Positions 1-33,761 of a stretch of 33,761 nucleotides of DNA are shown one piece after another; position 1 is the first letter of the stretch, and each line of letters starts with the position of its first letter. The notes below the pieces were generated by a model that was not told where the DNA came from, did no database searches, and saw only the letters and a list, made by a program, of their open reading frames with translations. This DNA comes from Clostridia bacterium (lineage in GTDB: Bacteria; Bacillota; DSM-521; Neomoorellales; JACIYF01). Made by a program: the position numbers and the translations under genes. The stretch covers positions 1-33,761 of the forward strand of contig JACIYF010000018.1 in assembly GCA_014360065.1 (NCBI GenBank), given 5' to 3'.

Positions 1-28
1 ATACCCTAGAGGAAGTAGGTGAGGGTAA

Positions 29-421
29 ATGAAGCTGGAACGCGGGGAAATATCCCTATTGGCAAACTTCTCCAACAGCAACGATGCTGAGCGAGCCCTA
101 AAGGAGATCAAGACTAAGGATTTAGGGGCAGCCCAGTTGGACCGTACCAGCCTTTACGGGGTAACCTCCGATACCGAGCTAAATAATCCCATTGCTGGGC
201 AAGCGGATACCAATACCGGACTCACTCTTTACTCAGCGGATCGAGACCAATGGCAAGACCTGGATGCCAGGATACTTATGAACGCGGATCCTTCGGCGGG
301 GGGAATGTCAGCCAACCGCAATTTCATCGGTGACAAGAGTTTCTTGTTGACTGTGGTTACCAAGGAACAAAATGTTAACCAGATTAAGGATATCATAGAA
401 AAACATGGCGGAAAAGTATAG
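29..421 (+). CDS. Conserved-looking protein of unknown function (130 aa)
   Basis: I cannot assign a function. The ATG is preceded by GGTGAGGG at about 18-25. The protein is soluble, with no signal peptide or membrane segment. It seems built of two similar beta-alpha units: residues about 8-28 (strand LLANF, then a helix) and about 104-128 (strand FLLTVV, then a helix ending in HGG). This resembles the small ferredoxin-like or ACT-like folds. The middle is polar and holds the segment ADPSAGGMS at about residues 86-94. It lies just upstream of a SASP gene in the same direction, so a spore-related role is possible, but that is guilt by association. From memory, similar proteins of unknown function occur in other spore-forming Clostridia; I could not check this. 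Confidence 0.75.
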   Translation: MKLERGEISLLANFSNSNDAERALKEIKTKDLGAAQLDRTSLYGVTSDTELNNPIAGQADTNTGLTLYSADRDQWQDLDARILMNADPSAGGMSANRNFIGDKSFLLTVVTKEQNVNQIKDIIEKHGGKV

Positions 422-441
422 GCAAACAATATATCATATGC

Positions 442-466
442 GTATAGCACGAATGCTATATTTTTA
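442..466 (+). terminator. Weak intrinsic terminator after the 130-aa gene
   Basis: The arms TATAGC (443-448) and GCTATA (455-460) pair around a 6-nt loop and are followed by a short T run (461-465). The stem is short and AT-rich, so termination would be weak. It lies about 20 nt past the stop codon and before the SASP promoter. Confidence 0.4.
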
Positions 467-468
467 CG

Positions 469-497
469 GCATAGAACTATAAGTGTGAGTAATACTA
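469..497 (+). promoter_or_regulatory. Probable sigma-G promoter of the SASP gene
   Basis: GCATA at 469-473 fits the sigma-G -35 pattern GYATR. AATACTA at 491-497 fits the -10 pattern CATnnTA except for its first base. The spacer is 17 nt. Transcription would start near 504, just before the ribosome binding site at 512-520. SASP genes are classic forespore sigma-G targets, so context supports the call. It is pattern matching by eye. Confidence 0.5.
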
Positions 498-527
498 TGG
501 ATACAACACAAAAAGGAGGTGAAAACG

Positions 528-776
528 GTGGGCCAAGGACAAAGAAGCAACCGGGTACTAATCCCAGAAGCGCGTGCGGCTATGGATCGTTTTAAGTACG
601 AAACTGCCAATGAAATCGGGGTAAACGTGCAAGCTGGTGATTACTGGGGTGACCTTCCCTCGCGTCAGTGCGGAGCCGTGGGAGGTCATATGGTGAGAAA
701 GATGATTCAGGCTTATGAGCAGCAATTGGCTGGAACCGCTGGAGCCGGGTTCGGTACCACGGCTGGTACCAGGTAG
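528..776 (+). CDS. Small acid-soluble spore protein, alpha/beta type (SASP)
   Basis: Alpha/beta-type SASPs coat spore DNA in the forespore, protect it from UV and other damage, and serve as an amino-acid store on outgrowth. The 82-aa product has the family layout: an N-terminal stretch RSNRVLIPEARAAMDRFKYE, then the segment ANEIGV, which fits the GPR cleavage consensus (T/N)-E-(I/F)-(A/G), then a C-terminal conserved block with GAVGGHMVRKMI. GTG at 528 is chosen because AAAGGAGGT (512-520) lies 7 nt upstream; an in-frame GTG at 519 is inside that ribosome binding site. A few Gly/Ala/Thr-rich residues extend the C-terminus. A terminator follows at 789-833. The gene for the protease that would degrade it, gpr, converges from the other side. 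Confidence 0.93.
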   Translation: MGQGQRSNRVLIPEARAAMDRFKYETANEIGVNVQAGDYWGDLPSRQCGAVGGHMVRKMIQAYEQQLAGTAGAGFGTTAGTR

Positions 777-788
777 CTAAGTACTCGA

Positions 789-833
789 GAGAAGCGGGCT
801 CTGATTGGGAGCCTGCTTCTCCACTTATCTTTT
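789..833 (+). terminator. Intrinsic terminator of the SASP gene
   Basis: A 13-bp stem pairs GAGAAGCGGGCTC (789-801) with GAGCCTGCTTCTC (809-821), with one G-T wobble and a 7-nt loop. It is followed by a T-rich stretch ending in TTTT at 830-833. It begins 13 nt after the SASP stop codon. There is no T run on the other strand, so it acts mainly on the plus strand. Confidence 0.75.
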
Positions 834-886
834 CCCGTACTCCAGCGGCCACGGTTAGTATAACCTTTTGATGCCATCCTAATTCC

Positions 887-1876
887 TCAACGAGGAAGCG
901 AGGCAGCCTGCTGGGCCGGCTGGTGTAAAGCTTGATTAAGTGCCGAAGCCACGATATCGGAAGTTCTTTCAATTAGGTCATCAATCTCCCTGGGGGTCAC
1001 GGTAAGAGATCCTCCAAAAGGTTGAAGCACTTGTTCGCTTACCCGTTGGACAGAATTTGGGTTAACCTGCGAGGCGAGCATTGGTGACATGCGAGCTAGT
1101 TGCTGCAGTGCTTGATAAATGATTACTCCTGCACTTACTACAGTGGGGATACCTATAGCGATTACTGGAGCTCCTAGCGTTTCTTGGTTGATACCCGTAC
1201 GGTAGTTACCCACTCCCGATCCCGGGTTAATGCCGGTATTAGAAATCTGGATGGTAGAAGCAATCCGGTTTAGGTCACCCGCAGCCAATGCATCAACGGC
1301 TATCACTAGCGCCGGTTTAATGTCGTTAACCACTCCTTTGACGATTTCTGCGGTTTCAATTCCTGTCAACCCCAATACCCCGGGAGCAATAGCGCTTACC
1401 ATGCGCAAGCCAGGGGTGACCACTTGCGGGGCATACTGAAAGAGGTGGCGGGTAACTACCACGGAATCCGTAACCTTTGGCCCTAGAGCGTCGGGGGTAG
1501 CCTGCCAATTGCCTAGACCGACAACCAAAATGCCAGCTTGGACGGGGAGGTTTAACGGGGCCATCAGCTGCCTTATGAGGTTGCTTAAAGCGTCGATAAT
1601 TTGGTCGTGAACTTCAGGGTTATCCTCCCGCAAGGCTGGAGCCTCCAAAGTGATGTAGGTGCCGGGAGGTCGACCTAGCGCCTGGGCCCCAGCTTGATTC
1701 AGGATGGTGATGGTGGTAATAGTTCCAAATGGTAGTTGCTGTTTGTCTTCCTTGACGCCGGGGATTTCCCTTCGCGTAGCTCCCCGTAAGAGATCATGGG
1801 CCTCCAAAGCCAGATCCAAATTAATCCCCAACAACTGGTATACGGACAACTGATCTATGCCAACCTGATTTTCCAC
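887..1876 (-). CDS. gpr: Germination protease GPR (A25 family)
   Basis: GPR is made in the forespore as an inactive zymogen, processes itself, and on germination cuts SASPs to release amino acids. The protein carries the hallmark blocks of the family: VGLGNWQATPDALGP near residue 125, TRHLFQYAP, a PGVLGLTGIET block, VIAVDALAAGDLNRI, and the Ser/Gly-rich TIQISNTGINPGSGVGN. The C-terminal VTPREIDDLIERTSDIVA block is also typical. The N-terminal LDLALEA region corresponds to where the propeptide is removed in Bacillus enzymes. Start: GTG at 1876 has a G-rich AAGGGTGGG just upstream; another in-frame GTG at 1885 would add three residues. It converges on the SASP gene that encodes its substrate. 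At about 329 aa it is a little shorter than the Bacillus enzyme. Confidence 0.95.
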   Translation of the reverse strand: MENQVGIDQLSVYQLLGINLDLALEAHDLLRGATRREIPGVKEDKQQLPFGTITTITILNQAGAQALGRPPGTYITLEAPALREDNPEVHDQIIDALSNLIRQLMAPLNLPVQAGILVVGLGNWQATPDALGPKVTDSVVVTRHLFQYAPQVVTPGLRMVSAIAPGVLGLTGIETAEIVKGVVNDIKPALVIAVDALAAGDLNRIASTIQISNTGINPGSGVGNYRTGINQETLGAPVIAIGIPTVVSAGVIIYQALQQLARMSPMLASQVNPNSVQRVSEQVLQPFGGSLTVTPREIDDLIERTSDIVASALNQALHQPAQQAASLPR

Positions 1877-1937
1877 GTAACCCACCCTTCTTAATCCTGA
1901 GCTCTGGGCTTATGATAAGCGAAAACTTTGGATTTTA

Positions 1938-1946
1938 TGCTATAAT
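1938..1946 (+). promoter_or_regulatory. Extended -10 promoter for the 55-aa Cys-pair protein
   Basis: TGCTATAAT at 1938-1946 is a perfect extended -10 element (TGn-TATAAT). I see no good -35 hexamer at the right spacing, which extended -10 promoters tolerate. The start would fall near 1953, about 35 nt before the ATG at 1988. The element lies in the divergent gap with gpr. Confidence 0.55.
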
Positions 1947-1987
1947 TAGCCCAAGGCAACAAAATACAATCTCGGGAGTTTGCGTCC

Positions 1988-2155
1988 ATGGAAGCTAAAT
2001 GCAGGATTTGTGGTTCCACCATAGATTTACCTAAGACCCATAAGGATTATCAAAAACTGGCCCAAAACCCTAAAGCTAGCTATATATGCGAAACCTGCCA
2101 AAAGAGGTTGATGCATCAAGCCCAGCGCTTACAAAAGGTGCCCAAGCCCCTGTAA
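1988..2155 (+). CDS. Small two-CxxC protein, YlaI/DUF2197-like (55 aa)
   Basis: A short gene starting at ATG 1988, with GGGAG at 1974-1978 as a weak ribosome binding site. The protein has CRIC at residues 5-8 and CETC at 34-37, a spacing typical of a small zinc ribbon, followed by a basic helix (QKRLMHQAQRLQKV). The layout (CxxC near the N-terminus, a YxC-x-x-C pair about 27 residues later, basic tail) resembles Bacillus YlaI (DUF2197), whose function is unknown. A metal-binding or nucleic-acid-binding role is inference only. It stands alone between an extended -10 promoter and a strong hairpin at 2184-2214, so it looks like its own transcription unit. Confidence 0.7.
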   Translation: MEAKCRICGSTIDLPKTHKDYQKLAQNPKASYICETCQKRLMHQAQRLQKVPKPL

Positions 2156-2183
2156 CATAAGTAAGCGTGAAAATGTCCTTAAA

Positions 2184-2214
2184 AAGTAAGTGGGGCTTTT
2201 CGCCCCACTTACTT
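2184..2214. terminator. Perfect 13-bp hairpin, terminator-like
   Basis: The arms AAGTAAGTGGGGC (2184-2196) and GCCCCACTTACTT (2202-2214) pair perfectly around TTTTC. Read on the plus strand no T run follows (GGGAGAGG). Read on the minus strand the hairpin runs into TTTTTAAGG, so canonical termination would act on leftward transcription, toward gpr. It may still end or stabilise the upstream 55-aa mRNA. Confidence 0.6.
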
Positions 2215-2227
2215 GGGAGAGGAGAAA

Positions 2228-2303
2228 CCGGAGGAAGAGCTCATGGGGGAGGGTTATTTTGAAATAACCACTAAGCTCTTCGGTAAAGCCATTTTGCTTT
2301 ACC
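2228..2303 (+). other. Nested hairpin cluster before rsmD
   Basis: GAAGAGCT (2234-2241) pairs with AGCTCTTC (2274-2281), and CCG (2228-2230) can extend the stem with CGG (2281-2283). Inside it, GGTTATT (2252-2258) pairs with AATAACC (2263-2269) around a TTGA loop. Directly after it, GGTAAAGC (2282-2289) pairs with GCTTTACC (2296-2303) around a 6-nt loop. The last two stems share one or two bases at 2282-2283. No start codon with coding potential lies here, so a structured leader or small RNA is possible; I do not recognise a known class. Confidence 0.45.
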
Positions 2304-2368
2304 AAGCACTATTATGGACATTGTTTTGAGATAATATACCTGCTTAGCAAATATTTATGAGGTTAATT

Positions 2369-2953
2369 ATGAAGGTTACAGGTGGAGAGTTTCGCGGAAG
2401 AATGCTCCGGAGTTTGGGTGGTCACGAGCTTAGGCCCACCTCGGCGCGGGTTCGGGAAGCGGTATTTAACATCGTTGGCACCGGGATCAGGGAGGCTCGC
2501 GTTTTAGATCTTTTCGCGGGAACCGGTATAATGGGCATAGAAGCGCTGAGCCGGGGAGCGAAAATCAGCGTATTTGTTGAGAGTTATCCTGAGGCAGTCC
2601 GAGTAATAAGGGAAAACCTGGCCAAAGTTGGCTGTCTTGGCCGAGCTCGGATCTACCACTCAGACGTACTTAGGGGCCTCGCTACTTTACACCACCAAGG
2701 GCAAGTATTTGACTTTATCTACATTGATCCGCCTTACAAAAGCGACTTGTATTTACAGGTCATGGATGCAATCGGCAAGCTAGAGCTTCTTTCTCCCGAG
2801 GGGAGAGTGATAATTGAAGCTGACAAGCGGAGGCATTTTCCCGACCAAATAGGATGCTTGACAAGCCAAGGTATTTATGGATATGGGGATACAGTGATCA
2901 AGTTGTACGTTCAAGATAAAGAAGGTGGTGACGCCAACGGTGGAGATCAATGA
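2369..2953 (+). CDS. rsmD: 16S rRNA (guanine-966-N2)-methyltransferase RsmD
   Basis: RsmD methylates G966 (E. coli numbering) of 16S rRNA during 30S assembly, using S-adenosylmethionine. The sequence shows the family's N-terminal GEFRGRML and LRPTSARVREAVFNI blocks, the SAM-binding motif VLDLFAGTGIMGIEALSRGA, and the catalytic DPPY within IYIDPPY. The length of 194 aa is typical. ATG at 2369 is chosen because GAGG at 2359-2362 sits 6 nt upstream and the family usually begins with M-(K/R)-V-x-x-G-x-x-(K/R)-G. An upstream in-frame ATG at 2357 has no ribosome binding site. It overlaps the start of the next gene. coaD usually follows rsmD but is not here. Confidence 0.94.
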   Translation: MKVTGGEFRGRMLRSLGGHELRPTSARVREAVFNIVGTGIREARVLDLFAGTGIMGIEALSRGAKISVFVESYPEAVRVIRENLAKVGCLGRARIYHSDVLRGLATLHHQGQVFDFIYIDPPYKSDLYLQVMDAIGKLELLSPEGRVIIEADKRRHFPDQIGCLTSQGIYGYGDTVIKLYVQDKEGGDANGGDQ

Positions 2954-3416
2954 GTTGCTTGACCGGCTGGAAAAATGTCTGTCGGGCGGCGGAAAGGTTC
3001 CTTTTACCAATAAGTCCATGGTCAATGTGGAGGAATGCTTGGAAGTCTTGGATCAGATTCGGGCTGCTTTACCCACTGAAATTCGGGAGGCCCAGTACAT
3101 TCTTCGCGAACGGGAGAAGGTGTTGGCTGAAGCCAGGCAGGAAGCCGAGAAGATTAAAAACCTCACCCAGGCGCAAGTAGAAAAGCTATTGGAAGAGAAT
3201 GCGTTGACCAAAGAAGCTAAGGATAAGGCGGACAAAATTTTAAGCAAAGCTCAGCAAGTGGCGCAGGAGATTCGCCAAGGAGCTAACCAATATGCCGATG
3301 ATTTGTTGGCAAAACTGGAGATCCATTTGGAAAAAACCCTAGCTGTGGTCAAGCGGGGGCGCCAAGAGCTGGAAGGCAGTAGCCCCATGGGGGGCAACGC
3401 CCGGGAAAGCGCCTAG
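2940..3416 (+). CDS. Coiled-coil protein of unknown function (about 158 aa)
   Basis: From about residue 45 onward the protein is a long charged helix: runs such as REREKVLAEARQEAEKIKN and KAKDKADKILSKAQQVA-like repeats rich in Glu, Lys, Ala and Gln. This predicts an extended coiled coil, like the stalk subunit of ATP synthases or DivIVA-type proteins. Similar genes next to coaD or ylbJ are often labelled ATPase in Clostridia, but no nucleotide-binding motif is visible, so that name is not supported. GTG at 2940 is preferred because AAGGTGGTGA (2922-2931) resembles an extended ribosome binding site; GTGs at 2925 and 2928 are inside that site. It overlaps the end of rsmD by 14 nt. Its stop shares CTAG with the convergent ylbJ stop. 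Confidence 0.8.
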   Translation: MEINELLDRLEKCLSGGGKVPFTNKSMVNVEECLEVLDQIRAALPTEIREAQYILREREKVLAEARQEAEKIKNLTQAQVEKLLEENALTKEAKDKADKILSKAQQVAQEIRQGANQYADDLLAKLEIHLEKTLAVVKRGRQELEGSSPMGGNARESA

Positions 3417-4594
3417 AACCTGAGTCGCCGGGAAATGTACAGCCAAGATACTGCACCCCTTAGGTAGTTTATAAACCCTATGAACGCTAGGACTGCTAGT
3501 GCGGTTACAAGCAGAGCCAAGGAGGCTAAGGCCCAGTACCAAGCATGAAAAATGGGTACATAAGTCCCGACTGGCTGGGCAACTGTTGGAAGCAAAACTA
3601 GCATTAGCCCGAAGGAAATCACGGCATGGGCTAAGCGGGTCAGCAGGAAGGGCCATAGACGGATATCAGTTCCGCTAATGGCGCTAGCTACCTGAGCATG
3701 GATGGATATTCCTCCCCAGCCCAGGATCATCACAATGGATAGTAGTTTTTGCGTCAGATTCGTTCCCGCGGTTGCGACTGCCTTGCAACCCAATGTAATC
3801 TCGAAAAGTCCTGTTGCCAAAGCCTGGGATAGATCCGGGTGGAAACCCAAACCCATGGCTATCTGGCTTAGCGGCAGGGAGATAACGTGGAGAATCCCGG
3901 TCAGACGTAGGCTCTCGAGAATTACTGCAAACAAGGTAATAAAGGCACCAATATTGGCTAAAGATCGTAGGGAAGCCAGGGCGGCTTCGGTTAATAGCTG
4001 ACCCACGGGGCTTTGGTTGGACAAGACTTCGCTGAGCGCGGCGGCCAACCTAGGCTGGGCAGACGTTTGGGGACGATTTTGACGGCCATGAAAGCGGAGC
4101 AAAAACAAACCCAAGGTTAAATTGGCCAAATAATGACAGGCACCTACGAGCACCCCTGCTTGGGGATTGCCCAGCATTCCCGTACCTACAGCCCCAAAAA
4201 CAAAGAGGGGACTAGCATTGCTAGTGAAGCTCATCAGCTTCTCGGCTTCGGTGCGGGTGAGAAGGCCATCCTTTCTTAGCTTGGCAGTAAGGATTGAACC
4301 GATGGGAGCTCCCGAGGTAAAGCCAACCAATACTACTAGAGCTGCTGTGCCTGGCAATGCAAATAACAATTGCATGAACGGTTCAAGTAAGAATCCAAGT
4401 AATTTGACTATACCCATTTTCATCAGTAGTTCCGAGGTGATCATAAAAGGTAGCAGGGCTGGAAGCACGATATCCCACCAGACCTTCAAGCCCTGCCGGG
4501 AAGCATGGAAGATCTCGTGGGGATGAGCAAACATGATAGTGGCCAGAAAAACCCAAAAGGCAGCACGAGCGATTTGGGCTATCGTCTTTGGCAA
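3413..4594 (-). CDS. ylbJ: Sporulation integral membrane protein YlbJ (SpoVV)
   Basis: YlbJ/SpoVV is made in the mother cell, sits in the outer forespore membrane and is needed to move dipicolinic acid into the forespore. The 393-aa protein is polytopic with roughly eight to ten hydrophobic segments and has the nucleoside-recognition (gate) domain signatures: VLPALLPFMITSELLMKMGI near residue 43, GFTSGAPIGS near 93, and FTSNASPLFVFGAVGTGMLG near 122. The start is TTG at 4594-4592, with a GGGGGG stretch 8-9 nt upstream on the minus strand. In Bacillus it lies in the same ylbH-coaD-ylbJ neighbourhood, but transcribed in the same direction; here it points the other way. I could not find a convincing sigma-E promoter upstream. 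Confidence 0.9.
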   Translation of the reverse strand: MPKTIAQIARAAFWVFLATIMFAHPHEIFHASRQGLKVWWDIVLPALLPFMITSELLMKMGIVKLLGFLLEPFMQLLFALPGTAALVVLVGFTSGAPIGSILTAKLRKDGLLTRTEAEKLMSFTSNASPLFVFGAVGTGMLGNPQAGVLVGACHYLANLTLGLFLLRFHGRQNRPQTSAQPRLAAALSEVLSNQSPVGQLLTEAALASLRSLANIGAFITLFAVILESLRLTGILHVISLPLSQIAMGLGFHPDLSQALATGLFEITLGCKAVATAGTNLTQKLLSIVMILGWGGISIHAQVASAISGTDIRLWPFLLTRLAHAVISFGLMLVLLPTVAQPVGTYVPIFHAWYWALASLALLVTALAVLAFIGFINYLRGAVSWLYISRRLRF

Positions 4595-4707
4595 CCTGGC
4601 TTGCCCCCCGTTTCTTTAGATCATATGCCTAGGCAAAACTGAGTAGACGCTTGCAAGAATTCGCTAGCTCTGGTGCTGGGCAGGGGTAGTTAGAAACCGC
4701 GCATTCC

Positions 4708-4737
4708 TTGACAGGCCATAGTAGCCTTACCTATAAT
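4708..4737 (+). promoter_or_regulatory. Consensus sigma-A promoter of yceD-rpmF
   Basis: TTGACA (4708-4713) and TATAAT (4732-4737) are both perfect hexamers with an 18-nt spacer. Transcription would begin near 4744, giving a leader of about 23 nt before yceD. This is the best housekeeping promoter I see in the window and fits strong expression of a ribosomal-protein operon. Confidence 0.85.
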
Positions 4738-4766
4738 AAGTGAGGTTTTATCAAGGAGGACTATCA

Positions 4767-5321
4767 ATGTCGGCGAGGATCCCCGTGGCTGGAATGCTTG
4801 CCGGTGGGCAAGGGCAGCTTAACGTGCTAGTTTCAGCCAAGCTCGACTTGCACGAAGTAAATGGCAGCAGCATATTAATGCTCGAGCCTTTGCAGGGCGA
4901 GGTTCAAGTGAGGAAGGAAGGCCGGCTAATCGTAGTTACAGGTACTTTGCGTACCAAGGTTGAGCTTGCTTGTGGCCGGTGCCTTGAACCTGTAACTGTT
5001 CCGCTGTCGGTTGATTACCGGGAGGCTTTCTACCGCGAGGGCGAATGGGAGCTAGTAAAAAGTACGGCCGAAACTCTTGGGTTTAGTGGCGGTGACGAGG
5101 TTCATCCCTTTAAAGGAGATACCATCGATCTCAGCCAGTCTTTAACCGCTTCGCTAATGCTCAATTTACCGATGAAGGTGTTGTGCCGAGAGGACTGCCG
5201 CGGGTTGTGTCCTATGTGTGGCACCAACCTAAACCGGGGAAACTGTGACTGTAGTCATGAAGAGCTGGACCCTCGGCTGGCAACCCTACGCCAGTTGTTG
5301 GGCAGGGAGCTGGAGAGCTAG
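4767..5321 (+). CDS. yceD: YceD/DUF177 family rRNA-accumulation protein
   Basis: YceD (YlbN in Bacillus) proteins are linked to 23S rRNA accumulation and are almost always encoded just before rpmF, as here. The 184-aa protein has the family pattern: the first Cys pair CGRC near residue 74, an acidic central part, and a C-terminal cluster CREDCRGLCPMCGTN followed by NCDC, then DPRLATLRQLL. The Cys pairs suggest metal binding. ATG at 4767 is chosen because AAGGAGG (4753-4759) lies 7 nt upstream; an earlier in-frame GTG at 4740 lies near the predicted transcription start. A 157-nt gap with a small hairpin separates it from rpmF. The molecular activity of the family is unknown. Confidence 0.9.
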   Translation: MSARIPVAGMLAGGQGQLNVLVSAKLDLHEVNGSSILMLEPLQGEVQVRKEGRLIVVTGTLRTKVELACGRCLEPVTVPLSVDYREAFYREGEWELVKSTAETLGFSGGDEVHPFKGDTIDLSQSLTASLMLNLPMKVLCREDCRGLCPMCGTNLNRGNCDCSHEELDPRLATLRQLLGRELES

Positions 5322-5419
5322 TATCTGTGGGGTCACGCTGCGGAACTGCAGAGAAAATCCCGCAGGAGTGTTCGGTATTTAGTCTCGAGGTGACTTAGTG
5401 CTATACGTGGCAGCAAGTC

Positions 5420-5439
5420 GGTGCTGAAGGATCAGCGCC
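5420..5439 (+). other. Small hairpin in the yceD-rpmF gap
   Basis: GGTGCTGA (5420-5427) pairs with TCAGCGCC (5432-5439), with one G-T wobble and an AGGA loop. It lies about 40 nt before the rpmF start. It could be a processing or regulatory element; nothing else in the 157-nt gap is recognised. Confidence 0.3.
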
Positions 5440-5478
5440 CCAGCCGGAAGTATATGCTTTTCTGGAGGAGAATGAAAA

Positions 5479-5658
5479 ATGGGTGTACCTAAGAGGAGAC
5501 AATCACGCGCAAGAAAAAACCAGAGACGTTCTATTGTTAGCAGGGTAGGAGCCCCCAAGTTGGTAGAATGCCCACAATGTCACGGGCTTAAACTGCCGCA
5601 CCGTGTATGCCCCAACTGTGGTTTTTACAAGGAACGCGAAGTCCTTCAGGTTAAATAG
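5479..5658 (+). CDS. rpmF: 50S ribosomal protein L32
   Basis: L32 is a small basic protein of the large ribosomal subunit. The 59-aa product begins MGVPKRRQSRARKNQRRS, the classic L32 N-terminus, and carries the zinc-binding pairs CPQC and CPNC (residues about 31-34 and 44-47), so this is the zinc-containing form. ATG 5479 follows GGAGG (5464-5468) with a 10-nt spacer. It is the second gene of the yceD-rpmF unit and is followed by a terminator at 5676-5708. The C-terminal YKEREVLQVK is also typical. Confidence 0.97.
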   Translation: MGVPKRRQSRARKNQRRSIVSRVGAPKLVECPQCHGLKLPHRVCPNCGFYKEREVLQVK

Positions 5659-5675
5659 AATAAGATCCAATTATG

Positions 5676-5708
5676 GAATAAGCTGGCGTAAACTGGCTTA
5701 TTCTTTTT
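5676..5708 (+). terminator. Intrinsic terminator after rpmF
   Basis: GAATAAGC (5676-5683) pairs with GCTTATTC (5696-5703) around a 12-nt loop, followed directly by TTTTT (5704-5708). It separates the yceD-rpmF unit from the fapR promoter that begins at 5711. Confidence 0.8.
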
Positions 5709-5710
5709 AC

Positions 5711-5739
5711 TTGTCAATTAGTACCTGGTACCTTATACT
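5711..5739 (+). promoter_or_regulatory. Sigma-A promoter of the fapR operon
   Basis: TTGTCA (5711-5716) and TATACT (5734-5739) are each one base off consensus, with an ideal 17-nt spacer. The predicted start is near 5746, about 26 nt before fapR. The whole spacer is covered by the FapR-like operator, so repressor and RNA polymerase would compete. Confidence 0.75.
5718..5734 (+). promoter_or_regulatory. FapR-like operator
   Basis: The 17-bp element from 5718, TTAGTACCTGGTACCTT, closely matches the FapR operator as I recall it (an inverted repeat of the form TTAGTACCTGnTACTAA), with three differences at the right end. It lies exactly between the -35 and -10 of the fapR promoter. This fits FapR autoregulation relieved by malonyl-CoA. 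The consensus is from memory. Confidence 0.75.
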
Positions 5740-5771
5740 ACTACTAATACCTGCCTTTATAAGGTGTGACC

Positions 5772-6371
5772 ATGAACAACAGTTGCTTTAATAAGGCGGA
5801 AAGGCAAAAGCACCTACTGCAACGCCTGGACGAGGATCCTTTTGTTACTGACGAGGAACTAGCCCAGGCACTGGGAGTATCAGTGCAGACTATTCGGCTT
5901 GACCGACTTGCACTGGGCATTCCTGAGCTCAGAGTAAGGGTCCGCGATTTGGCAACTAGCGCCTACCAACGGGTTCGTTCGCTCCAAAAGGGAGAGCTGA
6001 TTGGGGAATTGGTGGACTTAAACCTAGGGGTCTCTGGTATTTCTCTCTTGGAGGTCACCCGAGAAATGGTTTTGGAGAAATCCGGAGTGGCCCGAGGGCA
6101 CTACCTCTTTGCCCAGGCCAATTCTCTGGCTGTGGCCATAATTGATGCTAGTTCTGTACTGACTGGTAGCGCTAGGGTGCGCTTTAAGAGACCGGTTTTT
6201 TTGGGTGAAAGAGTGTTTGCCAAGGCTGTAGTAAAAGTAAAGAAGGCTTCAAGTTTCCTAGTATCAGTGCAATCGCGGGTCAAGAATGATCTAGTGTTCA
6301 AAGGCCACTTTATTGTGGTGGCCATGGCCGAAAAAGGGTTAGGAGGGGGGAACTATGCGCATAGCAGTTGA
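5772..6371 (+). CDS. fapR: Transcription factor FapR, fatty-acid and phospholipid regulator
   Basis: FapR represses membrane lipid synthesis genes and is released from DNA by malonyl-CoA. The 199-aa protein has an N-terminal DeoR-like helix-turn-helix at residues about 25-46 (VTDEELAQALGVSVQTIRLD) followed by LGIPELRVR, a linker, and a hotdog-fold ligand domain from about residue 80. The hotdog part has the signature ARGHYLFAQANSLAVAIID (107-125). ATG 5772 is preferred over GTG 5766 because AAGGTG at 5761-5766 serves as ribosome binding site. It is the first gene of a lipid operon and its end overlaps plsX by 17 nt. An operator-like palindrome lies in its own promoter. Confidence 0.95.
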   Translation: MNNSCFNKAERQKHLLQRLDEDPFVTDEELAQALGVSVQTIRLDRLALGIPELRVRVRDLATSAYQRVRSLQKGELIGELVDLNLGVSGISLLEVTREMVLEKSGVARGHYLFAQANSLAVAIIDASSVLTGSARVRFKRPVFLGERVFAKAVVKVKKASSFLVSVQSRVKNDLVFKGHFIVVAMAEKGLGGGNYAHSS

Positions 6372-7362
6372 TGCCATGGGAGGAGATTATGCCCCTTTGG
6401 AAATAGTAAAGGGGGCGCTAGAGGCAGCCAGACTAGAAATCGCAGAGATACTCCTGGTAGGCAACCGACCTGAACTTGAGTCTTTGCTACGTAAACTTGG
6501 TCCGGCCGGTTCCATATCCGTGATAGATGCTCGCGAGTCAATATCTGGATCAGAGGCTCCAGCTTATGCCGTTCACAAAAAGAATGATTCCTCCATCATG
6601 GTCGCCACCCAACTGGTAAAGGAAGGTAGGGCAGAGGCGTTGGTATCTGCAGGTAGCACCGGAGCACAGATGGCCAGCGCCCTTCTATGTTTGGGCCGTT
6701 TGCCTGGCATCAAACGCCCGGCCATAGCCACGGTCATTCCTACCTTAGGTAATCCATTGGTTCTGATAGACTCGGGGGCCAATACTCAGTCGAGTGCTGA
6801 GAACCTTTGGCAATTTGCTCTGATGGGGAGCAAGTATGCAGAGCTGATTCTAGGTTGTCGCCAACCTCGAGTAGCTCTACTCAATATTGGTAGCGAAGAG
6901 AACAAGGGAACTGAGACGGTAAAACAAGCTTATCAGCTGTTGCAGGCTTCTCGGCTCAACTTTGTTGGCAATGTAGAGGGGCGTGACCTAATGGAGGGTG
7001 CGGCTGATGTCGTGGTATGCGATGGCTTCACCGGCAACATTGTCCTTAAGGTGATAGAAGGCGTCAGCTTGACCCTGCTAAAGCTGATAGGAGAGTTTTT
7101 TGTCGACAGCGCAGCTGGGCAGCTGGTGGATTTGGCGCAGCTGAGACAGCTGCGGGCGCGGTTTGATTACAGCAATTATGGTGGTGCACCTCTGCTTGGG
7201 GTAAATGGTATAAGTATTATTTGCCATGGTTCATCAAAGCATGAAGCCATCACTAACGCCATTAAGGTGGCGGTTGACTGCGTGGAGCAGAAGTTGGTAG
7301 AGAGATTATGCGAAGGCGGATCTTTGCAAGGAGACGGTGAAGTTGCCATCCAAAAACAGTAG
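6355..7362 (+). CDS. plsX: Phosphate acyltransferase PlsX
   Basis: PlsX makes acyl-phosphate from acyl-ACP, the first step of PlsX/PlsY phospholipid synthesis at the membrane. The 335-aa protein has the family N-terminus IAVDAMGGDYAP, then ISGSEAPAYAVHKKNDSS (family ...P..A.R.K.dSS), LVSAGSTGAQMASAL, LIDSGANTQSSAENL and a C-terminal GVNGISIICHGSS block. Length is normal. ATG 6355 has AGGAGGGGGG a few bases upstream and lies inside the end of fapR, so the two are translationally coupled. fabH begins inside its last codons. It is the standard second gene of the fapR operon. Confidence 0.97.
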   Translation: MRIAVDAMGGDYAPLEIVKGALEAARLEIAEILLVGNRPELESLLRKLGPAGSISVIDARESISGSEAPAYAVHKKNDSSIMVATQLVKEGRAEALVSAGSTGAQMASALLCLGRLPGIKRPAIATVIPTLGNPLVLIDSGANTQSSAENLWQFALMGSKYAELILGCRQPRVALLNIGSEENKGTETVKQAYQLLQASRLNFVGNVEGRDLMEGAADVVVCDGFTGNIVLKVIEGVSLTLLKLIGEFFVDSAAGQLVDLAQLRQLRARFDYSNYGGAPLLGVNGISIICHGSSKHEAITNAIKVAVDCVEQKLVERLCEGGSLQGDGEVAIQKQ

Positions 7363-8365
7363 AAGGGCTGCTATTACTGGGCTCGGTTCATACGTGCCGG
7401 CTAGAATTCTGACCAACTCGGACTTGGAAAAGATGGTAGATACCAGTGATGAATGGATTAGCACGCGTACGGGAATCAAGGAAAGGCGAATAGCGGCTCC
7501 CGAAGAAGCCACTTCCGATCTTTGCCGCGTAGCTTCCATCCGGGCTATTGCCGATGCCGGGCTTAAACCCGAAGACATTGATTTGGTTTTGGTGGCCACC
7601 GTAACTCCGGACATGGCCTTTCCAGCCACGGCCTGTTTGGTGCAGGATGGCATTGGGGCAAAATCCGCGGCTGCTTTCGACCTTGAAGCTGGTTGCTCAG
7701 GCTTTCTCTATGGGTTGGCTGTAGCCAGTCAGTTTATTGAAAACGGGGTCTATAACCACGTCCTCATTATTGGAGCCGAGACCTTCAGCCGGATTGTAAA
7801 TTGGGAGGACCGGAATACCTGCGTACTTTTTGGAGATGGGGCAGGAGCTTGCATCTTGTCGGCGGTGGAAGGCGACTGGGGAGTCCAGTCCATCTATCTA
7901 GGGTCGGATGGCGGTGGAGGCAAATTTTTAACTCAGCCTGCGGGTGGTTCACGGCTGCCAGCGAGCGCAGAAACCATTAGGCAAAGACTACATACTATTC
8001 ACATGAATGGGCCGGAAGTGTTTAAGTCGGCAGTTCGGATAATGGCGGAGGCATCCCAAACAGCATTAGAGAAATGCGGACTTAGACCAGAGGCCGTAGA
8101 CGTCTTTATCCCTCATCAAGCTAACATCCGCATTATCGAGGCTACTGCCAGCCGGCTGCATTTACCCATGGAGAAAGTAGTGGTTAACATTCACCGATAT
8201 GGGAACATATCTAGCGGTTCAATACCCATTGCCATGGATGAAGCCTTTCGGCAAGGAAAAATTCGGCAAGGGGATATAGTCTTGTTGGCAGCTTTTGGGG
8301 CGGGTTTAACCTGGGGGGCCAGTGTACTCAAATGGTTTAAGCAACCGCCGTCCAACCAAGTGTAG
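7343..8365 (+). CDS. fabH: 3-oxoacyl-ACP synthase III (FabH)
   Basis: FabH condenses acetyl-CoA or a branched acyl-CoA with malonyl-ACP to start fatty-acid chains. The Cys-His-Asn catalytic triad is visible: Cys118 in EAGCSGFLYG, His258 in IPHQANIRI and Asn288 in YGNISSGS (numbering from TTG 7343). The N-terminus has GLGSYVPARILTN and WISTRTGIKERRI, both typical. The start is uncertain: TTG 7343 lies 9 nt after AAGGAG (7328-7333), while GTG 7337 is only 3 nt after it. It overlaps plsX by about 20 nt. Loss of the third base context is not an issue; the gene is intact at about 340 aa. Confidence 0.96.
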   Translation: MPSKNSRRAAITGLGSYVPARILTNSDLEKMVDTSDEWISTRTGIKERRIAAPEEATSDLCRVASIRAIADAGLKPEDIDLVLVATVTPDMAFPATACLVQDGIGAKSAAAFDLEAGCSGFLYGLAVASQFIENGVYNHVLIIGAETFSRIVNWEDRNTCVLFGDGAGACILSAVEGDWGVQSIYLGSDGGGGKFLTQPAGGSRLPASAETIRQRLHTIHMNGPEVFKSAVRIMAEASQTALEKCGLRPEAVDVFIPHQANIRIIEATASRLHLPMEKVVVNIHRYGNISSGSIPIAMDEAFRQGKIRQGDIVLLAAFGAGLTWGASVLKWFKQPPSNQV

Positions 8366-8380
8366 TGGGAGGTAGGGTTG

Positions 8381-9355
8381 GTGCTCTATACGGAGTTATG
8401 TCAGCTTCTTAACATCGAATACCCAATTATTCAAGGCGGTATGGCCTGGGCAGCCACCGGGGAGTTGGCAGCAGCGGTATCCAATGCCGGTGGGCTGGGG
8501 ATCATCGGGGCGGGCTCAGCGCCACCGCAGGTAGTACGCCAAGAAATCATCAAGGCCAAAAAACTGACTACCAAGCCTTTTGGAGTCAATATCTACTACC
8601 AATCGCCTTATGTAAACGAAGTAATCGAGGTCCTAATAGCAGAAAAAGTCCCGGTAGTTGCTACCGGTGGGGGCAACCCGGGCAAAGATATCAAGCGTTT
8701 AAAGCTTTCGGGCGCAGTAGTCATTCCTGTAGTAGCTTCGGTTGCCCTTGCTAAGCGCCTGGAGCGATCTGGAGCGGATGCTCTCATTGCCGAAGGGATG
8801 GAATGCGGGGGGCATACTGGCGACATAACTACCATGGCCTTGGTTCCGCAGGTGGTGGATGCAGTCAACATCCCGGTGGTGGCGGCCGGAGGGATAGCAG
8901 ATGGCCGGGGACTGGTAGCAGCTCTAGCTCTTGGGGCTTCGGGGGTGCAAATGGGAACTAGGTTTTTATGTGCCAGCGAATGCATAGCCCATCCCAATTA
9001 CAAACAGGCAATTTGTAAGGCCAAAGATAGGGATACAGTGCTGACGGGGCCCGAAGGAAGCAAGGTGCGGGTCATAAAGAATAAGTTGGCTCAGGAATTC
9101 TTATCATTGGAAAAAAGCTCCAGTAGTAGGGAAGAAATGGAAAGGCTAGGCATGGGGAGATTACGGGCGGCAGTAGTTGACGGCGACATCGAGTATGGTT
9201 CACTGATGGCCGGTCAGGTTAGCGGCATGATTAAAGAGGTGTTGCCTGCCGCCACCATTATCGCCAACATAATTGAAGAGGCTGAGACTATCATCAAGCG
9301 CCTGCAGAGTTTGGAGCAGCAGGTAAACAGCCAGATAGCAAGGCAGGTGCACTAA
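8381..9355 (+). CDS. fabK: Enoyl-ACP reductase II, FMN-dependent (FabK)
   Basis: FabK carries out the last reduction of each fatty-acid elongation cycle with FMN and NAD(P)H, and replaces the unrelated FabI. The 324-aa TIM-barrel protein shows IIQGGMAWAATGELAAAVS at the N-terminus, a Gly-rich GLGIIGAGS, the EGMECGGHTG motif with the likely catalytic His145, and the FMN phosphate-binding AAGGIADGRG and MGTRFL blocks. GTG 8381 follows GGGAGGT (8367-8373) by 7 nt; TTG 8378 would be only 4 nt away. The family also includes nitronate monooxygenases, but position among fab genes and the GGHTG motif favour FabK. Confidence 0.93.
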   Translation: MLYTELCQLLNIEYPIIQGGMAWAATGELAAAVSNAGGLGIIGAGSAPPQVVRQEIIKAKKLTTKPFGVNIYYQSPYVNEVIEVLIAEKVPVVATGGGNPGKDIKRLKLSGAVVIPVVASVALAKRLERSGADALIAEGMECGGHTGDITTMALVPQVVDAVNIPVVAAGGIADGRGLVAALALGASGVQMGTRFLCASECIAHPNYKQAICKAKDRDTVLTGPEGSKVRVIKNKLAQEFLSLEKSSSSREEMERLGMGRLRAAVVDGDIEYGSLMAGQVSGMIKEVLPAATIIANIIEEAETIIKRLQSLEQQVNSQIARQVH

Positions 9356-9386
9356 CGTTAGCAGTGACTCAGGAAGGAGGGAGAGT

Positions 9387-10331
9387 TTGTCAGGAAAAGT
9401 TGCTTTTGTATTCCCTGGGCAGGGTTCACAGTACCCAGGCATGGGAAGAGATTTATATGATAGCTACGATGTTGCCCGAAAAGTATTTGCAGATGGAGAC
9501 CATGCGCTGGGCGAAGCTTTGAGCCAATTATGCTTTCAGGGTCCGGCTGAAGCTCTTAACCTAACTACTAATACGCAACCGGCAATACTCTTAACTAGCT
9601 TAGCCTGTTTAGCGGTGTTGCAAAAAGAGGGCGTTAAGGCCCAATACGCAGCTGGCCATAGCCTGGGTGAGTATACGGCTCTGGTGGCAGCCGGAGTATT
9701 GGGTATGGAGGATGCACTAAGGTTGGTCCGGCTTCGGGCCATGTTAATGGAGAAGGCTGTTCCCCATGGGCGGGGTGGAATGGTGGCCATAATTGGGTTA
9801 CCTCGAGAAGAAGCAATGAAGGCTTGTACCGAGGTTTCCAGCTTTGGAGTGGCAGAGATAGCCAATTTTAATAGCCCGGAGCAGATAGTTGTGGCTGGGG
9901 AAAACCCGGCCCTGGAGGCACTTGAGCAAGTGGCTAAATCTATGGGGGCCCGGCGTACAGTTCGCCTCCCAGTCAGCGGGCCTTTTCATTCCTCCCTGAT
10001 GCAATCCGTTAGCCAAGCATTGGAAAAAGCTTTCACTGAGGTGCAGTGGAGCGAGCCTCAGCTAGGGCTCGCCATGAATGCTAGCGGCGATTTTGTCCAA
10101 TCAATCGCCGAAATTAAGGCTAATCTGATAAAGCAAGTTGCGTCTCCAGTAAGATGGGAGGACGAGATCAGGAAATTGGCCGAAAACGGGGTTACCGCCT
10201 TCATAGAGATAGGCCCAGGTAAGGTGTTGTCGGGATTGATCCGGCGGACGGTGCCAGGGGTGATGACCTTAAATGTTGAGGATAGGCGCTCATTAGAAAG
10301 CACCCTTGCGTCGATGAGGGGGTCTAGATAA
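9387..10331 (+). CDS. fabD: Malonyl-CoA:ACP transacylase (FabD)
   Basis: FabD moves malonyl groups from CoA to acyl carrier protein. The protein begins with VAFVFPGQGSQYPGMG, has the nucleophile Ser92 in GHSLGEYTAL, and the catalytic His201 in GPFHSSLM. The typical NFNSPEQIVVAG block is near residue 161, and FIEIGPGKVLSGL near the C-terminus. At 314 aa it has standard length. It uses a TTG start at 9387, supported by GGAAGGAGGG a few bases upstream. It lies 31 nt after fabK and ends 1 nt before fabG. Confidence 0.97.
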   Translation: MSGKVAFVFPGQGSQYPGMGRDLYDSYDVARKVFADGDHALGEALSQLCFQGPAEALNLTTNTQPAILLTSLACLAVLQKEGVKAQYAAGHSLGEYTALVAAGVLGMEDALRLVRLRAMLMEKAVPHGRGGMVAIIGLPREEAMKACTEVSSFGVAEIANFNSPEQIVVAGENPALEALEQVAKSMGARRTVRLPVSGPFHSSLMQSVSQALEKAFTEVQWSEPQLGLAMNASGDFVQSIAEIKANLIKQVASPVRWEDEIRKLAENGVTAFIEIGPGKVLSGLIRRTVPGVMTLNVEDRRSLESTLASMRGSR

Positions 10332-10332
10332 A

Positions 10333-11076
10333 ATGTTGCTCGATGGTTGTGTGGCCGTAGTTACCGGTGGCTCTCGTGGCATCGGCAAGGCCATCGTTGA
10401 GGCCCTGGCTGATCAGGGTTGCCGGTTGGTAATCGGTTATAACCACAACCAACAGCTAGCTGAGGAGCTGGCCAAGGAAATAGGCGCCAGGGGCCGGGAG
10501 GCAACCATTGTTCAAGCAGACGTGGCTTACGCCGACCAAGCCAAGGGCCTGATTGACGCTGCCCTGACTCGATTTGGTAGACTGGATATTTTGGTTAATA
10601 ATGCAGGCATTAGAGCCGACAACCTTTTGATCCGAATGAGCGAAGAGGAGTGGGACCAAGTCCTAAAGGTTAACTTGTGGGGTGTATATCACTGTTGCCG
10701 AGCAGCGCTAAGGCCTATGATTAAACAAAGGTCAGGGAGAATAATTAATATTTCATCCATAGTAGGTTTGGCCGGCAACGCCGGACAGGCGAATTATGCA
10801 GCAGCCAAAGCCGGTATCATTGGCTTCACTAAGTCCCTGGCCAAGGAAGTTGGATCCAGGGGAATTCTGGTCAATGCTATTGCTCCCGGGTATGTGATTA
10901 CCGACATGACTCAAGGCTTAGCAGAACCTCAAAAAGATAAGCTCCTATCCATGATCCCCCTAGGCCGCTTTGCCAGGCCCGAGGATATAGCCGGAGCTGT
11001 ACTATTCTTGGCTTCTCCTTGGGCAAGCTACATAACTGGCCAAGTTCTGGGGATTGATGGGGGCCTAGCCCTTTAA
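10333..11076 (+). CDS. fabG: 3-oxoacyl-ACP reductase (FabG)
   Basis: FabG reduces 3-oxoacyl-ACP to 3-hydroxyacyl-ACP with NADPH. It is a short-chain dehydrogenase: TGGSRGIG (11-18) binds the cofactor, NNAG is at 89-92, and the catalytic Ser142, Tyr155 and Lys159 are in the blocks NISSIVG and NYAAAKAG. The C-terminal ITGQVLGIDGGLAL is typical. ATG 10333 starts 1 nt after the fabD stop, with AGGGGG at 10317-10322 as ribosome binding site. Length 247 aa is normal for FabG. Confidence 0.97.
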   Translation: MLLDGCVAVVTGGSRGIGKAIVEALADQGCRLVIGYNHNQQLAEELAKEIGARGREATIVQADVAYADQAKGLIDAALTRFGRLDILVNNAGIRADNLLIRMSEEEWDQVLKVNLWGVYHCCRAALRPMIKQRSGRIINISSIVGLAGNAGQANYAAAKAGIIGFTKSLAKEVGSRGILVNAIAPGYVITDMTQGLAEPQKDKLLSMIPLGRFARPEDIAGAVLFLASPWASYITGQVLGIDGGLAL

Positions 11077-11103
11077 CCAAAATTTGGAAGGAGGTGATCG
11101 CAG

Positions 11104-11340
11104 TTGGATATATTTGAAAAGATCAAGAGTATTGTTGCCGATCAGTTGGGAATCAGTGAAGATGAGATTACCATGGATACTTCGTTTGAGGATCTAAATG
11201 CTGACTCTCTGGACATAGTTGAATTGATCATGTCGTTGGAAGAGGAGTTTGGTATTGAGATACCCGATGAGGACGCCGAGAAGCTTACTACGGTAAAGGC
11301 AGCAGTGGAATACATTAAAGAGAAAACCAAGGAAACTTAA
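11104..11340 (+). CDS. acpP: Acyl carrier protein
   Basis: ACP carries growing acyl chains on a phosphopantetheine arm. The 78-aa acidic protein has the attachment motif [10 protein letters not shown] with Ser35 as the modified residue, preceded by FEDLNA, and the standard helix pattern with [14 protein letters not shown]. The start is TTG 11104, preceded by a strong AAGGAGGTGATC. A perfect 14-bp hairpin follows its stop at once, which may set ACP apart in expression from fabF. Confidence 0.98.
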
Positions 11341-11341
11341 A

Positions 11342-11375
11342 GAAGAATCCCGTAGATTCCCCTACGGGATTCTTC
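11342..11375 (+). terminator. Perfect 14-bp hairpin between acpP and fabF
   Basis: GAAGAATCCCGTAG (11342-11355) pairs perfectly with CTACGGGATTCTTC (11362-11375) around a 6-nt loop, starting 1 nt after the acpP stop. No T run follows on the plus strand (GGCCTAATCTTT), so it is more likely a partial terminator or an mRNA 3'-end stabiliser than a full stop. Confidence 0.55.
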
Positions 11376-11404
11376 GGCCTAATCTTTAGAAGGGGATAAA
11401 CCTT

Positions 11405-12640
11405 ATGAGTCACCGAGTGGTAGTTACCGGAATGGGAGTTGTTAGTCCGATTGGCTCCACCTTAGACAGCTTTTGGAAAGCGGCCGTAGAGGGAAAATCC
11501 GGAATTACTCCCATTACCCGATTTGACTGCAGTCAAATGGCCACTCGCATCGCCGGTGAGGTTAAGGACTTCGACCCCCATACGTATATTGATCACAAAG
11601 AGAGTCGACGCATGGACCGCTTTACCCAATTTGCGGTTGCCTCGGCCAAAATGGCTGTGGAAGATGCTGGACTAGACCTTGACAGGGAGGACCTAACCCG
11701 GATTGGAGTAATATTTGGTACCGGGGTAGGAGGCATCGAAACCTTCGAGGAACAATTCCAGGTCCTGCAGGCGAAAGGGCCGTCCCGGATTAGCCCCTTC
11801 TTTATCCCGATGATGATTGCCAATATGGGGGCAGGGCAGATATCCATTGTCTTGGGGCTAAAGGGCCCGAACCTCACGGTGGTAAATGCCTGTGCCTCGG
11901 CAACCAATGCCATTGGCGAGGCTTTTCGGGCGGTTCAGCGGGGAGAGATGGCGGTGGCTATCACCGGTGGTAGCGAGGCCTCGTTGACACCCTTGGCGAT
12001 AGCTGGTTTCTGCTCGATGCGTGCCATGTCCGTCCGCAATAACGAACCAGAAAGGGCTAGCCGTCCTTTCGATCGGGAGCGGGATGGATTTGTTCTCAGC
12101 GAAGGCGCGGGGGCTTTAGTGCTGGAAAGCTGGGAGCATGCCCAGCAGCGTAATGCCAAAGTATATGCCGAGGTGATAGGTTACGGGTGCACAGCGGACG
12201 CCTTCCATATTTCTGCTCCCCAGCCCCAAGGCGAAGGGGCTATCCAGGCCATGAAGCTAGCGCTCACCGATGCGGGGGTAGCGGCTGAGGAAGTCGGTTA
12301 CATTAATGCCCACGGGACTTCTACTGACTTAAATGACAAGATCGAAACCTTAGCTATCAAACAGGTTTTCGGCGATCATGCCCGCCGTCTTCAGGTCAGT
12401 TCGACCAAGTCGGTTACGGGCCACCTGCTAGGAGCAGCCGGTGCAATCGAGGCAATTGCTACCTGCCTTGCACTTAAACGTGAAGTCATACCACCTACGA
12501 TCAATTATGAATACCCTGACCCTGAGTGCGATCTAGATTATGTGCCCAATCAAGCCCGGCAAGCAAAAATCACTGTAGCCTTATCTAACTCTTTTGGCTT
12601 TGGTGGCCATAATGCGGTCCTAGCCTTTCGGCGCCTTTAG
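11405..12640 (+). CDS. fabF: 3-oxoacyl-ACP synthase II (FabF)
   Basis: FabF condenses acyl-ACP with malonyl-ACP in chain elongation. The catalytic Cys163 lies in VNACASATNAIGEA, His303 in NAHGTSTDLND and His340 in STKSVTGHLLGAAG. The N-terminus has VVVTGMGVVSPIG and the C-terminus SNSFGFGGHNAVLAF. The length of 411 aa is standard. ATG 11405 follows AGAAGGGGA at about 11389-11397. It is the last fab gene in this run; fabZ and the acc genes are not in the window. It is separated from acpP by a hairpin and lies 15 nt before rnc. Confidence 0.98.
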   Translation: MSHRVVVTGMGVVSPIGSTLDSFWKAAVEGKSGITPITRFDCSQMATRIAGEVKDFDPHTYIDHKESRRMDRFTQFAVASAKMAVEDAGLDLDREDLTRIGVIFGTGVGGIETFEEQFQVLQAKGPSRISPFFIPMMIANMGAGQISIVLGLKGPNLTVVNACASATNAIGEAFRAVQRGEMAVAITGGSEASLTPLAIAGFCSMRAMSVRNNEPERASRPFDRERDGFVLSEGAGALVLESWEHAQQRNAKVYAEVIGYGCTADAFHISAPQPQGEGAIQAMKLALTDAGVAAEEVGYINAHGTSTDLNDKIETLAIKQVFGDHARRLQVSSTKSVTGHLLGAAGAIEAIATCLALKREVIPPTINYEYPDPECDLDYVPNQARQAKITVALSNSFGFGGHNAVLAFRRL

Positions 12641-12655
12641 TCGAGGTGGAGATGA

Positions 12656-13375
12656 TTGACATTCGACCGTACGCAGGAACTGACTCGGTTCCTTGCTACT
12701 AACGGTATACCTTCGGTTGCTATGGAGCTTGTCGATCGGGCCCTGACTCACCCGTCGTATGCCCACGAACATCCGGAAGTAGAGGGTAAGGATAACCAAC
12801 GTTTGGAATTCTTGGGGGATGCTGTACTGGGGGTAGTTGTATCCGACTACTTATTTCGGCGCCTGCCAACCAGCTCGGAAGGAAACCTCAGCAAAATCCG
12901 GGCTAGCATAGTATGTGAAAAGACGCTAGCCGACGTTGCTAGGGAAATTGGCCTATCCAAACATATACTCCTAGGTCGGGGCGAGGCTTTGTCGGGTGGT
13001 AGGGACCGAGACTCGATTCTTGCCGACGCTATGGAGGCGTTAATCGCGGCGGTATATCTGGCGGGCGGTTTAGAGGCCGCATATGAGTTTGTGGTGAGGC
13101 TTTTCGGGGCGAAGATTGACGACGCTAGCGCAGGTATGGTTTGGGATTATAAGACCAAGTTGCAAGAGGAGTTTCAAGAAAGGTTTCACCAGAATGTCGC
13201 TTATACAGTACTGGAAGAATTAGGACCTGAACACAACAAGCATTTTACCATTGGGGTTTCGTTTAAGGGCAGGCTTTTGGCTAAGGGTCAGGGGCGCAGC
13301 AAAAGAGAGGCAGAGCAGAATGCTGCTCACAAGGCGCTAGATTTACTGGAGCGAGGCTTAGTAGAGTTGGAGTAG
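12656..13375 (+). CDS. rnc: Ribonuclease III
   Basis: RNase III cuts double-stranded RNA in rRNA maturation and mRNA turnover. The signature NQRLEFLGDAVLG (47-59) supplies Glu51 and Asp55, and DAMEALIAAVY supplies Asp124 and Glu127, so the metal-binding site is complete. A double-stranded RNA-binding domain covers about 164-234, with YKTKLQEEFQ and the C-terminal GRSKREAEQNAAHKAL. The TTG start at 12656 is preceded by GAGGTGGAG (12643-12651). An ATG at 12651 is out of frame. It follows fabF by 15 nt and may share its transcript. Confidence 0.97.
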   Translation: MTFDRTQELTRFLATNGIPSVAMELVDRALTHPSYAHEHPEVEGKDNQRLEFLGDAVLGVVVSDYLFRRLPTSSEGNLSKIRASIVCEKTLADVAREIGLSKHILLGRGEALSGGRDRDSILADAMEALIAAVYLAGGLEAAYEFVVRLFGAKIDDASAGMVWDYKTKLQEEFQERFHQNVAYTVLEELGPEHNKHFTIGVSFKGRLLAKGQGRSKREAEQNAAHKALDLLERGLVELE

Positions 13376-13407
13376 GTTTGCAGATTCGGGGCTTGGAAAT
13401 GCCAAAA

Positions 13408-13436
13408 GCAGGAATTACCTGACATCTGTCGAATAT
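13408..13436 (+). promoter_or_regulatory. Sigma-H-type promoter of spoVS
   Basis: GCAGGAATT (13408-13416) matches the sigma-H -35 consensus RnAGGAWWW, and GTCGAATAT (13428-13436) matches the -10 RnnGAATWW, with an 11-nt spacer. spoVS in Bacillus subtilis is under sigma-H. The start would fall near 13443. Consensus quoted from memory. Confidence 0.75.
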
Positions 13437-13482
13437 ACTAGTACTACCCGCTGCCAGCTTACCCGTTTGAGGAGGAATCCAT

Positions 13483-13743
13483 GTGGAAGTACTGAAGGTA
13501 TCAGCGCGCTCTAATCCGAAATCAGTGGCGGGTGCCTTAGCAGCAGTTTTTCGTAGTACTGGTAAAGCAGAAATCCAAGCCGTGGGAGCTGGAGCAGTGA
13601 ACCAGGCCGTTAAAGCCATAGCTATTGCCCGTGGTTTCATAGCTCCCAATGGAGTAGACCTGGTAATGATTCCAGCTTTTACCGAAGTCAACATCGATGG
13701 GGATGAACGTACGGCTATTAGGTTTATTGTTGAGGCAAGATAG
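13483..13743 (+). CDS. spoVS: Stage V sporulation protein S
   Basis: SpoVS is a small Alba-like protein that affects cell division and spore coat and core development. The 86-aa sequence matches the highly conserved family: VLKVSARSNPKSVAGALAAV at residues 3-22, IQAVGAGAVNQAVKAIAIAR, then FIAPNGVDLVMIPAF and the C-terminal IDGDERTAIRFIVE. GTG 13483 lies 7 nt after GAGGAGG; the nearby ATG 13481 is out of frame. It sits between rnc and smc, with its own sigma-H-type promoter, so it can be induced at the start of sporulation independently of the flanking genes. smc starts 23 nt after it, so sporulation transcription could read into smc. Confidence 0.97.
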   Translation: MEVLKVSARSNPKSVAGALAAVFRSTGKAEIQAVGAGAVNQAVKAIAIARGFIAPNGVDLVMIPAFTEVNIDGDERTAIRFIVEAR

Positions 13744-13766
13744 CTATTGCACCGGGAGGCAATGTC

Positions 13767-16700
13767 TTGTACCTACGTCGTCTCGAGGTCTTAGGATTTA
13801 AGTCTTTTCGAAACCGGGTAGTCATTGAGTTCGATCCTGGCATAACCGTGATAGTTGGTCCCAACGGCAGCGGGAAGAGCAATTTGGTGGACGCTTTACG
13901 ATGGGTTTTAGGTGAACAATCAGCCCGGAGCATGCGTGGAGACAAAATGGAAGATCTACTGTTCGCAGGTAGCAGCGATTCTCGGGCCACAGGGATGGCT
14001 GAGGTTACTGCCGTCTTAGAAGGGGAAGTGAGACGATGTGGTGCGGAGCAATCTTATCCTGAGGAAATTGCCATAACCCGTAGGCTTTACCGATCTGGGG
14101 AAAGCGAATACTTTATCAACCAGAAAAGGGTACACCTAAGGGAAATCCAAGAATTATTGTGGGACGTAGGCATAAGCAAAGATGGGTTTAGCATCATAAC
14201 CCAGGGAAAGGTTGATGAGGTCCTCGGGGCAAAACCTGAGGACCGACGCCTTTTATTGGAAGTGGCAGCTGGCATATATAAACATAAAAAACGCAAAGAG
14301 ACTGCCCTAAGGGAGCTAGATCAGGTTAACGCCAATGAAGTTCGACTCCGCGACGTTATCTCCGAGTTGAGCGGTCAGGCAGAGCCTTTGCGTCGGGAAG
14401 CCAAGGTGGCTATGGAGTACAGGTCCCTGCGGGCCGAGCTGGCTCAAAAGCGGTTGTTGCTTGGAGCTACCCGATTGGCTAAGCTGAAGGCAACCGTAGA
14501 AGACCTTGAAAAAAAGGCTAGGGACCAAACCTCTAAGCTCAAACAAGCTGAGTTAGAGTTAGCTTTGGCTGCCGAGGAGCACGACAAGCGAAAACAAGAA
14601 CTGGCTGCGGCAGAGAAAGCTTGTTTGCAGACTGGCGAAAGGGTACGCCAGCTTGAGGGCGAGATAGAGAGGGTCAAGAGCAAAATTCGCGAGCTCTCCG
14701 GTTCGGCTGAGGCTGAGGAAAGATTTCTTAAGGAGCAGGACCGGACCTACCAAGGCTTGGAACGGCGCCTGCTAGAAATAGAAGCGGAAATTGCAGGCAC
14801 CGAAGCCCAAATGCGGGAGCTGGAGCAGAGGGGGGCAGAAGTTGCCAAGGAAGAGACATCCTGCTTGGCTAGGTTGGCTGAGGTTGAAGCTGAACTGAAG
14901 CAATCAGAAAGTGAGGCCAGGAACGTAACCTCGGAGTTGATCGAAGCCTCCAACCAGCGTGCGCAAGTTCGGCACTCAGTAGCTCAAGCAGAACAGAGAA
15001 AAAGTTTTCTTGCCTCTCGGCTGTCCAAACTGAGAATTGAAATTCAAGAGGCTGAAAAGCGGGATCGGGATCTTGGGTGTAAGGTAGAGCAATTGACAAG
15101 AAAATGCGAACAAACCAAGGGTGAGCTTGATGAATTGGAAGGACAGTTGGCCAGGTTGAAGGAACAGCGCGAAGAGGTTGATCATAATCTTTCCGTTGCC
15201 AATCAAAGCCTGCATGTGTGGCAGGACAAGCTTAAAAGCCTGGAGGGCAAGGTGAAATGTTTAGAGGCCACCCTCAATTCTGGCACCCAAGCCGTTCTAA
15301 AGGCTGCTCAAAAACGGATTCTCAAGGGAATACTAGGTACGGTGGCTGATCTTCTCACCGTTGACCCCGCTTATGCGGTGGCTATCGGAGCAGCTCTGGG
15401 GAACGTAGCCGAGAATTTAGTGACCCAGACGGTTGAAAATGCGAAGCAGGCCATTAAGTACTTAAAGGCTAACAAGTCGGGTTGGGCTACGTTTGTGCCT
15501 TTAGAAAGAATTCCGTCGCGACCAGAAATGAAGGTTGATCACCGCATTTTTGACCTCAAAGAGCACGGTGCTATCATCGATCTAGCTTGCAATTTGGTGA
15601 CCACTGATTCGAGGTTTTCGGGATTGTGCCAATATGTTTTGAACAATGTTTTGGTAGTTAATGATATTGATGATGCGCACCAAGTGGCGGATACCCTGGG
15701 ATATCGTTATAAGGTGGTTACTTTAGAGGGAGATATAATCTACCCAGGTGGCATCCTCCGCGGGGGTAGCAAGGCTAAGAGTAGCTCTATTTTGGCCCGA
15801 AGGGTTGAGCTGCGGCACCTGCTCTTGGAACTGAGCCGAGCTAGGGAAAAGGTTCGGACAGAGGAAAAGACGTGCCAGGCTTTGGGACAAGAGCTAGCGC
15901 GGCTGGAGGAGCAAGCAAGCTATTTAGAGAAACGGAAGCTTAGCTTGGAGAGCGCGTTGGTGCAGGCTGAAAGCCTAAGGGCAGCCTATCTAGAAGAACT
16001 TAGGCCCCTCAGCCAAAAGTTAGAAGAGAAAAGGCTGGAAACCAGTGAGATTATGGTGGCCTTAAAGCAACAAGAACAAGATATAGATAAGACTATAGGT
16101 CGCCTGGAAGAATTGGAAGGACAAGTAGCAGGCTGGCAAGCCCGGGCTAATGATCTCCAGTTGGAAACGGAAAGGCTACGGCATGAACATCAGCAGCTAG
16201 CTGACCAGAGGGCACGACTAGAGGCCGAGCGGCGAGTTATCTCTGAGCGGCTAAGAACTAGTCGCGAGGTGCTATCCAAGCTACAAGAGGAGAGGGGTTC
16301 CCTGCAGGGGGAGAAGTCCGAATGGACAGCGCGCCTGAAGGCCACTGAGACTTCGCTTGAAAGGAACCGTCGGCAGTTGAAGCTAGCCCAGGATCACTTA
16401 CAAGAGCTGGTCCTGAAGCAACAATCGCTTGTGCAAGTGGAGCAAGAAGAGCAGGAGCACTTGCGCGCCTGCCAGAAGTGGTATGAGGAAGCATCGCAAC
16501 AGAAGTCCAAAATTGAGCGCCAGATAGCCAAACATAGAGAGAGGCTACAATTGCAAAACCTAGAGCTAGCAGAAGCCAAAGCTACTTATCAGGCTGAGGT
16601 TCGTAACCTGTGCTCGCAATTTGACGTTGACGAAGTTCAGCTTGGGGAACTCGCTTCTGAACCAATAACTGCAGCGGAAAACCTAGAAAGCGAGATTTCC

Positions 16701-17366
16701 GCCCTCATGGCTAGTATCGAGGCTTTGGGTCCGGTAGACGAAAGCAGTATCGAGCAGCTTCGTAGATTGACTGAGCGCCTTGAGTTCCTTCAGGTGCAAT
16801 TAAGCGATATTGTCGCCTCCAAGAACGAGCTCATGGAACTGGTAAGAGAGATAGATTGTTACATGCAGCAACGCTTTCAAGCTATCTTCAAGCAGATCAA
16901 CCAGCAGTTCCAAGAGATTTTTCTGCGTTTAGTGGGCGGTGGTCAAGCTGAGCTGCGCTGGGCTCGGCCCGATGATTTGCTGAATTCAGGTGTTGAGATT
17001 CTGGTACAACTTCCTGGCAAGAAGTTGCAGAATTTGCTTCTACTATCAGGAGGAGAGAGGGCCTTATGTTCCTTGGCCCTGATGCTGGCCCTGGTTCAAG
17101 TTCAAGAGTCCCCGTTTTGTGTCTTAGACGAGGTGGACTCGTCTTTAGATGGGGCCAATCTAGAGAGGTTTTTGAGTCTGGTCCAGGACATGGCAAATCA
17201 TATCCAGCTGATCTTAATATCACACCGGCAAGCAACCATGCAGAAAGCCAATTATCTGTATGGAGTCACCATGGAACGCCCTGGAGTTTCGAAGCTGTTG
17301 TCGCTAAAACTGAAGGAAGGATTGAAAGATGGCTCTGCTCGAACGGTTTCAAATTTCCCTGCGTAA
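13767..17366 (+). CDS. smc: Chromosome segregation ATPase SMC
   Basis: SMC dimers with ScpA and ScpB compact and separate chromosomes. The 1199-aa protein is complete. The N-terminal head has LGFKSFRNR and Walker A GPNGSGKS (31-38). Two long coiled-coil arms flank a hinge at about 520-670 (from GILGTVADLL to YPGGILRGGS). The C-terminal head has the signature LLSGGERALCSLAL near 1092 and Walker B FCVLDEVDSSLDG near 1118. The TTG start at 13767 has GGGAGG (13754-13759) 7 nt upstream. It overlaps ftsY by 38 nt, a strong sign of co-translation. The gene is followed by ftsY as in Bacillus. Confidence 0.98.
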   Translation: MYLRRLEVLGFKSFRNRVVIEFDPGITVIVGPNGSGKSNLVDALRWVLGEQSARSMRGDKMEDLLFAGSSDSRATGMAEVTAVLEGEVRRCGAEQSYPEEIAITRRLYRSGESEYFINQKRVHLREIQELLWDVGISKDGFSIITQGKVDEVLGAKPEDRRLLLEVAAGIYKHKKRKETALRELDQVNANEVRLRDVISELSGQAEPLRREAKVAMEYRSLRAELAQKRLLLGATRLAKLKATVEDLEKKARDQTSKLKQAELELALAAEEHDKRKQELAAAEKACLQTGERVRQLEGEIERVKSKIRELSGSAEAEERFLKEQDRTYQGLERRLLEIEAEIAGTEAQMRELEQRGAEVAKEETSCLARLAEVEAELKQSESEARNVTSELIEASNQRAQVRHSVAQAEQRKSFLASRLSKLRIEIQEAEKRDRDLGCKVEQLTRKCEQTKGELDELEGQLARLKEQREEVDHNLSVANQSLHVWQDKLKSLEGKVKCLEATLNSGTQAVLKAAQKRILKGILGTVADLLTVDPAYAVAIGAALGNVAENLVTQTVENAKQAIKYLKANKSGWATFVPLERIPSRPEMKVDHRIFDLKEHGAIIDLACNLVTTDSRFSGLCQYVLNNVLVVNDIDDAHQVADTLGYRYKVVTLEGDIIYPGGILRGGSKAKSSSILARRVELRHLLLELSRAREKVRTEEKTCQALGQELARLEEQASYLEKRKLSLESALVQAESLRAAYLEELRPLSQKLEEKRLETSEIMVALKQQEQDIDKTIGRLEELEGQVAGWQARANDLQLETERLRHEHQQLADQRARLEAERRVISERLRTSREVLSKLQEERGSLQGEKSEWTARLKATETSLERNRRQLKLAQDHLQELVLKQQSLVQVEQEEQEHLRACQKWYEEASQQKSKIERQIAKHRERLQLQNLELAEAKATYQAEVRNLCSQFDVDEVQLGELASEPITAAENLESEISALMASIEALGPVDESSIEQLRRLTERLEFLQVQLSDIVASKNELMELVREIDCYMQQRFQAIFKQINQQFQEIFLRLVGGGQAELRWARPDDLLNSGVEILVQLPGKKLQNLLLLSGGERALCSLALMLALVQVQESPFCVLDEVDSSLDGANLERFLSLVQDMANHIQLILISHRQATMQKANYLYGVTMERPGVSKLLSLKLKEGLKDGSARTVSNFPA

Positions 17367-18258
17367 TAGCCGACGAGGCTTGCGTGATAAGCTAAGCAAG
17401 ATTTTTCCTTGGGGTCATAAGGTTGATAGTAGCTTCATCGATGATTTGGAGGCAATCCTCATTGAAGCTGATACTGGGGTGAAAGCGGCTACTGCCATTG
17501 GAGATTATCTGCGAAAAGAACTTGTAGATAGGGGACGATCTGCCGACCTGAACACTATCCAGGAACTCTTGATGGAGCGGATTATTGCTATTTTATCGGC
17601 GAACCACCTTCCTCTACAATTGGGGGATAACGGGCCCCAGGTCATTCTATTGGTAGGTGTGAATGGAGTCGGGAAAACTACTACTGCGGCCAAGCTGGCC
17701 TACCGATTCAAACAGCAAAATCGAAAGGTAATGTTGGTTGCTGCCGATACTTTTCGAGCAGCAGCAGGAGATCAACTTGAAGCTTGGGCCCGCCGAGTCA
17801 ACGCCGGGCTGATCAAAGGTGCTCCAGGATCAGATCCGGCGGCAATTGTCTACGACGGTTTACAGGCGGCTAAGTCGCGGGGGATAGATGTGGTCATTGT
17901 GGACACTGCTGGCAGGTTCCATAATCGGGCTGGACTGATGGAAGAGCTTAAGAAAATTAAGAGGGTCATAGCTCGGGAAGCCCCTGGACAGCCGGTTGAG
18001 ACCTTGATGGTACTCGATGCTACTACCGGACAGAATGGTATTGCCCAAGCTCAAGTTTTTCATCAGGCTTTAGATTTGACCGGGATCGTATTGAGCAAAC
18101 TGGACGGTACTGCCAAAGGAGGAGTGGTGTTGGCCATCGCTCAAGATTTGGGGATACCGGTCAAATTGGTTGGTTTGGGCGAGAAGCCGGAGGACCTAGA
18201 GGATTTTTCTCCTGCTCTATTTGGCCAAGCTCTTTGTGCCCGAGGAGATGATGACTAG
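17329..18258 (+). CDS. ftsY: Signal recognition particle receptor FtsY
   Basis: FtsY is the membrane-associated receptor GTPase that docks SRP-ribosome complexes. The 309-aa protein is the short NG-domain form, without the long acidic A domain of E. coli. It has a helical N domain, G1 GVNGVGKTTTAAKLA (110-124), DTFRAAAGDQL, the G3 DTAGR, and G4 SKLDGTAKGG. ATG 17329 has AGGAAGG 8 nt upstream and lies inside smc. Its TAG stop overlaps the mtnA start by 1 nt. This tight link to mtnA is unusual. Confidence 0.97.
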   Translation: MALLERFQISLRNSRRGLRDKLSKIFPWGHKVDSSFIDDLEAILIEADTGVKAATAIGDYLRKELVDRGRSADLNTIQELLMERIIAILSANHLPLQLGDNGPQVILLVGVNGVGKTTTAAKLAYRFKQQNRKVMLVAADTFRAAAGDQLEAWARRVNAGLIKGAPGSDPAAIVYDGLQAAKSRGIDVVIVDTAGRFHNRAGLMEELKKIKRVIAREAPGQPVETLMVLDATTGQNGIAQAQVFHQALDLTGIVLSKLDGTAKGGVVLAIAQDLGIPVKLVGLGEKPEDLEDFSPALFGQALCARGDDD

Positions 18259-19322
18259 TGGACCCGATCCGGTGGACAGGAAAAAGCCTGGAGATCCTGG
18301 ACCAAACCTTGCTTCCAGACCGGGTTGAATGGATAGAATGCCGTAGCTATGATCAGGTTGCCGAGGCCATCGTCAATATGAGAGTGCGGGGGGCTCCCTT
18401 AATTGGCATTGTGGCTGCATACGGGGTCTGCCTAGCTGCCCTGGGCTATTCAGGGCCTCGAGAGGAGGAAATGGCCTATATTCAGGAGGCTATTACTACT
18501 TTGGCTAATACCCGACCCACTGCGGTTAATCTCTTTTGGTCCCTGGAGCGAATGAGGCAGGTTCTGCAAGGACATACAGCCCAGGATGGGCAAGAGCTAG
18601 CCAGTAGGCTGATCCAGGAGGCCAATCGAATCTGGCAAGAAGACCTTGAGGCTAGTCGCAGAATGGGCGAACTGGGCGCAGACCTTTTGCCTCCTCGTTG
18701 TCGGGTGCTTACTCACTGCAATGCTGGGGCGCTAGCAACTTCGGGCTACGGGACCGCCTTGGGGGTCATCCGAGCTGGCTTCAGGAAGGGAAAAATTCAG
18801 CGCGTATTTGCGGATGAAACTCGGCCTCTGCTACAAGGCGCAAGGTTAACCGCATGGGAGTTAAGCGAGGATGGTATTCCAGTTACTGTCATTACTGATG
18901 GTGCAGCTTGCCACCTCATGGGGCTGGGGCAGGTGGATGTGGTCATCGTAGGTGCGGATCGGGTGGCTGCCAATGGCGACGTGGCTAATAAAATTGGTAC
19001 CTATGGCTTGGCAGTGGCGGCTCATTACCACCAGCTACCATTTTATGTGGTCTGTCCGCTATCTACCATTGACCTGGCCACCGGTTGTGGCCAAGATATA
19101 ACCATTGAACAAAGGGACGAGGGCGAGGTAAGGGCGATAGGAAACAAGTTGCTAGTCGCTCCCAAGGCAGGGGTTTACAATCCTGCTTTTGATGTGACCC
19201 CTGCTCACCTGATCACCGCCATCATAACCGAGCGCGGTGTGGCCAAGCCTCCCTATGAGGTCAGCTTAGCAGGTTTAATGCAAAAGCGCCCAGGGGAGAG
19301 CGCTGGCGAGAGGATCGGTTAG
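18258..19322 (+). CDS. mtnA: S-methyl-5-thioribose-1-phosphate isomerase (MtnA)
   Basis: MtnA converts 5-methylthioribose-1-phosphate to methylthioribulose-1-phosphate in methionine or methylthioadenosine salvage; related aldose-1-phosphates can also be used in some bacteria. The 354-aa protein has the MRVRGAPLIG block (41-50), LTHCNAGALAT with the proposed catalytic Cys154, ADETRPLLQGARLTAWEL, and VGADRVAANGDVANKIGTY with catalytic Asp234. These residues separate it from eIF2B-alpha regulatory relatives. GTG 18258 overlaps the ftsY stop by 1 nt. mtaD follows after 1 nt. No other mtn genes are in the window, so the full pathway is not shown. Confidence 0.95.
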   Translation: MDPIRWTGKSLEILDQTLLPDRVEWIECRSYDQVAEAIVNMRVRGAPLIGIVAAYGVCLAALGYSGPREEEMAYIQEAITTLANTRPTAVNLFWSLERMRQVLQGHTAQDGQELASRLIQEANRIWQEDLEASRRMGELGADLLPPRCRVLTHCNAGALATSGYGTALGVIRAGFRKGKIQRVFADETRPLLQGARLTAWELSEDGIPVTVITDGAACHLMGLGQVDVVIVGADRVAANGDVANKIGTYGLAVAAHYHQLPFYVVCPLSTIDLATGCGQDITIEQRDEGEVRAIGNKLLVAPKAGVYNPAFDVTPAHLITAIITERGVAKPPYEVSLAGLMQKRPGESAGERIG

Positions 19323-19323
19323 G

Positions 19324-20646
19324 GTGAAAAGGATCTTAATTAAAGATTGCTATTGGCTAAACCGCAACCAGGGTACCTGGGAGATACTGCAAGGTAACAT
19401 TGGCATTGAGGGAAATTACATTCGGTTTGCCACCTCAGGCTCTGTCCAGCCGCCCCACGATTGGCAAGCTGAACAAATAATTGACGGCTACAATAAGCTT
19501 GTGACCCCGGGCTTTGTTAATTCCCATACCCATGCGGCCATGGCTCTGTTTCGGGGCTTTGCCGACGATTTGACCCTGGAGCGATGGCTCAAAGAGCGCA
19601 TTTGGCCGGTTGAGGAGCTACTCACTCCGGAGGATATATACTGGGGTAGTAAGCTGGCCATCCTGGAAATGATCAAAAATGGCTGTACTGCTTTTGCAGA
19701 TATGTATTTTTTTATGGATGAAGTAGCCCGAGCTGTATCGGAGGCTGGCATTCGGGCCAGCCTTTCGCAGGGCATGACTGCCTTGAAGTTGGTGGATGGA
19801 TGGGTTTCCTTGCGGCGAGCTAAAGCCTTTGCTTTGAATTGGAAGGGCGATGCCAATGGGCGAATTTCGGTTATGTTGGGCCCTCATGCCTTGTATACTT
19901 GCCCGCCTTCGTTTTTAGCCAAGGTAGCCGAAGTTGCAGCTGAGCTTCAGGTTGGTGTCCACGTTCATGTCGCTGAAACCTTGGCGGAGGTACACTCGGC
20001 GGTGGAGTCTTATGGAAAGAGCCCGGTGGCGGTGCTCGAGGAAGTTGGCCTGCTGGACCTTCCATTATTGGCGGCCCATTGCGTGCATCTGGCGGGTAAC
20101 GACCTGAATTTATTGGCAGCTAAACCAAATGTCCATGTGGTCCACAACCCCAAGAGCAATATGAAGCTAGCTTCGGGTATCTGTCCAGTTGCAACTCTCC
20201 TCGAGCGGAAGATCAATGTTGCTCTAGGTACTGATGGCGCTGGCAGCAATAATAGTCTGGATCTTCTAGAAGAAGCTAGGGTTGCGGCCTTGCTTCAAAA
20301 AGTCAGCGTTGGGGATGCCCGAGTGCTTCCGGCAGAACAATCCCTGGATTTATTGACTATCAACGGGGCTAAAGCCCTAGGCCTGGGGGGAGAAATAGGT
20401 CTTATTAAGCCGGGCTACCGTGCGGACTTGGTGCTACTTAATATTGATCAACCCCACTTTTATCCTCGCCACAGCTTAGTATCTCACCTTATCTATACAG
20501 CCAGAGGGTCGGATGTTGATACTACCATAGTTGACGGGCAGGTAGTAATGCAAGGGCGATCCTTGACCACTATCGACGAGGAGGAAGTCTTCTGGCACGC
20601 CCAACAGGTTCGTAAGCGCATGGTTGACGCTACCGGGGTTTATTAG
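19324..20646 (+). CDS. mtaD: 5-methylthioadenosine / S-adenosylhomocysteine deaminase (MtaD)
   Basis: MtaD-type amidohydrolases deaminate methylthioadenosine, SAH or related adenosine compounds to the inosine forms. The 440-aa protein has the metal ligands His68 and His70 (NSHTH), His213 and His215 plus Glu218 (HVHVAE), His252 (AHCVHL) and Asp304 (GTDGAGSNN). HNPKSNMKLASG and the C-terminal KPGYRADLVLLNID are typical of the family. The start is GTG 19324. Substrate choice among MTA, SAH and 5'-deoxyadenosine cannot be read from sequence alone. Its pairing with mtnA suggests an MTA salvage route through methylthioinosine; a phosphorylase for that step is not seen here. Confidence 0.93.
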   Translation: MKRILIKDCYWLNRNQGTWEILQGNIGIEGNYIRFATSGSVQPPHDWQAEQIIDGYNKLVTPGFVNSHTHAAMALFRGFADDLTLERWLKERIWPVEELLTPEDIYWGSKLAILEMIKNGCTAFADMYFFMDEVARAVSEAGIRASLSQGMTALKLVDGWVSLRRAKAFALNWKGDANGRISVMLGPHALYTCPPSFLAKVAEVAAELQVGVHVHVAETLAEVHSAVESYGKSPVAVLEEVGLLDLPLLAAHCVHLAGNDLNLLAAKPNVHVVHNPKSNMKLASGICPVATLLERKINVALGTDGAGSNNSLDLLEEARVAALLQKVSVGDARVLPAEQSLDLLTINGAKALGLGGEIGLIKPGYRADLVLLNIDQPHFYPRHSLVSHLIYTARGSDVDTTIVDGQVVMQGRSLTTIDEEEVFWHAQQVRKRMVDATGVY

Positions 20647-20723
20647 TACAATCTCGTTGTTGACGCTAGGCTAGTCAGTCGCCTTGCTGGGTTAGGCCTC
20701 TAAATGGGCCAGGGGGAGTGCAT

Positions 20724-22073
20724 ATGGCTCTATTTGAGAATCTTGGTAGTCGGTTACAAGAAGCCTTCAGGAAGCTTCGCCGCAAGGGCAAGCTAAGCGA
20801 AGCTGATGTAAATGAAGCCATGCGAGAGATTCGCTTGGCTCTGCTGGAAGCCGATGTCAATTTTAAGGTGGTCAAAGACTTCGTTGCTCAAGTCAGCCAG
20901 AGGGCTGTAGGAGAAGAGGTCATGGCTAGCCTAACTCCTGGACAGCAGGTAATCAAGATAGTCTACGAGGAGCTTACTTCCCTTATGGGGGGTGGGGCAA
21001 AGCGGCTCAACTATGCCCCAAGCCCCCCTACTGTCATTGCGTTGGTGGGGCTCCAGGGCTCAGGAAAGACTACTTCGGCGGCCAAACTAGCTCTGCACCT
21101 CAAGAAAGAAGGGCGAAAGCCCTTGCTGGTGGCGGCGGATGTCTACCGGCCGGCGGCTATTCGGCAGTTGGAGATTCTAGGTCAGCAGATCGGGGTACCC
21201 GTATTTAGCTTAGGAGGACAAAACCCTCGCGACATAGCCCTTGCCTCGGTGGCCCATGCCAAACGTGGTGGGCTAGATGTGGTAGTGATAGACACGGCTG
21301 GACGCCTGCACATAGATGAAGAGCTAATGGCTGAGTTGGAGGAGATCCGTTCGGTCTCCCACCCCAACGAAATCCTTTTGGTAGTTGATGCTACTACTGG
21401 CCAAGATGCGGTGAAAGTGGCCACATCGTTTAATCAGCGATTAGGCCTTACTGGCGTAATTCTCACCAAGCTGGACGGAGATGCCAGGGGAGGGGCAGCG
21501 TTATCGGTTACTGCCGTAACTGGCTGTCCGATCAAGTTTGCGGGGATGGGGGAGAAGCTGGAAGCGTTAGAGTATTTCCATCCCGATCGGATGGCATCGC
21601 GCATTCTTGGCATGGGCGATGTGCTAACGCTCATCGAGAAAGCCCAGGAGGCTTTTAATGAGGAAAGGGCAAAGGAACTCGAGCGCAAGATTCTTCGGGA
21701 ACAATTCACCTTGGAAGACTTTTTGGAGCAATTGCAACAAGTAAAATCGATGGGGCCCGTGAGCGAATTGGTAAATCTAATTCCAGGTCTCAAACTTAAA
21801 GGTGCCGACAAGCTGGTAGTTGATGAAAGAGAGCTGAAACGCATCGAGGCCATTGTCCAGTCTATGACTGTGCAGGAAAGGCGTAATCCTGCTATAATCA
21901 ATGGTAGTCGAAAAAAGCGGATTGCCAGAGGGAGCGGTACCCAGGTTTCTGATGTCAATCGTCTCCTCAAGCAATTTGAGCAAGCCCAAAGGCTGGCCAG
22001 GCAGCTGGGGGGGATGGTGGGCAAAAAGGGGAAAGTGCGTCCAGGGTTGGGTAGCCTTTTTAGCTTTAAATGA
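20724..22073 (+). CDS. ffh: Signal recognition particle protein Ffh
   Basis: Ffh binds the SRP RNA and signal peptides and directs ribosomes to the membrane with FtsY. From ATG 20724 the protein has 449 aa: N domain, G1 GLQGSGKTTSAAKLA starting at residue 109, ADVYRPAAIRQL, DTAGR, TKLDGDARGG, and a Met-rich M domain from about residue 325 with the SRP-RNA-binding segment near 375-400 ending GSGTQVSDVNRLLKQF. ATG 20724 follows GGGGGAG (20712-20718) by 5 nt; a GTG at 20718 overlaps that site. In Bacillus ylxM precedes ffh, but here mtaD does. A 77-nt gap separates it from mtaD. Confidence 0.97.
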   Translation: MALFENLGSRLQEAFRKLRRKGKLSEADVNEAMREIRLALLEADVNFKVVKDFVAQVSQRAVGEEVMASLTPGQQVIKIVYEELTSLMGGGAKRLNYAPSPPTVIALVGLQGSGKTTSAAKLALHLKKEGRKPLLVAADVYRPAAIRQLEILGQQIGVPVFSLGGQNPRDIALASVAHAKRGGLDVVVIDTAGRLHIDEELMAELEEIRSVSHPNEILLVVDATTGQDAVKVATSFNQRLGLTGVILTKLDGDARGGAALSVTAVTGCPIKFAGMGEKLEALEYFHPDRMASRILGMGDVLTLIEKAQEAFNEERAKELERKILREQFTLEDFLEQLQQVKSMGPVSELVNLIPGLKLKGADKLVVDERELKRIEAIVQSMTVQERRNPAIINGSRKKRIARGSGTQVSDVNRLLKQFEQAQRLARQLGGMVGKKGKVRPGLGSLFSFK

Positions 22074-22100
22074 TAGATAGATTATCATGATTGAGTCTCG

Positions 22101-22108
22101 GAGGAGGT
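22101..22108 (+). promoter_or_regulatory. Ribosome binding site deciding the rpsP start
   Basis: GAGGAGGT at 22101-22108 lies 8 nt before a CTG at 22117 that starts the normal S16 sequence. The only in-frame ATG (22087) lies upstream of this site and has no ribosome binding site of its own. Confidence 0.7.
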
Positions 22109-22116
22109 CGTTTCAA

Positions 22117-22380
22117 CTGGCAACTAAGATTAGGCTTAGGCGGATGGGTGGTAAGAAAAAGCCCTTTTATCGAGTAATTGTGGCGGATTCTCGTTCGCCT
22201 CGCGATGGACGTTTTATCGAAGAACTGGGTTATTATGATCCGCTTCGCGATCCCGCGGCTATTGAGATTGATAAAGACAAGGTAGCCAAGTGGATGGCAT
22301 GTGGCGCTCAACCCACCGAATCGGTAAAATCGCTTTTAAGGAGGGCCGGAATTAATATATCGCCCGGGAGAGGTGCATAA
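22117..22380 (+). CDS. rpsP: 30S ribosomal protein S16, probable CTG start
   Basis: S16 is an assembly protein of the small ribosomal subunit. The body [19 protein letters not shown] and [21 protein letters not shown] is unmistakable. Bacterial S16 normally begins M-A-V-K-I-R-L. Here the matching position is CTG-GCA-ACT-AAG-ATT, and GAGGAGGT lies 8 nt before the CTG. The only in-frame ATG, at 22087, would add ten residues that S16 normally lacks and has no ribosome binding site. I therefore call a CTG start giving 87 aa. The stop overlaps the khpA start by 1 nt. CTG starts are rare, so this call should be treated with care. Confidence 0.9.
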
Positions 22381-22610
22381 TGCAGGAACTGCTCAAGTTT
22401 CTGGCTAGCGCGTTGGTAGATCATCCGGAAGCGGTGGAGGTAAAGGAAGTTCAGGGCGAAAGATCGGTAATCCTAGAACTGAGGGTTGCGCCTGAGGATA
22501 TGGGAAAGGTAATTGGCAAACAAGGAAGGATTGCTAACGCTCTCCGGACAGTAATCAAAGCGGCTGGAGCGCGTGATGGTAAGAAAGTCGTAGTAGAAAT
22601 AGTTCAGTAA
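22380..22610 (+). CDS. khpA: KH-domain RNA-binding protein KhpA (YlqC)
   Basis: KhpA is a small RNA-binding protein that pairs with KhpB in many Gram-positives and affects cell-envelope gene expression. The 76-aa protein is a single KH domain with the GKVIGKQGR loop (GxxGxxGR, near residues 41-49), then an IANALRTVIKAAG helix. ATG 22380 overlaps the rpsP stop. The rpsP-khpA order matches Bacillus rpsP-ylqC. The following ylqD gene of Bacillus is absent, and rimM comes next. Confidence 0.95.
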   Translation: MQELLKFLASALVDHPEAVEVKEVQGERSVILELRVAPEDMGKVIGKQGRIANALRTVIKAAGARDGKKVVVEIVQ

Positions 22611-22623
22611 AGGCGGATTGATA

Positions 22624-23142
22624 GTGGGCCGACCCAAGCGCGTAGCTATCGGTAGGGTAATTACTACCTACGGCTATAGCGGGGAAATGCGCATCGAACC
22701 ATGGACCGATTACCCGGAACGCTTTCAAGTGCTAAGGGAAGTATGGGTAAGGCCGGTTGGAAAACCAACAATCCGGGCGAGGGTACGTGGGGTTCGGTTC
22801 CAAAGTAGCTCGATACTCTTGAGTTTGGAGGGTGTGAATACTAAAGAAGAAGCAGCTCCCCTTCGAGGGGCTGTTTTAGAGGTAGAAATAGCTGACGTTT
22901 ACCCGTTGCCAGAAGGCTCCTTCTATATTTTCGAGCTGCAGGGTTTGCATGTATACACTGCCCGGGGGGAATACCTGGGAAGGGTTGGTGAGATCATTAA
23001 GACTGGGGGCAATGATGTATTGGCTGTTCGCTCTAGATCAGGGCGCGAAATCTTATTGCCGGCTTTGAAGAGTGTGGTCAAGAAGATTGACTTAGTTGAT
23101 GGCCGCATGATCGTTAGCCCGCCAGCCGGTTTAGGTGAGTGA
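22624..23142 (+). CDS. rimM: Ribosome maturation factor RimM
   Basis: RimM helps 16S rRNA processing and assembly of the 30S head, binding S19. The 172-aa protein has the N-terminal [23 protein letters not shown]-type barrel (family G.(I/V)...HG..G.(V/L)) and the C-terminal PRC-barrel with [22 protein letters not shown] and [17 protein letters not shown] split the first motif here: VAIGRVI then [14 protein letters not shown] 22624 is preferred over TTG 22618 because AAGGCGG lies at about 22610-22616. It lies in the usual rpsP-khpA-rimM-trmD-rplS order. Confidence 0.95.
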
Positions 23143-23167
23143 CCAGGTTGGAGACGGGGAATCATAT

Positions 23168-23914
23168 ATGCGTATCGACGTTCTGACCATTTTTCCCGAG
23201 ATGTTGGTGCAATCTCTCTCCTATAGCATTCTTGGCCGAGCCCAACAGAAAGGGTTGGTTTCCTTTAACGCTGTGGATATTAGGAATTTTGCCTTCAACA
23301 AGCATCGGGCGGTTGATGATTACCCGTATGGCGGCGGCCAGGGGATGGTGATGCAGGCGGAACCGATTTTCCTGGCGGCTGAAAAGGTACTAGAGGAAGC
23401 TGGAGGGAAAGAGGGCACCAAGATCATCTTGCTAAGTCCTCAGGGGAGCCTGTTCACCCAGGCCAAGGCCTGGGAATTGTCTAGGTTATCGCACCTAGTG
23501 CTGATTTGCGGGCATTATGAAGGAGTGGATGAACGAGTCCGCGAGTTCTTAGCTGATGAAGATTTATCCATTGGGGATTATGTTTTAACCGGTGGCGAAA
23601 TCCCTGCCCTAGTTGTAATTGATGCAGTGGTACGATTGCTGCCAGGGGTATTAGGTTCGCCAGCTTCTGCCTGCGATGACTCATTTAGCCGAGGTATTTT
23701 GGAGTATCCCCAATATACCCGCCCTTACGATTTTCGCGGGTATAAGGTTCCGGACATACTACTTTCGGGCAACCATGCAGAGATTGCCAAGTGGAGGAGA
23801 AAACAATCGCTATTACGAACATACATGAAGCGGCCGGACCTTTTGGCTAAGATTAAACTGAGTTCAGAAGACGAAAAACTTTTGGCTGAGGCGCTAGCTG
23901 AGAGTGATGCTTAA
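23168..23914 (+). CDS. trmD: tRNA (guanine-37-N1)-methyltransferase TrmD
   Basis: TrmD methylates G37 next to the anticodon to prevent +1 frameshifting. It is a SPOUT knot enzyme: [12 protein letters not shown] at the N-terminus, [35 protein letters not shown], and the knot [19 protein letters not shown]. The C-terminal domain has [20 protein letters not shown] 23168 gives 248 aa and starts just where the family does; a GGAGACGGGG stretch lies upstream. An upstream in-frame GTG at 23135 would add eleven atypical residues. Confidence 0.97.
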
Positions 23915-23934
23915 TCTTGCGGGAGGTAAAAAAG

Positions 23935-24285
23935 TTGGACTGGAGAGAAATGTTATACCAGGAAGCTAAAAGAAATGCCAAAGAGGAACTGCCCCAGTTT
24001 CAAATTGGGGACACAGTGCGAGTGCATGTTAAGGTAGTTGAGGGAAACCGGGAACGCATCCAACCTTTCGAAGGTACTGTAATTCGCAGGAGAGGCAAAG
24101 GATTGGATGAGACCTTTACAGTTAGAAGGGTTTCTTATGGCGTAGGAGTAGAGCGTACTTTCCTTTTGCACTCTCCGCGCATCGAACGGATAGAAGTAGT
24201 AAGGCGCGGGCGTGCTAGGCGGGCTAGGTTGTATTATTTACGGGAAAGGATAGGGAAGGCGGCTCGCGTAGCCGAAAGGCGATAA
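23935..24285 (+). CDS. rplS: 50S ribosomal protein L19
   Basis: L19 lies at the 30S-50S interface. The signature blocks [36 protein letters not shown] and [17 protein letters not shown] are present. TTG 23935 is chosen because GGGAGGT (23921-23927) lies 7 nt upstream; a TTG at 23917 would put that site inside the gene. The product has 116 aa. It closes the rpsP-trmD-rplS run and is followed 4 nt later by lepB. Confidence 0.97.
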
Positions 24286-24289
24286 TGAA

Positions 24290-24850
24290 ATGAATAGATC
24301 AATTGGCGCTCAAGAGGAACAGGTTTCCAAAGAGAACGAAAGGCGATCGACAATAATCGATTTCCTGGAAGTATTGGTTATTGCCGCCGTGTTAGCGGCG
24401 ATAATAAGGCTTTTCCTGTTTACGCCTTTCTATATTCCCTCCTCCTCCATGGAACCAGCCCTGGAGCCAGGGGATCGGATTATTGTTAACAAGATCCTCT
24501 ATCATTTTGCAGTTCCTCAGCGGGGGGATATAGTAGTTTTTCGATACCCTGTAGATCCTTCTCGTGATTTTGTTAAGCGGATTATTGGTCTACCGGGGGA
24601 AACGGTAGAGGTTCGTAACAGTAGGGTATATATAAATGGTCGTCCCTTAGAGGAAAGCTATTTGCCCTCGCAGCTCTCATACCCTAACTATGGACCCATC
24701 AGGGTACCTCAAGGATCGTTTTTCGTCATGGGCGACAATCGACCTGATAGCGATGATAGTCGGGTCTGGGGTTGTCTGCCCGATCGCTATTTGATCGGAA
24801 AAGCGGTGCTGATTTTTTGGCCTTTGGACCGCCTAAGGTGGTTGCATTAG
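24290..24850 (+). CDS. lepB: Signal peptidase I
   Basis: Signal peptidase I removes signal peptides on the outer face of the membrane. The 186-aa protein has a short cytoplasmic N-terminus, one membrane anchor at about 22-46, the catalytic Ser53 in SSSMEPAL, and the catalytic Lys96 in DFVKRIIGLPGE. The GDNRPDSDDSR box near the C-terminus is the family D/E box. It is the Gram-positive type S26A with a single anchor. The ribosome binding site (AAAGGCGATAATGAA) is poor. It sits between rplS and rnhB; in Bacillus rbgA lies there. Confidence 0.95.
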   Translation: MNRSIGAQEEQVSKENERRSTIIDFLEVLVIAAVLAAIIRLFLFTPFYIPSSSMEPALEPGDRIIVNKILYHFAVPQRGDIVVFRYPVDPSRDFVKRIIGLPGETVEVRNSRVYINGRPLEESYLPSQLSYPNYGPIRVPQGSFFVMGDNRPDSDDSRVWGCLPDRYLIGKAVLIFWPLDRLRWLH

Positions 24851-24929
24851 CCCTAGGTATTTTTTCAGTCAACTGGTATAGAGGATTTTGGGCCTCAAGG
24901 AAGAAGTACTACCTTTAGAGTAGCGACGA

Positions 24930-25565
24930 ATGTATCAGCTTGGCAAAGAAAGAAGCTCGCTGATGTTAGGGTGGTCTAAGACCGAAAAGGAGTTATATGC
25001 CTTAGGTCATCGATTGATAGCAGGAGTTGACGAGGCAGGTCGGGGACCAATTGCCGGCCCAGTAGTGGCTGCGGCAGTGGTGCTAGATCCCTGGACTCCT
25101 GTTGAGCTGCTGGAAGACTCAAAGAAGCTAAGCCCGAGCAAGCGCCAAGAGGCAAGCGTGCTTATTCGGCGACATGCCAGAGCATGGAGCGTTGGAATGG
25201 TCGGAGCAGCTGAGATTGATAAAATGAACATCCGCAAGGCTAGTCTGGCAGCTATGGCTATGGCGCTAGAGCGTTTGGCTGTGCAGCCGGACTATGTTTT
25301 GATAGACGGGACTGAGGTGCCATCGGGGAATGTGCTCAGCCGTTCGGTAGTCAAGGGAGATGCGCATGTAGCTTGCATTGCTGCTGCCTCCATCTTGGCT
25401 AAGGTTTTTCGAGATGATTTAATGCGTTGGTATGATAGAATATACCCGGGTTATGGATTAGCTCAACATAAAGGGTATGCTACCCCGCAACACCTGGATG
25501 CTATACATAGGTTGGGATTAAGCCCCCTTCATCGGACAACCTTCCGGGTCGCCGTAGCGGGGTAA
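24930..25565 (+). CDS. rnhB: Ribonuclease HII
   Basis: RNase HII removes ribonucleotides misincorporated in DNA and RNA of RNA-DNA hybrids. The catalytic residues are visible: Asp34 and Glu35 in AGVDEAGRGPIAGPV, Asp126 in LIDGTEV and Asp144 in VVKGDAHVACIAAASILAKV. DSKKLSPSKR is also typical. The start is uncertain, as neither ATG 24930 nor ATG 24963 has a good ribosome binding site; the second would still keep the whole catalytic domain. The 79-nt gap after lepB holds nothing I recognise. This gene ends the translation block. Confidence 0.94.
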   Translation: MYQLGKERSSLMLGWSKTEKELYALGHRLIAGVDEAGRGPIAGPVVAAAVVLDPWTPVELLEDSKKLSPSKRQEASVLIRRHARAWSVGMVGAAEIDKMNIRKASLAAMAMALERLAVQPDYVLIDGTEVPSGNVLSRSVVKGDAHVACIAAASILAKVFRDDLMRWYDRIYPGYGLAQHKGYATPQHLDAIHRLGLSPLHRTTFRVAVAG

Positions 25566-25891
25566 TTTATTAAGAGCCCAGCCATTATGAAATGGGGCGC
25601 TATAGGTGGGCAGCAAGGCGCTATGGGCATTAGTAGTAACTGCCGGCTGTTCATCGAAGGGGAGTGCCCCATGCGGCAAGCCGTACAACTTTGGAGGGCA
25701 AAAACCTAGTAGGGGACGCCGCAGCGGTGGTCCAGAAGTGACCCAGCACTCAACTCAGGGACTTGGGCGGGGAGTTCGCCCGGGTCAGATAGCCAGGGCT
25801 TTGCCATATGATAATGAACCAACGGTTGAGTGCTGGGCGGAGCGGAAGACCAAGGACCCAGCCGGAAAGACATGTTTTCTGTTGGAGGAGG
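25566..25891 (+). other. 326-bp gene-free stretch with strong RNA-structure potential
   Basis: No convincing coding region lies between rnhB and nuoA. Potential structures include a perfect 13-bp stem, CCCAGCACTCAAC (25742-25754) with GTTGAGTGCTGGG (25825-25837). It encloses a 9-bp hairpin, ACTTGGGCG (25761-25769) with CGCCCGGGT (25777-25785). Upstream, TGCCG (25641-25645) can pair with CGGCA (25674-25678), enclosing GGGG/CCCC. An 8-bp direct repeat GGCGCTAT occurs at 25596 and 25617. I tested it by eye against RNase P RNA, tmRNA, SRP RNA and common riboswitches and saw no match. It may be a nuo operon leader or an independent RNA. Confidence 0.5.
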
Positions 25892-26254
25892 ATGGACGTG
25901 CTTGTAGAGTTTTCCAGTCTCGTGATATTCCTTATCGGTGGCTTAGGTTTTGCAGGGTTGGCATTGGGAGTAGCGCGCTTGCTTCGCCCGAAGCATCCTA
26001 CGCCGCTCAAGCTTACTACTTATGAATGCGGGCCTGAGCCTCAAGGTCCAACCTGGGTACAGTTTAAGGCCAGCTATTTTCTTTACGCTCTTATTTTTCT
26101 GTTGTTCGATGTGGAGACAGTTTTCTTATATCCGTGGGCAGTTAAGTTTCAGGTTTTACCTTGGTTTGCTTTTGTGGAGATGTTTATCTTTATTGGCATA
26201 CTGGTAATTGGTTTATGGTATGCCTGGAAGGAGGGAGCATTGGAATGGAAGTAA
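25892..26254 (+). CDS. nuoA: NADH-quinone oxidoreductase-type subunit A
   Basis: NuoA is a small membrane subunit at the junction of complex I arms. The 120-aa protein has about three membrane helices and the conserved [10 protein letters not shown] loop with its Cys, then [21 protein letters not shown], whose acidic pair D-x-E is typical (split: [14 protein letters not shown]). ATG 25892 lies only 3 nt after GGAGG; GTG 25898 lies 6 nt after GGAGGAGG and is an equally good start. It is the first gene of the operon and overlaps nuoB by 10 nt. Confidence 0.95.
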
Positions 26255-26736
26255 AGGAGCCCAAAGGTAATATAATCTTGACAACCGTTGAGGCTGTACT
26301 TGATTTTAGCCGCTCCCGGTCGTTTTGGCCTCTTACTTTTGGCTTGGCCTGCTGTGCTATTGAGATGATGGCGGCTAACTCGGCTAGGTATGATCTATCC
26401 CGTTTTGGGTATGAGGTGTTTCGCCCCTCGCCTCGCCATGCCGATTTAATGATTGTTGCCGGTACGGTCACCAAAAAAATGGCACCCCTGCTGGTCCGCA
26501 TTTATGAGCAGATGCCTGAACCTAAGTATGTCTTGGCGATGGGCAGTTGTGCGATTTCCGGCGGGCCTTTTGTGGACTCGTACAATGTGGTGCCAGGGGT
26601 AGATAGTTTGGTTCCCGTTGATATGTATGTGCCCGGTTGCCCGCCCCGGCCTGAGGCTTTGGCCCATGGATTAATAGAGCTTCGGGACAAGGTAGCTGGC
26701 CGCAAAAGCCTGTTCGAGGTGAGGAAGCGTGCTTGA
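26245..26736 (+). CDS. nuoB: Complex I subunit B (N2 iron-sulfur cluster)
   Basis: NuoB holds the terminal [4Fe-4S] cluster N2 that reduces the quinone. The 163-aa protein has the cluster ligands Cys36, Cys37 ([11 protein letters not shown]), Cys102 (GSCAISGG) and Cys132 ([11 protein letters not shown]). ATG 26245 has AAGGAGGGAG 7 nt upstream and overlaps the end of nuoA; a longer in-frame reading from 26161 is not supported. The end overlaps nuoC by 8 nt. Confidence 0.97.
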
Positions 26737-27178
26737 TTATGATAGTCTGCTAGAGAAATTGACAGCCAGATTCGGACCGCGAGTGCAAATAATGGCGGAT
26801 GCTAAAGACATGCTTACCATAACGGCGCAGCCAGAAGTGTTGTTAGACTTAATGAAGGAGCTTAAAGCGAAATTTCCCTTACTGGCTGACTTGACTGGAG
26901 CCGATTACCAGGGAGAGCTGGAAGTAATTTATCACCTGATGGCCATTCCTGGTGCCGATAAGCTTAGGGTTAAAGTGCGCATACCAGAGGCACGGGCGGA
27001 GCTGCCTTCGGTAGTTTCGGTGTGGCCAGCGGCCGAGGTGCAAGAACGAGAAGTGTACGATCTCCTAGGCATCAAGTTCATCGGCCACCCTCACCTGGTG
27101 CGGATCCTGTGCCCAGATGATTTCGTCGGCCACGCTTTGCGGAAGGATTTTCAGCTCGTGAGGGCTGAGCGCTCATAA
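26729..27178 (+). CDS. nuoC: Complex I subunit C (30-kDa)
   Basis: NuoC is a hydrophilic subunit of the connecting module with NuoB, D and I. The 149-aa protein ends with [20 protein letters not shown] and [21 protein letters not shown], matching the family pattern WpaAnWxERExyDmfGI...HPdLRRIL.p.dw.GhPLRKD. It is a stand-alone NuoC, not fused to NuoD. The GTG start at 26729 lies inside the end of nuoB and is preceded by GAGGTGAGG. Confidence 0.95.
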
Positions 27179-27201
27179 GCTGAATGGGAGTGTGAACCAT
27201 A

Positions 27202-28320
27202 GTGGATGTCGACCAAGCGAAAGAACTTTATACCCAAGAGATCGAAATCAACGTAGGCCCCCAGCACCCTAGTACCCACGGAGTTTATCGGGGTATTTTT
27301 ACCATGGATGGCGAATATGTGGAGAAGGTCGAGAACGTAATTGGGTATCTCCATCGTGGTTTAGAGAAAATCGCTGAAAGCCGAACCTATACGCAATTCA
27401 TTCCCTATACTGACCGTTTGGACTATCTATCTCCCATGCTAAACAACCTGGGCTATGTACAGACCGTAGAAAAGCTAGGCGGTATTGAGGTGCCAGAACG
27501 AGCTGAATATATTCGAGTAATTATGGCGGAGCTACAGCGGATAGCCAGCCATCTGGTATTCGTTGGTAGTTTTGCTCTTGACCTCTCAAGTACAACTGGT
27601 TGGATGTACTGCTTCAGAGATAGGGAACGCATCCTGGATTTGTTTGAGATGACCTGCGGATCTCGGGTTACCAATAGTTATATGCGCATTGGCGGGGTTG
27701 CAGATGATCTTCCTGAAGAATTTATACCGGCAGCCAAAAGATTGGTAGAGGACCTCCCTCGATGTTTCGATGAGTATGATGGTCTCCTAACCGGGAATGA
27801 AATCTTCCAGGCTCGCTGCCGCAATGTGGGAGTTGTAGACGCTAAAACAGCCATTGAATATGGCTTTACCGGGCCCAATCTCCGGGCTTCGGGGATTCAA
27901 TTTGATCTCAGAAAGGCAGCCCCATATGGAATATATGACCGATTTGATTTTGAGGTCCCCATAGGAACCAAGGGCGATACCTTCGATCGGTTTGTGGTCC
28001 GTATACAAGAAATGCGGCAGAGCGTGCGTATAATTCGGCAGGCATTGGAGGCCCTGCCGGAGGGACCGATTCAAGCTAAGGTACCGAGGTCGCTAAAACT
28101 TCCGCCCGGGGAAGTCTATCACCAGATTGAGGGATCTAAAGGGATACTCGGATTCTATCTGGTAAGCGATGGTTCGGACAAGCCTTACCGTTTGCACATA
28201 CATGGACCTTCGTTTGTGAATCTAGGACTATTTCCTCTGATGGCCAAAGGTGGCACTATACAGGATGCGGTGGCCGCTTTTGCTTCGATAGATATCGTGT
28301 TGGGGGAAGTGGACCGTTAA
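27202..28320 (+). CDS. nuoD: Complex I subunit D (49-kDa, quinone site)
   Basis: NuoD forms the quinone-binding pocket with NuoB and is related to the large subunit of NiFe hydrogenases without the metal site. The 372-aa protein has [14 protein letters not shown], with the quinone-site His, near residue 12, then [16 protein letters not shown] and LDYLSPM. The C-terminus LGEVDR is the usual VDR end. GTG 27202 has a GGGAGTGTG stretch upstream. nuoE, F and G, which often come next, are absent; nuoH follows after a 32-nt gap. Confidence 0.97.
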
Positions 28321-28352
28321 GAGTACTTCAACAATAACGAGGGGAGATATTC

Positions 28353-29390
28353 GTGGAAGGCATTTTTACGGCAATAGCGTCGTGGATTTATGGCCTGTTG
28401 AACTTCTTGGGCCTGCCCGGGTGGCTAGTTAATTTATTAATGGTTGCCATATACGCGGTGGCCATTATTGCCTTTGTGCTTCTAAATGTTATGTTCATCA
28501 TCTATATGGAAAGAAAGGTTGCGGCCTATGTGCAGCAACGCCCAGGTCCGAACCGGGTTGGACCCCATGGGTGGCTGCAGCTGGTTGCTGATGTGTTGAA
28601 GCTGCTCAGCAAAGAGGATATCATTCCCAGCAATGTGGACCGCTGGTTGTATATTCTGGCCTCGCTGCTAGTTTTTGTGCCAGCTTTCATGGTTTTTGCG
28701 GTTATCCCGTTTGGGAAGGATATGGTAGCCATCGACCTCGATGTTGGCCTATTTTACTTCATATCGGTGGCTTCCCTGGGCACGGTTATTGTTTTGATGG
28801 CTGGCTGGGGATCCAACAACAAGTATTCCCTCTTAGGGGGCATGAGGGCCGTTTCCCAGATGGTAAGTTATGAAATACCGTTGGTCTTCTCATTGCTGGG
28901 CGTCCTTATGCTAGCCGGATCGTTGAAGTTGTCGGATATAGTGGCGGCCCAGAGCCGGCTGTGGTTTATTGTCCTTCAGCCGGTAGCCTTCATCACCTAC
29001 TTTATTGCTGCTACTGCCGAGCTAAACCGGGGCCCCTTTGATCTTCCCGAGGGAGAGCAGGAGATTATAGCTGGGCCTACAACGGAGTACAGCGGGATGA
29101 GATTTGCTCTGTTCTACTTTGTCGAGTATTGCAACCTAGTGGCTGTTTCCGCCTTAGCCGTGACCCTGTTTCTTGGCGGGGGGAACGGGCCTTGGTTACC
29201 GTCGTGGCTATGGTTCTTCATTAAGCTCTATGTAATGATTTTCCTCTTCATGTGGGTAAAATGGACTCTTCCTCGCATCCGAGTAGACCACCTGATGCAG
29301 TTGAATTGGAAGTTCCTTTTGCCCATTACGCTAGCAAATGTGCTGGTTACTGGCGTTGGCATTAAGGTTTATCAGCTTCTTTGGCACTAA
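28353..29390 (+). CDS. nuoH: Complex I membrane subunit H
   Basis: NuoH links the quinone site to the proton-pumping arm. The 345-aa protein has about eight membrane helices, [21 protein letters not shown] near residue 50 (split: [19 protein letters not shown]), and the loop [20 protein letters not shown], close to the usual AExNRxPFDLxExExELVxG motif, then [19 protein letters not shown] 28353 follows AGGGGAG. nuoI follows 16 nt later. Confidence 0.97.
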
Positions 29391-29406
29391 AGGCGGGTGA
29401 ATTGGA

Positions 29407-29808
29407 ATGTACGGACAGGGTATACTAAAAGGATTGGGCATCACCATTAGGCACTTTTTTGGCAAGGCCATAACTCAACAATACCCCGACGAGCGTCCAA
29501 TACTGCCGGATCGATTTCATGGTTTTTTTACCCTAGATGTTTCTAAATGCAACGCTTGTGGGAACTGCGAGCGCGCATGCCCCAACCACGTTATTGAGGT
29601 TGTCAGCGAGCGGGATGAAGCCAATAAGCGGCACACTACCGCCTACATCATGCATTCGGCTTACTGCCTTTTTTGTGGTCTGTGCGTGGAAGCTTGTAAT
29701 CGGGACGCGTTGCATTTTACCCAGGAGTATGAGTTGGCTACGTCGGACCGCAAGCAACTCAAGGTGGACTTAGTCAGACGGGCAGTTTCCGGGGCTGCTG
29801 ATCAGTAA
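29407..29808 (+). CDS. nuoI: Complex I subunit I (2 x [4Fe-4S])
   Basis: NuoI carries clusters N6a and N6b that feed N2. The 133-aa protein has two ferredoxin motifs: Cys48, 51, 54, 58 (CNACGNCERACP) and Cys87, 90, 93, 97 (CLFCGLCVEACN). The N-terminal helix near LGITIRHFFG is typical of the membrane-facing end. Without nuoEFG in the operon, this subunit is the likely entry point for electrons from ferredoxin or another donor (inference). Confidence 0.96.
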   Translation: MYGQGILKGLGITIRHFFGKAITQQYPDERPILPDRFHGFFTLDVSKCNACGNCERACPNHVIEVVSERDEANKRHTTAYIMHSAYCLFCGLCVEACNRDALHFTQEYELATSDRKQLKVDLVRRAVSGAADQ

Positions 29809-29833
29809 AGGTAGAAAGCGAGGTGGACAGGCG

Positions 29834-30331
29834 TTGGTAGCTCCATGGGTATTTTGGCTTTTGGCCATAGTTACGTTGGCTGCAGCTTTGGGGGTAGTGA
29901 CTCAAAGAAACATCGTCTACAGCGCATATTGGTTGATCTTGAGCTTTGTGGCCGTAGCAGTGCTGTACATGGCCTTGGAAGCTGATTTGTTAGCGGTTAT
30001 CCAGATTCTAATTTATGCGGGCGCGGTCTCTATCCTGATCGTTTTTGCCATTATGCTGACACGAAGGGGAGACCTAAGGAATAGCAATCCTTTTAATAAA
30101 TATAAGCTCACAGGAATGGTGATAACCGCGGCTTTTTTCGGCGTCCTAGCCTTAGCCCTTGTCAAGACACCCTGGGCGTATGTGCTGTCGCCAGTGACAA
30201 GTGCAGTGGGGCCAGTAGCTGAAGCGATGATGACCAAGTATGTGGTTCCGTTTGAAGTGGCGGCCCTACTTTTGTTGGTAGGTATGGTGGGAGCTATATT
30301 GATGGCGCGAGGGGTGGATAATCGTCAATGA
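29834..30331 (+). CDS. nuoJ: Complex I membrane subunit J
   Basis: NuoJ is a five-helix membrane subunit between NuoH and NuoK. The 165-aa protein has the family segments [20 protein letters not shown] (about 22-41) and [20 protein letters not shown], ending [11 protein letters not shown] 29834 is preceded by GAGGTGG about 7 nt upstream. Its stop overlaps the nuoK ATG (ATGA). Confidence 0.95.
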
Positions 30332-30636
30332 TTGGATTAGAGCACTATTTGGTGTTGGCAGCCGCTCTTTTTTGCATCGGCCTCTATGGGGCGGTAGCCA
30401 AGCGCAACGCGGTGGCTGTACTCATGGGCATTGAACTGATGCTTAATGCGGTAAACATCAATCTGGTAGCACTAAACCGTTTCCTTAGGCCTAGTGACTT
30501 CACTGGTCATGTCTTTGCTATCTTTGTAATCGTAGTGGCAGCAGTAGAGGTAGCAGTTGGATTGGCTATCGTAATTAATATTTATCGCAATCGGCTCAGC
30601 AGCAATGTGGACGATTTTGATTGGTTGAAATGGTAG
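30328..30636 (+). CDS. nuoK: Complex I membrane subunit K
   Basis: NuoK is a three-helix subunit related to MrpC and takes part in proton transfer. The key glutamates are present: Glu36 in [11 protein letters not shown] and Glu74 in [13 protein letters not shown]. The 102-aa length is normal. ATG 30328 overlaps the nuoJ stop, a sign of coupling. nuoL follows after 18 nt. Confidence 0.96.
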
Positions 30637-30654
30637 CCCAGGGAGGTGAAAGCA

Positions 30655-32523
30655 GTGATTGAGCATGCATGGGTAATACCTTTGTTTCCGGCCATTGCTT
30701 TTGTGATCATTGCCCTAGTTACCCGCCCGATGAAACTTTTAAGCGCTTTGCTGGCTATAGCGGCCATGTTTGGCTCTTTTGTCGTGTCCCTAGGTGTAGC
30801 AATCGATGCTTTTAAACTAGGGGTTAGCCTGGAAAAGCCGCTAGAAATCGCTGTGAATTGGCTTGGGTTTCCGGGGTTCAAGGTTGAAGCTGGCCTTCTA
30901 ATCGACCCTTTGACCATAGTCATGCTTCTGGTAGTTACGACGGTGGCCCTTTTGGTGGAAATCTACTCCGTAGGTTACATGCACGGGGACCCGGGATTCT
31001 CCACGTTCTTTAGCTATATCTCCCTATTTGCTAGCTCCATGTTGGGATTGGTAGTTGCCAATAACTACTTTATGATTTATTTCTTCTGGGAATTAGTAGG
31101 TTTGTGCTCTTACCTGTTGATTGGGTTTTACTTTCACAAGACCTCGGCTTCTCAAGCTAGCAAGAAGGCGTTCATTGTTAATCGTGTAGGGGATTTTGGG
31201 TTTCTACTAGGTTTCCTAGTGCTGTTTCTAATGTTTGGCACTTTTAATTTCCGCGAGTTGGCGGCAGCGATACCCAGTCAGGCTAACACTGGGATCCTTA
31301 CAGTAGCTGCGCTTTTGGTTTTACTTGGTCCGCTGGCCAAGTCGGCTCAGTTCCCCTTGCATGTATGGCTGCCTGATGCCATGGAGGGTCCAACTCCGGT
31401 CAGCGCCCTCATCCACGCCGCCACTATGGTGGCCGCTGGTGTTTACCTATTGGCGCGGGGCTATGTGCTCTTTGCCAGTTCCCATGTGGCCATAACTACT
31501 ATCGCTTACATTGGCGGTTTCACGGCCCTTTTTGCCGCCTGCATTGCCCTGGTGCAGCGCGATTGCAAGCGAGTTCTGGCCTACTCGACTATAAGCCAGC
31601 TCGGGTACATGGTTATGGCTATGGGAGTAGGTAGCCTGACGGCTGGGATGTTTCACCTGACTACTCACGCCTTCTTTAAGGCTCTTCTCTTCTTGTGTGC
31701 TGGTAGTATCATTCATGCCTTAGACGAACAAGACATCTTTAAGATGGGCGGCCTTTATAAATACATGAAGGTTACCGCCTGGACTATGATTATAGGGTCC
31801 TTAGCACTGAGCGGGATTCCGCCCTTGGCTGGCTTTTGGAGCAAAGATGAAATTCTTTTGAGTGCCTTCAGCCATGGATACTATGGATTATATGCCATTG
31901 GCACCTTAGTAGCCTTTATGACTGCCTTTTATATGTTCAGGTTGATCTTCTTAGTCTTTTTTGGACCAGAAAGGTTTGTTGGTCATCCCCATGAATCACC
32001 GGCGGTGATGACGGTACCGCTAGTGATATTGGCGGTCTTTTCAGTGCTATCGGGGTTCATTGGCGCTCCATTCGTGGAACATGGCTTTGCTTCCTATATA
32101 TATTTCCAGGAAGCCGAGCATGCATCTGTCAACTACGGGGTGATGGCTGTTTCTACGTTGGTAGCGCTAATGGGGATCTTGCTAGCTTGGTTGGTTTATC
32201 ATAAGCAGGTAATCTCCCATGAAGCACTGGCCCGGCGGTTTGCGGGGTTACACACTTTGCTGTATCGAGGATTTTACATCGATGAGCTTTACCATTGGAT
32301 TTTTGCTAAAGTGGTGCTGGGTATCGGAGCTGCCTTCAACTGGCATGATCGCCACGTGGTGGACGGAATATTTGACGGCATTGGCGACCTTACCAAGGTA
32401 TCGGGTGGAAAGCTGCGGCTAACCGAAACCGGGCAACTTCAGAATTACGCCTTGGTGATATTTGCCGCCTGCGTCATCATTGCTTTATGGATCGCCTGGC
32501 CAGCATTAGGAGGGATACAATGA
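30655..32523 (+). CDS. nuoL: Complex I antiporter-like subunit L
   Basis: NuoL is the distal proton-pumping subunit, related to Mrp antiporters. All expected charged residues are present: Glu146 in FFWELVGLCSYLLIGFY, Lys229 in GPLAKSAQFPLHVWLPDAM, His254 in SALIHAATM and the Lys397-Asp398 pair in GFWSKDEIL. The 622-aa length fits, with a C-terminal lateral helix region. GTG 30655 is 7 nt after GGGAGGT (30641-30647); GTG 30646 is inside that site. Its stop overlaps the nuoM start. Confidence 0.97.
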   Translation: MIEHAWVIPLFPAIAFVIIALVTRPMKLLSALLAIAAMFGSFVVSLGVAIDAFKLGVSLEKPLEIAVNWLGFPGFKVEAGLLIDPLTIVMLLVVTTVALLVEIYSVGYMHGDPGFSTFFSYISLFASSMLGLVVANNYFMIYFFWELVGLCSYLLIGFYFHKTSASQASKKAFIVNRVGDFGFLLGFLVLFLMFGTFNFRELAAAIPSQANTGILTVAALLVLLGPLAKSAQFPLHVWLPDAMEGPTPVSALIHAATMVAAGVYLLARGYVLFASSHVAITTIAYIGGFTALFAACIALVQRDCKRVLAYSTISQLGYMVMAMGVGSLTAGMFHLTTHAFFKALLFLCAGSIIHALDEQDIFKMGGLYKYMKVTAWTMIIGSLALSGIPPLAGFWSKDEILLSAFSHGYYGLYAIGTLVAFMTAFYMFRLIFLVFFGPERFVGHPHESPAVMTVPLVILAVFSVLSGFIGAPFVEHGFASYIYFQEAEHASVNYGVMAVSTLVALMGILLAWLVYHKQVISHEALARRFAGLHTLLYRGFYIDELYHWIFAKVVLGIGAAFNWHDRHVVDGIFDGIGDLTKVSGGKLRLTETGQLQNYALVIFAACVIIALWIAWPALGGIQ

Positions 32524-33761
32524 ATTTTCCCATCTTGAGCTTGATTCTCCTAGCGCCGGTAGTAGGACTGCTGATAATCCTGTTAATACCTGAGCGGGAG
32601 CAACTGCTGATCAAGATCGTTGCCGCCATATCTACGGGAATTGGCTTGATCCTGGCTCTGGTCGCTTATGTCACGTATGACAAGGCAGCCGGCGGGCTGC
32701 AGTTTCTTGAAGACATACCCTGGATCAATAGTTTTGGCATCCATTATTCCACCGGGGTCGATGGCATGAGCCTGCCCTTGGTTTTGCTGACAGCCATCGT
32801 GATCTTCACGGGAGTTTTTGCTTCCTGGGACATGCATGACCGCATCAAAGAGTTCTTTATCTTTCTCCTGATGCTGGTTACCGGGGTATTTGGAGTATTT
32901 ATTTCCCGGGATCTATTTTTCTTCTATTTCTTCTTTGAGGTAGCAGTAATTCCTATGTATATCCTTATTGGGGTTTGGGGCAGCACTCGCAAAGAGTATG
33001 CAGCCATGAAATTGACGCTTTACCTCTTGGTTGGTAGCGCCCTAGCCTTGATCGGCATTATTGCCCTTTACCTCTATGCCGGTCAACAGCTGGGTAGATA
33101 CACCTTTGATATCCAAACCCTTGGACAGGTTAAATTCCCGGTAGCCTTCCAAAAATGGGTATCGTTCTTGATCATATTTGGCTTTGGTGTACTGGTGCCC
33201 ATTTGGCCGTTTCATCTGTGGTCTCCAGATGGCCACGTGGCCGCTCCCACGGCGGTAAGTATGCTTCACGCCGGTGTACTCATGAAATTGGGTGCCTACG
33301 GTCTAATTCGCGTGGGGGCGTTTCTATTGCCGGAGGGCATCAACTATTGGGCTCCCCTGATTGCGGTTCTGTGCGTGGTCAACGTGGTGTATGGCGCCAT
33401 GATTGCAATGATGCAGAAGGATCTCAAGTTTGTAGTTGGTTACTCCAGCGTAAGCCACATGGGCTACGTTCTGTTGGGGGTAGCCACCTTCAATACCTTG
33501 AGTATTTCTGGTGCTGTAACTCAGATGTTTGCCCATGGAATCATGACCGCCCTATTCTTTGCCTTGGTTGGCAACATTTACCACAAAGCCCATACTCGGG
33601 AAATTGCTCAATTTGGCGGATTAGCGCATCAGATGCCGAGAGTTGCGGCTGGCTTCATGATTGCGGGACTAGCCTCCTTAGGCCTGCCGGGCCTACAGAA
33701 CTTTGTAGCTGAGTTCCTCATTTTTACTGGATCTTTTACCAAGGAACAAGTATTGTTTGGC
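32520..33761 (+). CDS. nuoM: Complex I antiporter-like subunit M (3' end cut by window)
   Basis: The frame is open from ATG 32520 to the window end (414 codons), so the C-terminus is missing here. ATG overlaps the nuoL stop (ATGA); GGAGGG lies just upstream. NuoM is one of three proton-pumping subunits. Glu140 in FFFEVAVIPMYILIG matches the TM5 glutamate and Lys256 in GVLMKLGAYG matches the TM8 lysine. The TM7 position that is Lys in most family members (F-A-V-K-M-P in E. coli) is Leu225 here (FGVLVPIWPFHLWSPDGH). SSVSHMGYVLLG near residue 305 is typical. nuoN would be expected downstream. Confidence 0.96.
   Translation, partial: MNFPILSLILLAPVVGLLIILLIPEREQLLIKIVAAISTGIGLILALVAYVTYDKAAGGLQFLEDIPWINSFGIHYSTGVDGMSLPLVLLTAIVIFTGVFASWDMHDRIKEFFIFLLMLVTGVFGVFISRDLFFFYFFFEVAVIPMYILIGVWGSTRKEYAAMKLTLYLLVGSALALIGIIALYLYAGQQLGRYTFDIQTLGQVKFPVAFQKWVSFLIIFGFGVLVPIWPFHLWSPDGHVAAPTAVSMLHAGVLMKLGAYGLIRVGAFLLPEGINYWAPLIAVLCVVNVVYGAMIAMMQKDLKFVVGYSSVSHMGYVLLGVATFNTLSISGAVTQMFAHGIMTALFFALVGNIYHKAHTREIAQFGGLAHQMPRVAAGFMIAGLASLGLPGLQNFVAEFLIFTGSFTKEQVLFG

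Follow-up and report, generated by a model that had tools for sequence, protein, structure and literature searches.

Several families of short, structured repeats have been described in bacteria. Rickettsia palindromic elements (RPEs) are palindromic repeats of about 100 nt with inverted ends of about 12 bp and many copies; they are known to insert in frame into protein genes and also lie in RNA genes, including those of RNase P RNA and tmRNA (PMC2229807). MITEs such as ERIC and Correia are short and non-coding, end in inverted repeats, occur in many copies and are transcribed as hairpins (PMC10969869, PMC2229807). BOX, RUP and SPRITE of pneumococcus are modular, nested, structured intergenic repeats limited to their clade; BOX and RUP lie between convergent genes more often than expected (PMC3049150). 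Conserved RNAs also carry inserts and repeats: the clostridial rRNA expansion segments and inserts fold on themselves and have related motifs in intergenic regions (PMC7812874, a paper on 5S rRNA), and heterocystous cyanobacteria have STRR repeats in their RNase P RNA (Vioque 1997, as cited in PMC2858038).

We compared with these families the gap between rnhB and nuoA in a window (the whole stretch of DNA analysed, 33,761 nt) taken from the draft genome, in 242 contigs, of a Clostridia bacterium (G000). The most economical account of this gap is a MITE- or RPE-like palindromic unit, called here B, nested in an oriented intercistronic repeat, called here the head-P2-tail unit; we put the probability that the gap is such a composite of two dispersed repeats at roughly three in four. 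No description of the head, tail or B repeats was found in the literature searched.

Structure of the rnhB-nuoA gap and its fate in relatives

The gap measures 326 nt (25566-25891), begins directly after the rnhB stop codon at 25565, and lies in a gene order that we take to be typical of Bacillota. A first-pass annotation had described it as a gene-free region in which a perfect 13-bp stem encloses a smaller hairpin, with further stems upstream and no resemblance to known RNA classes. All these observations were borne out. The two arms (25742-25754 with 25825-25837, 70 nt between them) are exactly complementary, and a perfect inverted repeat of at least 13 bp arose in only 1 of 2000 dinucleotide shuffles of the gap stretch. 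The inner hairpin and the upstream stems were recovered in the predicted fold, the overall stability of which is modest (z = -2.2, with 2 of 100 shuffles equally good). Searching the gap with Rfam 15 gave nothing at the gathering score and nothing credible at E<=1. A hidden conserved protein was rejected, since Pfam returned nothing for 25606-26025, the sole long open reading frame running across the gap. An integron attC site, a group II intron and a CRISPR were likewise discarded, as Rfam returned no match for them in the window and the context does not fit. Because the Shine-Dalgarno sequence GGAGGAGG abuts the ATG at 25892, the GTG at 25898, which is better spaced (window 25884-25900), may be the nuoA start. 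When the gap was searched against its own genome, many partial copies were obtained, which resolved into the modules listed in Table 1.

Table 1. Features of the rnhB-nuoA gap, of a second copy in the window and of B-end hairpins in RNA genes
Feature	Position or locus	Strand	Description
rnhB	24930-25565	+	PF01351; upstream neighbour
Head module	25659-25705	+	GGGGAGTGCCCCA, then hairpin TGCGGCAAGCCGTA (25672-25685), then CAAC..CAAAAACC; profile model R1
P2 long stem, 5' strand and linker	25706-25741	+	GGGACGCCGCAGCGGTGGTCCAGAAGTGA; cognate-versus-swapped pairing test
Unit B, left terminal inverted repeat	25742-25754	+	CCCAGCACTCAAC; left arm of the 13-bp stem
Unit B, interior	25755-25824	+	contains the inner hairpin (about 25760-25769 with 25777-25786); differs among copies
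Unit B, right terminal inverted repeat	25825-25837	+	GTTGAGTGCTGGG; exact complement of CCCAGCACTCAAC
Linker and P2 3' strand	25838-25861	+	GGACC.. pairs with ..GGTCC
Tail module	25862-25883	+	CCGGAAAGACATGTTTTCTGTT; diverged copy, 3 mismatches to the tail consensus (alignment)
Shine-Dalgarno, end of head-P2-tail unit	25884-25891	+	GGAGGAGG (sequence); most tails arranged alike
nuoA	25892-26254	+	PF00507; start ATG 25892 or GTG 25898
Second copy: P2 3' strand, tail (5444-5462), Shine-Dalgarno	5388-5474	+	before rpmF (5479-5658)
B-end hairpin in RNase P RNA class A (rnpB)	L110-L112, L191, L196		exact ends
B-end hairpin in cobalamin (vitamin-B12) riboswitch	L189, L192		exact ends
B-end hairpin in 16S rRNA	L195		two inserts, one with slightly altered ends

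The same interval was then compared in 18 relatives of the same order in which rnhB adjoins nuoA or the region upstream of nuoA can be read. Their readable gaps measure 52-217 nt compared to 326 nt in the window, and neither the head nor B is present in any of the 17 readable rnhB-nuoA gaps, so that the stems are not kept at nuoA in these relatives, an outcome that the first-pass annotation had named in advance as a refutation and that here tells against a nuo-specific leader. On this comparison the unit is specific to the source lineage at the nuoA site, by gain there or by loss elsewhere. Most of the relatives (L140-L155) carry another short motif in this gap, approximately GCAGGGATTTCCATAAATATGGCGAATA, which is possibly a regulatory or repeated element.

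These results bear on the proposal of a nuo-specific element, be it a riboswitch, an attenuator, a leader responding to redox or metal state, or a separate small RNA. The position just before nuoA and the stability of the stems speak for it. The lack of an Rfam match, of any promoter-like or intrinsic-terminator-like site on the gene strand within the gap, and of the unit in the gaps of relatives all argue against it, as does the occurrence of the same modules in many copies before unrelated genes (see below), and we consider it highly improbable. Of the structured nuoA leader originally suggested, what stands is that the region is structured, lies in the 5' leader of nuoA and contains a stem, P2, with compensatory pairing; its dedication to complex I does not.

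Orientation and pairing of the head-P2-tail unit

A profile model of the head (R1), built from 15 copies of the segment 25659-25705, gave 27 matches at E<=0.01 in the source genome, with the window copy scoring 52.6 bits. Outside it, the one strong match precedes an aroQ-like gene in a MAG of the Thermoanaerobacteraceae (L013), and there are two weak matches in the same order; R1 had no match in the remaining sampled genomes. One of the two matches in a contig scan with a single head motif (L014) is a 23-nt stretch within a gene and was dismissed as chance. With <=2 mismatches allowed, the tail motif CYGGAARTAWATGNTTTT has 38 matches in the source genome and its reversed control has 2. Copy numbers in this genome derive from searches and from individually retrieved loci. 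The second copy in the window has neither an intact head nor B arms.

The unit is strongly oriented. With gene orientation taken from codon-based coding scores rather than from annotation, the downstream gene lies on the strand of the head in 20 of 22 copies and both neighbours do so in 19 of 22; a BOX repeat was rejected, as these 19 copies lie between two same-strand genes and not between convergent ones. From the upstream stop codon to the head there are usually no more than a few tens of nucleotides. At the other end, an open reading frame begins 13-28 nt past the tail in nearly all of the 21 tails at <=1 mismatch, most of which have a recognisable Shine-Dalgarno sequence in between. The genes that follow include nuoA, rplM, rpmF, hisI, thiE or a thiamine gene, a PfkB-type kinase and a sigma factor, all names except nuoA being read from translated starts and not from profile searches. 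At one locus (L043), a TPP riboswitch (1339-1448) directly precedes a head-P2-tail unit (1501-1546), which itself precedes a thiamine gene.

The strand following the head pairs with the strand preceding the tail to form P2. In 19 copies, the cognate strands paired with a mean energy of -30.3 kcal/mol compared to -27.0 kcal/mol for swapped strands (p=0.002, 10,000 permutations), and at two loci (L044 and L051) the P2 sequence is wholly different while the long stem still forms. This cognate pairing supports a constraint at the RNA level on the unit. Covariation in the head hairpin is weak. GGAG is enriched in the left flank of the head-tail unit (9 of 23 against a background of 8.8%), which would fit a target-site duplication of the Shine-Dalgarno sequence; such a duplication is not supported, as cognate flanks match no better than shuffled ones (p=0.32).

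Both the strong orientation bias and the P2 covariation suggest more than passive insertion and, to that extent, count against our preferred account. They raise the possibility of a regulon of about 25-40 intercistronic genes whose translation or stability is set by the head-P2-tail unit as a common 5'-leader RNA, acted on by one RNA-binding protein or RNase; B would then be a mere insert at the tip of the unit. Alongside the compensatory P2 pairing, inclusive of the two loci with an unrelated P2, and the orientation, the fixed spacing from tail to start codon and the weak head covariation favour this reading. Against it, the downstream genes (nuoA, rplM, rpmF, hisI, thiE, a sigma factor) have no common function, few close homologues exist beyond the source genome, and selection keeping the Shine-Dalgarno sequence could equally produce the orientation. 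We regard a shared leader as a possible explanation, though a doubtful one. The orientation itself may be functional, or else only insertions that left a Shine-Dalgarno sequence may have survived selection.

Under the composite of two dispersed repeats, which we prefer, two small repeats would have come between rnhB and nuoA in the source lineage. Two properties would let the head-P2-tail unit be tolerated there, and maybe even favoured by selection: a Shine-Dalgarno sequence remains usable after it, and the RNA between the cistrons folds into hairpins. The effect of the unit on nuoA would likely be general, such as separating nuoA translation from rnhB, altering mRNA stability or permitting processing of the RNase III type, and is not likely to consist of ligand sensing specific to complex I.

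Unit B and the recurrence of its ends in structured RNAs

Unit B is about 94 bp long with terminal inverted repeats of 11-13 bp (CCAGCACTCAA...TTGAGTGCTGG). At <=1 mismatch, the source genome has 211 occurrences of the arm CCAGCACTCAA and 22 of its reversed control; most of the arms form convergent pairs with a spacing of about 83 bp. Since the arms recur in this manner across the genome, the 13-bp stem of the gap is the terminal inverted repeat of B. We gathered 63 distinct copies, mostly of 93-94 bp, which fall into several subfamilies with unlike interiors; B is present in about 60-100 copies in the genome. The two repeats are found apart as well: B without the head at some loci, head and tail without B at L044, L051 and L063. 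Some intergenic regions of the same genome are mosaics of two B units and further conserved linkers (for instance L069, L074, L080 and L086).

The arms are perfect in 29 of the 63 copies. The changes seen in them are one-sided in 57 cases, of which 40 break a pair, and compensatory in none, a pattern that is as expected of DNA repeats decaying after their spread. B would be a non-autonomous palindromic mobile element of the MITE or RPE kind, its copies arising by recombination through the arms or by the action of a putative transposase in trans. No clear target-site duplication was seen when copies with and without B were compared by eye, and two widely spaced arm pairs (C93, C75) contain ordinary genes, so an autonomous element between the arms of these two pairs was rejected. 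The lack of a transposase with B ends among the arm pairs inspected, and of a target duplication, counts against a mobile element. Plasmids gave no match to the full unit (distant BLAST), and viral contigs gave none to the exact B ends.

The CIRCE operator has the consensus TTAGCACTC-N9-GAGTGCTAA. The core of the B arms, AGCACTC/GAGTGCT, equals a CIRCE half-site, possibly by coincidence; CIRCE was rejected as an identity, the core being common and the spacer about 72 nt instead of N9.

The ends of B were also searched for as a strict pattern, CAGCACTCAA-N64-92-TTGAGTGCTG, in 399 sampled genomes of the phylum, exact matching of this kind undercounting divergent copies. The pattern was found in 13 of the 399 (32 matches in the source genome, 16 in G019, 2 in G001 and single ones in scattered genomes), and its reversed control matched in none. 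In G019, which belongs to the same order, the interiors appear unrelated to those of the source genome. Most of the single copies lie within known RNAs of other genomes in the phylum (Table 1), where they fold as hairpins closed by the common end stem. Within RNase P RNA the hairpin replaces P12, and most of the RNase P RNAs examined have no insert. In one genus, represented by seven species, mean identity in P12 is 94% over the 22 bases of the arms and 46% over the interior. Arm changes are compensatory in three of these species (G007, G015, G010) and broken in one, CCAGCAC/GTGCTGG becoming CCGGCAC/GTGCCGG or CCCGCAC/GTGCGGG. Between G006 and G010, the interiors are identical and the sole difference is one paired arm change.

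That the P12 arms are more conserved than the interior is the one fact that neutral insertion leaves unexplained; simple insertion with subsequent drift does not account for it. Any of three processes could: a protein that recognises the stem, recombination through the arms that exchanges interiors, or insertion that happened more than once. Alternatively, the end stem formed by CCAGCACTCAA and TTGAGTGCTGG may serve in RNA as a retained recognition signal, for instance in excision or in cleavage by a double-strand RNase, and this would allow the hairpins to reside in RNase P RNA, riboswitches, 16S rRNA and mRNA leaders. This alternative draws on the exact ends in three RNA classes and several genera, on the identity of the P12 arms within one genus and on the compensatory A-U to G-C or C-G changes there. 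We nevertheless judge it unlikely, considering the one-sided, uncompensated decay of the arms in the source genome and the missing insert in most RNase P RNAs examined. Tentatively, and in broader form, palindromic inserts with constant 10-11-bp ends and free interiors might be spread phylum-wide in P12, cobalamin riboswitches, 16S rRNA and mRNA leaders, with the end stem as a signal maintained for spread or for RNA processing.

Significance and comparison with known repeats

The analysis removes a false riboswitch lead before nuoA and puts a testable one in its place: hairpin ends that recur in essential or regulatory RNAs of three classes, as well as at about 100 spots of one genome. If these ends are a signal, they point to a new mobilising or processing factor in these bacteria. 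B-end hairpins explain some of the P12 helices of unusual length and some of the 16S rRNA inserts, features that matter to gene finding and to rRNA surveys. With its orientation and its end at a Shine-Dalgarno sequence, the head-P2-tail unit shows how a repeat can, in nature, supply or preserve translation starts.

BOX and RUP offer a precedent for nested modular repeats such as the head-P2-tail unit with B; unlike them, the head-P2-tail unit prefers co-directional gene pairs and ends at a Shine-Dalgarno sequence. B resembles MITEs in being short, in its inverted ends of 11-13 bp and in its many dispersed copies; in contrast to ERIC and Correia, its interiors vary greatly while its ends stay constant, and no target duplication or parent insertion sequence was found. 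The STRRs, as far as they are described in the citing paper, are short tandem repeats, whereas B is a palindrome with inverted ends. Like the clostridial rRNA inserts, hairpins with B ends fold on themselves within conserved RNAs of Clostridia-like bacteria and have counterparts in intergenic regions; no description of the CCAGCACTCAA end was found in the 5S rRNA paper. Finally, B is like the RPEs in size, palindromic form, inverted ends, copy number and RNA-gene hosts, RNase P RNA among them. It differs in phylum, its host being placed outside the Rickettsia group by gene order, apparently in the sequence of ends and interiors, and in the riboswitches and 16S rRNA that also host its ends; we therefore liken B to the RPEs and do not class it as one. 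For palindromic repeats within RNase P RNA and tmRNA, the RPEs are a direct precedent.
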